From the NCBI GenBank assembly GCA_019117445.1, contig DWZS01000090.1:1-52761 (forward strand): 52,761 bases of DNA. The letters run 5' to 3'. The notes under the pieces were generated by a model. The model was not told the DNA's origin and ran no database searches. It saw only the letters and a list, made by a program, of their open reading frames with translations. The position numbers were made by a program, and so were the translations under genes. This document shows positions 1-52,761 of the stretch, piece after piece. Origin of the DNA: Candidatus Limosilactobacillus excrementigallinarum. Its GTDB lineage: Bacteria > Bacillota > Bacilli > Lactobacillales > Lactobacillaceae. How positions within the stretch are numbered: the stretch's first letter is position 1; each line of letters opens with the position of its first letter.

Positions 1-182
1 CGCTTGGCTATAGCCCAATATTTAACTTGTCGCCTGACGACTATTTAAATATAACATCGTTTTCAAAAAAGTTCAACGATATTTTCAAAAAAATCCTTAC
101 GAAAAAATTTAGAATCTGGTAGAGTAATCAATCGTTGGTATTATTTACCGTTTGAAATTTATTTGAGAAAGAGTTTTGTTTT

Positions 183-1598
183 ATGGATAATCAAGAAACT
201 GTGCATTTAGAGGCACGGGTTTCCGTCCACCATCCAAAGCTGGCGATGGTTAGTATGATGTTGGGGGCGTTTGTCGGGATGTTTAGTGAAACTTCATTAA
301 ACATTGCCCTGCCCCAACTCATGGCTCAGCTCCACGTTAATCAGTCAACGATTCAGTGGTTAGTTACTGGATACATGTTGATCATTGGGATTATCTTACC
401 CCTTTCGAGTTTAATTACAAAGTGGTTTACAACTCGTCAGGTCATCATCTTTGCCCTGTGCGACTTTATTATCGGTTCAATTATCTCCGCAATGGGTAAT
501 GGTTTCGCAGTTGTTTTAATTGGTCGAATGATTCAAGGAATTGGAACTGGATTGATCCTTCCGCTTATGTTCACCGTGGCAATGCAAATCTTTCCACCAC
601 AAAAAATTGGTGCGGTCATGGGAATGTGTGCGCTCGTGATCATGTTTGCCCCAGCCATTGGACCAACATTAACGGGGATTCTACTTGGTGTTGGTAGTTG
701 GCGTTGGGTCTTCTGGTCATTCGTTCCATTTTTGGTAATCGCGTTGATTTTTGCAATTACTTCATTGGAAAACATCAGTGAATTAACCAAACCGCATGTT
801 GATATCATCTCAATCTTAGCATCCGCAATTGGTTTTTCTGGTCTAATTGCCGGAGTTAGTTTTGCCAGTGAAAGTGGCTGGTTATCAGCCAAAGTTCTCG
901 GTTCCCTGATCATTGGGGTTCTCGCCCTCCTGTTCTATGGTTACCGTCAACTCCACCTCGCTGAACCAATCCTTAATCTTCGGGTCTTCAAGCACGCCAA
1001 TTTCCGGACTGGTGCCGCAATTGTCATGATTGACTTTGGAATCATTCTTTCTGCAATGTACTTACTACCTCAATACATTCAAAATGGGATGGCATTGCCA
1101 GTTGCATTGACCGGGATAATTATGTTACCAGGTGGATTGGTCAACGCAATTGTCTCAGCCATTGCTGGACGGATGTATGATAATGTCGGTGCAAAATTAC
1201 CTGCTCGACTCGGCCTCGTCATCGCATTAATCGGTGCAATCTTACTCGCCTTTGTTTCTACCAAAACTGCAATTTGGTACGTTATCATGGCCCACATCAT
1301 TCTAATGATCGGAGCCCCATTAGCAATGTCCCCATCACAAACAAGTGCCTTAAATTCACTCAGTGGTCGGGAATCAGCGGATGGTAGTACGATTTTAAAC
1401 ACGATGCAGCAAATTATTGGAGCGTTAGCCACCGCCTTGGCTACCAGTTTCTTGGAAGTTGGTCGTCATGCAGTTAGTGGTAGCAATGCCTTTACATTTA
1501 CTAACGGGGTCCACTATGGTTTCTACTTTACCATTGCCCTCGTCGTGATCGGTTTGTTAATCTCCCTTAAAATCCAAGACGACGCAGACAATCACTAA
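183..1598 (+). CDS. MFS drug:H+ antiporter, DHA2 (14-TM) family
   Basis: Predicted integral membrane exporter of 471 residues, the normal length of the 14-helix DHA2 (EmrB/QacA/LmrB-like) family, which expels drugs or toxic compounds using the proton gradient. Visible marks are the motif around WLVTGYMLIIG in helix 2, the GRMIQGIGTGLILPL stretch, and the antiporter motif C region APAIGPTLTG near residue 160. The first about 25 residues are hydrophilic and cytoplasmic. The ATG is preceded by GAGAAAGAG, a moderate ribosome binding site. Upstream, at 56-80, a 6-bp inverted repeat (ATCGTT/AACGAT, 13 nt apart) could be an operator, but this is weak. The gene is followed by its own terminator, so it is probably monocistronic. 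The substrate cannot be inferred. Confidence 0.88.
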   Translation: MDNQETVHLEARVSVHHPKLAMVSMMLGAFVGMFSETSLNIALPQLMAQLHVNQSTIQWLVTGYMLIIGIILPLSSLITKWFTTRQVIIFALCDFIIGSIISAMGNGFAVVLIGRMIQGIGTGLILPLMFTVAMQIFPPQKIGAVMGMCALVIMFAPAIGPTLTGILLGVGSWRWVFWSFVPFLVIALIFAITSLENISELTKPHVDIISILASAIGFSGLIAGVSFASESGWLSAKVLGSLIIGVLALLFYGYRQLHLAEPILNLRVFKHANFRTGAAIVMIDFGIILSAMYLLPQYIQNGMALPVALTGIIMLPGGLVNAIVSAIAGRMYDNVGAKLPARLGLVIALIGAILLAFVSTKTAIWYVIMAHIILMIGAPLAMSPSQTSALNSLSGRESADGSTILNTMQQIIGALATALATSFLEVGRHAVSGSNAFTFTNGVHYGFYFTIALVVIGLLISLKIQDDADNH

Positions 1599-1602
1599 AA
1601 TC

Positions 1603-1640
1603 AAGTCCACTCTTGTACAAACAAGGGTGGGCTTTTAAAA
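1603..1640 (+). terminator. Rho-independent terminator after the MFS gene
   Basis: A 14-bp stem (arms 1603-1616 and 1621-1634, three G-T pairs) with a 4-nt loop, followed by TTTTAAAA. It lies 5 nt past the MFS stop codon. Confidence 0.75.
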
Positions 1641-1664
1641 TAGAATTAGAATTTCTACTGAAAT

Positions 1665-2678
1665 GTGGTGACTAAATTGACTCAACAAAAATTGCTGTTA
1701 CTCTCGACCGGTGGCACCATTGCCTCCGTTGTTTCTGAAGAAGGCCTGACTCCTGGCGAATCTGGTGAAGACCTTCTTAAAATGGTTGGTAACCTGCCCT
1801 ATCAAATTGACGTGAAGGACATCCTGAATCTAGATTCTTCCAATATTCAACCCGAAGAATGGAAGACCATCGCTGAAGATATCTACAAATACCGGCATGA
1901 TTATGACGGGATTGTCGTTTCACACGGCACGGACACGATGGCTTACACAGCTTCAATGATGACCTTTATGCTTCAAAATATTGACGTTCCCGTCGTCTTT
2001 ACAGGAAGTCAAGTCCCCATCAACGTCCTGCTGAGTGATGCCCCAGATAATATGCGACTTGCTTTTGCCGCGGCCGCAAGTTTACAGCCGGGCATTTACC
2101 TAGCTTTTGACAGTAAAGTCATGCGCGGTTGTCGTGCCGTTAAAGTCCGGACAACGGCCTTTGATGCCTTTGAAAGTGTTAATTTCCCGCCAGTCGCTGA
2201 AGTAACCTCCGATGGTTTAGAAATCAAAATCCCAGAGCAATGGCAACCTCGGCAGTGCATTTTAAATACTGCGCTTGACACAAACGTCTCTTTGATTAAA
2301 CTGTTCCCTGGATTTGATCCTACCCTCCTCCACGCAATGGCAGAAAATGGCTGTCACGGAATTGTGATCGAGGCCTACGGACTTGGTGGCATGACATTTA
2401 TTCGGCGGAATGTTGCTGCTGCCATCGGTGAGTTAATCCGCAAAGGGATTCCAGTGATTGCCGCCAGCCAATGTCTCTATGAACGAAGTGACCTAACCAA
2501 ATACGAAGTTGGGCGGCAAGCATTGTTGGAAGGTGCCATTAGCGCCCGTGATATGACCTCAGAAAGCGCAATTACTAAGTTAATGTGGGGATTAGGCCAA
2601 GGAATGGATGTTAAAGACATCGATAAGTTCTTTAACACCAACGTCGCTGGTGAAGTCACCATTGATGAACGAAATTAA
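1665..2678 (+). CDS. ansA: L-asparaginase, type I (cytoplasmic)
   Basis: Hydrolyses L-asparagine to aspartate and ammonia in the cytoplasm. Both signature motifs are present: STGGTIAS near the N-terminus (nucleophile Thr at about residue 18) and SHGTDTM (Thr89/Asp90 of the second catalytic pair). Length of 337 residues fits type I enzymes and there is no signal peptide. The start is uncertain. The longest frame opens with tandem GTG codons at 1665 and 1668 without a good ribosome binding site. A TTG at 1677 preceded by GGTGA at 5 nt gives a better context and a protein starting MTQQKLLLLSTGG. A bidirectional terminator separates it from the convergent LCP gene. Function is secure at family level. 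Confidence 0.92.
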   Translation: MVTKLTQQKLLLLSTGGTIASVVSEEGLTPGESGEDLLKMVGNLPYQIDVKDILNLDSSNIQPEEWKTIAEDIYKYRHDYDGIVVSHGTDTMAYTASMMTFMLQNIDVPVVFTGSQVPINVLLSDAPDNMRLAFAAAASLQPGIYLAFDSKVMRGCRAVKVRTTAFDAFESVNFPPVAEVTSDGLEIKIPEQWQPRQCILNTALDTNVSLIKLFPGFDPTLLHAMAENGCHGIVIEAYGLGGMTFIRRNVAAAIGELIRKGIPVIAASQCLYERSDLTKYEVGRQALLEGAISARDMTSESAITKLMWGLGQGMDVKDIDKFFNTNVAGEVTIDERN

Positions 2679-2726
2679 AAAGTCCTCCCAGTGAGTCAGC
2701 ATTATGCCGACTCCGGAGGACTTTTT
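2677..2726. terminator. Bidirectional terminator between ansA and the LCP gene
   Basis: Arms AAAAAGTCCTCC (2677-2688) and GGAGGACTTTTT (2715-2726) are perfectly complementary, with A and T tracts that serve both converging genes. Confidence 0.85.
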
Positions 2727-2741
2727 GTTTGCAACTAAGAG

Positions 2742-3782
2742 CTATTCTCCATCATTTTCTGGGTGATTGTACTTTGCCCCATGCGGCAAGCTAAATTGAA
2801 GTTGGTTATACCCATTCCAAGTAGTTTGGTTGTGATTTAGTCGGGTTTCCTCATTATCAATTGTCGACAACGACTCCATTCCTAACGCTCTACGGATAAA
2901 GTTACTACCCTTACGTAATTCGGTAACCGTCGCAATTTGGAAAGCCGTCCCTTGAATCTCAGCATCCTTAAACCTTAAGACACGATGACGAGTTCGTTTT
3001 AAAGATGAATGATACTTCCAATAAAGGCCACTAATGTTATTAACTGGTAAATCTGTCCGGACACCATCACCAGTAGCCTTAAGGATTTCATTCGTGGTCG
3101 TTAAAGAGCCCCGTTTTCTGAATGTCTGCATGGCAGACTGAATGACCTGTTGACCCCGTTTTTGACGACCATAATCATTATTAGGGTCATCATAACGCAT
3201 TCGGGCATACTTTAATGCTTGGTTTCCATTTAGGTGCTGACGTCCCTTTTTAAAATGGTGACCTTCATAATCAAAGGCAAACGGATTATCAACGTTCACG
3301 CCACCAACAGCATTAACGACTTTCTTCATTGCTCCCATATTAACCAGCGCATAATAATCAACCGGAACCCTCAATAATTCACTGACTTGCTTTTTCGCTT
3401 GGTTAGCACCACCAATGGCATATGCTGCATTAATCTTGACATAGTCCGCTCCCCGCTTAGTCGAGACTTTTACCAGGGTATCACGAGGAATTGCTAGCAT
3501 CGCGACTTGTTGCTTCTGCGGATTGACGGCAATTAATTCCATTGTATCCGTATTACCTGAATATGCTGTTCCGCGTCCTAAAGCCCCAACGTCGGTTCCC
3601 ATTACTAGCACCGTAAATGGCTTCTCTTGCCGGAGTTTAGCAGGAAGCGACTGATGAGCATTTCCGGTCATCTGGTTGGTCACTGAACTAATCCGCTGGT
3701 GAATCATCCAGCCAATCATGACAACTAATATGGCGATTATACCTAACAATAATTTTACCGACCGTAATCGTTTAAATTGCAC
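2742..3782 (-). CDS. LytR-CpsA-Psr (LCP) family protein
   Basis: Membrane-anchored protein of 346 residues that by family transfers undecaprenyl-linked glycopolymers (teichoic acid or polysaccharide) to peptidoglycan outside the cell. A single N-terminal transmembrane segment (about residues 11-27) is followed by the LCP catalytic domain. Its hallmarks are VLVMGTDVGALGRGTAYSGN, NTDTMELIAVNP, LAIPRDTLVKV and the RMRYDDPNNDYGRQKRGQQ block, which carry the conserved Arg/Asp residues that bind pyrophosphate and magnesium. The start is a GTG with GAGGAGG 7 nt upstream. It stands alone between a terminator and a divergent LysR gene, so its polymer substrate is unknown. Confidence 0.9.
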   Translation of the reverse strand: MQFKRLRSVKLLLGIIAILVVMIGWMIHQRISSVTNQMTGNAHQSLPAKLRQEKPFTVLVMGTDVGALGRGTAYSGNTDTMELIAVNPQKQQVAMLAIPRDTLVKVSTKRGADYVKINAAYAIGGANQAKKQVSELLRVPVDYYALVNMGAMKKVVNAVGGVNVDNPFAFDYEGHHFKKGRQHLNGNQALKYARMRYDDPNNDYGRQKRGQQVIQSAMQTFRKRGSLTTTNEILKATGDGVRTDLPVNNISGLYWKYHSSLKRTRHRVLRFKDAEIQGTAFQIATVTELRKGSNFIRRALGMESLSTIDNEETRLNHNQTTWNGYNQLQFSLPHGAKYNHPENDGE

Positions 3783-3893
3783 AAACCATCCTCCTCAATT
3801 TCAATCAATGGTTTAATTGTACAAAACCGCTCTTAATAAATTAAATACTGTTTTATAATAAGAGATATTAAAAAATTAGATATGAGGTGCAAA

Positions 3894-4766
3894 ATGAATT
3901 TAAAACAGCTCCATTCTTTTTTAGTCATTGCAGAAGAACACCAAATTACCTCAGCAGCCAAACGCCTGTATACTGCTCAGCCACCATTGTCATATCAAAT
4001 GAAGCAATTAGAAGAAGAACTAGATACTAAATTATTTCAGCGAACCGCTCATGGCATCAAGTTAACTCCAGCCGGGACGACGTTTCAAAAGTACGCTCGC
4101 CAACTCGTTAGTATTGCCAATAATGCCAAGCAACAAATCCATCAAACCAATAATGGTACCAGCGGAACTTTAAAAATTGGTCTAATCTCATCCGCCGGCC
4201 AGATCATAATGACCGGCCCGCTCAGTAAACTAACTGACAACTATCCGCTGGTTAATGTGGAAATTACTGAGGGCAACACGTATGAATTAATCCAAGCTTT
4301 GCATGCCGGAACCATTAACCTGGCGATTGTTCGCTCACCATTCAATGCCGTTGGTCTCCAACAAACTTCCTTAATGGAGGAACAAATGGTTGCTATTAGT
4401 TCGACAACCAACCCCACTATTAATGCACATCAGCACTTAACAATTAATGACCTTGCTCACCAGCCATTAATTTTATACCGGCGCTTTGAAGCCTTATTTA
4501 ATGACACTTTTCGCCGGCATGGAATTGATCCATTCTATGCCGTCAAATGTGATGACGCACGAACCGCCATTTTAGCAGCTGACTCTGGCATGGGGATTGC
4601 GTTAGTACCACACTCAATTGCCACCCTTTATGCTAACCACCCTTTTCAAATCATTAATGAGCCTTCCTGGAGTTCAACCTTACAACTGGTGTGGATGAAA
4701 GAAACTACATTAGATCCACTTACGAAACGGGTAATCAAGCTTTTTAATCATTCACAAATGAATTAG
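3894..4766 (+). CDS. LysR family transcriptional regulator
   Basis: DNA-binding regulator of 290 residues. The N-terminal winged helix-turn-helix (about residues 1-60: MNLKQLHSFLVIAEEHQIT, then SAAKRLYTAQPPLSYQMKQLEEEL) is followed by a periplasmic-binding-protein-like effector domain. The ATG at 3894 is chosen because GAGGTG lies just upstream; an in-frame ATG at 3882 overlaps that site. A -10 TATAAT at 3854-3859 lies about 35 nt upstream. It is followed at 77 nt by a nitroreductase gene that has its own promoter and a dyad resembling a LysR box, so it probably controls that gene. The effector is unknown. Confidence 0.9.
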   Translation: MNLKQLHSFLVIAEEHQITSAAKRLYTAQPPLSYQMKQLEEELDTKLFQRTAHGIKLTPAGTTFQKYARQLVSIANNAKQQIHQTNNGTSGTLKIGLISSAGQIIMTGPLSKLTDNYPLVNVEITEGNTYELIQALHAGTINLAIVRSPFNAVGLQQTSLMEEQMVAISSTTNPTINAHQHLTINDLAHQPLILYRRFEALFNDTFRRHGIDPFYAVKCDDARTAILAADSGMGIALVPHSIATLYANHPFQIINEPSWSSTLQLVWMKETTLDPLTKRVIKLFNHSQMN

Positions 4767-4770
4767 TCTC

Positions 4771-4799
4771 TTGATTACTAACTTTTTGTAAGTTAAAAT
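4771..4799 (+). promoter_or_regulatory. Promoter with LysR-type dyad upstream of the nitroreductase
   Basis: TTGATT (4771-4776) and TAAAAT (4794-4799) are spaced by 17 nt. A TTAC-N9-GTAA dyad (4775-4791) overlaps the -35 box and spacer, where a LysR regulator bound to it could control the promoter. The dyad is seen directly; the regulator assignment is inferred from adjacency. Confidence 0.5.
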
Positions 4800-4843
4800 A
4801 AGGTTAATGAATGAAATTTAACCAAATCATTGGAGGGATAATT

Positions 4844-5446
4844 ATGACTTCAAAATTTAATGAAATTGCCGCTCAACGTCGTTCGATCTATTCACTAGGT
4901 GAAAACGTGCGCCAAACTCCTGAAGAGATTTTCGACCTTGTCAAGACGACGGTTCGTAACTCACCAAGTGCCTTTAATAGTCAAACTGTTCGGGCAGTTG
5001 TTATGTTTGGCGATCAATCAGACCGAGTTTGGGACATTGTTGAAAGTACCCTACAAAAAATCGTGAAGGACCCCACCGCATTTGAAAAGACAAAGGCAAA
5101 AATTGCCACTTTCCGTGCAGGATTTGGAACCATTCTTTACCTGACTGATACAGAAATTGTCCACAATCTAGAAAAGCAATTCCCATCTTACGCCGATAAC
5201 TTCCAACCATGGTCAGAACAGGCGATCGGTGGTGCTCAACAAGCTGTCTGGACAGCTCTCGCTGAACAAAGCATTGGAGCTAGTCTTCAACACTATAACC
5301 CACTGATTGATGACGCCATCCATGAAGCATTTGATTTACCAACAACTTGGCAACTACGCGCTGAGATGCCGTTTGGTTCAATTGAACAGCCTGCTGGCGA
5401 CAAAGATTACCTACCTGAAAACCAAGTTTTCAAGTTAATTCAATAA
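4844..5446 (+). CDS. Nitroreductase family protein (Frm2/Hbn1-like)
   Basis: Flavin (FMN)-dependent reductase of 200 residues, cytoplasmic. The arrangement RRSIYSLGENVRQTPEEIF, NSPSAFNSQTVRAVV and AEQSIGASLQHYNPLID is characteristic of the small nitroreductase subgroup related to yeast Frm2/Hbn1, whose members act on nitroaromatics or in lipid/redox stress responses. The ATG at 4844 has GGAGGG 6 nt upstream; an earlier in-frame ATG at 4811 lacks one and is rejected. The gene follows a LysR regulator and has a promoter at 4771-4799. The physiological substrate is unknown. Confidence 0.88.
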   Translation: MTSKFNEIAAQRRSIYSLGENVRQTPEEIFDLVKTTVRNSPSAFNSQTVRAVVMFGDQSDRVWDIVESTLQKIVKDPTAFEKTKAKIATFRAGFGTILYLTDTEIVHNLEKQFPSYADNFQPWSEQAIGGAQQAVWTALAEQSIGASLQHYNPLIDDAIHEAFDLPTTWQLRAEMPFGSIEQPAGDKDYLPENQVFKLIQ

Positions 5447-5459
5447 TGACGTATCAAAA

Positions 5460-5601
5460 AAGGCGCTGTGACATAAATAATTTATAAACTGCGCGGTACG
5501 CAAATGGGCTCCAGTGCTCGGTAAAACCGAACCCTGGAGCCCTATTTGCGCTCGCGGGGGCGTGAAAACGAAGCCATAAATGGCTTCTGTCACGCTCCCT
5601 T
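5460..5601. repeat. MITE-like repeat, full copy (142 bp)
   Basis: A non-coding element with imperfect 14-bp terminal inverted repeats (AAGGCGCTGTGACA on the left; the right end read in reverse is AAGGGAGCGTGACA). It contains two hairpins. The first, at about 5502-5554, pairs GCAAAT and GGGCTCCAG with CTGGAGCCC and ATTTGC around an inner TCGGT/ACCGA stem. The second, at 5569-5590, pairs GAAGCCAT with ATGGCTTC, extended by GCGTGA/TCACGC. The left two thirds recur at 32839-32940. It sits between convergent genes and may double as a transcription terminator. Confidence 0.6.
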
Positions 5602-5605
5602 GAAA

Positions 5606-6496
5606 TTAATTACCATTATCCGGATCAGTATCCGAATTCTTCTGATTAGCCTTCCGCGACCCATTATTCGGGTTGCGGTTATTTTTTAGGATATATCTTT
5701 GAATTAAATCCAGGACTTCCGTATTTTGGGGAAGTGATGAATGTTGCGCCAATTTACCAGTGACGGTGACTTGTGTATAGTGCTCAACTGCACCTTGGTA
5801 TACATATTTACCGGCTAGCACACTACTCAAAGGCACAATCCCGTCTTCGACATAGTTTTCCGAACCAGCGACCGAATAAACATCAAGATCATCTGGCAGA
5901 TTATCTCGATACTTAACAAAGTCTTTCAGCATTTCTGTCCGCCGACTAGTCGGTTCAGAGAAGTTATATGGTGACCCAATCGTCATCAGTCGTTTAATCG
6001 TAATCTGATCTTCATCAAAGTAATGCTCCAAGAAGTAAGTGTAGACCAGCCCACCATTGGAGTGACCGATTCCCTTAAAGTTATTGAAATCGTACCGATT
6101 CTTTAACTGATTAAAAGCCTTATTAAACATCTTAGCCTGTTTTTTAATGTTGCTATATCCATCGTGGTTATTTTCAAAACCAACAACCATAAATGGCTCA
6201 TTATCACCACGCCGGACCCGGCCAGTATAGGTAATCTTACCATCGTTATATACCTTAACCTTGAGCAAGCTGTGACGTTTATGATCCATACTATTGATCT
6301 TTTTAACCATACCGTCAAACCGGTTCACCGTTGCACTACTGCCTGGAATCATAATTACCGGCGACATTTTTGACTGCTGACGAGTCCGTAATTGGTGAAC
6401 GTTTTGACACGACCAGCCATAGGAAAGCCCCGTCAAAATAGCAATCAGGATTACTAGCCAAATGATCAATCGCCGGTGCTTTTTAGTGATCTTCAT
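5606..6496 (-). CDS. Membrane-anchored alpha/beta hydrolase, DUF915 family
   Basis: Predicted extracytoplasmic serine hydrolase of 296 residues anchored by an N-terminal helix (about 10-28). The fold marks are MIPGSSATVNRFDGMV, the nucleophile elbow GIGHSNGGLVYTY, a downstream Asp in VEDGIVPLSS and the catalytic His in KLAQHSSLP. The last about 25 residues are Asn/Asp/Lys-rich and low complexity. The start codon has AAAGGGGGA upstream and overlaps the end of the EIIC gene by 14 nt, so the two are translationally coupled. A paralogue lies at 33598-34455. DUF915 members are lipase/esterase-like; the substrate is unknown. Confidence 0.82.
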   Translation of the reverse strand: MKITKKHRRLIIWLVILIAILTGLSYGWSCQNVHQLRTRQQSKMSPVIMIPGSSATVNRFDGMVKKINSMDHKRHSLLKVKVYNDGKITYTGRVRRGDNEPFMVVGFENNHDGYSNIKKQAKMFNKAFNQLKNRYDFNNFKGIGHSNGGLVYTYFLEHYFDEDQITIKRLMTIGSPYNFSEPTSRRTEMLKDFVKYRDNLPDDLDVYSVAGSENYVEDGIVPLSSVLAGKYVYQGAVEHYTQVTVTGKLAQHSSLPQNTEVLDLIQRYILKNNRNPNNGSRKANQKNSDTDPDNGN

Positions 6497-7793
6497 TTGT
6501 TGAATCCCCCTTTAAGTCTTCCCGTGCCCGCGCTTCCACTTTTTCAACGAGTTTAACAAATGGAATGTAAAGAATAATATCAATTACCAACAGCACCATT
6601 GTAAAAATAAATGCAATCCAGTTACCACCAGTTGCAATGAATGGGATCAAAATTCCTGGGGTTCCATTAGGTACCGGGTAAACTAATGGTGGGAAGGCAT
6701 GGATGAAAATCAGGCAACTTCCTAAAACAATATTGACCACCGGCAAAAACACGAATGGTAATAAATAAACTGGATTACAGAACACCTGCGCTCCAAACAA
6801 AATTGGCAAACCAATATTGAAAAAGCCTGGTGCCATACTCCACCGCGAAACTTGCCGGTAATAATGCGAACGGCTGCTCCACAGCACCGCGATTATTAAT
6901 GCGAGAGTCAAACCGACCCCGCCGAAAACCGCAAAGCCCGTATACAATGATGAAGGCGTAAACGGATACGGAATTCCCCAGGCCGTTTTATGGGTCAATG
7001 CATAACCAAGGTTAGCGGCCATTTCGTTGCTATAAACCTGCGAGGTCGCGCTAAGCGGTTCAGCAAACCCTAACCACACGAGAATCGTATTAACCACCGA
7101 CAAAGTAATGTTCAAGAAGTAATTACTGTTCCGGTCCAAGGTCGACCCAATCCACTGACTGACCATGCCGTCTAAACCAAATTGCCGATATAAGGCAAAT
7201 AAGAAGTGAAGAACGAAAGCACTACCAACTAAAATGACAAGTGGCTTTAAATTTTTCAGTACAGTCTTAATAATTGCTGAATTGGGTTCTGCAAAGTCCA
7301 TAAAAGTGGCTGAACGCCCAAGCCGGACAAACATTCGCCCAACTACATACCCGACAAGTACCCCAATAATGAGCCAAGCGGCACTATAATACTTCATCTC
7401 GATAACGTCACTATTACCTTGAACACCATGAACAAAGATCAAGGTATAGCAAACAATCGCTGCCACACCAGCAATCGGATTTTCCTTATGGTAGTACTTG
7501 GTAGTCAAAACGGCACTGACTAAACAAGCAAATGGTGCAGTCCAGCCAACCGTTACCCTCGTCATATCCATAAAGAGGGCCCGCCAAAATTGACGGAATG
7601 GTAACCAATCCGCAACGTGCAATACGCTACCCAAGAAACCGTTTGTTGACAGTAAATTCTCGTACAACATCCACGAAAAACTACCAACTAAAATTAAAGG
7701 GAAAAGGGCAATTAAAGTACGGTGCAGGATTTGGATAAATGACCGTTGCCGAAAACGGACCATCCAATTAATCCACCATTCTTGATTGAACAT
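6483..7793 (-). CDS. PTS sugar transporter subunit IIC, lactose/cellobiose type
   Basis: Membrane channel component of 436 residues of the phosphoenolpyruvate sugar phosphotransferase system. About ten transmembrane helices are visible. The conserved stretch NGTPGILIPFIATGGNW near residue 380 and GFAEPLSATSQVYSNEMAAN belong to the EIIC-Lac/Cel superfamily. GGAG lies 7 nt before the ATG. No EIIA or EIIB gene is present in the window, so it either uses partners encoded elsewhere or works without them. It is the first gene of a two-gene operon with the overlapping DUF915 hydrolase. The sugar cannot be told from sequence. Confidence 0.85.
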   Translation of the reverse strand: MFNQEWWINWMVRFRQRSFIQILHRTLIALFPLILVGSFSWMLYENLLSTNGFLGSVLHVADWLPFRQFWRALFMDMTRVTVGWTAPFACLVSAVLTTKYYHKENPIAGVAAIVCYTLIFVHGVQGNSDVIEMKYYSAAWLIIGVLVGYVVGRMFVRLGRSATFMDFAEPNSAIIKTVLKNLKPLVILVGSAFVLHFLFALYRQFGLDGMVSQWIGSTLDRNSNYFLNITLSVVNTILVWLGFAEPLSATSQVYSNEMAANLGYALTHKTAWGIPYPFTPSSLYTGFAVFGGVGLTLALIIAVLWSSRSHYYRQVSRWSMAPGFFNIGLPILFGAQVFCNPVYLLPFVFLPVVNIVLGSCLIFIHAFPPLVYPVPNGTPGILIPFIATGGNWIAFIFTMVLLVIDIILYIPFVKLVEKVEARAREDLKGDSTNEDH

Positions 7794-7870
7794 TCAATCA
7801 CTCCATTCATTCAAACAAATTACTCCATATTATAAGCTGATTAACTTACCCTGTATAGCTTAATTATCCT

Positions 7871-7912
7871 AAAAGGCAGTCTCACCATACGTTCTTGTGA
7901 GACTGCCTTTTT
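7871..7912 (-). terminator. Terminator of the uvrA-like gene
   Basis: A stem of AAAAGGCAGTCTCAC (7871-7885) with GTGAGACTGCCTTTTT (7897-7912), placed just past the stop codon of the uvrA-like gene on the minus strand. Confidence 0.8.
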
Positions 7913-7913
7913 A

Positions 7914-10421
7914 TTATTCATAACGTTTTAGATAGTCAGCGAGGTATTTAATCGTTAAACTCTGTGGATCCTTAACCAGGTCTTGTGGTCGGCCACTTGC
8001 TACAATCCGCCCACCATTCTTACCGCCACGCGGTCCCAGATCAAGTAAATAATCCGCATTGGCAATTAAGTTCAGGTCGTGCGTAATTGTAATAATCGTG
8101 GCCCCACGGTCAAGTAACTGCTGCATGACATTAACAAGGGTCTTCACATCTAACGGGTGTAACCCAATTGTCGGTTCATCAAATACAAATAACGTAGTTG
8201 CTTGGTTACGATTAAGATGTTTGACTAGCTTCAATCGTTGTGCTTCCCCACCGGACAGGCTGGGCGTGCTTTCGCCCAAGTGAAGATAATCAAGACCGAC
8301 TTCTTGCAAAAGTTGCAGCTCTTTTTCAATCCGTGGTTGATCTTCAAATACCGGCAGGGCTTCGCGTACGTCCATCTTTAAAATGTCAACAATCGAGTAG
8401 CCATGCCACTTAACTACCTGAACATCCTGATTATAACGATCCCCGTTACATTCTGGGCAGACTTGCTGCATATCCGGCAAAAATTGAATATCTAAGGTTA
8501 CCACGCCAGCACCACCACAGGTTGGGCACGCCCCTTGCTTATTATTGTAAGAGAAATAAGTCGGCGTATAGTGTTTTTCCTTAGCTAATGGCTGCGCAGC
8601 AAAGAGCTTCCGCAGGTTATCCATGATGCTCGTGTAAGTGGCAACCGTCGAACGTTGAGTTTTACCAATTGGTGCCGAATCGACACTCACAACATCTTTC
8701 AATGGTGAAACTAACTTGGTCACTTGCTTAGGTAACTGCTGATCCTTCGCCTGAGCTTGGATCGCGGGAACTAAGCTATCTAAAATCAAACTTGTCTTAC
8801 CGGCCCCAGAAAAGCCAGTTATTGCACTAAGTCGGTTAATCGGCAACTGAGCATGGACATTCTTGAGGTTGAAATAATTTTGGACGCCAAAATCAATATG
8901 CTGTTTCGCTGATTGATCAGCAACAGACCGGGCTAGCAGCTTGGCGGTTCCGTTTAAATAAGGTCCAATCTTTGACTGATTATCATGAGCCACCTGTTCA
9001 GGCGTCCCCTGAGCAATGACCTGACCACCGGCACTCCCGGATCCAGGACCAATTTCAATAATCCAATCCGCCGCCTTAATAATGTCAACATTATGGTCAA
9101 CAACCACCAACGAATTTCCCTGCTGAACCAGTTCTCGAAAGACGTTGAGCAATCCAGTAATGTTATCCGGATGCAACCCAATTGACGGCTCATCAAGAAT
9201 GTAGAGCACTCCAGTGGTTTGGGTTCGCAAGGTCCGTGATAGTTGAATTCTTTGCAGTTCTCCCGTGGATAAAGTATTCCCGTTTCGTGACAGAGTCAAG
9301 TAATCCAACCCCAACTCTAATAACGGTCGTAAGTTGTCCGTAAATTCTTTAAAGAGGCTATGCGCCATCTTATGCATATCTGCTGGCAGTTCTTTTAAGA
9401 CATCCTGCTGCCAGTCTTTTAGTTCGCCAAGTGTTAATTCACTCACCTGAGCAATGTTTAAACCGCCAGCAAGCTGCTTGAGTAACGCTGGCTTTAATCG
9501 CGTCCCATGGCAGACTGGACAGGTAGAATAGTGGAAAAATTCACTAATCCGTTTTTGTGCCCGTTCGCTTTTACTGGATTGTGCAGAACGCAAAACTGCG
9601 GCGTGAGCATTTTCATACAAGGCATTAAAGTCGTGAAAAACTCGTCCCGTCCCTGACCGAAAGTCCATCTTAAATTTCCGTTCTGGACCATTCAGCACAA
9701 AGTCCTTCTCTTTATCCGTCAAATCCTTGTATGGTATGTGAATCCGCACGCCTGCTTGCTCAGCGACGCTCGGCATAAAGTTCCGTCCCGGGAGGTGCCA
9801 GGAAGCCACCGCACCATCTGCTAAACTCAGGTTTTCATCACCAATTAATTTACTATCGTCAATTGTCCGGACTTGACCGGTCCCCTGACAGTTAGTGCAA
9901 GCCCCCGCAGAATTAAAAGCAAAGTCTTCCGCGCTAAAGGCATAGAATTGAGCGCCACATTCCGGACAGGTTAATTTCCCCATATCATCCCCAGACGTGC
10001 TCATCGTCTGTGCAATCTCCAAACTCGGCTTTAGCCGATGACCATTCGGGCAGACCGGTGACCCTAATCGAGAAAAGATTAGCCGAATAACGTTAAAGAT
10101 TTCACTCATCGTTCCAACAGTTGCGCGTTCTGATGGAATGCTTGGCCGTTGTTTCAAAGCAAGTGCCGACGGAATATGCTTAACACTGGTAACTTCAGCT
10201 TGAGCACCAATTTTAATCCGCCGTCGGGTGTAAGTCGAAAGTGCTTCTAAGTAACGGCGAGAACCTTCTTCATATAAAATCCCCATTGCTAACGAACTTT
10301 TTCCCGATCCAGACAGCCCAGAGATCGCTACAAACTTGTGTAACGGAATATCAACATCAATATTTTTTAGATTATGAACTCGTGCTCCGCGAACTTCAAT
10401 TTGCGTTGGTAATTTCTCCAC
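7914..10421 (-). CDS. UvrA-like ABC ATPase (UvrA2 type, lacks UvrB-binding domain)
   Basis: A DNA-damage-recognition ATPase paralogue of 835 residues; housekeeping UvrA is about 940-950. Two ABC modules are intact: Walker A GLSGSGKSS and GFSGAGKTS, signatures LSTGELQRI and LSGGEAQRL, Walker B VLYILDEPS and LFVFDEPT. Zinc-finger cysteines are present (CPECGAQ, CTNCQGTG, CPVCHGT, CPTCGGAG, CPECNGD). Between the first Walker A and the zinc module only about 30 residues separate VCPNGH from CPECG, where canonical UvrA carries the roughly 130-residue UvrB-interaction region. It is thus UvrA2-like; family members are linked to tolerance of DNA-intercalating drugs. The start is GTG with AAAGGAG upstream. 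A separate full uvrA is expected elsewhere. Confidence 0.88.
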   Translation of the reverse strand: MEKLPTQIEVRGARVHNLKNIDVDIPLHKFVAISGLSGSGKSSLAMGILYEEGSRRYLEALSTYTRRRIKIGAQAEVTSVKHIPSALALKQRPSIPSERATVGTMSEIFNVIRLIFSRLGSPVCPNGHRLKPSLEIAQTMSTSGDDMGKLTCPECGAQFYAFSAEDFAFNSAGACTNCQGTGQVRTIDDSKLIGDENLSLADGAVASWHLPGRNFMPSVAEQAGVRIHIPYKDLTDKEKDFVLNGPERKFKMDFRSGTGRVFHDFNALYENAHAAVLRSAQSSKSERAQKRISEFFHYSTCPVCHGTRLKPALLKQLAGGLNIAQVSELTLGELKDWQQDVLKELPADMHKMAHSLFKEFTDNLRPLLELGLDYLTLSRNGNTLSTGELQRIQLSRTLRTQTTGVLYILDEPSIGLHPDNITGLLNVFRELVQQGNSLVVVDHNVDIIKAADWIIEIGPGSGSAGGQVIAQGTPEQVAHDNQSKIGPYLNGTAKLLARSVADQSAKQHIDFGVQNYFNLKNVHAQLPINRLSAITGFSGAGKTSLILDSLVPAIQAQAKDQQLPKQVTKLVSPLKDVVSVDSAPIGKTQRSTVATYTSIMDNLRKLFAAQPLAKEKHYTPTYFSYNNKQGACPTCGGAGVVTLDIQFLPDMQQVCPECNGDRYNQDVQVVKWHGYSIVDILKMDVREALPVFEDQPRIEKELQLLQEVGLDYLHLGESTPSLSGGEAQRLKLVKHLNRNQATTLFVFDEPTIGLHPLDVKTLVNVMQQLLDRGATIITITHDLNLIANADYLLDLGPRGGKNGGRIVASGRPQDLVKDPQSLTIKYLADYLKRYE

Positions 10422-10452
10422 ATTTACGACTCCTTTCCATTAAATAATGTAA

Positions 10453-13350
10453 TTATACGTGTCGACGATTCATAATAATCGTAACCACTGCCCACAGGAA
10501 TGTCCAGATCAAACCAACTAAGGAGACCATTGCCCCTAGTTGTAATCCTGGAATATGGTAATGCAATACCACGTGGTGCGTTCCCTTGGGAAGCCGAATG
10601 CCCACGAATGCTTGATTGGTCCGAATAATCGTGGCCCTTTTTCCGTTTACCGTGGCGGTCCATCCACTGGAATACGGAATTGAGGAGGTCAAAATCCCGG
10701 TTCGGGTAGTCGTGATATTCCCAGCCACTTGGTTTGGACTAAATTTAAGATTCTTGAGCCCATGACGTTGAATCGTTCGGACTTGATTCTGGTAGTGACT
10801 TCCTAATTTCACCGCAGTGACTTGATACTTTAATTGATACGTGCCTAGCTTAGTTGGTTTAAACGTTAATTTTTGCGGGAATTTACCGTCGTAATAACCG
10901 ATGTTGAGGGTTCCATTTTTGACCTTCTTAAAAAGTGACAACACACTTTGCTTGGGTTGGTCAACCGTTGCCGTCCCAAACCTACTCTTAAAATTCAACT
11001 TAAAGCTAATATCTGGCGAACCATTGAGAACGTGATAACGCCAATATTTGTACTGGTTAAAGCGGTGATTAATATACTGTCCAGGATTAACCGCCATTTC
11101 AAGCAAGTGCTGCTGTTCGTACTTAAGCTGATCTTTCATCGAGAACGGCGTGTACTTAATTTTAGAGAAATCAATGTGTACTTCACTACCACTTAATTGC
11201 TTCCGGTTACTGGACTTCTCCATTGCCGGAAATTGCAGTTGATATGTTTCATCACTATCAGTGTATTTTAAATGGCTTGGATTAACTTTATTCAGCCGGT
11301 TTGAAATTAACACTGATTTGACCGTTTGAACAGCATTACTCAAGTCAGCAGTACGCATCCCTTTGGCATTCTTTTGACTAGCGTTAATGACCACCCCACT
11401 AGCTAACGCCCGTTCTTTGGCCGAGGCCGATAGTTGCTGATATCGTTGTGGACGAATATAAGTGTCTTGCCAGTATAGGAGTGGAAAAGTATTCTTCGTC
11501 TTGTAACGGATCGTCTGCGTGGGGATTAAATCCGACTGCTTCTTGGCATCTGCTGGTTGTCCATGGTCATAATTGATAATTGGCGCGGTTAATTGATCCT
11601 GCGTATAACCGTACGGAATCTTAGTCGCATTATCACCATTACTTTGAACAAACAGGTACTTAACCCCAAAGAAGTTATTTAGAACTGTCCGATCATCCGC
11701 CTGACGAATCGGGATGTTCGGGGTATACTGAATGTTTTGCAGTGAATTATTAAATGCGCCGAGATATTTATTTTGCAGTGAATAGTACGAATCAATATTA
11801 TTCAAACCTGATGTTAAATCATTATCCCAGTTGACTCCCGGAATAATCTTGTTTTGGCTAATTGTGGATACCCGATAGAAATATTGTTGATTCAGGTCCT
11901 GATCAAGCCCGCCATACCGATTTTTCGTCATTGTCTGATACTCGCCACGGTTCAACATCCGACTTGAAAAGCCACCATTATACGGAAAAGCAGCATAGAT
12001 TGCGTTAAATCCAGCATTTAACATGATAATTGCTAACAGCCAATAATCGGGATGGTGAACCCCATGTAAGTTCAAAATCCACAAAACCATCATCGAACCA
12101 ATCAAGAAAAAGACCGGCATGAACATGGCGTCGTCATTTTGGAAAAAGTACGTAACGAATAAAATAACCAAGTAAATGATGGTCGCCCAATTTAAAATCC
12201 ATAATTGGTGCCGTGTCAACCGAGTGGCATTTTCGAGGAGGATACAAATCGTCATTGCCAATGGCAGATAAATTAATAATGTCCAGCGATTAGAAGCAGA
12301 CATCATCCCGTTGAAAAAGGCGCCGACTGCTGGAATTAGGAGCATCACAAATGCTAAGCCGAGACTAATGGCCAACAACGGGTAGCGACGCGGTTGACTG
12401 TACAGGTAAACCAACGCGATAAAACCAATGCTGACAATCCCGAGCGCCGACCAAAACATAAAGTACCACTGACCACCATTAATCAGCTGTTTAGGTAGGA
12501 AAAGATAATAGTAGAGCGGATATGTCTTGAGGCCGTTAGCAAACTGAGACCCAGCCCGGGTCGAATTCATCACCGCATTGAGTTCTGGGACAAGCAATAC
12601 TGCTGCTAGTAAAATGCTGGTGACAGTAGCAAAAGCTAACTTTCCTAAGACCAGTAGGTAATTGAGTGTCTTGCGATAATGGGTCGCCACCCTTAGTACT
12701 AAGTATAAGAAGGCTCCAATTCCGAGAACGTAAGCCAGATAGTAGTTGCTGACCAGCATCCAGAAAAAGGCCCCCACTAGCGGCCAAGCAGAACGATCCT
12801 GCAAAACTCGTTCAATTTGCACCACAATTAAAGGAAACAGGATAAACGGCGTCGTAAAGAACGGTTGAGCAATACATGCATACAGCAAGAATGCGTTGAC
12901 CATATAAGCAACCGTTCCGCCCAGAATGACGTTATCGCGGAAACGAAAGTGTTGGGCGAAGTAGACAAACGCTAGACCAACACAATACATCCGCAAAATT
13001 AAAATCACCTGGTAAGCCATGGTCATCTTGTGTACGGGAAAGAGCAATGCTAAATATGAAAAGACATCGCCAAGCGTGTAATATGAATAGACTTGAAAGG
13101 TATCCGTTCCCAAGCCCATTTGCCATGACCAGACCTGATGAGCATGAAATGGGTGACGGAGAAATTCTAACACTGCCTGCCGATACTTCACCATTAACGG
13201 TAAGTGTTGATTCAGTGCATCCCGATTCAAAATAAAGGTATGACCAAAAATTAAGTAAGACCCAAAAATACAAGCGGCAATCATGATGAACAGCAAACTA
13301 TATTTCAAATACAGTTTTTTCACGTCCCGCCGTTTAAACGAAAAATCCAT
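10453..13350 (-). CDS. YfhO family polytopic membrane protein
   Basis: Very large membrane protein of 965 residues. A run of about 12 transmembrane helices fills residues 15-440. A long extracytoplasmic region rich in Tyr/Asn/Gln follows (about 450-930), and a last helix (GAMVSLVGLIWTFLWAVV) ends in a positively charged tail. This is the layout of the YfhO family of GT-C-like proteins, one of which is needed for glycosylating lipoteichoic acid in Bacillus/Listeria. A sugar-transfer role in the cell envelope is therefore likely but inferred. The start has GGAG 7 nt upstream. It is transcribed after the tRNA-Pro gene but separated from it by a terminator. Confidence 0.85.
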   Translation of the reverse strand: MDFSFKRRDVKKLYLKYSLLFIMIAACIFGSYLIFGHTFILNRDALNQHLPLMVKYRQAVLEFLRHPFHAHQVWSWQMGLGTDTFQVYSYYTLGDVFSYLALLFPVHKMTMAYQVILILRMYCVGLAFVYFAQHFRFRDNVILGGTVAYMVNAFLLYACIAQPFFTTPFILFPLIVVQIERVLQDRSAWPLVGAFFWMLVSNYYLAYVLGIGAFLYLVLRVATHYRKTLNYLLVLGKLAFATVTSILLAAVLLVPELNAVMNSTRAGSQFANGLKTYPLYYYLFLPKQLINGGQWYFMFWSALGIVSIGFIALVYLYSQPRRYPLLAISLGLAFVMLLIPAVGAFFNGMMSASNRWTLLIYLPLAMTICILLENATRLTRHQLWILNWATIIYLVILFVTYFFQNDDAMFMPVFFLIGSMMVLWILNLHGVHHPDYWLLAIIMLNAGFNAIYAAFPYNGGFSSRMLNRGEYQTMTKNRYGGLDQDLNQQYFYRVSTISQNKIIPGVNWDNDLTSGLNNIDSYYSLQNKYLGAFNNSLQNIQYTPNIPIRQADDRTVLNNFFGVKYLFVQSNGDNATKIPYGYTQDQLTAPIINYDHGQPADAKKQSDLIPTQTIRYKTKNTFPLLYWQDTYIRPQRYQQLSASAKERALASGVVINASQKNAKGMRTADLSNAVQTVKSVLISNRLNKVNPSHLKYTDSDETYQLQFPAMEKSSNRKQLSGSEVHIDFSKIKYTPFSMKDQLKYEQQHLLEMAVNPGQYINHRFNQYKYWRYHVLNGSPDISFKLNFKSRFGTATVDQPKQSVLSLFKKVKNGTLNIGYYDGKFPQKLTFKPTKLGTYQLKYQVTAVKLGSHYQNQVRTIQRHGLKNLKFSPNQVAGNITTTRTGILTSSIPYSSGWTATVNGKRATIIRTNQAFVGIRLPKGTHHVVLHYHIPGLQLGAMVSLVGLIWTFLWAVVTIIMNRRHV

Positions 13351-13365
13351 GCTCCTGCTCCGTTC

Positions 13366-13408
13366 CTAAAAAATAAAGGCGCTGGCAAGAAGACTCTCAC
13401 CCGCGCCT
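13366..13408 (-). terminator. Terminator after tRNA-Pro
   Basis: On the minus strand AGGCGC pairs with GCGCCT (13403-13408 with 13377-13382), followed by TTTATTTTTT. It ends the tRNA transcript before yfhO. Confidence 0.6.
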
Positions 13409-13413
13409 ATCAA

Positions 13414-13487
13414 TCGGAAAGACAGGATTCGAACCTGCGACCCCCTGGTCCCAAACCAGGTGCTCTACCAAGCTGAGCTACTTTCCG
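13414..13487 (-). tRNA. tRNA-Pro (UGG anticodon)
   Basis: A 74-nt cloverleaf on the minus strand. The acceptor stem CGGAAAG/CTTTCCG spans 13481-13487 with 13415-13421, the discriminator is A at 13414, the D-arm is AGCTCAGCTTGGTAGAGC, and the anticodon loop TTTGGGA reads UGG for proline. The T-arm contains GGTTCGAATCC. The 3' CCA is not encoded (TTG follows). Confidence 0.96.
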
Positions 13488-13552
13488 AAATTACTCGCTA
13501 CTAATTAGCAACGAATAATATATTACCGTTGATTCACTCAAATGTCAACGAC

Positions 13553-13807
13553 TTAATTAGCGTGAAGCGCGACCTTAATAATGGCAACTACGACCGCAAC
13601 CGCAAATAAGATCACGTTGGCCCCCATTAACCAGCGATCCTTATTTCCTAATTCATTTGACCACAGTGCACTAATAGTTCCTGCCAAAGCAAAGAGCACG
13701 CCCAAGAGCATAATCATTTCCTGCTGGGCACCGCCGAGAAAAAGAACCGCATACAAAATGACTAGCATCCCAATTAAACTTAAAACTAACGCCACTAATT
13801 TCTTCAT
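13553..13807 (-). CDS. Small membrane protein of unknown function
   Basis: An 84-residue protein with three hydrophobic helices (about 3-25, 30-50 and 62-80) and short charged loops (SNELGNKDRW). I do not recognise a named family. The ATG at 13807 is chosen because GGGAG lies about 11 nt upstream; a longer TTG frame begins directly after the glpK stop codon. It lies 18 nt downstream of glpK and is probably cotranscribed with it, but a role in glycerol use is only guilt by association. Confidence 0.6.
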   Translation of the reverse strand: MKKLVALVLSLIGMLVILYAVLFLGGAQQEMIMLLGVLFALAGTISALWSNELGNKDRWLMGANVILFAVAVVVAIIKVALHAN

Positions 13808-13825
13808 TCCTAATGAATCTCCCAA

Positions 13826-15349
<1,524 letters not shown>

Positions 15350-15415
15350 TCACGTAATACCCTTCTATTTTACAACAAGCGTTGGGGATCCGCGACTTTC
15401 CTTCACATTTGTAAG

Positions 15416-17248
15416 CTAATTCTGCTTACTTAATTCCCGGCGAATAGTAGCTACAGTGCCGATGTCCTTAGCGGTAAAGATAATGTGATCATTGTAATTA
15501 ATCGTGGTGCCACCAGTTGGCACGATCCACTTATTGCCCCGCCGAATTCGACTAATCGTAATCTGATCAACGAATGGTAGGTCCATCAGTGGACGGTCAG
15601 TATACTTGTGGTTACGAACCCGGACTTCAAACAGGCCAGCTTCAGTGCTCGTCAGCATTTGGTAAACCGCCGGTGATTCGATCAGTGACCGCATAACGGA
15701 AGCTTCAACATTAAATGGATTGAAGAGTTCTACCCCTGCTTGACTGAGGGTCGCTAATTGGCCCTCATCCACCGTGCGGTTAACTTGGGCGACAATTACC
15801 CGATTAACGCCATTTTCCTTTGCTAAATGACCAAACTTAAAGTTCTTATCATCGCGACGGAATCCTGTTATCAAAATGTCGGTATCAAAGAACTTACCAT
15901 CTGCCAAACATCGCTCATCAAGATTTGGCAAGTAAGTTAGCTGGTCAACCTGACTATTATAGGTCTTATAATTCTTTTCATCGTCCGTGACCATCCGCAC
16001 ATCAAACCAATTCCGTTGCAATTGTTGAGCTACCGGCACCGTTAAGACATTTGTTCCTAAGAAAACGACCCGTTGTCGAATCAGATCCTCACGATCCAGA
16101 TGATAGCCCGAATTAAAGACAATCGGTGCCACAATACATACAATCACTGCCGCAAGGATAAAGGCATCGGATTGGGTGGCCGTAATCGTATGCAGGTTGC
16201 GAGCAACTTGTAATGATGGCAAAACCAACGTAATCGTCGTAACGGTTAAAAAACCACCCGCAAATGAATTCCGGCGGCCAAAGCGGAGCCGGTAGACTGG
16301 AAAGGCCCAAAACTTTGCCAGGATAAAACAAAGTACGAGAATTGGGATCAAAAGCAACGCCTGTGCATTACTTAGTAAGGTCCGTAAGTTTAACCGTACT
16401 CCGGTCATAATGAAGAAAATTGGAATGAAAAATCCATACCCAATGGACGTTAATTTATCACGGGTCGCTTCACTCGGTTCTAATAATTTCATTACCATAC
16501 CAGCTAAAAAGGCCCCGAGAATATTTTCAGCACCCACGGTTTCCGCAATGATCACGAGCGTAAAAATCAGGAAGAAAGCTAGCCGAATGTCTAGCTGAGT
16601 AGTGGACTTAGTAACCTTGGTAAACCAATTGTAAGGCTGCTTAAACCGCCGCAATAAGAAAATAGCTGCTAACAACAAGAGCACAATTAACCAAATCCGG
16701 CTCCCGTTGCCCCCATTCACCGACGCATAAACGGTTAAGGCAAACATTGGCACCACTTCACCTAACACAGCTGTCAGTAAAATGGTTTGCCCCATTGGTC
16801 GACTCAAAATTTCCTTTTCCTTCAAAGTCGCAATTACCACCCCGAGGGCAATCGTTGAAAAGAGGATCACTGACAAAAAGACATTGTCGAATAAGCCGGT
16901 CATGCGTAGAATTAAGCCTAAAACAAGCGCGTTAATTAGGGTGCCGATAAACGCAATTCCAGCTAGTTTTACGGGAGACCAGCGTTGTTCCTCATTATTA
17001 GTGCCAGGACGGAAAAGATCAAAATCAATTTCCATTCCCGACAGAAACATTAAAATGATCACTCCCAAAGACGACAACTGGGTCAAATCAGGCGTGACCT
17101 GAACAATATTAAAACAGCTTTTCCCAATCAGAATTCCCATGACAATTTCTGCGACCGCAGTAGGGACTCCAGAGATCTTAAACCGCGCCATTAAAATTGG
17201 AATTAATAGCGCTGCTAACATTACAAGAAACATTGATAATCGAGCCAT
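15416..17248 (-). CDS. CPA2-type cation:proton antiporter with C-terminal RCK domain
   Basis: Membrane antiporter of 610 residues. About 12 helices (residues 1-375) form a Na+/H+-exchanger fold. A cytosolic TrkA-N-like domain (about 390-505) and a TrkA-C domain (about 525-605, ending near IIFTAKDIGTVATIRREL) follow. The family exports K+ or Na+ in exchange for protons and is gated by ligands such as nucleotides on the RCK domain. The Rossmann glycine motif is altered to VFLGTNVLTVP, so classic NAD binding is doubtful. The start has GAGGGG upstream. It is unlinked to other ion genes, although kup lies about 4 kb away. Confidence 0.87.
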   Translation of the reverse strand: MARLSMFLVMLAALLIPILMARFKISGVPTAVAEIVMGILIGKSCFNIVQVTPDLTQLSSLGVIILMFLSGMEIDFDLFRPGTNNEEQRWSPVKLAGIAFIGTLINALVLGLILRMTGLFDNVFLSVILFSTIALGVVIATLKEKEILSRPMGQTILLTAVLGEVVPMFALTVYASVNGGNGSRIWLIVLLLLAAIFLLRRFKQPYNWFTKVTKSTTQLDIRLAFFLIFTLVIIAETVGAENILGAFLAGMVMKLLEPSEATRDKLTSIGYGFFIPIFFIMTGVRLNLRTLLSNAQALLLIPILVLCFILAKFWAFPVYRLRFGRRNSFAGGFLTVTTITLVLPSLQVARNLHTITATQSDAFILAAVIVCIVAPIVFNSGYHLDREDLIRQRVVFLGTNVLTVPVAQQLQRNWFDVRMVTDDEKNYKTYNSQVDQLTYLPNLDERCLADGKFFDTDILITGFRRDDKNFKFGHLAKENGVNRVIVAQVNRTVDEGQLATLSQAGVELFNPFNVEASVMRSLIESPAVYQMLTSTEAGLFEVRVRNHKYTDRPLMDLPFVDQITISRIRRGNKWIVPTGGTTINYNDHIIFTAKDIGTVATIRRELSKQN

Positions 17249-17333
17249 AATACCCCTCTTTCCGAATTCTTCCCCATTTTAAAATTTTTTGGGTGTAATA
17301 TTAACACAATAACTAATTTTAAGGAGCAAGTTC

Positions 17334-18740
17334 ATGAAAAAATTTTCTGCATGTACCAGTATTTTGGTTGGAAAAAAGTCCTCTCTTGACGGTACCATCA
17401 TGATTGGTCGCAATGAAGATGCTAAAGCGGCTTGGCCCAAGCACTTTGTAGTTCACCAACGTGGTGAATTAGGTGATCAGTTCATTTCTAAAGAAACGAA
17501 AGTTCAAATTCCCTTACCAACCCCTAGTTTTAAATACACTGCTACTCCTGAATGGACTAGCAAAGCGGGCCTCTTCGAGGAAGATGGGATCAATGAATTT
17601 AATGTTGCCATGAGCGCCACAGAAAGTGCCTACTCAAATGACTTAGTGTTAGGATTTGATCCCCTCGTGGAAAATGGTTTAAATGAAGAAGGCATGATTA
17701 CAGTCGTCCTGCCATTCGTAAAAACAGCCCGCGAAGGGGTCCAACGACTCGGTAAATTAATTGCCCAGTACGGAACTGGAGAAACTAATGGGGTTTTGTT
17801 TGCTGATGATCAAGAAGCCTGGTATTTTGAAAGTGGTGCTGGTCACTACTGGGTTGCCCAGCGAATTCCCGACGATGCCTATGCGGTCGTGGGTAACCAA
17901 CTTGCAATTCAAGAAGTCGACTTTAATGATTCGCACAACTTCTTGTATCACCCCGGTATTCAAGAGTTTGTAAACCAGCATCATCTGAACCCACAGACGA
18001 CTGGCTTTAATTTCCGACAAATTTTTGGTACAGCAGACCGTTCCGACGCTATCTATAGTACACCACGAGTTTGGTCCGGTCACCAGATGTTTAGTGCCAG
18101 TCAAGCTGAAAATGAAACTCCGGAATCGCAGACGCTGCCATTTATCACGAAACCAGATCATCTTATCAGTATCTTTGATGTGCAAAACTACCTCGGTTCT
18201 CATTACCAAGGCACCCCATATGATCCAATCGGAACTGGCGATCTGCATGATCGGCATCGCTACCGGCCAATTAGCCTCGCCAAGACGCAAGAATCACATA
18301 TTTTACAAATGAACCGACCGCACGGTAATGATATTCACTGGTTAGCCATGGGCGTAACTGCCGAAAGTTCTTTCGTACCATTCTTTGCAGATATCAATGA
18401 AACTCCGGCTGCTTATCGTCGTGGTAAGTTACCGGCACAGCCCAACTCAGCTTATTGGATTTTCAAACACGCGGGGGTGCTTGTGGATAGTGACCTTCAT
18501 AACTTACTGCCCCTCTTGGAAGATGTCCAAAAAGATGTTAATCAAGCGGCCATCAAATTTATTGATGAAATGGATCAGGCAAAGCAAACCCGTGATGAAA
18601 ATTGGGCTTATTACATTACCAAGCAAAACACGGTATTTGCCCAACAAGTTTTGCGAAAGTACCAGCAACTAACTGCTAAATTGATTACCAAGCTGACTGA
18701 TAATAGTCCGTTGAATTTTAAAACTGATGAAAATCTATAA
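17334..18740 (+). CDS. pepD: C69 family dipeptidase
   Basis: Cytoplasmic cysteine (N-terminal nucleophile) dipeptidase of 468 residues, family C69, used in peptide nutrition by lactic acid bacteria. The N-terminus MKKFSACTSILVG provides the catalytic cysteine at residue 7. The conserved block TIMIGRNEDAKAAWPKHF follows, and GVLFADDQEAWYFESGAGHYW and GNQLAI are typical downstream segments. AAGGAG lies 7-8 nt before the ATG. A bidirectional terminator separates it from the convergent rpsN. Lactobacilli often carry several pepD paralogues, so the exact letter suffix cannot be assigned. Confidence 0.92.
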   Translation: MKKFSACTSILVGKKSSLDGTIMIGRNEDAKAAWPKHFVVHQRGELGDQFISKETKVQIPLPTPSFKYTATPEWTSKAGLFEEDGINEFNVAMSATESAYSNDLVLGFDPLVENGLNEEGMITVVLPFVKTAREGVQRLGKLIAQYGTGETNGVLFADDQEAWYFESGAGHYWVAQRIPDDAYAVVGNQLAIQEVDFNDSHNFLYHPGIQEFVNQHHLNPQTTGFNFRQIFGTADRSDAIYSTPRVWSGHQMFSASQAENETPESQTLPFITKPDHLISIFDVQNYLGSHYQGTPYDPIGTGDLHDRHRYRPISLAKTQESHILQMNRPHGNDIHWLAMGVTAESSFVPFFADINETPAAYRRGKLPAQPNSAYWIFKHAGVLVDSDLHNLLPLLEDVQKDVNQAAIKFIDEMDQAKQTRDENWAYYITKQNTVFAQQVLRKYQQLTAKLITKLTDNSPLNFKTDENL

Positions 18741-18773
18741 AAAAAGGCAATCGCAAATGCGATTGCTTTTTTT
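18741..18773. terminator. Bidirectional terminator between pepD and rpsN
   Basis: GCAATCGC (18747-18754) pairs with GCGATTGC (18759-18766) around an AAAT loop, flanked by A and T tracts. Confidence 0.85.
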
Positions 18774-18774
18774 A

Positions 18775-19044
18775 CTACCAACTAGCCTTTTTAACACCAG
18801 GAATTTGACCCTTGTGCGCTAAATCCCGGAAGGTTAAACGTGACATGCCAAACTTTCGCATGTAAGCATGCGGCCGTCCATCATATTCATCCCGATTACG
18901 TAAACGCACCGGGCTAGAATTCCGTGGCAACTTTGACAATGCAATGTAATCACCACTGGCCTTTAATTCACGGCGTTTAGCAGCATACTTCTTAACTAGT
19001 GCTCGTTGGTGTGCTAACTTAGCAATTTTTGACTTTTTCGCCAT
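18775..19044 (-). CDS. rpsN: 30S ribosomal protein S14, zinc-independent form
   Basis: Ribosomal protein of 89 residues of the small-subunit head. It contains no CxxC zinc ribbon and is the longer, cysteine-free type ([20 protein letters not shown]... [28 protein letters not shown]). This type commonly replaces the 61-residue zinc-binding S14 when zinc is scarce. GGAGG lies about 10 nt upstream of the ATG. I see no clear Zur operator in the 118-bp upstream gap, so zinc control is not demonstrated. The gene is outside any ribosomal operon, as expected for the alternative copy. Confidence 0.96.
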
Positions 19045-19162
19045 CTAAATATCGTCCTCCTTCGACAATTAATTTGGTAATGTAATCTGGCTAATTTAAA
19101 CATTTCTTCGTCAATTCTATTCTCTATTATCCCATACTTTCGGGATTTATCAAGTATTTCAC

Positions 19163-20017
19163 TTACTTTTTGTTATTTAATTTTGCAACATAATCGCGAT
19201 ATTGAGCTGCGTAATGATACTTTTGATTTTGGGCATCCACAAGCGGTTGGTTATGGGTATCAACCCGGCCACTTTTAAGGGTACGGTGATACAGTTCAAG
19301 ATATGGAACGCCTGATTGGTCAGCCAACCGACCTTCTGCTGCCCGATCGTAACCGACGTGCCGAAAATTCAGGCCCGCAATCCCTTGGTCATCAACTTCC
19401 ATAATCAGGTAGTGAGCCCGGGTATCCTTCTGGAGACGATCCCACCCATTAAACGGTTCACCAACGGAACCTGGATTTAAAACCTTTCGTTCATCGCTAG
19501 CATAACGAAGCAGTTCATGATGAACATGGGCATAAATAGCGACATCAGGCTTTTCCTGATCAAATAGCTGATCAAAATTAGTCGACGCATTCGTTGGGAA
19601 GAGTGCCTGGCCCATATTCAAATCTGGTAAATTATGGGAAATGCCAAATACTAGTGGCCCCACTTCAACAGTCTGGTGAAGTGACCAGCCAGCAATTTCA
19701 TCTATGATGGCTGGATCAATCCGTTCACCAACGTATTCGGCCAACCGCGCAAAATAAACATGTGACGGTCGATCAAGATCCATCTTTCCCCGTGCACCCC
19801 GCACCGTTAGATCATCCCAATTTCCCCGAACAATAACCGTTGGGGCTAATTTTTGAAAGATTTCCCAAATTTCGTCAATTCCAGGGCCGGGCATTAATAA
19901 ATCACCAATAAACCAGCTTTCGTCCACGTGCTGCTTAACCGCATCCTGATACATTGCCTGAAAGGCATGGACATTCCCGTGAACATCCGAAAAAACCGCA
20001 ATTCGTTTTGTCACCAT
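19163..20017 (-). CDS. Metallophosphoesterase family protein
   Basis: Calcineurin-like phosphoesterase of 284 residues, cytoplasmic. The metal-binding motifs appear in order: VFSDVHGNVHAF, SWFIGDLLMPGP, VIVRGNWDDL, GISHNLPD and IYAHVHHELLRY. These match the YfcE/ApaH-like phosphodiesterase group that acts on nucleotides or phosphodiesters. The ATG at 20017 is preferred over a GTG at 20023 because GGAG lies 5 nt before it. It is transcribed alone and divergently from the MFS gene. The substrate is unknown. Confidence 0.87.
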   Translation of the reverse strand: MVTKRIAVFSDVHGNVHAFQAMYQDAVKQHVDESWFIGDLLMPGPGIDEIWEIFQKLAPTVIVRGNWDDLTVRGARGKMDLDRPSHVYFARLAEYVGERIDPAIIDEIAGWSLHQTVEVGPLVFGISHNLPDLNMGQALFPTNASTNFDQLFDQEKPDVAIYAHVHHELLRYASDERKVLNPGSVGEPFNGWDRLQKDTRAHYLIMEVDDQGIAGLNFRHVGYDRAAEGRLADQSGVPYLELYHRTLKSGRVDTHNQPLVDAQNQKYHYAAQYRDYVAKLNNKK

Positions 20018-20121
20018 TACCACTCCGCTTTCTCAATCTTCTTTTAACTTTACCACATTTTTTCAGGAATTAAGTAACGGAAATCTGGTATACTAATTCC
20101 TATATAATTTTTTGAGGAGTG

Positions 20122-21357
20122 ATGAATAAATCTATGGATACCACAGATTCGCCAGAACCCCTGCCGAAGGGTTGGCATAAGACCTTTTATACACTTTGGA
20201 TCGGTTGTTTTATTACCGGAATGGGCTATTCGATGACGATGCCTTTCATCTCATTGTTCATTAATGAACTCGGTACTTTTAACCGGTTTGAACTCAACCT
20301 GTATTCTGGTCTTGCCTTTGCCATGACTTTTATCTCACAAGCAATTGTTTCACCTTACTGGGGAAACCTCGCCGACCAAAAAGGCCGTAAATTAATGTGT
20401 TTTCGGGCCTCTGGGGTCATGGCCTGTACCATTTTTATTACGGGACTATCCACTAGTGTTTGGATGATTATTGGAATGCGCTTCTTACAAGGGGCGTTCT
20501 CCGGATACATTAATAACGCGACGGCACTAATGGCTGGAGAAACTCCCCACCGCAAATCTGGCTGGGTGATGTCCGCAATGATGACGGCTGGAGTGACCGG
20601 AAACTTAATCGGGCCGTTAATCGGTGGTGCGTTATCAAGTCACTTTGGTTATCGGATTCCATTCTTTATTACTGGTGGTTTAATGTTCCTGGTCTTCATT
20701 ACCACCTGGACCAACACAAAGGAACACTTCACCCCAATTGATAAAGAAGCAATGAAGCCAATGAAGGATCTTTTACACAAGATTCCCAACGTAAAAATCA
20801 TTTTTGCCATGTTCATTACCACCATGATCGTTCAAGCATCTGTTATGAGTATTGACCCCATCGTGAGTCTTTACGTTAAAGAAATGATGCATGGTACTGG
20901 TGACATCGCCTTTGTGGCCGGGGTAGTTGCGGCAACGCCAGGACTGGGTAACTTATTATCCGCCTCCAAAGTTGGGCACATCATGGATGAAATTGGACCA
21001 GAACGGGTCTTAATGATTGGGTTAATTATCGCAACCCTGTTATTTATCCCGATGACCTTTACCACTTCCCCATGGATGTTAGCCTTCTGGCGTTTCTTGC
21101 TTGGCATGACCAATGCAGGTTTAATGCCAGCTGCCCAAACAATCCTGACCCTGGACGTTCCAGATGAAGCGTTTGGACGAATCTTCTCCTATAACCAATC
21201 ATTTCAGGCTGCGGGATCGGTTTTTGGTGCCTTATTAGGTTCCGTCATTTCTGGTGTTTCAACCTATTCAATGGTCTTTGCATTGACTGGCGCAACTCTC
21301 TTTATTAACATTTGGATTGTCGTCATTGGCCGTAGTCATCAAAAAGTTCGTAGTTAA
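20122..21357 (+). CDS. MFS transporter, DHA1-like (12-TM) multidrug type
   Basis: Integral membrane transporter of about 411 residues with 12 predicted helices. Motif A-like SPYWGNLADQKGRKLM follows helix 2, GMRFLQGAFSGYINN is motif B-like, and GVTGNLIGPLIGGALSSHFGY is the antiporter motif C. These point to drug/H+ export (TetA/Bmr-like). The start is uncertain: GAGGAG at 20114-20119 is only 2 nt before the ATG at 20122 and 14 nt before the ATG at 20134. A -10 TATACT lies at 20089-20094. It is divergent from the phosphoesterase and ends at a terminator shared with kup. Confidence 0.87.
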   Translation: MNKSMDTTDSPEPLPKGWHKTFYTLWIGCFITGMGYSMTMPFISLFINELGTFNRFELNLYSGLAFAMTFISQAIVSPYWGNLADQKGRKLMCFRASGVMACTIFITGLSTSVWMIIGMRFLQGAFSGYINNATALMAGETPHRKSGWVMSAMMTAGVTGNLIGPLIGGALSSHFGYRIPFFITGGLMFLVFITTWTNTKEHFTPIDKEAMKPMKDLLHKIPNVKIIFAMFITTMIVQASVMSIDPIVSLYVKEMMHGTGDIAFVAGVVAATPGLGNLLSASKVGHIMDEIGPERVLMIGLIIATLLFIPMTFTTSPWMLAFWRFLLGMTNAGLMPAAQTILTLDVPDEAFGRIFSYNQSFQAAGSVFGALLGSVISGVSTYSMVFALTGATLFINIWIVVIGRSHQKVRS

Positions 21358-21362
21358 ATTCA

Positions 21363-21400
21363 AAAATTCGTCAGAGTAATTTCCAGCTCTGGCGAATTTT
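21363..21400. terminator. Bidirectional terminator between the MFS gene and kup
   Basis: AAAATTCGTCAGAG (21363-21376) pairs with CTCTGGCGAATTTT (21387-21400) with one G-T pair. Confidence 0.8.
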
Positions 21401-21403
21401 CTT

Positions 21404-23407
21404 TTATTTAACATAGTTTTTAACTTGACGTTGGTCCAGTGTGGTTCCCCGTCGGTTCTTAATAAACAGTGGCACGGTTTCTTCATAAGTCTGACTAAAT
21501 TCCAAACCGTAGTATTGCACTGGGGAAAGGGTTAAGTTTTGCAGCAACAATCGCATTTGGACTAACCACCGTTTCCAGCCCGTAATTTCAGAATTTGGTG
21601 ATAACCGTTCTCGCAAGAAGATAAAACGGAAGTCACCGACGTTCCGTCCGGGTGTCGTGGTGTACTTTTGCGGTTGCAAATCAATTACATTTTCCGCCAT
21701 TAGTTCTTGAACCACCTGCCGAAGATATAGGTTAACACTATTATCAATCTTAAAACCAAGGTACAGTTGCAGGTTAACCACATTCCGCGTGCCCATCATA
21801 TCGACCTTGTAATAACTAGTATATGGTTCATCCGTTGTATTAACCGTAATGAACCAGTATACCTGCGCCCGCTTCGGTGATTTATCCAAAATGGAATATA
21901 ATGTTTCCCGCTTAAGTAAATGATTCTTATTAATCCGGGCCATCATAATTAAATTGCTGACGTACAGCGGCATCGTAACATCCGCGGAAAGAGTTTGTAA
22001 TTGTTCTTTGTAATCCTCCAAATTCAGGTACTTGCTCTCATCATTCATTTCGTCACGAACCTGACCGCCATAGTACCAACAAATCATCACGAGGAGAATC
22101 AGCGCCGTAATAATCACGGTGACGAAACCACCATGGACAAATTTCGCCAAACTCGACAATAAAAAGACCGTTTCAATCGTTGCAAACACCATTAAGAAAA
22201 GCATTGCCAAGATCTTTGACCCGTGATTAGCTAAATACTGATGCAACAACAAAGTGGTCATTAGCATCGTAATAGTAATTGCCAATCCATAAGCTGCTTC
22301 CATGTGAGCAGACGTTTGAAAATAGAATAAAATTCCAGAAGTAGTGAGGCACAGGATCCAGTTAATAGGTCCAATATAGATTTGCCCCCGCGACAACGAA
22401 GGATGCCGAACCTTTAAACGGGGCAGTAATTTTAAACCAATCGCTTCCTCCACGAGGGTAAACGATCCAGTAATTAGTGCTTGTGACGCAATAATCGCCG
22501 CCAAGGTCGCAATCAATACCCCAAAAATTGTTACTGAACCTGGAAGCATTTGGTAAAACGGGTTATAACCCGCCCCCTGCTGACCGAGTTCGTTTAAATG
22601 ATTTAACAAGTACGCCCCTTGGCCTAAGTAATTCAAAACTAAAGATCCACAGACCAGCGGCCAAGTCAGGTAAATACTATTCCGTCCGACATGTCCCATA
22701 TCTGAATAGAGGGCTTCTGCACCAGTAGTGGCTAGAAAGACCGCCCCTAAAATTAAAATTCCGGCCCGGTTAGCTGGTGAAAAAAGCAAGCGGATTCCGT
22801 AGACTGGCGAAAGGGCCTTTAAAATGACCGGTTGTTTCACCAAGTTCAAACCACCAAAGAACGCTAAAAACAGGAACCAAAGGAGCATAATTGGACCAAA
22901 CGTTTTGCCGATGGCACTGGTACCAAACCGTTGAATCATAAAAAGGACCAGTAAAATCAAAAATGTGATGACAATAACCTCATTTTGGTCACTCACCAAC
23001 ACTGAAGAACCAAGCTTGATTCCTTTTAATCCCTCAATTGCGGTCGTGACCGTTACTGCCGGAGTCAACGTTCCGTCAGCAAGCAACGCCGCGCCACCTA
23101 ATAACGCGGGGATGATTAGCCAGCGGGATTGACGACGGACTAGCGCATACAAAGCAAAAATGCCACCTTCTCCATTATTATCAGCTCGCAACGCAATTAA
23201 GACATATTTAACTGTCGTCATAAACATTAATGTCCAGAAGACTAATGAAATACCGCCGATGATGTAGTCGGTTGTTAAGGATTTTGTACCACCAGCATCG
23301 TTAATTAATGCATTCATGACATATAGTGGTGAAGTTCCAATATCACCATAAACAATTCCTAAAGCGACTAACCCACTCGCCAGCAAATGTCGATTTTTAG
23401 CTTCCAT
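21404..23407 (-). CDS. kup: Kup (KUP/HAK/KT) potassium uptake protein
   Basis: Low-affinity K+:H+ symporter of 667 residues. Twelve transmembrane helices occupy about residues 10-450, and a cytosolic C-terminal domain follows. The family N-terminal motif LGIVYGDIGTSPLYVM is intact, as are DNNGEGGIFALYALVRR and ADGTLTPAVTV. The start has AAAGGGATG upstream. A small terminator separates it from the preceding membrane-protein gene. The gap upstream (69 bp) is too short for a c-di-AMP riboswitch, which controls some K+ transporters in Firmicutes. Confidence 0.95.
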   Translation of the reverse strand: MEAKNRHLLASGLVALGIVYGDIGTSPLYVMNALINDAGGTKSLTTDYIIGGISLVFWTLMFMTTVKYVLIALRADNNGEGGIFALYALVRRQSRWLIIPALLGGAALLADGTLTPAVTVTTAIEGLKGIKLGSSVLVSDQNEVIVITFLILLVLFMIQRFGTSAIGKTFGPIMLLWFLFLAFFGGLNLVKQPVILKALSPVYGIRLLFSPANRAGILILGAVFLATTGAEALYSDMGHVGRNSIYLTWPLVCGSLVLNYLGQGAYLLNHLNELGQQGAGYNPFYQMLPGSVTIFGVLIATLAAIIASQALITGSFTLVEEAIGLKLLPRLKVRHPSLSRGQIYIGPINWILCLTTSGILFYFQTSAHMEAAYGLAITITMLMTTLLLHQYLANHGSKILAMLFLMVFATIETVFLLSSLAKFVHGGFVTVIITALILLVMICWYYGGQVRDEMNDESKYLNLEDYKEQLQTLSADVTMPLYVSNLIMMARINKNHLLKRETLYSILDKSPKRAQVYWFITVNTTDEPYTSYYKVDMMGTRNVVNLQLYLGFKIDNSVNLYLRQVVQELMAENVIDLQPQKYTTTPGRNVGDFRFIFLRERLSPNSEITGWKRWLVQMRLLLQNLTLSPVQYYGLEFSQTYEETVPLFIKNRRGTTLDQRQVKNYVK

Positions 23408-23430
23408 ATTGTCATCCCTTTTCTGAATCT

Positions 23431-23462
23431 AAAAACAGAGCAAGGATCCCCATCCTTACTCT
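23431..23462 (-). terminator. Terminator between the unknown membrane protein gene and kup
   Basis: On the minus strand AGAGTAAGGAT pairs with ATCCTTGCTCT across a GGGG loop (11 bp, one G-T), followed by GTTTTTA. Confidence 0.7.
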
Positions 23463-23476
23463 TAATTTGTAATTAA

Positions 23477-24043
23477 TTATTTAACTGTCAGTGTGGCGGT
23501 ATGCTGATCACCATCTTGATTGATTTCCACATCGTATTGCCCAGCATAAGTGAACTTAATCGTTGACTTTTTGGCGCGGTCATCAGTACTGATCTTACCA
23601 TATTGTTGGTGATGTAAATGTCCCTTGATCACAACCGTCGTTGATTTGGGAACTGTAAACGTCACCTTCGCTTCACCGCTCTTTAACTGTGGTGTCTCAG
23701 GTGACCAACTCACCTTCTTTGGCTCCGTGCTTTCTGCTGGATGATTGTGCTTGGACGCTCTAGTTTGCAATTTCGCTGAAGACTGATCATGGTGACTAAC
23801 CTTAGCAACTTGATCAGCCGCAACCGTTTGTAAATGGTCAAAGCCAGTTGGGTTCGCTGCTCCATAAGCAATCCCAGAAATACTAATAAAGAATACAATC
23901 AACAATAGCCAGCTCAAGAAAATGGTAAACTTGCCTGCATTGCTATAGTTACCGGTTTTACGGATCCGGTGAGCACGCCTAATTAATAGCAAAATAAACA
24001 ACACAAAACAGACAATTGCAATTACATCTAAATACATTAACAT
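23477..24043 (-). CDS. Membrane-anchored protein of unknown function
   Basis: I do not recognise this 188-residue protein. It has two transmembrane segments (about residues 3-22 and 38-62) separated by a basic loop (RRAHRIRKTGNYS). A His/Ser/Lys-rich linker (SHHDQSSAKLQTRASKHNH) and a C-terminal 75-residue beta-rich module follow, the latter ending TYAGQYDVEINQDGDQHTAT. The C-terminal part resembles an extracellular Ig-like or carbohydrate-recognition sandwich, an inference from strand patterning only. GGGGA lies 7 nt before the ATG. Terminators lie on both sides, so it is probably monocistronic. Confidence 0.6.
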   Translation of the reverse strand: MLMYLDVIAIVCFVLFILLLIRRAHRIRKTGNYSNAGKFTIFLSWLLLIVFFISISGIAYGAANPTGFDHLQTVAADQVAKVSHHDQSSAKLQTRASKHNHPAESTEPKKVSWSPETPQLKSGEAKVTFTVPKSTTVVIKGHLHHQQYGKISTDDRAKKSTIKFTYAGQYDVEINQDGDQHTATLTVK

Positions 24044-24113
24044 TTTAAATTCCCCAAATTCGTAAACTCAATTAATAATAGTTTAACCGTCTTTGATAAT
24101 TTTTTCCATCAAA

Positions 24114-24142
24114 AAAACTCATTCCACTTAAGAATGAGTTTT
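24114..24142 (-). terminator. Terminator of the CNNM/CorC gene
   Basis: AAAACTCATTC (24114-24124) pairs perfectly with GAATGAGTTTT (24132-24142). Confidence 0.75.
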
Positions 24143-24148
24143 AAAGGC

Positions 24149-25501
24149 TTATTTATCATCCGCTGTGGACGGATCCTTTTTAGGGGATGACGAACTTGGT
24201 TTCTGAATTTGCACGACCCGAAACTCACTGACGTACTCATTTTGTACCTCAGTCGGCGTAAATGAGAAATCACCAAGCCGGATTGGCCGATCTAACTTCA
24301 TTGGATACTCTTCTTCTAAGAAGTACCCCGTCAAAGTTGCAACGTCCTTGTCTTCAAATTGAGGAATATCAACATTAAAGTAACGTTCAAAGTCAGATAA
24401 TGGTGTCTTACCAGAAACCTTAAAGACCCGATTACCTTTCTTATCAGTTCCTTGCTTTTCGATCATATCAGCTGAAACGTGATCAATTTCTTCACGAACG
24501 TTTCCAAACATTTCTTCATAAATATCCTTGTCAGTCACAATTCCCGAAGTCCCACCATATTCATCTTGAACTACGGCAATTGGGGCTTCTTTACGCATCA
24601 TCTTCCGGAGAACATCCGTCAATGATTCCCCTTCGTAAACGACCGGAATCTTCCGAATAATTTCGCGAATGGATGATTTCGGATTGATCTGATTTTGGCG
24701 CATGATGTCATAGCTGAAGATGTAACCAATAATGTGGTCTTTATCGTTATTTTGAACCACTGGGTAACGAGTAAACCGCTTTGTAAAGTACAGGTGGGCC
24801 GCCTCAGCAATCGTGGCGTTACGATCAATTACTTCCAACTGCGTCCGGTCAATCATGATATCCGCTGCGGTTTTATCATTCATTTCAAAGGCCCGTTGCA
24901 TGAAAGTAATGTCTTCCTTTTCCATTTCACCGGCTTTTTGCGATTGTTGCGAAAGCGATAAAATTTCGTTTTGCGAATAAGTATCTTCTTCAGGATGGGT
25001 ACTAAAACCGAGGGCTTTGGTAATCGATCCGGCAACGACAGCAAATAACCAAACAAATGGATAGAAGATCCAGTGGAAGAATTGAATGGGATGCACAATC
25101 GCCAATAAAATTGGGACCGGCCGGTCAATCGCCATATTCTTTGGTACCAAGTCGGTAAAGACCGCATGGAAGAAGGTGAAGATTAAAACCCCGATCACCG
25201 GTGCTAGTGGTTTTAACACATCTGCCGGAATAAAGTTCATCTTGAGCAATAAGTCCGTAATAAACTCATCACCAATCCACCCTAAAACTAGCGATGTCAT
25301 GGTAACCCCAACCTGAGCGGTTGAAAGGTACTCTGACATGTTACCGACCATATGCTCGGCCTTTTTAACCACCTTGGTTTGCTTTAATTCCTGCAACTCA
25401 CTCGGTCGTACTTTCACGACCGAATATTCGAGTAAGGTAAACAAGGCCGCCAGCAGTAAGATAACAACGATAATTAACAAACGTATCCAATAGGATTCCA
25501 T
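24149..25501 (-). CDS. CNNM/CorC (hemolysin-family) membrane protein with CBS domains
   Basis: 450-residue protein with the standard order: DUF21/CNNM transmembrane domain (about 1-190, four helices; SEYLSTAQVGVTMTSLVLGWIG), two CBS domains (about 215-335; IMIDRTQLEVIDRN and VQDEYGGTSGIVTDKDIYEE), and a CorC_HlyC domain (about 350-430). Family members export Mg2+ or related divalent cations, and CBS domains bind adenine nucleotides. The older name hemolysin is misleading. The C-terminus is a polar tail (KPSSSSPKKDPSTADDK). AGGTG lies upstream of the ATG. Confidence 0.9.
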   Translation of the reverse strand: MESYWIRLLIIVVILLLAALFTLLEYSVVKVRPSELQELKQTKVVKKAEHMVGNMSEYLSTAQVGVTMTSLVLGWIGDEFITDLLLKMNFIPADVLKPLAPVIGVLIFTFFHAVFTDLVPKNMAIDRPVPILLAIVHPIQFFHWIFYPFVWLFAVVAGSITKALGFSTHPEEDTYSQNEILSLSQQSQKAGEMEKEDITFMQRAFEMNDKTAADIMIDRTQLEVIDRNATIAEAAHLYFTKRFTRYPVVQNNDKDHIIGYIFSYDIMRQNQINPKSSIREIIRKIPVVYEGESLTDVLRKMMRKEAPIAVVQDEYGGTSGIVTDKDIYEEMFGNVREEIDHVSADMIEKQGTDKKGNRVFKVSGKTPLSDFERYFNVDIPQFEDKDVATLTGYFLEEEYPMKLDRPIRLGDFSFTPTEVQNEYVSEFRVVQIQKPSSSSPKKDPSTADDK

Positions 25502-25556
25502 ATATTAATATTCACACCTTTACGTAAATAATCTGTTTCTAATTATACCAAACTTT

Positions 25557-26438
25557 TCAATCAACGGTTCGTTCAGCAACAAACTGAAGAAATTTCTCCA
25601 CGACCGGCGTCAACTGGATATTTTTTCGCCACGCTAATAAATGGCCAGTCGTTCGTTCTGGACTAAATGGTACAAAGGTCAAGCGGTCATCATGATACTT
25701 TTCAAAAACGCCATAAATCCCTAAATGATAGTATTTACCAGATAGTAATAAGTCGCGACTATTCTGCGGTAAATTAATCTGAATCTTCCAGTCCAACTTC
25801 TGTGGATCTAAATGGAGACCATCTAAAATATCATCACGAACAATATTCCGCCGGCCAACAATTAATGGTAACTGATACAAATCATGGGCCATGATCGTCT
25901 GCCGCTTGGCTAATGGGTCATCCTTACGCATGATCAATCCCCATTTTTCACGAACCGGCAAACTAAAATAGTTGTACTTTGCGGCTTCAACTGGCTCAAT
26001 CAACGCGATTAAATCGCAAAGGCTTTGGTCCAGTCGCTCACGTAAAGTATCACCATCCCCATCGAAAATATTAAAACGGACAGCCGGATACTGGTCTTGA
26101 AAGTCAGCGACGGCCTGCATTATAAAGTTAGCGACCGCACTTTCAACCACTCCCAGATTGATGGTTCCGGATAGTTCATTTTGGGTATTTACCAATTCAC
26201 TTTCAGTTTGATCCAACAGTGTCAAGATGGTGGCAGCCCGTTGCTGAAAAAGCGCACCAGCTTTATTTAGTCGCATTTGCCGTTTTTCACGATCAAACAA
26301 CTGCACCCCGAGTTCCTTCTCTAGTTCAATAATTTGACGCGATAAAGTCGGCTGGGTTATGTGTAAGTGTTCCGCTGCCTGGGTGATATTATTTCGTTTG
26401 GCAACTTCCAAAAAGTATTTTAAAACGCGTGTCTCCAT
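25557..26438 (-). CDS. LysR family transcriptional regulator
   Basis: Regulator of 293 residues. The N-terminal helix-turn-helix (METRVLKYFLEVAKRNNIT then QAAEHLHITQPTLSRQIIELEKELG) is followed by an effector domain (about 90-290). The ATG at 26438 is chosen because AGGAGGAG lies just upstream. It is divergent, across 133 bp, from the cupin-CMD pair, the usual position for a LysR regulator controlling its neighbour. A dyad overlapping the cupin promoter supports this. The inducer is unknown. Confidence 0.92.
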   Translation of the reverse strand: METRVLKYFLEVAKRNNITQAAEHLHITQPTLSRQIIELEKELGVQLFDREKRQMRLNKAGALFQQRAATILTLLDQTESELVNTQNELSGTINLGVVESAVANFIMQAVADFQDQYPAVRFNIFDGDGDTLRERLDQSLCDLIALIEPVEAAKYNYFSLPVREKWGLIMRKDDPLAKRQTIMAHDLYQLPLIVGRRNIVRDDILDGLHLDPQKLDWKIQINLPQNSRDLLLSGKYYHLGIYGVFEKYHDDRLTFVPFSPERTTGHLLAWRKNIQLTPVVEKFLQFVAERTVD

Positions 26439-26480
26439 CGGTATCACTCCTCCTAAAATCATTATACCGGATCATACAAA

Positions 26481-26540
26481 AAATGCATTAGTCAGTAATA
26501 TAAATAAGCATTTCACATTAATAACCGTGATTCATATAAT
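26481..26540 (+). promoter_or_regulatory. Promoter and dyad operator of the cupin-CMD operon
   Basis: TTCACA (26512-26517) and TATAAT (26535-26540) are separated by 17 nt. An inverted repeat AAATGC (26481-26486) / GCATTT (26508-26513) abuts and overlaps the -35 box, a typical site for a LysR activator. Sequence seen directly; binding is inferred. Confidence 0.6.
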
Positions 26541-26571
26541 AAAGACAATTAATGAAATGGAGGAAAATTCA

Positions 26572-26985
26572 ATGGCAAAAAATGAAAATGAAGTTAAAAA
26601 CAATCTATTTGGCTTTGGCGACAAGAATGTCGCCTTTGCGAAGTACTTTATTGGTACCAGTTACCTTAATGGTCTGGTCGGGGCTGATGATAACATTGAC
26701 GTCAATATTTCCAACGTTAACTTCGAACCAGGCTGCCGGAATGATTGGCATATCCACCACAATGGTTTTCAAATTCTCTTAGTAACGGCCGGTGAAGGCT
26801 GGTATCAAGAAGAAGGCAAGCCTGCCCAACTACTCCACCCCGGCGATGTCGTTGCTATTCATGAAGGAGTTAAGCATTGGCATGGGGCCACTAAGGATTC
26901 TTGGTTCTCCCACATTGCAATTACGAAGGGCACCAGCGAATGGCTTGAAAAAGTTGACGACGATTACTACAACACTTTAGGTTAA
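26572..26985 (+). CDS. Cupin domain protein
   Basis: Single-domain cupin of 137 residues. Metal-binding cupin motif 1 is visible as NDWHIHHNGFQILLVTAGEGW (two histidines on the metal side), and motif 2 as LHPGDVVAIHEGVKHWHGA. The ATG at 26572 follows GGAGGA. It is paired, 18 nt apart, with a carboxymuconolactone-decarboxylase-like gene. This two-gene set is frequent in Lactobacillaceae and is usually divergent from a LysR regulator. The function is unproven; a role in small quinone/lactone or redox stress chemistry is a guess. Confidence 0.85.
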   Translation: MAKNENEVKNNLFGFGDKNVAFAKYFIGTSYLNGLVGADDNIDVNISNVNFEPGCRNDWHIHHNGFQILLVTAGEGWYQEEGKPAQLLHPGDVVAIHEGVKHWHGATKDSWFSHIAITKGTSEWLEKVDDDYYNTLG

Positions 26986-27003
26986 ACGAAAGGAGTTTTT
27001 AAA

Positions 27004-27324
27004 ATGGCACAAAAGCAAACTGCTGGTCGTGATCAACTTGGGGACTTTGCACCCAAGTTTGCAGAATTAAACGACGATGTCCTCTTTGGTCAAGTGTGGT
27101 CGCGAGAAAAGGAACTTAGTCCACGTGACCGGAGTTTTCTAACGGTGACTGCCTTAATCACAAAGGGGGCCTTTGAACAACTCCCTTATCACATGGCAAC
27201 TGCCAAGAAAAACGGCATTACTAAGGAAGAAATTGCCGAAATGATCACCCAATTAGCCTTCTACGTAGGATGGCCAAATGCCTGGTCAGCATTCAATATT
27301 GCTAAAAAAGTTTGGGATGACTAA
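27004..27324 (+). CDS. Carboxymuconolactone decarboxylase (CMD) family protein
   Basis: A 106-residue all-alpha protein of the CMD/AhpD superfamily: PRDRSFLTVTALITKGAFEQL and LPYHMATAKKNGITKEEI, then EMITQLAFYVGWPNAWSAFN. The CxxC redox pair of AhpD is absent, since the protein contains no cysteine, so it is not an AhpD-type peroxidase partner. It is more like the gamma-carboxymuconolactone decarboxylase branch. AAAGGAG lies upstream of the ATG. It is cotranscribed with the cupin gene; the substrate is unknown. Confidence 0.87.
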   Translation: MAQKQTAGRDQLGDFAPKFAELNDDVLFGQVWSREKELSPRDRSFLTVTALITKGAFEQLPYHMATAKKNGITKEEIAEMITQLAFYVGWPNAWSAFNIAKKVWDD

Positions 27325-27390
27325 CTAATAGTGTTCTAAACGACCTAACCCCCGAGAAAAGTGAATTTAAACTTTAAATTATTTAATATT

Positions 27391-27424
27391 CTTCTTACGC
27401 TTTCGTGTAAGAAGATTTTTTTGT
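27391..27424 (+). terminator. Terminator after the cupin-CMD operon
   Basis: CTTCTTAC pairs with GTAAGAAG around GCTTTCGT, followed by ATTTTTTTG. The rest of the 187-bp gap holds the ribosome binding site GGGAGGAC and presumably the promoter of the adhesin gene. Confidence 0.8.
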
Positions 27425-27511
27425 GATTACGAACCTTCCATCGCCAATTGGAAAGGCTTACAATGAGGATGGAATCTTTATAAAGTTATTCATAACGGGA
27501 GGACAATACTA

Positions 27512-29758
27512 ATGGTTTCAAAAAACAATCATACGTTAATTCATCATTCAACTGCTAATCGAAAATCACACTATGGGTTAAGGAAGTTATCAGTTGGTGT
27601 CGCTTCGGTCTTATTGGGAACCACGCTTTACTGGGGCGGAACGACGGCTTTAGCAGATACTAATGCACAGAACCCTACTCCTGAAGCCGCAGAATCAAAT
27701 GCCACTGGTGACGTAATTCAACGGCCAACAGTTGAGTTAAATCAAGAGCTACCGGCAAAGGCTCAACAACTTTCCATTCAAGTAACTGGAAACAGTGCAG
27801 TTAATTATGGTGATAATGACTGGCAACAATTAGTTAATCATAAAACACTGCCAAGTAGTGGCTACAGTGTAAATCTTTCGAATGATGAAAGAGTTGAACT
27901 GACTGACGGTGATGTCGCGGTCGATGGAACTCCAGGTAATGTTGGTTCATATAAGGTAGTCCTTACTGATCAGGGTTTACAGGATATTAAAGATCAATTA
28001 GGGACGGATTTTACCTACCCCGATTTGAAAGACGTGACTAGCTCTGCGACCCTAAAAATTAAGAAGGGATATAAAGAAATTATCCTCAATGGTAGTGCTG
28101 AAAAGCCATATGACGGTACTAATGGTTTAAGTACTTTTCACAAACAATTTGGCCTCGGTGATAATAATGCAGATAGTATTACTATTTATAAATCAGATGG
28201 CACCAAGCAAACATTTGAATTACAACCAGACGACATAGTCACGAAGAGTAAGAGGGCCCCAATTAATGTTGGCACTTATGATGTGGTTTTGTCAGATGAA
28301 TTCATGAAGAAAGTAAAAGCAGCTGATGGAAATAACGGTAATAACTATGAATGGTTCTCTGATCCCGCTGCTACTTACAAAGTTTATGCTGATGATGGAG
28401 TGGCAAAATTAAGTGGACAGAATGAAAAGATTTACGATGGTCACGCAACTACCACCGCGGAAGTCAATGGAAATGGCAAGATTGCCGTTCATGTAACTGC
28501 CCCCGTAATGATTATGGGTGACGAACCAGGAGAAGAAACCACCGAAAAGACGCTAGATTATGAAAACTACACCCTGCAGGATGGCGATTACACCTGGAAT
28601 ACTGCGGATGGTAAAGCACCGACAAACGGTGGTACCTACACCCTTACCCTCAATAAGGACGCAATCATAGATCACTTACAGGCTTACTTAAATCAAAAGG
28701 CTGATGTTGGCCAGAACGATCAGCCAAACGTTACGATTGACGCTACGGGACTTTCTGGTCAAGCTACATTTACTATCAAAACCACGAATACTTACCAGTT
28801 TGTTGATACAGAAAATAATAATAAACCCGTTGGTGAACCCATTGTCGAAACCGGACTTACTGGCCAATCAAAGGAGCTTTCACTAACCGTTCCAGAGAAT
28901 TATGAATTGATCGATGCTAGTCTTCCAACAAAGGCAAACTTTGGTGACACTAACCAAACATTCACCTTGAAATTGAAACACAAGACTACAATTGAGAACA
29001 CACTGGTGACCGTTTCACGGAAAATCACAATTAATGAACCTGGAAAAGCACCGCAAGTTATTGTTCAAACAGTAACTTTCCATCAAACAGCCAACACGGA
29101 TCTAGTTACTAACCATTCAACCGATACCTATGACCATAACTCACTGGAACTACCGGTCGTCAATGTTCCAACGGTGGCTGGTTATACCGCTAGTCAATCC
29201 AAAGTTAGTGCGTTATCGGTTGGTCCCACTTATCACCCCGCCGATGTGAATATCACCTACTTACCAAATGACCAAAGTGGTGCGATTATCTATGTTGATC
29301 AATCTAATGGCCAACAAGTTGGTACTACACCGTTAACTGGTAAAACCGATGAAATCGTTACCATTAATCCAGTCATCCCAGCTGGTTATCAACTAGTTCC
29401 TGGGCAAAACATTCCAAAGACTGAAGTGGCTATGCCAAATGGGATTGCCAACGTTACGGTACTCGTTGAACACGAAAAGCCGACTATTAAACCAAATGAG
29501 CCAACAACTCAACCAACTGACTCGACAACGATTATCAAGCCATCAAAGGTGACCCCTAATAAAGAAGGTGTTACCTATAACTCACAACCAATGTATGATG
29601 CGTCCTCCGCAAATGTTTCTAACGTTGTTACTCCAAAGCACCAACTACCCCAAACGGGGAATAACAATTCTAAGCAGTTAGTCACCCTGGGCCTTTTAAG
29701 TGCTGGATTAGCTAGTCTCTTTGGCCTTGGTGGTTTACGGAAAAAGCGAAATCATTAA
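27512..29758 (+). CDS. LPXTG-anchored surface protein with YSIRK signal and MucBP-like repeats
   Basis: Secreted protein of 748 residues covalently attached to peptidoglycan by sortase. The YSIRK-type signal peptide (YGLRKLSVGVASVLLG at about residues 22-37) ends near the cleavage site TTALADTN. Two or more modules carry the KxYDG motif (EKPYDGTNGLST and EKIYDGHATTTAEV), as in YDG/MBG adhesive domains. One MucBP-like module begins TNTYQFVDTENN, and two further MucBP/Mub-type stretches follow (TVSRKITINEPGKAPQVIVQ and SGAIIYVDQSNGQQVG). A Pro/Thr-rich wall span leads to LPQTG at 712-716, a hydrophobic helix and RKKR. A role in mucus or host-surface adhesion is likely but inferred. GGGAGG precedes the ATG. 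Confidence 0.9.
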   Translation: MVSKNNHTLIHHSTANRKSHYGLRKLSVGVASVLLGTTLYWGGTTALADTNAQNPTPEAAESNATGDVIQRPTVELNQELPAKAQQLSIQVTGNSAVNYGDNDWQQLVNHKTLPSSGYSVNLSNDERVELTDGDVAVDGTPGNVGSYKVVLTDQGLQDIKDQLGTDFTYPDLKDVTSSATLKIKKGYKEIILNGSAEKPYDGTNGLSTFHKQFGLGDNNADSITIYKSDGTKQTFELQPDDIVTKSKRAPINVGTYDVVLSDEFMKKVKAADGNNGNNYEWFSDPAATYKVYADDGVAKLSGQNEKIYDGHATTTAEVNGNGKIAVHVTAPVMIMGDEPGEETTEKTLDYENYTLQDGDYTWNTADGKAPTNGGTYTLTLNKDAIIDHLQAYLNQKADVGQNDQPNVTIDATGLSGQATFTIKTTNTYQFVDTENNNKPVGEPIVETGLTGQSKELSLTVPENYELIDASLPTKANFGDTNQTFTLKLKHKTTIENTLVTVSRKITINEPGKAPQVIVQTVTFHQTANTDLVTNHSTDTYDHNSLELPVVNVPTVAGYTASQSKVSALSVGPTYHPADVNITYLPNDQSGAIIYVDQSNGQQVGTTPLTGKTDEIVTINPVIPAGYQLVPGQNIPKTEVAMPNGIANVTVLVEHEKPTIKPNEPTTQPTDSTTIIKPSKVTPNKEGVTYNSQPMYDASSANVSNVVTPKHQLPQTGNNNSKQLVTLGLLSAGLASLFGLGGLRKKRNH

Positions 29759-29771
29759 TTACATGGTTAAC

Positions 29772-29808
29772 AAAAGGGTTGCCTGTCGAAAGGACGGACA
29801 ACCCTTTT
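29772..29808. terminator. Bidirectional terminator between the adhesin and HxlR genes
   Basis: AAAAGGGTTG (29772-29781) pairs with CAACCCTTTT (29799-29808), with further pairing inside. Confidence 0.85.
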
Positions 29809-29816
29809 AGTTCACC

Positions 29817-30245
29817 TTATTTCTTCACAATCTCTTGTTTCCAATGGTTTAAATGCCGCTTAGTAATGACACAAAGACCATCTAATCCTAACTCATGCAT
29901 CTTTTCCGTACACTGAATCTTAACCTGCGGGTCATGTTGTGCTTTTTGTTCGCCCCAATAATTCAAGTACCGCAAAGCAGCGTATAGATCCTCGCCCTCG
30001 GCAGTTAGACAATATTCCACGTGTGGCGGTACTACCGGCAAACTCTTCCGTTCGACAATTCCCGCACTAACCAGCTCACGCAACTGATCTGATAAAACCT
30101 TTTGTGAAATTCCTAATTGTTTCTGCAGAGCACCGGTACGCCAGGAGTGGCCTGCTAGCAAAAAGACAATCACTGCTTTCCACTTACCACCCAAAATGCT
30201 TAATGCATATTCTGCTCCCGTATTGAACATTTGCTGTTTGACCAT
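29817..30245 (-). CDS. HxlR family transcriptional regulator
   Basis: Winged-helix regulator of about 142 residues (MarR/HxlR fold). The hallmark is ALSILGGKWKAVIVFLLAGHSW, followed by RTGALQKQLGISQKVLSDQLR and a wing ending LTAEGEDLYAAL. GGAG lies 7 nt before the ATG at 30245 (an ATG at 30248 is also possible). It is divergent from an NAD(P)-binding oxidoreductase, with overlapping palindromes in between, so it very probably regulates that gene and itself. Members often sense quinones, aldehydes or oxidants through a cysteine; the cysteines here are late in the sequence, so the signal is open. Confidence 0.9.
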   Translation of the reverse strand: MVKQQMFNTGAEYALSILGGKWKAVIVFLLAGHSWRTGALQKQLGISQKVLSDQLRELVSAGIVERKSLPVVPPHVEYCLTAEGEDLYAALRYLNYWGEQKAQHDPQVKIQCTEKMHELGLDGLCVITKRHLNHWKQEIVKK

Positions 30246-30286
30246 CATTTTCTCCTAATTCTTTATTCATGTGGCACCCTAGCATA

Positions 30287-30353
30287 AGTTACCATTGAGT
30301 AACTATGTTACTAGAAAGTGCTTACTTTTAATTAGTTATTAGCTTGCTATACT
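30287..30353 (+). promoter_or_regulatory. HxlR-type operator palindromes and -10 box
   Basis: A perfect dyad AGTAAC-TAT-GTTACT (30298-30312) overlaps a second one, AGTTAC-N6-GTAACT (30287-30304). TATACT (30348-30353) lies about 33 nt before the oxidoreductase start. The repeated GTTAC/GTAAC half-sites suggest cooperative binding by a dimeric HxlR regulator. Sites are seen; binding is inferred. Confidence 0.6.
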
Positions 30354-30385
30354 TTAATTGTAAACAAGTTAAGGAGGAATTGCTA

Positions 30386-31042
30386 ATGAATCAGAATGTT
30401 TTAATTCTTGGTGCTAGCGGTCGGATCGCCCATTTTGCCATTCAATTTTTGTTAAATGATACCAGTGATCATTTAACACTTTTTACGCGGCATCATGGCC
30501 AATTTACTGATCTAGCTCCACAACGAATTTCAGTTATCAATGGAGATACCCTCAACCCAGCTGACCTGGACCACGCCATGCAAAATATCGATATCGTGTA
30601 CGCGAACCTTAGTAACCCTGAGATTAAAAAGCAGGCTCAAAACATTGTCACCGCAATGGACCGTCACCAAATCACAACCTTAATCTGGATCTCATCGATT
30701 GGCATTTATGATGAAGTTCCCGGTAAGTTTGGTGAATGGAATAATCACATGCTTCGTCAGGACGGTGCTACGAGCTATCTTGGTACTTATCGAGCAGCTG
30801 CTGATGTGATTGAAAATTCAGACCTCAACTACACTATTATTCGTCCGGCTTGGCTAACCAACAAGGACGAAGTGGACTATGAGACCACAGAACGCAATGA
30901 AAAATTTAAGGGAACCGAGGTTTCACGTAAGACAATTGGCTATGTCGTTGCCCAAATCGTAAAAAATCCGGAACCTTATGCTCATCGCTCAATTGGAATT
31001 GATAAGCCGGGAACAGACGGCAATAAGCCTAGTTGGTATTAA
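30386..31042 (+). CDS. NAD(P)H-binding oxidoreductase (atypical SDR, NmrA-like)
   Basis: Rossmann-fold protein of 218 residues. It starts with the dinucleotide-binding motif VLILGASGRIAHFAIQFLL, then has DLDHAMQNIDIVYANLS and the atypical active-site region WISSIGIYDEV. This is the NAD(P)H-binding family (PF13460) often found next to HxlR regulators. The ATG at 30386 follows AAGGAGGA. A strong terminator ends the gene. The substrate is unknown; quinone or aldehyde reduction is plausible. Confidence 0.87.
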   Translation: MNQNVLILGASGRIAHFAIQFLLNDTSDHLTLFTRHHGQFTDLAPQRISVINGDTLNPADLDHAMQNIDIVYANLSNPEIKKQAQNIVTAMDRHQITTLIWISSIGIYDEVPGKFGEWNNHMLRQDGATSYLGTYRAAADVIENSDLNYTIIRPAWLTNKDEVDYETTERNEKFKGTEVSRKTIGYVVAQIVKNPEPYAHRSIGIDKPGTDGNKPSWY

Positions 31043-31043
31043 G

Positions 31044-31077
31044 GAGAAAGATGTCAAATGACATCTTTCTCTTTTTT
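31044..31077 (+). terminator. Terminator after the oxidoreductase gene
   Basis: GAGAAAGATGTC (31044-31055) pairs perfectly with GACATCTTTCTC (31060-31071) around AAAT, then TTTTTT. The remaining gap to 31214 is AT-rich with no gene; it presumably holds the promoter of the ACT-UPF0210 pair. Confidence 0.85.
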
Positions 31078-31213
31078 GTTCGGAAATAGTCTTATTTTGA
31101 GTTTTCCTTTTGGCTTTTTTAGATAATTAACTAATAAACACGAATAATACCTAGAAAAACTGATTCTGATATATTAAAATTATTCCAACTTAAGTGAAAG
31201 TGAGGAAATACTA

Positions 31214-31480
31214 ATGAAAGCTATTCTTACCGTTTTGGGTGAAGACCAAGTGGGGATTATCGCACAGATAAGCACAGTCCTAGCAGATAAAAATATCAAC
31301 ATTCTCGATGTTTCACAAACCATCATGGATGGTAACTTTGTAATGATGATGTCCGTCCAAGTACCAGAAGCTCTCGATGGCCACCACTTAAACACTGAAT
31401 TTACCAAACTGGGAAAGCAAATTGGCGTGGAAATTAACCTGCGGAACGCCAAACTCTATGATGCCATGCATAATCTTTAA
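31214..31480 (+). CDS. ACT domain protein (UPF0237 family)
   Basis: Stand-alone ACT-domain protein of 88 residues: MKAILTVLGEDQVGIIAQIST, ADKNINILDVSQTIMDGNFVM and MMSVQVPEALDG follow the beta-alpha-beta-beta-alpha-beta order. ACT domains bind amino acids or other small ligands and regulate partners. It is immediately upstream (12 nt) of the UPF0210 gene. The two are a conserved pair across Firmicutes and archaea, suggesting that the ACT protein senses a ligand for it. GAGGAAA precedes the ATG. Confidence 0.93.
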   Translation: MKAILTVLGEDQVGIIAQISTVLADKNINILDVSQTIMDGNFVMMMSVQVPEALDGHHLNTEFTKLGKQIGVEINLRNAKLYDAMHNL

Positions 31481-31492
31481 AAGGAGGCCCCA

Positions 31493-32835
31493 ATGAATTC
31501 ACAACAAATTTATGAAACTAGTCGAATGATCAATAATGAGAATTTAGATGTCCGAACCATTACGATGGGAATTTCATTACTCGACTGTATTGATAGTGAC
31601 AGTGATCGCGCCTGCGAAAAGATCTATGAAAAGATTACCTCTAAGGCTAAGGATCTCGTCAAAGTTGGTCAACAAATTGAAGCTGAATATGGTATTCCCA
31701 TCGCTAATAAGCGGGTCACGGTAACACCGATTTCACTCATCGCCGCATCCTCTCATGACCACGACTATGTAAAATATGCCAAGACACTCGACCGTGCTGC
31801 CAAAGCCTTGGGGATCGACTTTATCGGCGGTTACAGCGCGCTGGTACAAAAAGGCTATCAAACTGGTGATGAGACACTGATTGCCTCCCTCCCGGAAGCA
31901 TTATCTGAAACTGACTTTGTCTGTGCGTCCGTCAACGTTGGATCAACCCGAAGCGGGATTAACATGGATGCCGTTGCTCAAATGGGTAAAGTGGTAGTTG
32001 AGGGTGCTAAGCGCGATATGATGACCAACGCTAAATTGGTCACCTTCTGTAACGCCGTTGAAGATAACCCATTTATGGCCGGTGGCTTTCATGGGGTCAG
32101 TGAACCAGATGCTGTGATCAACGTTGGGGTTTCTGGACCCGGAGTAATCAAAAATGCTCTTGAAAAAGTTAAAGGTGCTTCAATGGATGTGGTTGCAGAA
32201 ACCATCAAGAAGACCGCTTTTAAAGTCACCCGGATGGGACAGCTAGTTGGTACCCTCGCCGCTGATCGATTGGGCGTGCAATTCGGAATTGTTGACCTTT
32301 CGTTAGCGCCGACCGCAGCTGCTGGTGACTCGGTTGCTGAAGTGCTAGAAGAAATTGGGGTTGCTCAAGTGGGAACCCACGGTACTACGGCAGCATTAGC
32401 AATGCTCAACGATGCCGTTAAAAAAGGCGGCATTATGGCATGTAGCCATGTTGGTGGCTTGTCGGGTGCTTTTATCCCCGTTTCAGAAGATGCGGGAATG
32501 ATTAAAGCGGTGAATGCGGGAACCCTGAATATTTCTAAGTTAGAGGCAATGACGGCTGTTTGTTCCGTCGGCCTAGACATGATTGCGGTTCCTGGTGACA
32601 CACCGCAGGAAACAATTAGCGCGATGATTGCAGACGAAGCAGCGATTGGGATGATTAATAATAAACCACTGCCGTGCGGGTCATTCCAGCACCGGGTAAA
32701 AAAGTTGGTGATGAAGTCGAGTTTGGTGGCCTTCTTGGTCATGCCCCAGTAATGGCAGTTAACCCAGCAGTAAGTACTAATCTAATTCAACGTGGTGGAT
32801 TAATTCCAGCACCAGTGCATAGTTTTAAGAATTAA
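31493..32835 (+). pseudogene. UPF0210 (PFL, DUF711) family gene, frameshifted near the 3' end
   Basis: The first 391 residues match UPF0210 ([62 protein letters not shown]). The frame then runs out at 32752 with an unrelated tail ([14 protein letters not shown]). Reading the frame that starts after AATAATAAA at 32663-32665 restores the family C-terminus [20 protein letters not shown], then [12 protein letters not shown] and [11 protein letters not shown], with a stop at 32833-32835. The restored protein would have 447 residues, close to the family length. The simplest cause is loss of one A from an AAAA run. The function of the family is unknown. It is paired with the upstream ACT gene, with AGGAGG before the ATG. 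Confidence 0.88.
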
Positions 32836-32838
32836 AAA

Positions 32839-32940
32839 TTGGCGCTGTGATATAAGTAATTCTAGCAAATTGAATACGAACTGCGCAGTACGCAAATGGG
32901 CTCCAGTGCTCGGTAAAACCGAACTCTGGAGCCCTATTAA
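32839..32940. repeat. MITE-like repeat, right-truncated copy
   Basis: About 100 bp matching the left part of the element at 5460. The shared parts are GGCGCTGTGATATAAGTAAT, then CTGCGCAGTACGCAAATGGG and the GGCTCCAG...CTGGAGCC hairpin with the inner TCGGT/ACCGA stem. The match stops after GGAGCCCTATT, exactly before the GNAT stop codon. The second hairpin and right terminal repeat are missing. It carries a short insertion relative to the first copy (TCTAGCAAATTGAATACG). Confidence 0.65.
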
Positions 32941-33462
32941 TTATTTAGTAAGTATTTCGTAAACATAGCTCGTTTCATCAGGACGGTAAACTCCATGGAG
33001 GGTCCCCACCCGCGTGAAACCATGTTTCGTAATTAGATGTTGCATTGCCTTGTTATCTTCATGAGTATCAATCCGAATGGATTCAATATCAGGCCGCTCA
33101 TTTTTAATATGATCAATCACCGCGACAAATAGCTTAGAAGCATATCCTTGACCAGCATGGTCAGAATGAATGGCTACCCGGTGAATAGTTAGATAGGCAT
33201 CAGTCTCTTTTAACCATTCACCATCTAATTCATCATATGCATGATCAGGCGCTGGCAGAATCGTAAACGTCCCCACAGTTTCGTCATCATCAGAATGAAC
33301 CAAATAGGCAAAACCATTTTCAACATCTTCTTTAACGTGTTGTGGATTTGGGTAGTCACCCTGCCATTGATCAATCCCCTTTTCGGCCAACTGATTGCGC
33401 CCGTCCTTTAGGATTTCAACAACGCGTTCGTAATCTGTCATTTGTGCTTTTTCAATGTGCAT
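32941..33462 (-). CDS. GNAT family N-acetyltransferase
   Basis: Acetyl-CoA-dependent acetyltransferase of 173 residues. The core strand-helix LTIHRVAIHSDHAGQGYASKL contains motif A, with the acetyl-CoA pyrophosphate loop in HAGQGYAS. It is followed by SIRIDTHEDNKAMQHLITKHG and FTRVGTLHGVYRPDE. The acceptor is unknown; the WQGDYPNP stretch near residue 43 is common in lactobacillus paralogues. GAGGG precedes the ATG. The hairpin repeat directly past the stop codon may serve as its terminator. Confidence 0.9.
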   Translation of the reverse strand: MHIEKAQMTDYERVVEILKDGRNQLAEKGIDQWQGDYPNPQHVKEDVENGFAYLVHSDDDETVGTFTILPAPDHAYDELDGEWLKETDAYLTIHRVAIHSDHAGQGYASKLFVAVIDHIKNERPDIESIRIDTHEDNKAMQHLITKHGFTRVGTLHGVYRPDETSYVYEILTK

Positions 33463-33597
33463 AATGCAACCCTCTTTCCTAATAATTTAATTCACAAGAA
33501 ACCATTGTACACAAGTTTTTTGCAAATCTCAAATTTCTAACAAAAAGTAACCAAGCGGTTATATAATGGTCATGAAATTGTTAAAGGAGGGTTTAAA

Positions 33598-34455
33598 TTG
33601 TCAAAATCAGCACGCTATAGTATTGCGACGATTATCATTATTATTATTTTAGGAATTGTTGGTGGCGCGTGGTACCAACACAAAAAATCCAGTAAATTTG
33701 TTCAGTCCACCACCCCGACCCTATTTTTCCATGGCGGTGGCAGCAGTTATCATGCTGAAGAACATATGGTTAACGCCGCCAAGAAGGCCGGCGTCACTAA
33801 GACAGTGCTCCGCGCTAACGTTGCCAAGGATGGGTATGTAACATTGCATGGGACCATGCACAAAAATTCTATTAATCCGATTGTCGAAGTTAACTATGAA
33901 GATAATCGACAGTTAGACTTTAATAAGCACGGTGTTTGGGCCACCAATGTAGTCAAAGCATTGCAAAAGCAATATGGAATTAAAAACATCAACATGGTCG
34001 GTCACTCACTCGGGAATATTTCTATCATTTATTATCTTCTCCAAAATGCGCAAAATAAATCAATGCCTAAACTCCGCAAGCAGGTAGATATGGCTGGCCA
34101 TTTCGATGGATTAGATTTCGCACAACTTCCTGCGGAGATTCGTCAACCACAAAATTTAAAGCTGGGTCGCAACGGTAAGCCTAACCACATGAATGCCACC
34201 TATCGACAAATGACTAAACTCCGTTCAATCTATCCGAAAAATCAAATCCGGGTACTAAACATTATCGGTAATATTGGTGGTAAAACCGACGGTACGGTCA
34301 CGAACGTGTCATCTCTGAGTTTAAAGTATTTAGTTGCTCAGCGGGCAAAGTCTTATCAGGTCAAAACTTTCCACGGTAAATTAGCCCGCCATAGTAAACT
34401 TCATAGCAATCCAGCAGTAGACAAAGTATTAATTCAATTCCTGTGGGGTAAATAA
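33598..34455 (+). CDS. Membrane-anchored alpha/beta hydrolase, DUF915 family (second copy)
   Basis: 285-residue paralogue of the hydrolase at 5606-6496. An N-terminal helix (about 8-24, IATIIIIIILGIVGGAW) precedes TPTLFFHGGGSSYHAEEHM, the nucleophile elbow NMVGHSLGNISIIYYLL, an Asp in GKTDGTVTNVSSL and the catalytic His in HGKLARHSKLHSN. It is translated from a TTG start, supported by AAAGGAGGG upstream. The stop codon is followed after one base by the ATG of the EndoIII-like gene, so the two are cotranscribed. It is an extracytoplasmic lipase/esterase-like enzyme with unknown substrate. Confidence 0.82.
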   Translation: MSKSARYSIATIIIIIILGIVGGAWYQHKKSSKFVQSTTPTLFFHGGGSSYHAEEHMVNAAKKAGVTKTVLRANVAKDGYVTLHGTMHKNSINPIVEVNYEDNRQLDFNKHGVWATNVVKALQKQYGIKNINMVGHSLGNISIIYYLLQNAQNKSMPKLRKQVDMAGHFDGLDFAQLPAEIRQPQNLKLGRNGKPNHMNATYRQMTKLRSIYPKNQIRVLNIIGNIGGKTDGTVTNVSSLSLKYLVAQRAKSYQVKTFHGKLARHSKLHSNPAVDKVLIQFLWGK

Positions 34456-34456
34456 C

Positions 34457-35101
34457 ATGAAGCTAACCTTGTACGAACTTTATCAGATGATGCTGAACCA
34501 GATGGGACCAACTGGTTGGTGGCCAGCTGATTCCAAAAATGAAATTATTTGTGAAGCAATCCTAATTCAAAATACCAATGCTGAAAATGCCGAGCGGGCC
34601 ACTGCCAATTTACGTAACCAGACTGCTTTCGATGGCAGTGCCTTACTTTGTTTACCATCAGCGAAATTAGAAGATCTGATTCGACCAGCAGGGTTCTTTA
34701 AAAATAAGGGCAAGGCAATTCATAATTTCTTTGCTTGGTATCACCAGTTTAATTTCAAACCTGCCTTAGTGAGCCAGCGGTTTGGCAAAGATTTGCGAAA
34801 AAAGCTCCTGACCCTCCATGGGATTGGCAATGAAACTGCCGATGTCTTACTCACCTATGTCTTTGACCAGCCCGCCTTCATTAGTGATAAATATGCACGA
34901 ACCCTCTTTACCCACTTAGGCATCAAAGGATTAAAAGATTATCAGTCCTTAGCACGCCGCTGTCAACTAACGGCCGAATTTTCACTAGCGGATGCCCAAG
35001 AATTTCATGGGTTAATTGATGAATTTGGTAAAAAATACCTGCGGCGAACCGATCGCTTTGCGGATAGTTTTCTTAATCAATACCAGCTAATCCTGCATTA
35101 A
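34457..35101 (+). CDS. EndoIII/MagIII-like DNA glycosylase (HhH-GPD), atypical
   Basis: Base-excision-repair glycosylase fold of 214 residues. The helix-hairpin-helix LTLHGIGNETADVLLTY (about 118-134) and the catalytic aspartate (Asp144 in FISDKYARTLF) are present. The Lys of bifunctional EndoIII (in GxGxKTA) is replaced by Glu126. The four C-terminal cysteines that bind the 4Fe-4S cluster are absent; the last 50 residues contain only one Cys. This suggests a monofunctional glycosylase without AP-lyase activity, similar in layout to MagIII 3-methyladenine glycosylase. It is directly downstream of a DUF915 gene and overlaps the convergent GT8 gene by 15 bp. Confidence 0.85.
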   Translation: MKLTLYELYQMMLNQMGPTGWWPADSKNEIICEAILIQNTNAENAERATANLRNQTAFDGSALLCLPSAKLEDLIRPAGFFKNKGKAIHNFFAWYHQFNFKPALVSQRFGKDLRKKLLTLHGIGNETADVLLTYVFDQPAFISDKYARTLFTHLGIKGLKDYQSLARRCQLTAEFSLADAQEFHGLIDEFGKKYLRRTDRFADSFLNQYQLILH

Positions 35102-35905
35102 TCTACTCGTCATTTGGAAATAATTTTTATAGAGGGATGTAAAACGGCCATGGTTAGTAGTTGCTAACCATGGTTTTTGTCGTCCACAATAGTGCAGAAT
35201 TACCGTATTTTTGATTACCCAATCTAGGGTACATTTACCAAGTGTGATTGTTTCATATACTCGGAGATTACGGGCATCAAAATTATACAATTCATCTGGA
35301 ACAGAAAGAATGTAACGGCCATACAGTGCGTTTAAAACATCCTGATCTGGTAACAGAAGAATATGGTCACGAATATAGTCAAAAATGGTATTGGGATCGA
35401 CTCGTCGGCGAATTTCATCTAAATTCATTAAGAGAACTCCCGAATTATAGTAGCCGTCCGCATCAAAATTTTGCAAACGTATTTTATTAATCACATCCGT
35501 CGCATTCGTCAGATTAGTATGAATTGCAGAAGCATACATGTAGTTTTTGAGATCAATATCATAAAGTGGCCGCAAATCATTAATGCATAATAAATCTGCA
35601 TCCAAGTACAAAATCCGGTGTAATTGCTTTGGCAAATAGAGATGTGCTAACAGCCGATAGTAAATTGTCGTAGGATAGCGATCCGTAACCGGGGCATTTT
35701 GAAAGGCACTTTCGGGGATTTCAACTTGGTGATAATGCATCCCTAATTTATGACACCCGGCTGACAATTCAGCTGAATGGGAAAAATCCTTGGTCACAAT
35801 GACATAGACATTAATATCATTCGCTGATGAATTAAGGTCAATGGAGTATAAAACGGTTAGCAGTTGCTGATAAAAACGATCATCAATCGAAAATAGTAGG
35901 TTCAT
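35087..35905 (-). CDS. Glycosyltransferase family 8 protein
   Basis: GT-A fold glycosyltransferase of 272 residues. The family motifs are complete: MNLLFSIDDRFYQQLLTVLYS at the N-terminus, the metal-binding DxD as LYLDADLLCIND, NSGVLLMNLDEIR, PDQDVLNALY, and the C-terminal HYCGRQKPW. It uses a nucleotide sugar (UDP-Glc or UDP-Gal in relatives) to glycosylate lipids, proteins or glycans. No other glycosyltransferase or polysaccharide gene is adjacent, so the acceptor is unknown. GAGGAGG precedes the ATG. Confidence 0.9.
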   Translation of the reverse strand: MNLLFSIDDRFYQQLLTVLYSIDLNSSANDINVYVIVTKDFSHSAELSAGCHKLGMHYHQVEIPESAFQNAPVTDRYPTTIYYRLLAHLYLPKQLHRILYLDADLLCINDLRPLYDIDLKNYMYASAIHTNLTNATDVINKIRLQNFDADGYYNSGVLLMNLDEIRRRVDPNTIFDYIRDHILLLPDQDVLNALYGRYILSVPDELYNFDARNLRVYETITLGKCTLDWVIKNTVILHYCGRQKPWLATTNHGRFTSLYKNYFQMTSRLMQD

Positions 35906-36006
35906 AGTATCCTCCTCATCAAGATTATTATACCGAAGGACTTGCCAATCGGAAACAGATGATTTACCCTTAATGCTAACTGGAATTAGAGAGGAAAGTA
36001 AAAATA

Positions 36007-36663
36007 ATGGAACCAGCAGAGCAGCTCGATGCTGTGAAACACTACACGATTCAAAAACTTGGCATGGATCATACCGGTCATGGCCTTGATCACATTCGCC
36101 GAGTTGTTAAAATGACTAAGCGGCTGGCTAAAGATGAACAAGTCGATGAATTTATTGCTACTGCAGCCGCCTATTTACATGACACGATTGATGAAAAACT
36201 AGTCATGAGTGTTAAAGAAGCCCAAGATGAACTACGGGAATTTTTACGAAAAATTGATTTTACGCAAAATCAGATCCACGCAGTCATGGAAATTATTACT
36301 CAAATGTCGTTTGCTGATACTTTAGATGGCGAACGACCAGTGCTATCACCCGAGGGTCAGGTAGTTCAAGACGCCGATTGGCTCGATGCCATTGGCGGAA
36401 TTGGAATTGTCCGTGCTATCTATTTTGGTGGCAAGCACGGTGAGCGGATTTATGATCCAGAAATGGCTCCACGGAAAAATATGACGCGTGATGATTACCG
36501 CGACCTGCGTCACGAAACCATTATTAATCATTTTTACGAAAAGTTATTAAAAATTAAACCGATGTTAAATACCAAGGCCGCCCAACAAATCGCTGTTCAT
36601 CGTCAGCAAGTTATGCTTGACTTCCTCGATGAATTTAAAGATGAATGGGCATCAATCCGCTAA
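36007..36663 (+). CDS. HD domain phosphohydrolase
   Basis: 218-residue protein of the HD superfamily. The metal-binding residues lie in TGHGLDHIRRVVKMTKRLA (His), AAAYLHDTIDEKL (His-Asp) and VVQDADWLDAIGGIGI (Asp). The layout fits YpgQ/YedJ-like proteins that hydrolyse nucleotides or pyrophosphates. AGAGGAAAG precedes the ATG. It is separated from the convergent membrane-protein gene by a strong bidirectional terminator. The substrate is unknown. Confidence 0.88.
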   Translation: MEPAEQLDAVKHYTIQKLGMDHTGHGLDHIRRVVKMTKRLAKDEQVDEFIATAAAYLHDTIDEKLVMSVKEAQDELREFLRKIDFTQNQIHAVMEIITQMSFADTLDGERPVLSPEGQVVQDADWLDAIGGIGIVRAIYFGGKHGERIYDPEMAPRKNMTRDDYRDLRHETIINHFYEKLLKIKPMLNTKAAQQIAVHRQQVMLDFLDEFKDEWASIR

Positions 36664-36708
36664 AAAAATAATCAGGAGTAAAATTTACTCCTGATTATTT
36701 TTTTTAAC
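36662..36708. terminator. Bidirectional terminator after the HD gene
   Basis: AAAATAATCAGGAGTAA pairs with TTACTCCTGATTATTTT, with long A and T tracts on the two sides. Confidence 0.88.
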
Positions 36709-37221
36709 TATTTCTGTATAGTGACGTAACCACAACGTTAATGGTGGAATTAACAAGCAATCAAGCAGCCCATTGAGCAAGGCAGCTGGCAACCCCATGC
36801 CCAAGATCATTGTAAAGTCGTCCCATTTATTAGTAATCAATAAGGCCTGCACAAATACAACCGCTAACATCCCAACGAACTGACACAGCCCTGCAATAAG
36901 GCCAAAATTAATGGCCTCCGTATGACTCATGTGAACCGTCAACGGCGTCTGCCAATGCAAAATCATTGAAACAACCAATAAACTAAGTAAGATTGGCACC
37001 ACCATTGCCCAATTATGGATATTCATTAGCAACATGGTAAGCGTCACTACCACCAAGGTTGCATAACTTTGCAATAGGTTTATCCCTAAGGCAATAATAA
37101 TCACAATAATACCGGCAATTTGAACCGTTACGGCACCAGTCGGTAATGGATAATGCCATTGAATAAAGCATAGGAGTACCGCGAAAACAGTTAACCCGGA
37201 CCATAAACCCCATTTTTTCAT
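36685..37221 (-). CDS. Polytopic membrane protein of unknown function
   Basis: A 178-residue protein with about six hydrophobic helices and a short charged tail (HYTEIVKKNNQE). It has the size and layout of an ECF-transporter substrate-binding (S) component, but I cannot name a family with certainty. The ATG at 37221 shares its first base with the last base of the degV stop codon (TAATG), so the two are translationally coupled. An earlier in-frame ATG inside degV lacks a reason to be used. The coupling suggests a function tied to fatty-acid or membrane lipid metabolism, an inference. Confidence 0.65.
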   Translation of the reverse strand: MKKWGLWSGLTVFAVLLCFIQWHYPLPTGAVTVQIAGIIVIIIALGINLLQSYATLVVVTLTMLLMNIHNWAMVVPILLSLLVVSMILHWQTPLTVHMSHTEAINFGLIAGLCQFVGMLAVVFVQALLITNKWDDFTMILGMGLPAALLNGLLDCLLIPPLTLWLRHYTEIVKKNNQE

Positions 37222-38096
37222 TATAATGGCTTCTTTCTGGTATCCTGCATCCAACCTAGGGCAAGGGCTCCTTGACCAAGGTGGACACCAATCACTGGAC
37301 CAAAGTATGATAATTCAAAATCAATCTCAGGATGTTTCTCTTGCAAATCAGCAAGCCACTTTCGTCCTGCCTCTTCAGCCGCGGCATGGAAAACGTATGC
37401 CCGCACCGGATAATCAGTCTTCGCCAGCGATTCATCAAAAATTTGTTCAACCCGGAACTTAGCCTTCTTCATTGACCGTACCTTTTCGAACGCTTCAATC
37501 GCGTGGTTAGGATTATCAAATGACAATAATGGCTTAATGCGCAAAATCGAGCCGACAAAGGCTGAAGCATTAGATAAGCGCCCACCACGTACTAGATTTT
37601 GTAAATCATCAACCACAAAATCGTCATGAATGGTTGCCCGTAACTTGATTAATTTATCGACGATGGTATCAACATCATCGCCCTGGTCGACAAGTTTTGC
37701 GGCTTCAATCGCGAGTTGACCCATCAGCTTAACCGTAATTTGCGAATCAAACGGCACAATCTTGATGGTATCCTTCATCTGCTCAGCAAGTAATTGAATA
37801 TTATTTAAGAAGCCGGAAATACTTTTCGCGAGGTGAATACTAATAACTGCCTCATACCCTTCATCCGCTAACTTTTGGTACAATTCCATCATTTCACCGA
37901 TTGGCGGCTGCGAGGTACTTGGAAAGGTTTTTGAGGTTTTTAATTCACGATAAAAATCTTCTGTCGTGATGTCAACGCCCTCTTGATAATCTTTACCGTC
38001 AATCGTAAACGGAATTGGGACGACGTGGATCTGATAGTCCGCAACTTCCTTTGCGGTTAAGTATGCTGTACTGTCGGTAACAACCGCAATTTTCAT
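37221..38096 (-). CDS. DegV family fatty-acid-binding protein
   Basis: Cytoplasmic lipid-binding protein of 291 residues, related to FakB. It would present exogenous fatty acids to the FakA kinase for entry into phospholipid synthesis. The N-terminal TDSTAYLT motif, PIPFTIDGKDYQEGVDIT, TSQPPIGEMMELY and VVDDLQNLVRGGRLSNASAF are characteristic. The start at 38096 is set by GGAGG 8 nt upstream; a longer frame from 38207 is rejected because its extra 37 residues are unlike the family. It forms an operon with the downstream membrane-protein gene. Confidence 0.92.
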   Translation of the reverse strand: MKIAVVTDSTAYLTAKEVADYQIHVVPIPFTIDGKDYQEGVDITTEDFYRELKTSKTFPSTSQPPIGEMMELYQKLADEGYEAVISIHLAKSISGFLNNIQLLAEQMKDTIKIVPFDSQITVKLMGQLAIEAAKLVDQGDDVDTIVDKLIKLRATIHDDFVVDDLQNLVRGGRLSNASAFVGSILRIKPLLSFDNPNHAIEAFEKVRSMKKAKFRVEQIFDESLAKTDYPVRAYVFHAAAEEAGRKWLADLQEKHPEIDFELSYFGPVIGVHLGQGALALGWMQDTRKKPL

Positions 38097-38224
38097 TGTT
38101 ATTTCCTCCAAATATGATTTAAAAATAATTTTAATGTAAATAATTGCTTTAATTTTGAACTCAATAATACTAAAAAAATACCATATCTTGCTTGATATGA
38201 CAATCATTAATTAGCTTACAGTGT

Positions 38225-38253
38225 TTTACGGAATTCGTCAAAAAAGGTATAAT
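38225..38253 (+). promoter_or_regulatory. Promoter of the rqcH/NFACT gene
   Basis: TTTACG (38225-38230) and TATAAT (38248-38253) with a 17-nt spacer, about 35 nt before the ATG. AAAGGAGG is the ribosome binding site. The rest of the 191-bp divergent gap (38097-38287) is AT-rich and presumably also holds the degV promoter. Confidence 0.65.
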
Positions 38254-38287
38254 AACACGTAAATGTCTAAAAAGGAGGACCTGCCCA

Positions 38288-39973
38288 ATGGCTTTTGACG
38301 GTTTTTTTACCCATGCAATGGTTAAAGAACTTAATGATACATTACAAACTGGTCGGGTGATGCGCGTTAATCAGCCGTACCCAGCCGAAATGGTGATGGT
38401 TGTGCGGGCACACCGCCATAATTACTCATTACTGGTTTCTGCGAACCCATCCTACCCCCGGGTTCAGCTAACCACCATTCCTTATCAAAACCCGGCAGTA
38501 CCAAGTAATTTTGCGATGACGATGCGCAAATACCTTGAAGGGGCCATTATCGAATCAATCGAACAGGTTGAAAACGACCGGATTGTGAAAATTAACTTTA
38601 CCAACCGCGATGAACTCGGTGATAATCAAAAATTGGTCATTTATATTGAAATTATGGCCCGTCATAGTAACGTTTCATTAGTCAGTGAACCCAACGGCAA
38701 AATTATCGAGACAATTAAACATGTTGGTTCAGATCAAAATCGGGTCCGAATCTTATTACCGGGCGCACCATTCGTGATGCCGCCCAAACAAGAACGAACT
38801 AATCCCTACCTGCCTAACCAAAAGTATTCTGATCTCGTTCGTCAATATCAAACGGATCTTAATGGCCTGGCACATGCACTTCAGCAAACTTATCAAGGAT
38901 TAGCACCAGCAACAGCTCGTGAATTAGCGAGTGAACTGCTGAACGCTGACAATCTGCCAACGGCTTACGAACAGTTCATCAATCACTTCAACCACCCCAC
39001 ACCAACTATTCTTACCAATGACCGAGGTAAGAAATCTTTCATGGCCTTTCCGCCGGTTGATCATCAAGGCTCACTGCAAACATTCCCGACTTTAAGCGCC
39101 ATGCTCGATGCCTTTTACGCCCAAAAAGCAGAAAGTGATCGAACAAAAGAACTCGCTGGACAAGTTTTAAAAGTTGTTAAGAATGAACTCAAAAAAGATC
39201 GTCGGAAGGTAAAGAAACTAAATCATCAGCTCTCTGAAGCTGCGGATGCAGACTATTACCGAATCCGGGGTGAAATTTTAACTACCTTTATGGGGCAAGT
39301 TAAGGCCGGGATGACTGACATCGATTTGCCTAATTTCTATGATAATAACCAGCCGTTACATATTAAGCTAGCACCTGAGCTTTCTCCATCTAAGAACGCC
39401 CAAAAATACTTTACCAAGTACGATAAACTGAAGGCCTCCGTTGCGTACGTGAATGAGCAATTAGCACTGACGCAAAAGGAAATTGACTACTTTGAAAATA
39501 TATTGAGTCAAATTGAAATTGCCTCCCCCGCCGATGTTCAAGATATTAAAGTCGAACTACAGGAACAGGGCTACATTAAACAGCGGAATAAAGGTAAGAA
39601 GAAGCGTAAAATTCGTGCCAGCAAGCCAGAAGAATTCCATGCGAGTGACGGGACAACTATTTTGGTTGGTAAAAATAATTTACAAAACGATCGCTTAAGT
39701 TTTAAGACCGCTAATAAGAATGAGTTTTGGTTCCACGTTAAGGACATGCCAGGCTCCCACGTGATCGTTCGGAGCACTGCCCCGACTGACGAGACGATCC
39801 AAGAAGCGGCAGAACTGGCTGCCTATTTCTCCAAAGGACGTAATTCTGATCACGTTCCGGTAGACTACTTACGGGTCAAGCAACTGCATAAACCAAATGG
39901 TGCCAAGCCAGGTTTCGTTATTTTTCGCGGGCAGAAGACACTGAGTGTGACTCCTAAGTTATTACAAAATTAA
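38288..39973 (+). CDS. rqcH: RqcH/NFACT family ribosome quality control protein
   Basis: 561-residue homologue of Rqc2/RqcH, often annotated as fibronectin-binding protein FbpA. The NFACT-N domain (MAFDGFFTHAMVKELNDTL) carries Asp97-Arg98 in ENDRIV, the residues needed for tRNA-Ala recruitment and alanine tailing. A coiled-coil middle (about 285-430) follows, then the NFACT-R domain with SDGTTILVGKNNLQND, FWFHVKDMPGSHVIV and RNSDHVPVDYLRVKQ. It binds obstructed 50S subunits and adds C-terminal alanine tails to stalled peptides. It ends in a bidirectional terminator shared with carB. In other Firmicutes it also lies near the pyr operon region. Confidence 0.92.
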   Translation: MAFDGFFTHAMVKELNDTLQTGRVMRVNQPYPAEMVMVVRAHRHNYSLLVSANPSYPRVQLTTIPYQNPAVPSNFAMTMRKYLEGAIIESIEQVENDRIVKINFTNRDELGDNQKLVIYIEIMARHSNVSLVSEPNGKIIETIKHVGSDQNRVRILLPGAPFVMPPKQERTNPYLPNQKYSDLVRQYQTDLNGLAHALQQTYQGLAPATARELASELLNADNLPTAYEQFINHFNHPTPTILTNDRGKKSFMAFPPVDHQGSLQTFPTLSAMLDAFYAQKAESDRTKELAGQVLKVVKNELKKDRRKVKKLNHQLSEAADADYYRIRGEILTTFMGQVKAGMTDIDLPNFYDNNQPLHIKLAPELSPSKNAQKYFTKYDKLKASVAYVNEQLALTQKEIDYFENILSQIEIASPADVQDIKVELQEQGYIKQRNKGKKKRKIRASKPEEFHASDGTTILVGKNNLQNDRLSFKTANKNEFWFHVKDMPGSHVIVRSTAPTDETIQEAAELAAYFSKGRNSDHVPVDYLRVKQLHKPNGAKPGFVIFRGQKTLSVTPKLLQN

Positions 39974-40003
39974 AAAGGATTGGGAAAATTCCCAATCCTT
40001 TTT
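39972..40003. terminator. Bidirectional terminator between rqcH and carB
   Basis: AAAAAGGATTGGG (39972-39984) pairs perfectly with CCCAATCCTTTTT (39991-40003) around AAAATT. Confidence 0.88.
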
Positions 40004-42515
40004 ATTCTATAAACTGCATTTCTGCCCCCATCACTTTAAGCGCGGTGGGCAGTTCCTTAATTTGCAAAGCCTTGAACGGGAACAATGCACGGTAGACGGC
40101 CGTCCGTTGTTGCGCCGGCTGCTTTTCCATTGAGCGTTGCAATAATTTACCGCTAAACTTATTAATCGCCAGACGAGCAAGCACTGCCGATAAATCTAAT
40201 TGCAAAACCTTTGATAGAAATGCAATGTCTGGCGCCGGTAAAGAACGTACCATTTGAACTTGGTAATTGCCCAGCGGATCAGTTTTCAATAAAACCTGGT
40301 ACAGTCCTGGACTGGTGAGTTCACGGACCGATTGCTCACCGAGTGCCATCACCTTTTTGACGGCAGCTGGTGCTAAGGTAGTTGGATAACGCTTCGCGAC
40401 GGTCCGATAATTAAGCTGGTCATCCGCTTGCAGTGCAGCGGTCATTCCTAGTGGGTAAACATATTGACCGTCAAACAAGGCATTATACTCCAAAAGTGGC
40501 TCATTGCTGACCACATCCTCCAACTGATCTGCAGTTGGAATGGTAAGTAACGTCATAGAGTCTGGCAGATGTTTTCGCAAACGTTCTAGCAGCTCACCTT
40601 GATTGGAAGCGACCATCACCTTAGCCGGATTTTCGATCCGCACAATATCCATCACAGTTTCGTTCGTTAATGGTTCAACATACCGTTTATCTGCAAACAA
40701 ACCTGCCATGGTTGGTGAACTTGGATTATCGTTCACCAGCACAATTCGGTAACCATGACTACGTAATTCGTTCATCACCCGACTAACTACATAATCATTA
40801 GCATTCCCATTACCAAGTCGACGGGGGCCACTACCAATTACTAAAATTGGTTGACTATCCTCTGGTCGGCTTTCATTTTCAATTTCAAAGGTGGAATAGA
40901 AGGTTCGCGAATGCTGATCAAATTCTCCCGCCGATGGATCAATTTCTTTAAACGTTCGGTTAATCTGATGCTGTTCGCGTAAATGAAAAATTTGCTCATC
41001 ACTGGTCTCCCATAATTCTGCAATCTTTCCATCATCAAATCCCCAGTACTTAGCCTCTTTCAGTACCGCCGGGCTTTCCTGGAACTGCTGAATTTCCGTC
41101 TGAATTTTTAACAGACGGTTAAATTGCGCTAAATAATAGCGGTCAATCTTGGTTAACTCTGCTAATTCCTTTTCTGAATATCCCCGCCGAATCGCCTCAA
41201 TTAGCGAATAAAGTCGGTCCCCATGGGGATGGATCAGCAGCTGATCCAATTGATCATCACTAATCCCGTGCATTAATTTGGCCTGGCCATTATGCCAGCC
41301 AAATTGATAATCCGCGTTAGCCTTAAGTAATGCTTCAATCAAACTGCGGCCAATCCCGATTGTACTGCCAACTGATTTCTTTTGGGTACCCAATTTTTGA
41401 TTATTAACGGTTAATTGGCTAAAAGGAAAAACTGGCATCCGCACCGCCGTTCGATCCATTACCGGTTCTGTGACCGCCGTATGCTTAGTTAATCCGTGAT
41501 CCAAGCGAATATTTCTCAGTAGTTCCCCAGCATATAAATGACCAACGACCCGACTCACCGGATAACCCGTCGCAATTTCAGTAAACGTGCTAATGCGATC
41601 AAAGTACGGGCTATTTTTGATCACGTAATAGCGATTTTGGTGGGGATCAAAAGCAAACTGCACGTGGTTAATTCCAACGATCCGTAGTTTGCGAGTAATC
41701 GCAAATGCCGTATTCCGCATATCTTGAATATTACGATCCAATAACGTTTGTGCTGGTAGAACAGTAATTGAATCACCAGCATGGATCCCAATTGGATCAA
41801 TGTCTTCAGCAATTCCGAGGCACATCATATTACCCGAAGAATCACGCATAACCATGACTTCAATTTCTTTCAATCCCGCTAAGCTTTGCTGAACCATCAC
41901 CTGACCGCTGCGTGACATTTGAATTCCCCGACTAACGGCCGTGCGTAATTCTTCACTATCTTGCACAATTCTCCGCATGCGGAGTGACTTGGGAAAGACA
42001 GCGCGAACCACTACCGGAAATCCAACCTCTTGCGCCATTTCTAATGCCGCCTGATAGTTATCCACCGTGGCAATCTTTTTCGTTGGTGCCTGCAAACGCC
42101 GCAGCGTCTGGTTTAACAACATCGGATTATTGACCTGGCGAACTGTCGCTTCTGGTACTCCGGCAATTTGAATATCGTTCTCAGTAAGGATCCCTGATTC
42201 ACCAACCGTTTGAAGAATTTCAAAAGCACGTCGACCGCCAAGCGTTGGCACAATTAGCTGCGGATGACGTTGATTAATCACTTCAATAATGCTCTGGGCC
42301 GTCAGTGGCAAAATATAGCGTTGCGAAATCGCAGTCGTTGTATCAAGTGACGTCGAAAATGGATTATCATCCACTAGGACAGTTTCAAAGCCGGCTTTTT
42401 GTAAGGTTCTTCCAATTTCTAGAGTTGCATAGTCGAGTTCACCGCCCTGCTGCAAGTTGTCACTCCCAGCACCAATAATCAAAGCTGTTGGTTTACTATC
42501 AGCCAAAATCTTCAT
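40002..42515 (-). CDS. carB: Degenerate, shortened carbamoyl-phosphate synthase large subunit homologue
   Basis: 837 residues, against about 1060 for CarB. The N-terminal half aligns throughout, keeping LIVPTLGG, AEDIDPIGIHAGDSITVLPAQ and HVQFAFDPHQNRYYVIK. The glycine-rich ATP loop (RPxxxxGGxGGGI) is RAVFPKSLRMRRIV (171-184). The metal-ligand motif EVNPRVSR is KNSPYFDR, with Lys300 for Glu and Ser302 for Asn. The oligomerisation domain (about 405-545, DRLYSLIEAIRRGYSEKEL) is well kept. The second synthetic domain begins normally (ILVIGSGPRRLG) but lacks most of ATP-grasp 2, and the MGS allosteric domain is absent. It is probably not an active synthase. It overlaps carA by 17 nt; GAGGAG directly abuts the ATG, so a TTG at 42506 may be used. 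Confidence 0.85.
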   Translation of the reverse strand: MKILADSKPTALIIGAGSDNLQQGGELDYATLEIGRTLQKAGFETVLVDDNPFSTSLDTTTAISQRYILPLTAQSIIEVINQRHPQLIVPTLGGRRAFEILQTVGESGILTENDIQIAGVPEATVRQVNNPMLLNQTLRRLQAPTKKIATVDNYQAALEMAQEVGFPVVVRAVFPKSLRMRRIVQDSEELRTAVSRGIQMSRSGQVMVQQSLAGLKEIEVMVMRDSSGNMMCLGIAEDIDPIGIHAGDSITVLPAQTLLDRNIQDMRNTAFAITRKLRIVGINHVQFAFDPHQNRYYVIKNSPYFDRISTFTEIATGYPVSRVVGHLYAGELLRNIRLDHGLTKHTAVTEPVMDRTAVRMPVFPFSQLTVNNQKLGTQKKSVGSTIGIGRSLIEALLKANADYQFGWHNGQAKLMHGISDDQLDQLLIHPHGDRLYSLIEAIRRGYSEKELAELTKIDRYYLAQFNRLLKIQTEIQQFQESPAVLKEAKYWGFDDGKIAELWETSDEQIFHLREQHQINRTFKEIDPSAGEFDQHSRTFYSTFEIENESRPEDSQPILVIGSGPRRLGNGNANDYVVSRVMNELRSHGYRIVLVNDNPSSPTMAGLFADKRYVEPLTNETVMDIVRIENPAKVMVASNQGELLERLRKHLPDSMTLLTIPTADQLEDVVSNEPLLEYNALFDGQYVYPLGMTAALQADDQLNYRTVAKRYPTTLAPAAVKKVMALGEQSVRELTSPGLYQVLLKTDPLGNYQVQMVRSLPAPDIAFLSKVLQLDLSAVLARLAINKFSGKLLQRSMEKQPAQQRTAVYRALFPFKALQIKELPTALKVMGAEMQFIE

Positions 42516-43581
42516 CTCCTCGCTGATTCATGAGATCCATGAACTCATCAAATAATGGATCGGTTTCATCAGGACCTGGCGCACCATCTGGAAAGAATTG
42601 AACGGAAAAAGCCGGATATTGTCGGTGACGGAGTCCTTGAACACTGTTATCAAGCAGGTCAACGTATGTAATAAAAAGCTTTTGCCGATCAACACTTTCC
42701 CGATCTACTTCAAAACCGGCACTTTGACTAGCATAATCAATCTGATCAGTAATAATTTCCTTAATCGGATGGTTCATCCCATGATGCTCTACAGGGCGCC
42801 GCTTGACAGTTGCTCCGTTAGCCATGGCAAATAATTCATGTCCTAAGCCAATCCCGAAGACTGGCACGTGCTGCTGAACTTCTTGAATCATTTTTAAGAC
42901 CGATTTTTTTAAACTGTGCGGATCTCCTGGACCACTAGAAAAAACGACTCCATCTGGATCCAGCCGCAAAATTTCATCAGCAGTCGAAGTGTACGGTAAA
43001 ACAGTAACGTTACATTTCCGACGGGAAAGTTCCCGTAAAACCCCATTTTTGAGTCCAAAGTCAACTACCACCACTGTCTTGCCGACGTCAGGGTTAGGAT
43101 ATGGTTTTGGCGTCGCTACTTGGGCTACCTGCTGATTAGTCAAGACTGTCGCGTGGAGTTGATCAAATGCATGGTCATCAGGAACAGGAACAATACTTCC
43201 TCGAATAGGTTCAGTGGCAGATCGCAATTTATGAACAAGTGCCCGTGTATCAACGTTCGTAATTCCGGGAATATTCATTTGCTGGAGGTAATGACTAAGG
43301 CTCTGACGGTGCTGGTCATCAAATGCCGCTAAATCCCGCACAATCACTCCTTTAGCTGCTGGAACGATTGATTCATAAATATTCCGATTAATTGGCACAT
43401 TGCCGACATTCGGTTGGGTGAAAACAATAATTTGGTTATCATATATGGGGTTCGTAATAATTTCCTGGTAACCAGCCATACTGGTATTAAAAACCACTTC
43501 ACCAAAAGTGACTGCTGGTGAGCCAAAGCCATCACCGGCATAAACCGAGCCATCTTCCAAAATTAAATAACGGGCAGTCAT
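42499..43581 (-). CDS. carA: Carbamoyl-phosphate synthase small subunit homologue, glutaminase-dead
   Basis: 360 residues, normal CarA length. The N-terminal CarA domain is intact (YLILEDGSVYAGDGFG, FNTSMAGYQEIITNP, QPNVGNVPINRNIYES), and the class I amidotransferase domain is recognisable. All three catalytic residues are changed. The nucleophile Cys in FGICLGHQ is Gly245 (codon GGC at 42847-42849, sequence VFGIGLGHE). The His/Glu of QYHPE are Phe330 and Asp332 (QFFPD). It cannot hydrolyse glutamine by the known mechanism. The ATG at 43581 is preceded by GAAGGTGA. It lies 49 bp downstream of rluD and overlaps carB, in the usual pyr operon position. Possible roles are structural, regulatory or none. 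Confidence 0.9.
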   Translation of the reverse strand: MTARYLILEDGSVYAGDGFGSPAVTFGEVVFNTSMAGYQEIITNPIYDNQIIVFTQPNVGNVPINRNIYESIVPAAKGVIVRDLAAFDDQHRQSLSHYLQQMNIPGITNVDTRALVHKLRSATEPIRGSIVPVPDDHAFDQLHATVLTNQQVAQVATPKPYPNPDVGKTVVVVDFGLKNGVLRELSRRKCNVTVLPYTSTADEILRLDPDGVVFSSGPGDPHSLKKSVLKMIQEVQQHVPVFGIGLGHELFAMANGATVKRRPVEHHGMNHPIKEIITDQIDYASQSAGFEVDRESVDRQKLFITYVDLLDNSVQGLRHRQYPAFSVQFFPDGAPGPDETDPLFDEFMDLMNQRGDEDFG

Positions 43582-43630
43582 TGAAATTTCACCTTCTGTC
43601 AATTAGTACCTTTTCATTCTACACCACATT

Positions 43631-44557
43631 TTAATTTGTTCGTGGCAAATCTGTTTGATCCAAGTGCCTTAACATTTGCGCAAACCAAGTCGGCAAAGGA
43701 GCCTCAAACACCATTTCCTTACCTGTAACTGGATGCTTAAAGCCCAATAGACGAGCATGTAAATACTGGCCATTTCCCTTCAAGGTTTTTCGTGGTCCAT
43801 ATAATGGATCACCCGCCAGCGGATGGCCAATGTATTTCATGTGAACCCGAATCTGATGGGTTCGACCGGTTTCTAACTTACAGGCAACTAATGTGTAGTG
43901 ATGATATCGTTTGAGCACCCGAAAGTGGGTTACCGCTGGTCGGCCATTGGCCACCACTGCTTGCTTTTTACGATCCTTTGGTGATCGGCCGAGTGGAGCA
44001 TCGATGGTCCCCTGGTCTTCTTTAATAACACCATGAACTAACGCTACGTATTCACGTTGGTTGGTTTTCGCCTTTAATTGCGCTGCTAATGAGCGGTGAG
44101 CCCGATCATTTTTAGCGACCATTAATAATCCTGAGGTATCCTTATCAATACGGTGAACGATTCCTGGCCGGTATTCACCATTAATATGTGATAGTGGACA
44201 ATGATACAATAACGCATTGACCAAGGTATGGTTAGGATGCCCCACAGATGGATGAACCACCATTCCCTGTGGTTTATTAACGACCAAGACATCATCATCT
44301 TCATAAACAATTTCTAAGGGGATATTCTCGGGCTCTAAATCAATCTTTTGTGGTTGTTCAGGAATCACTTGAACAATATCGCCTGCTTGAAGATGGTATT
44401 TCGGTTTTACAGACTGCTTATTCACCGTCACATTACCATCCTCAATCCATTTTTTTATTTGTGAACGAGAAACATCTGGTAAGAGCGTGGCCAGTTGTTT
44501 ATCAATTCGCCCGGTCTCTTGGGCACTAATTTTTAGTTGGGTTGGTTGATTCGGCAT
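43631..44557 (-). CDS. RluD-type 23S rRNA pseudouridine synthase
   Basis: 308-residue RNA-modifying enzyme of the RluA/RluD family. An N-terminal S4 domain (about 10-70: GRIDKQLATLLPDVSRSQIKK) is followed by the catalytic domain with RPGIVHRIDKDTSGLLMVAKN, whose aspartate is the nucleophile, and LETGRTHQIRVHMKYIGHPL. The ATG at 44557, preceded by GAAGGGA, lies 32 nt inside lspA. This is the normal Firmicute order lspA-rluD(ylyB), usually followed by pyrR and the pyr genes. Here carA follows directly. Confidence 0.93.
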   Translation of the reverse strand: MPNQPTQLKISAQETGRIDKQLATLLPDVSRSQIKKWIEDGNVTVNKQSVKPKYHLQAGDIVQVIPEQPQKIDLEPENIPLEIVYEDDDVLVVNKPQGMVVHPSVGHPNHTLVNALLYHCPLSHINGEYRPGIVHRIDKDTSGLLMVAKNDRAHRSLAAQLKAKTNQREYVALVHGVIKEDQGTIDAPLGRSPKDRKKQAVVANGRPAVTHFRVLKRYHHYTLVACKLETGRTHQIRVHMKYIGHPLAGDPLYGPRKTLKGNGQYLHARLLGFKHPVTGKEMVFEAPLPTWFAQMLRHLDQTDLPRTN

Positions 44558-45029
44558 TACGATTCCCTTCATCCTTCTCTAACAACACAATGATAATTAA
44601 AATCACGACACCAACAGTCAAACAAGCGTCTGCTATGTTAAATACTGGAAAATTAATTGGTATTAGTTCAAACATATCAACGACATATCCGAAGCGGAGC
44701 CGATCGATAAAATTACCAATTGTTCCTGCAAAAATCAAACTAAAGCTTAGTTCTACAAGCCATTGACCACTAAACCGGTGCATTAGATAAATCAAAACAA
44801 CAATGGCAATAATGCTAACAATAGCAAAAAACCACTGCTTGCCTTCTAATAATGACCACGCCGCACCATCATTCCGCAAGTTGGTTAATTCCACCAGTCC
44901 TGGAACCAATGGACGGGTTTGATCATGTAAAATGTTATTTGCTACCCACCATTTTAATAATTGATCAGCACCAATTAAAATGACGACCAACCCGCAATAT
45001 GGCAGCCAGCTAAGTTTATTATTTTTCAT
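44526..45029 (-). CDS. lspA: Lipoprotein signal peptidase (signal peptidase II)
   Basis: Membrane aspartyl peptidase of 167 residues that cleaves prolipoprotein signal peptides after diacylglyceryl modification. Four transmembrane helices are present. The two catalytic aspartates lie in GTIGNFIDRLRFGYVVDMFEL and PVFNIADACLTVGVVI. It overlaps ebsA upstream (11 nt) and rluD downstream, forming a tight operon. Confidence 0.95.
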   Translation of the reverse strand: MKNNKLSWLPYCGLVVILIGADQLLKWWVANNILHDQTRPLVPGLVELTNLRNDGAAWSLLEGKQWFFAIVSIIAIVVLIYLMHRFSGQWLVELSFSLIFAGTIGNFIDRLRFGYVVDMFELIPINFPVFNIADACLTVGVVILIIIVLLEKDEGNRNAESTNPTKN

Positions 45030-45426
45030 CGTCTTTAATCACCCCATTTACACGCAACAAATGTTGAATCGATCGCAACGAGCGTTCAGTAAATGAGAAA
45101 GTCATTACCTCGCCTTGGACAGTAATGGTCATTGTATGCTTCGTAAATAGTGGTTGCCGAATCTCCTTAGTTGGAATCACCAAATATTCCTTCACTAATA
45201 GGCGGTTAAAAACCATCTTACTTGGTGAGATTACTACCGTCCTGCGGAAAATCTGCAAAGCAGCTACGACTAAAAACACTGCGATAAAAGTTGCCGTAAT
45301 CCATTGAAAATGGGTGATCTCAAATGCAATAATGATTCCAATAATTAAAATGATGAGGGTCCAACTCCAATCAATGATTGCGGTTGTCAAATCAGGTTGA
45401 TAAAAATACCGTTTTTGTTCTTCCAT
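45019..45426 (-). CDS. EbsA family membrane protein
   Basis: 135-residue protein with two transmembrane segments (about 20-38 and 45-62) and a C-terminal beta-rich domain resembling a bacterial PH-like fold (VISPSKMVFNRLLVKEYLV). It matches the EbsA family named after an Enterococcus gene next to a RNase HI-like gene, the same order as here. The ATG at 45426 follows AAGGAG. It overlaps lspA, suggesting coupling. The function is not established. Confidence 0.75.
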   Translation of the reverse strand: MEEQKRYFYQPDLTTAIIDWSWTLIILIIGIIIAFEITHFQWITATFIAVFLVVAALQIFRRTVVISPSKMVFNRLLVKEYLVIPTKEIRQPLFTKHTMTITVQGEVMTFSFTERSLRSIQHLLRVNGVIKDDEK

Positions 45427-45458
45427 TTTGTTCTCCTTCAAAGTATGAGGTTTTAAAA

Positions 45459-45848
45459 ATGATTAAATTATTTACAGATGCTGCTACCAAAGATAACCCT
45501 GGGCCAACTGGTCTTGGGGCCGTGATCCTGATTGATGGACAGCAAATTCAATTGACTGATCACGCCACAAATGTCAGTAATCACACTGGTGAATTTTTGG
45601 CCGCCCAATTTGGATTTCACTACCTAATCGAGCACTATTCTCCAGATGAAGTCGTGCTCTTTTATACTGATAGTCGCCTAATGAGTGACGCCATTGGCAA
45701 ACACTATAGCAAACATTATGCCGACCAACTTAACTCTTTAGAATCCTTAATGCAACACTTTTCAACCGTGATTACACAGTGGATTCCAGAAAAAGAAAAT
45801 CATGGTGCGCACCATCTTGCTAACCAAGCACTTCGACAAATTGAATAA
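45459..45848 (+). CDS. Ribonuclease HI family protein
   Basis: 129-residue RNase H-like protein that would cleave RNA in RNA-DNA hybrids. The conserved acidic residues Asp7 (LFTDAATKDNPGP), Glu45 (HTGEFLAAQFG) and Asp71 (FYTDSRLMSD) are present. The fourth position, usually Asp before LANQAL, is His118 or His119 (NHGAHHLANQAL). The ATG at 45459 follows TGAGG. It is divergent from ebsA with about 32 bp between starts. The altered fourth residue may lower or change metal dependence. Confidence 0.88.
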   Translation: MIKLFTDAATKDNPGPTGLGAVILIDGQQIQLTDHATNVSNHTGEFLAAQFGFHYLIEHYSPDEVVLFYTDSRLMSDAIGKHYSKHYADQLNSLESLMQHFSTVITQWIPEKENHGAHHLANQALRQIE

Positions 45849-45918
45849 CCATCTTCCAGTATAACAAAAAGCATTTTGAATAAGGACGCGTTTACTTAAT
45901 TTTCAGCTCAAAAAGCAA

Positions 45919-45965
45919 AAAAATAGGCAGACCCAGGGTTAAAAATCTCTGGACCTGTCTATTTC
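45919..45965. terminator. Terminator at the end of the ABC exporter operon
   Basis: AAATAGGCAGACCCAG pairs imperfectly with CTGGACCTGTCTATTT, overlapping the stop codon. A run of A at 45914-45923 gives the T tract for the minus strand. Confidence 0.65.
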
Positions 45966-47698
45966 TCTTGTAAGGCCACTAATTTAGCATAGTAACCATG
46001 TTGTTTCATTAGTTGTTGATGAGTCCCCCGTTCGATGATTTGTCCGGCCTTCAACACTAGAATCTGATCTGCATCCTGAATCGTCGATAGCCGGTGAGCA
46101 ATTGCAATGGTGGTTTGTTCAGCACCCATTTTCGTCAAACTGGTGGTAATTAAGTCCTCAGTTTGTGAATCGATATTGGCGGTTGCTTCATCCATAATTA
46201 AAATTTCTGGATGACGATACATCGTCCGGGCAAACGAAATCAGTTGGCGTTGACCAGCGGAAAGTTGGCCACCACCTTCACCCAAGTGAGTTGCGTAGCC
46301 ATCAGGTAATGCATCAATAAATGGCGCAGCATTTACTAATTCGGCAGCCTGACGAACTGCTGAAGCTTTTTCAGGCGCAAACATCGCAATATTATGGGAA
46401 ATCGTCCCATAAAACATAATTGGCTCCTGAACTACTAAACCGACCTTTCGACGGAGTTCAGTCAGTGGGTAATCGCGAATATCCTGCCCATCAATTAAGA
46501 TTTGTCCCTGTTGGAACTCATAAAACCGCATCAAAAGGTTGACGATCGTGCTTTTCCCGCTACCCGTGTGACCCACTAGCGCGACTTTTTCTCCCGGGTG
46601 AACAACAAACGAAACATCCTTTAACACCGGTTGTCCTGACTGGTAACCAAAGGTAACATGACGAAATTCAATCTTACCAACACCAATCTGGAGGTCACGA
46701 TTTATTTGCTGAGGCTGATTTGTCGGCTGGTCCATTAACTCATAGATCCGCTGCGCCGCAACTATTCCCTCCTGAAAAGTTGCCAGATTCTCCATTACAC
46801 TAGTCAGCGGATTAAAAAAGTTTTGCTGGTATGCGATGAATGCATACACAACCCCGGCCGCAACCGATAAATGAGTACTTTGCCAACCAAAATAGCCTAG
46901 GGTGGCGGTTTCAGCCAAAATGAACATTAAACTTACCACCGGATAAAGTAAGAATGAATCAAAAATAATTAATTTACTTCGTGACTTAAAATATTGCCGA
47001 TTAACTTTGGCAAATTCACTATTAAGCCTTTTCTGCTGTCCAAATTGTTGAATAATTTCAATCCCACTCAGAGTTTCATTTAAGCGCGTATTAATATCAC
47101 TCAAAGTGGCCCGAACGCGATGGTACACGGGAACACTAACCCACTGATATAAAAAGACCAGGCCGATGATGACCATCAATAAGCCGACCGTAAGCCACGC
47201 CAATAGTTGGTTAACCATCATCATAGCAACAAATGCTGATACCAGGCCTGCAATTGCAACAATCAGATTCAAAATCAGATTCCAAAAGTTATACAGTGTC
47301 TTGGTATCATTCGTCACCCGCGAAACTATCTCACCAACGGGAGTTTGGTCATAGTAAGCCATGCCCATCCGGTGCAACTTATCAAAAAGTTGTAAACGAA
47401 TGCGTTCCAGAGTCGCCTCGGACACGATCGCAAAACTATACGCCTGACCAAACTGCATCATGGCTTTCATCGCGGTGACAGCAAAATACGCAGCCACAAA
47501 GCCAATAATGACTTGCACAGTTGCTTGAGCGTGACGTAGATAATGATCAATAAAGAATTGAATCATCCGCGGCAGAAGTAAATTAACAATACTAACAAGG
47601 ATCGCCATAACCACGGCTAATATAAACTGCCGCCAGAAGGGGCGGGCAGCTCGGAAAAGGCGATTTAAAATCTGTCGCTGAGACCGGTTATTATTCAT
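45959..47698 (-). CDS. Heterodimeric ABC exporter, subunit with intact ATPase site
   Basis: Half transporter of 579 residues, transmembrane domain (about 1-330, six helices) followed by an ATPase domain. Walker A GHTGSGKST, Q-loop VQEPIMFYG, signature LSAGQRQL, Walker B ILIMDEATANID with the catalytic Glu, and H-loop AIAHRLSTI are all canonical. It pairs with the adjacent 583-residue subunit, whose site is degenerate, as in LmrCD/BmrCD-type multidrug exporters. The ATG follows GGAGG inside the upstream gene, with an 8-nt overlap. The substrate is unknown. Confidence 0.92.
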   Translation of the reverse strand: MNNNRSQRQILNRLFRAARPFWRQFILAVVMAILVSIVNLLLPRMIQFFIDHYLRHAQATVQVIIGFVAAYFAVTAMKAMMQFGQAYSFAIVSEATLERIRLQLFDKLHRMGMAYYDQTPVGEIVSRVTNDTKTLYNFWNLILNLIVAIAGLVSAFVAMMMVNQLLAWLTVGLLMVIIGLVFLYQWVSVPVYHRVRATLSDINTRLNETLSGIEIIQQFGQQKRLNSEFAKVNRQYFKSRSKLIIFDSFLLYPVVSLMFILAETATLGYFGWQSTHLSVAAGVVYAFIAYQQNFFNPLTSVMENLATFQEGIVAAQRIYELMDQPTNQPQQINRDLQIGVGKIEFRHVTFGYQSGQPVLKDVSFVVHPGEKVALVGHTGSGKSTIVNLLMRFYEFQQGQILIDGQDIRDYPLTELRRKVGLVVQEPIMFYGTISHNIAMFAPEKASAVRQAAELVNAAPFIDALPDGYATHLGEGGGQLSAGQRQLISFARTMYRHPEILIMDEATANIDSQTEDLITTSLTKMGAEQTTIAIAHRLSTIQDADQILVLKAGQIIERGTHQQLMKQHGYYAKLVALQEK

Positions 47699-49442
47699 TT
47701 AAATCTGCCTCCAATCGTTGTCGCCGTTCTTGAACTGCTAATGTTTCCTTAAACCAACCTGGTTCTGTAGCTAATTGGTGAGGTGCCCCTTGTTGAACAA
47801 TCGTTCCATGATCCATAACGATTACCCAATCGGCGTGTTGCACCGTACTCAACCGACTCGTTACCATCACCACCGATTGATCGTGATGGTCCTGAAGATT
47901 TCGTTCAATCAACGTTGCAGTTTGAGCATCCACTGCGGATAAGGGATCATCTAATATCAGTAGCGGCGCCGCTTTTAGTAAAGCACGGCCAATTGCAACC
48001 CGTTGTTTCTGTCCACCTGATAATGACATCCCCTGCTGACCAACTTGGGTTTGATATTGTTGGGGCATTTGTTGAATATCATCCGCGATAGCGGCCTGCG
48101 TGGCTGACTGTTCAACCTGGGCGAATGGGGCCTGAACATTGGCAAACCGTAAATTATCCTGAATACTAGTAGAAAACAGAAAATTCGTTTGTGGCACATA
48201 ACTTAATTGTGTTAAATATTGGTCATGCGGGATTTGACGGATTTCTTGATTGCCAAACGTTATTTTCCCATGATAATTGTCAAAATCACGCACTAATAAT
48301 CTTAATAACGTTGATTTACCGCTTCCAGTTGGCCCAACAATACCAACCATTTCACCAGGTTTAACCTGAAAGTGAACGTTTTCCAGTACTGGTTTCCCGT
48401 GACCTTGATAAGCAAATTTATCCAAATCGACTTTCAGTTGACTAGGAAATGCCAGTTGAGATTGCGCAGTCCCAGGTTGCCACTGGTTTTCTTCAGCTAG
48501 TAATTTCTCAATCCGGTCATAGCTCGCCCGACCACGCTCGAGGGTATTAAAAAGTGTCCCAATTGCAAATAGTGGCCACACTAATTCACCTAAATAAGTC
48601 ATCATCGTAACCAACTGACCAATGGTGATTTGGTGCTGATTCACCATCAAACCACCAACCCCAATGGCGATAATATAGGCTAACCCCATAATTAGTGTTG
48701 TTGCTGGGTTAAAAAGTGCATCCCAGAAATAGGCCCGCTTATTCGTTTGATAGGCGCGGTCGACATACCGCCTAAAATCCTGTTGATCTGCTTGCTCATC
48801 GCCAAGTGCCTTTAAAACCCGCATCCCACTAATGCTCTCTTGAGTTTTGTTGTTAAGATCACCGAAAGCCGCTTGGGCAGTGCTATATGCATCGTGAATT
48901 TTGTTTCCCAAACGATTAGCCAGCAGTACTAATAATGGCAATGGCACCAACGTTAAAACTGTTAACCGCCAGTTGACAAACATTCCCATTGCAATAATCA
49001 TGGAGCCACCGGTAATCAGTGAATCCGCTAAGGTCAAGATTCCATAACTAGCAACTTCACGAACTGCTTCAACATCATTAGTTGCGTGAGCCATTAAATC
49101 CCCAATGCGCCATTTTTGATAAAACGTCGGATCCATCCGCAAATAATGATTAAATAGCCGTCCTCGTAACTGGCGCTCTAGGACATAGGAGCTACCATAA
49201 ATTAATTTTTGCCAAGCAAACCGCAGTAAATATTGACAAGCGGCCGCCACCAGCATAATTAAAATCATGAATGTTAGCCACTGCCCAGTAATGCGATGTG
49301 TACTAATTGCGTCAACGACCTGACCAACTACCCGGGCAGGAATCACATTACAAATTGCCACTAAGACAAGCGCCAAGACACCACCAAAGTACTGTCGCCA
49401 TTGTTGTCGAAAGAACCAATTAAGCTGGTGAAATATTTTCAT
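47691..49442 (-). CDS. Heterodimeric ABC exporter, subunit with degenerate ATPase site
   Basis: Half transporter of 583 residues with six N-terminal helices and a C-terminal ATPase domain. Walker A GPTGSGKSTLL and signature LSGGQKQR are normal. The residue after Walker B is Asp (LLILDDPLSAVDA) instead of the catalytic Glu, and the H-loop His is Ser (VMVTSRLSTV). This is the noncatalytic partner of a heterodimer (LmrC/BmrC type). GGGAGG precedes the ATG. It is the first gene of the two-gene operon. Confidence 0.92.
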   Translation of the reverse strand: MKIFHQLNWFFRQQWRQYFGGVLALVLVAICNVIPARVVGQVVDAISTHRITGQWLTFMILIMLVAAACQYLLRFAWQKLIYGSSYVLERQLRGRLFNHYLRMDPTFYQKWRIGDLMAHATNDVEAVREVASYGILTLADSLITGGSMIIAMGMFVNWRLTVLTLVPLPLLVLLANRLGNKIHDAYSTAQAAFGDLNNKTQESISGMRVLKALGDEQADQQDFRRYVDRAYQTNKRAYFWDALFNPATTLIMGLAYIIAIGVGGLMVNQHQITIGQLVTMMTYLGELVWPLFAIGTLFNTLERGRASYDRIEKLLAEENQWQPGTAQSQLAFPSQLKVDLDKFAYQGHGKPVLENVHFQVKPGEMVGIVGPTGSGKSTLLRLLVRDFDNYHGKITFGNQEIRQIPHDQYLTQLSYVPQTNFLFSTSIQDNLRFANVQAPFAQVEQSATQAAIADDIQQMPQQYQTQVGQQGMSLSGGQKQRVAIGRALLKAAPLLILDDPLSAVDAQTATLIERNLQDHHDQSVVMVTSRLSTVQHADWVIVMDHGTIVQQGAPHQLATEPGWFKETLAVQERRQRLEADLNE

Positions 49443-49482
49443 GAAAGCCTCCCATTCCTAAAATTAAGTAAGTGCGTAAAGA

Positions 49483-49521
49483 GGACTCCAGAGTGCTCGA
49501 ATCTACTGCGCACTGGAGTCC
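49483..49521. repeat. Hairpin related to the MITE-like repeat; probable malY terminator
   Basis: GGACTCCAG (49483-49491) pairs with CTGGAGTCC (49513-49521), with inner GTGC/GCGC pairing. The sequence CTCCAGAGTGCTCG is close to CTCCAGTGCTCG in the repeats at 5460 and 32839. It lies 30 nt past the malY stop codon and upstream of the ABC operon. The rest of the gap shows nothing else clear. Confidence 0.5.
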
Positions 49522-49551
49522 AATTGAATACCACGTCATTTTCACTTTAAG

Positions 49552-50724
49552 TTATTGGTTTTGCCACTCCGTAATTCCCCGTGCCAAACGATCTAACCCG
49601 GTCAGAACAGTTTTGTCAGAACATGCCACATTCATCCGTAAGAAAGATTTGCCATTACCACCATAAATTGCCCCAGCTGATAGGATCAAGCCCGTCTGCT
49701 TGCGAATAAACGCCGCTAATTTTGTTGAATCATTAGTGAGTTTACTTACATCCAGCCAAAGAAGGTAAGTCGCTTCTCCTGGAACAACGGTAACCCAACC
49801 AGCGAGTTGCTCCTGTACAAAGTCATTCACCAACTGGCGGTTTGCCTGAATCGTTGCCAAAACACGATCTAACCACAAAGCTCCATCTTCATAAGCAGCA
49901 ATCGTTCCAGGGATAGCCATTAAGTTAGGTTCAGCTAACTCTTCACTGTTTAGGCCCCGACTGACCTGTGCACGCAAGTTAGCGTTTGGCACAATCACCG
50001 TAGCTGCATGGAGCGCAGCCACGTTAAAGGTCTTACTTGGCGACACTGCTACTTCAACGTTTTGAATTAAGTCTAGCGGCAAACTAAACATTGGCACATA
50101 ACCAGTTTGATTAAAAGTAAAATCACCATGAATTTCATCGCTAAAGATAGTGACATGATAATGGTTACACAGTTTTGCCAAACGAATTAACTGATCCCGT
50201 GTCCAGATAATGCCCATTGGATTATGAGGGTTGCAAAGAATCATTAAGTTGGTTAAGGGATCTGCCAACTTGGATTCTAGATCTTGCCAATCAACACTGT
50301 AGGAATGCGTTTGGTCATCATAAAATAAGTCACTCGAGAGAACATGACGACCACTGTTAACAATGGAATTATAAAAAATATTGTAGACCGGTGCTTGAAC
50401 TAAAACGTTATCACCAATTGATGTCAAACGCCGGACAGCTGATGAAATGGCCGGTACCACACCAGTCGTGAAAATCATCCAATCAGTTTGTGGTCGAAAA
50501 CCATGACGTTGTTCATACCAATCAGCAACCGCATTGAAGTATTCATCGGGAATCTCCTCGTAGCCGAACGCGCCCAGCTGGAGTTTGTCCTGCATGGCTT
50601 GAATAATGGCTGGACTGGTTTTAAAATCCATGTCAGCAATTGTCATCGGCAATTCATCTTTACCGACATCCCATTTAACAGAGTTAGTATCGCGGCGGTT
50701 AACTGATTCTGGGTACGTACTCAT
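49552..50724 (-). CDS. MalY/PatB family aminotransferase (cystathionine beta-lyase type)
   Basis: PLP-dependent fold-type I enzyme of 390 residues. The N-terminus NRRDTNSVKWDVGKDELPMT and TIADMDFKTSPAI, the FTTGVVPAISSAVRRLT stretch, NPHNPMGIIWTRDQL, SDEIHGDF and the PLP lysine in VAVSPSKTFNVAALHA are typical of C-S beta-lyases that release homocysteine, pyruvate and ammonia from cystathionine. The start is chosen among three tandem ATGs at 50730, 50727 and 50724; GGAG lies 8 nt before the last. Its start region overlaps the stop codon of the DUF3737 gene, so both form one operon. Confidence 0.9.
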   Translation of the reverse strand: MSTYPESVNRRDTNSVKWDVGKDELPMTIADMDFKTSPAIIQAMQDKLQLGAFGYEEIPDEYFNAVADWYEQRHGFRPQTDWMIFTTGVVPAISSAVRRLTSIGDNVLVQAPVYNIFYNSIVNSGRHVLSSDLFYDDQTHSYSVDWQDLESKLADPLTNLMILCNPHNPMGIIWTRDQLIRLAKLCNHYHVTIFSDEIHGDFTFNQTGYVPMFSLPLDLIQNVEVAVSPSKTFNVAALHAATVIVPNANLRAQVSRGLNSEELAEPNLMAIPGTIAAYEDGALWLDRVLATIQANRQLVNDFVQEQLAGWVTVVPGEATYLLWLDVSKLTNDSTKLAAFIRKQTGLILSAGAIYGGNGKSFLRMNVACSDKTVLTGLDRLARGITEWQNQ

Positions 50725-50729
50725 CATCA

Positions 50730-51578
50730 TCACTCCTGTTCATCTTGAATAATTGTAGTCTGTGAATGATCGATTTCTGGATCATCAAGGATAATTTGGC
50801 CAACTGATGGAACATGAATCCGGCCACTAATCGGATTCTTAATGCTCATCACGTGGGTAGTAATTTCAGCATCAATATTCTTGCAGTATTCAAATGCCAG
50901 GTCCGTACGAAGCACCTTACAATTGACTAACTTAATACCATCCAAGTAACAAAGGCCTTGATTGCTTTCAATCGTGCAGTTAATCAACGTCAAATTCTTC
51001 GTGTTCCAGGCTAAATATTCACCACTGATCTTAGAATCATAAATAGTCACGTTCTCGCAATTCCAAAAGGCATCCTTGGATACAAACCGTGAATTATGAA
51101 CCTCAATATTCTTAGCACCATCAAAACAGTAATTACCAATTAAATCTAAGCCATCAATCCGAATATTGGAACTGTTCATCCCAAAGTAATCACCACGCGC
51201 TTGAACATTGTTTAGGTCGACGTCATTACAAGTCCACAGGGTTTCATCCGCATCAGAAAAGTAGACATTCTGCAAATGAACGCCATTACAACGGCGGAAC
51301 AATTTAGGAGCCTGCAAATCAGAATCATGAATATTGATGTCATCAGTATACCAGATTCCAGAACGGGACATCGTTTCAAAAATAGTGTCTGTGACTTCCA
51401 CGTGCTTGGAATACCATAATGGGTATTTCCATGTGAAAACGACCCCAGATAATTTTAAATCATGAGTCTCTTTAAGTGGAGATTCACCCTTACCAAAGGT
51501 AGTATCAATAATTTCCGCATCATGTTCTTTAAATAATGGCCGTTCCCCATCAAAATAACCTTCATTGATTTGTTTCAT
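50730..51578 (-). CDS. DUF3737 family protein (parallel beta-helix type)
   Basis: 282-residue protein made of short repeated strands (for example VEVTDTIFETMSRSGIWYTD and INIHDSDLQAPKLFRRCNG). These resemble a right-handed parallel beta-helix with hydrophobic residues at regular spacing. It matches DUF3737, whose function is not known. The ATG at 51578 follows GGAG at 9 nt; a TTG at 51593 is less likely. Its stop codon is embedded in the start region of malY (GGAGTGATGATGATG). The fixed pairing with malY suggests a link to sulfur amino acid or cell-surface metabolism, an inference. Confidence 0.85.
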   Translation of the reverse strand: MKQINEGYFDGERPLFKEHDAEIIDTTFGKGESPLKETHDLKLSGVVFTWKYPLWYSKHVEVTDTIFETMSRSGIWYTDDINIHDSDLQAPKLFRRCNGVHLQNVYFSDADETLWTCNDVDLNNVQARGDYFGMNSSNIRIDGLDLIGNYCFDGAKNIEVHNSRFVSKDAFWNCENVTIYDSKISGEYLAWNTKNLTLINCTIESNQGLCYLDGIKLVNCKVLRTDLAFEYCKNIDAEITTHVMSIKNPISGRIHVPSVGQIILDDPEIDHSQTTIIQDEQE

Positions 51579-51749
51579 TCTTATATTCTCCAATATTTAT
51601 TCTTCTTTTTTGTAAGTAATACTTATTATTAATATATTACGAATTAGTATTTTAGTTAAATTCATCTTTTGCATTGAATACCATGCACGTTAATTATGGA
51701 TAAGTAATTAGAAAAAAATTATAATGATGGTGACCGTGGAGGGAGAAAA

Positions 51750-52577
51750 ATGAAGTATTTACAAATAAAAAATGAAAAACTATCCGCAATTGGCATTGGT
51801 AGTGCGGCTCTTAGTCGGAATATCGCTGATGAGCAACAAGCCATTCAATTTGGTTTGGCAAATGGAATAAATGTAATTGATACTGCAGAAAGTTATGGCA
51901 ATAGTGAGGAAGTAATCGGCCAGGCCTTACGTAGCATCCCCCGCAACCAGTACTTTTTAATTTCAAAGTTTTTGCCAGAACATGCAACACCAAAATTACA
52001 ACGACGTAGCTTAGAACAAAGTTTACGACGGTTAAAAACGGATTACTTAGATCTCTACCTACTTCATTGGCGAGCGAATGCTGATCTTACTTCTACTGTG
52101 GCCGGTCTGGAAAAGTTGCAGCAGGAAGGCTTAATTCGTCATTGGGGCGTTTCTAACTTTGACATTCATGATATGCAGGACTTAATGCGGGTACCAAATG
52201 GTAACCATGTCTTTGCTAATGAAGATCTCTATAATTTAACCAGTCGTGGCGTAGAATATGATTTACTTCCCTGGCAAATCAAACACCAAGTTGGCTTTTT
52301 AAGTTATTCGCCTTTCCACGCAGTAGGCTGGAATTTTATCCGGCCACAACGGGTGATTGAAGAAATTGCTCAAGAACATCAGGCCACTCCCTACCAAATT
52401 ATGCTTGCTTGGATCCTGCGGAACCATAATGTTCTCCCCTTGCCAAAAGCCGGCAAAGTCGACCACGTTAAGGACAACATTGCTGCATTAAATATTCAAT
52501 TGACGAGCGATGATTTGCAACGGTTAAATAAGATCTACCCGGCGCCTACCCATCCAGAACCACTCGATAAAATTTAA
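51750..52577 (+). CDS. Aldo/keto reductase
   Basis: NADPH-dependent carbonyl reductase of 275 residues with a TIM-barrel fold. The catalytic tetrad residues lie in VIDTAESYGNSEEVIGQAL (Asp, Tyr), FLISKF (Lys) and YLDLYLLHWR (His). C-terminal LAWILRNHNVLPLPKAGKVDH binds the NADP phosphate. AKR members reduce aldehydes and ketones. GGAGGGAG precedes the ATG. It is divergent from the DUF3737-malY operon across about 170 bp. The substrate is unknown. Confidence 0.9.
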   Translation: MKYLQIKNEKLSAIGIGSAALSRNIADEQQAIQFGLANGINVIDTAESYGNSEEVIGQALRSIPRNQYFLISKFLPEHATPKLQRRSLEQSLRRLKTDYLDLYLLHWRANADLTSTVAGLEKLQQEGLIRHWGVSNFDIHDMQDLMRVPNGNHVFANEDLYNLTSRGVEYDLLPWQIKHQVGFLSYSPFHAVGWNFIRPQRVIEEIAQEHQATPYQIMLAWILRNHNVLPLPKAGKVDHVKDNIAALNIQLTSDDLQRLNKIYPAPTHPEPLDKI

Positions 52578-52633
52578 TTAGTGCTTGAGTTTGCTCCCTT
52601 TTTGCCCCTGAATAGTGCTTTACAATAAAGAAG

Positions 52634-52707
52634 AGGCTGGGAAAAAACTATCAGCCTTACGAAAAAAGCCGGACGATGAATCAGATTTAGATTCATTGTC
52701 CGGCTTT
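52634..52707. repeat. Terminal hairpin repeat of lactobacillus type
   Basis: A small hairpin (AGGCTG 52634-52639 / CAGCCT 52652-52657) precedes an 18-bp hairpin with arms 52665-52682 and 52690-52707 (AAAGCCGGACGATGAATC with GATTCATTGTCCGGCTTT, one G-T pair, 7-nt loop). The AGAGGCTGGGAAAAAACTA lead-in is a widespread dispersed motif in these genomes. It lies downstream of the aldo/keto reductase and may terminate it. No gene is visible after 52577. Confidence 0.55.
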
Positions 52708-52761
52708 ATGTATACACAGGAAATCGTTCCTGATATCATGTAATTACCACAAAAACAAAAT

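Follow-up and report, generated by a model that had tools for sequence, protein, structure and literature searches.

The question raised by this locus is what a gene for the large subunit of carbamoyl-phosphate synthase (CPS) might be for when its product has lost catalytic residues of the enzyme. The gene, here called carB', lies on the minus strand (40002..42515) of the window, by which we mean the whole 52,761-nucleotide stretch of contig DWZS01000090.1 that was analysed, from the 1.63-Mb draft genome of Candidatus Limosilactobacillus excrementigallinarum. Its open reading frame is uninterrupted over 837 codons from the ATG at 42515, as an earlier note on this DNA had claimed, and an alternative TTG start at 42506 is better spaced from an AGGAG motif than is that ATG. 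It is overlapped by 17 nt at its upstream end by the frame of a degenerate small, glutamine amidotransferase subunit, CarA' (42499..43602, minus strand), which opens with a TTG at 43602; the probable carA' start is the ATG at 43581, which is preceded by AGAAGGTGA and would give a protein of 360 aa. The same genome contains an active pyr-type carAB at another place, with a CarB of 1066 aa. Among the best 80 named loci the closest relative of the window is that of Limosilactobacillus coleohominis 101-4-CHN, with 99 % identity in CarA' and 97 % in CarB'.

The pair is embedded in a string of minus-strand genes. Directly upstream of carA', across a gap of 28 nt that contains no pyrR, is a rluD-like gene (43631..44572) for an RluA-family pseudouridine synthase, the product of which scores 351 bits against a cut-off of 193 (TIGR00005) and 295 bits against the 351 required by the RluD equivalog model, falling below the latter. 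It is preceded by lspA, for signal peptidase II (44526..45029), and by an EbsA-like gene (45019-45441; Pfam PF17255), which is frequently kept in the same string as lspA, rluD, carA' and carB'. On the other side, an rqcH/FbpA-like gene with NFACT domains (38288..39973, plus strand) converges with carB' and is a common right flank of the locus. A terminator-like hairpin of 15 pairs followed by a T-rich tail (39971..40004, minus strand) lies at the carB' stop and is common to the convergent rqcH; it is a consensus match only, and the region holds four such sites where 5.8 are expected in shuffled sequence. Neither a PyrR attenuator nor any other Rfam element was found near carA' in the window at gathering score.

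The functions of the CarB residues considered here (Arg129, Arg169, Glu215, His243, Glu299 and others) we take to be those of E. coli CPS, whose numbering we use. It had been proposed that CarB' lacks the Gly-rich loop and the Glu and Asn metal ligands, together with most of ATP-grasp 2 and the MGS domain, and alignment with active CarB agrees on each point: the loop is absent, Glu299 is replaced by Lys and Asn301 by Ser. Arg129 (Pro) and Arg303 (Tyr) are lost as well, so that the catalytic and metal-binding set of ATP-grasp 1 is missing, and Arg169, Glu215, His243 and Gln285 are kept. Counting as invariant those columns that are the same in at least 21 of 22 full-length CarB rows (one of which was later recognised as a type IV degenerate CPS, described below), CarB' retains 1 of 121 in ATP-grasp 2 and 1 of 19 in MGS; the figures for the other regions are 6 of 73 (pre-ATP-grasp 1), 46 of 152 (ATP-grasp 1), 10 of 38 (oligomerisation) and 10 of 65 (pre-ATP-grasp 2). 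Within the genus the residue alignment used 46 of 50 rows, excluding two broken or partial genes (G009, G014) and two loci at contig ends (G040, G046). Across 100 CarB' rows position 299 is Lys in 94 and Arg in six, and Asn301 persists in eight; 21 of 22 control CarB rows have Glu299, the exception being the type IV protein. Against the curated CPS large-subunit models, CarB' falls below both cut-offs, with 506.6 bits against 1027 (TIGR01369) and 503.6 against 599 (NF003671).

The small subunit is affected at its active site too. In the window CarA' has Gly for Cys269, Glu for Gln273, Phe for His353 and Ile for Ser47, and the catalytic triad Cys269-His353-Glu355 reads Gly, Phe, Asp; Asp at 355 is also seen in active relatives. 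Cys269 is Gly in all 102 CarA' rows, and His353 is Phe in 94 and Ser, Tyr or Asn in eight, while 23 of 24 control CarA rows keep both Cys and His, the exception again belonging to a type IV CPS. For the Cys-His-Glu triad, a part in glutamine use has support in passages of PMC4655335. CarA' nevertheless passes the curated small-subunit cut-offs, at 355.8 bits against 307.35 (TIGR01368) and 410.5 against 221 (PRK12838), and genomes without CPS can therefore be annotated as bearing it.

Such a pattern could also be that of an enzyme with new chemistry in one of its remodelled pockets, either an ATP-grasp ligase or an amidotransferase-like protein. Both pockets are remodelled in a fixed fashion, not eroded, with near-invariant replacements in CarA' (Gly269, Glu273, His291 and Ala308) and in CarB' (Lys299, His283 and Arg179), and several ATP-grasp-1 core residues are retained. 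However, the Mg ligands Glu299 and, in all but the eight rows noted above, Asn301 are substituted, a Lys where the metal would be bound speaks against chemistry with Mg-ATP, CarA' has neither nucleophile nor general base, and ATP-grasp 2 is down to one of its 121 invariant columns; we regard this explanation as unlikely.

The predicted structure shows what has survived. An AlphaFold model gives CarB' a confident CPS large-subunit fold (pLDDT 88.9), in keeping with the proposal of the earlier note that the scaffold is retained, and its structural alignment stops at E. coli residue 922, near the expected start of MGS. In comparison with active CarAB or PyrAA-PyrAB (E. coli structures 1JDB, 1C30 and 1BXR), CarA' is without the nucleophile and the His, and CarB' is without the metal ligands, the Gly-rich loop and the MGS domain and is short by about 115 residues within the alignable part (801 of 917). 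A precedent for a dead amidotransferase domain inside an active CPS is human CPS1, as described in the available portion of PMC4655335. In that ammonia-dependent enzyme (5DOU), however, both phosphorylation domains are active and an allosteric domain is present, and CarB' has neither.

These losses are common to a large set of orthologues, which we call type I. CarB' was matched in all 50 genomes of the genus and is uninterrupted in 48, being cut by a contig end in G014 and carrying stops in G009. With a curated CarB model the short form was found in 36 of 40 Lactobacillaceae genomes picked to span genera, and in 21 of 25 genera; residues were read in 19 of these 21, and two (g6 and g28) are assigned by score and length only. 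The split between forms in these 40 genomes is clean, since all 36 short forms score 370-552 bits, below the NF003671 cut-off, in frames of 820-901 aa, and active CarB scores 1132-1610 bits in frames of 1025-1119 aa. One active CarB match (G056, contig C1, 1077458-1080619) falls within a 1382-aa open frame, which exceeds the usual length by about 320 aa and is possibly a CarA-CarB fusion. The best 80 of 410 relatives, as named, comprise Limosi-, Pauci-, Lactiplanti-, Secundi-, Levi- and Furfurilactobacillus, Pediococcus and a few broader names. A profile search that covered 395 genomes from across the order gave CarA' scores of at least 586 bits in Lactobacillaceae alone; this search separates type I only, types II-IV scoring among active CarA.

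The arrangement of the genes is conserved together with their sequences. Among 100 loci (the best 80 named and 20 others, in which at least three pairs, L119/L158, L140/L159 and L144/L168, represent one genome each), carA' and carB' overlap in 59 and lie no more than 36 nt apart in the remainder. In 99 loci rluD is upstream of carA' on the same strand, with a gap of -95 to 1202 nt; the sole exception, L139, is cut by a contig end 432 nt upstream of carA'. One further locus (L213 of G034, at a contig start) has rqcH, carB', carA', rluD, lspA and the EbsA-like gene all on the plus strand, in reversed order and with 3-nt gaps, and looks like concatenated coding sequences rather than a real chromosome. 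By a simple NG86 calculation dN/dS is 0.006-0.021 for CarA' (six pairs) and 0.017-0.053 for CarB' (five pairs); two of the eight CarA' pairs and three of the eight CarB' pairs were saturated and yielded no value, and several others are near synonymous saturation, so the low values are rough. Between the window and L. coleohominis the corresponding ratios are 0.017 for rluD, 0.030 for rqcH and 0.117 for lspA. In three genome pairs CarA' has diverged about as much as active CarA (72-75 % against 74-80 % identity), whereas CarB' has evolved faster than active CarB (48-51 % against 79-85 %). In the CarA tree a branch supported at 100/100 separates the 36 type I rows from the others.

Catalytic losses are thus common to orthologues under purifying selection. 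That CarB' is a decaying pseudogene, open by chance, might be argued from the loss of most catalytic residues, from its quick evolution and from its broken state in G009; set against these are the dN/dS range of 0.006-0.053, the 48 uninterrupted genes in the genus, the presence of the short form in 36 of the 40 genomes sampled from the family, and the confidently predicted fold. We give decay hardly any credence, and both this and the sequencing-error reading were rejected on dN/dS and breadth of occurrence. In G009 (L. equigenerosi; loci L057 and L059), CarB' and active CarB are both in pieces and CarA' is open; the broken CarB' reflects either real decay or draft-assembly errors, and CarB' may be dispensable. 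The earlier proposal that CarB' is a pseudoenzyme and not a fresh pseudogene is supported by family-wide orthologues with the same losses, by low dN/dS, and by conserved synteny and gene coupling. We consider that CarA'-CarB' is probably a conserved pseudoenzyme heteromer that works without catalysis and has some job other than that of CPS; by its residues the pair would be inactive as a CPS, and the constant pairing of the genes suggests that the two proteins associate and may have kept their interfaces, as the earlier note proposed.

The position of the pair points to where it came from. Upstream of pyr-type carA, rluD is present at 3-5 kb on the same strand in 15 of 16 regions fetched, with lspA as well in 13; among the 15 are four Lactobacillaceae genera and one type IV locus. 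The exception, L204, is in a genome which bears the dead pair and which groups with Lactiplantibacillus, and the 6.7 kb that precede the active carA in the window genome contain no rluD either. The order lspA-rluD-pyr is the ancestral arrangement; with rluD immediately in front of it, the type I pair therefore stands at the ancestral pyr site.

The pair also persists where active CPS was not found. Active CarB was not seen in 19 of the 50 genus genomes, 13 of which are at least 90 % complete, and in the family sample of 40 the dead pair occurs without active CPS in 14. In 11 of these 14 neither PyrB nor PyrC scores above the curated cut-off, which is what we mean by their absence; G100 has a weaker PyrC match. 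The function of the type I pair is probably not pyrimidine synthesis, since these 11 genomes are without PyrB and PyrC in this sense. Three genomes (G035, from L. reuteri, G140 and G076) have PyrB and PyrC above cut-off and no active CPS; another source, perhaps arginine catabolism, must supply their carbamoyl phosphate.

Three further kinds of degenerate CPS (types II-IV; loci L215-L222 and L189) resemble type I in lying behind rluD and in having Gly for the CarA Cys, with His353 gone, in nine of nine pairs read. Type II (L215-L219, five loci in genera g4, g8 and g35) has the order lspA-rluD-pyrR-carA-carB-rqcH-degV, with a CarB of about 800 aa. Its CarA has Gly for Cys269, Asp, Gln or Glu for His353 and Leu for Gln273; its CarB, unlike that of type I, keeps Glu299, but most of MGS and a portion of ATP-grasp 2 are missing from it, and the pair stands behind pyrR. 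Type III (L220, in G070 of genus g22) has rluD, pyrR, a uracil-permease-like gene that just misses its cut-off (465 against 477), carA, and a carB for 643 aa, then an OMP decarboxylase gene and a frame for a phosphoribosyltransferase. The CarA Cys is Gly and the His is Glu; the CarB, unlike that of type I, keeps Arg129, Arg169, Glu299 and Asn301, and is without ATP-grasp 2. This genome has an active CPS elsewhere. The first ATP-grasp site of types II and III may not be dead, and judged by its residues it appears less clearly so than that of type I.

Type IV (L189/L201, L221 and L222, in G344, G378 and G406 of genus g49) lies in a pyr operon and belongs to another family (f2) than type I. Unlike type I its CarB is of full length (1063-1067 aa) with an MGS domain, and catalytic residues of both CarA and CarB are lost; no second CarB was found in these genomes at E<=1e-250. 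The operon keeps PyrC, and in G344 also PyrB, with both proteins passing curated cut-offs there, while G378 and G406 have PyrB elsewhere. PyrR RNA sites reach gathering score in two of the three type IV loci searched (L221 and L222, not L201). PyrR itself is confirmed by curated models in L215, L216, L220, L201 and L221, and was named by eye in L217-L219 and L222. For types II-IV dN/dS is 0.034-0.071 in CarA and 0.080-0.103 in CarB, type II being near saturation. A search of 158 genomes for the GLGHQ pattern, which would miss other forms of dead CarA, found dead-type CarA outside family f1 only in genus g49 of f2 (G344, G378, G406 and G460); numerous matches in family f8 were rejected, as none matched a CarA.

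These neighbourhoods are an argument for a further explanation, in which CarA'B' acts on active CPS or the pyrimidine pathway as a regulator or as a component of the same assembly, for instance in the role of a decoy subunit or of an allosteric partner. Type II and III pairs lie directly behind pyrR or behind pyrR and a uracil-permease-like gene, type IV is within a pyr operon with the PyrR RNA sites just described, and mixed CarA'/CarB complexes are conceivable. The 14 genomes that have CarB' without active CPS, 11 of them also without PyrB and PyrC above cut-off, speak against it, as does the position of type I carA' close behind rluD, with no pyrR between the two in the window. We hold this explanation to be improbable.

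Comparison of the trees bears on how often such pairs have arisen. In the CarA tree type IV joins the active CarA of its own family with support of 98/93, and a single clade of types I and IV is rejected (p-AU 0.029), while one of all types is not (0.104). The CarB tree, which has long branches and a bootstrap that has not settled, rejects neither grouping (0.309 for all types and 0.159 for I and IV), and joins types I and II at 92/99. Degenerate types are likely to have arisen two or more times, and type IV is apparently separate in origin from type I.

How the pseudoenzyme heteromer favoured here might work can be sketched with caution. The residues for glutamine hydrolysis and for the two ATP-dependent phosphorylations are lost along with MGS, and the fold, predicted for CarB', and the gene pair are kept. 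The ATP-grasp-1 pocket of CarB', with equivalents of Arg169 (Arg or Lys), Glu215, His243 and the G-I-H-x-G-D-S loop, might bind a nucleotide, with the Lys or Arg in place of the metal ligand Glu299 standing in for Mg2+, and CarA', the slower-evolving half, might present a conserved surface to a partner. We suggest tentatively, as one doubtful possibility, that CarA'B' serves as a scaffold or switch that depends on a nucleotide, on the grounds that no part of CarB' is better kept than the ATP-grasp-1 core and that a fixed Lys or Arg replaces the metal ligand. With the Gly-rich loop missing and Arg129, Glu299 and Arg303 replaced, ATP may not bind at all; our literature search found nothing on the retained ATP-grasp-1 residues in nucleotide binding. 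A broader conjecture, which we think could be right without expecting it to be, is that the CPS complex of Lactobacillales has an old non-catalytic function and has repeatedly been kept as a dead scaffold once its catalysis was dispensable. Types I and IV, both with Gly for the CarA Cys, would then be independent cases at the rluD site, with types II and III as perhaps a third and a fourth, and CPS would have a moonlighting role unrelated to carbamoyl phosphate.

In the literature searched, which was covered in part, we met no account of a dead CPS pair from lactobacilli. Available text on L. reuteri ZJ625 names a large chain of carbamoyl-phosphate synthase as one of the differential proteins, and this may or may not be CarB' (PMC11445297). 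Models and transcriptomes of L. reuteri KUB-AC5, as far as the accessible text goes, assign a carbamoyl-phosphate synthase of EC 6.3.5.5 (PMC8869380, PMC8500091), and that strain may have an active CPS; the L. reuteri genome in our sample (G035) has the dead pair only. We considered lp-2284/lp-2285 of L. plantarum K25 (PMC9728241) as evidence of CarA'B' expression and dropped them, lp_2285 in strain WCFS1 being queA according to the portion available of PMC6459948.

In summary, a central metabolic enzyme has become a conserved pair without recognisable catalysis in much of a large family of bacteria from food and the gut. Finding the role of CarA'B' would show a textbook fold in a new function.
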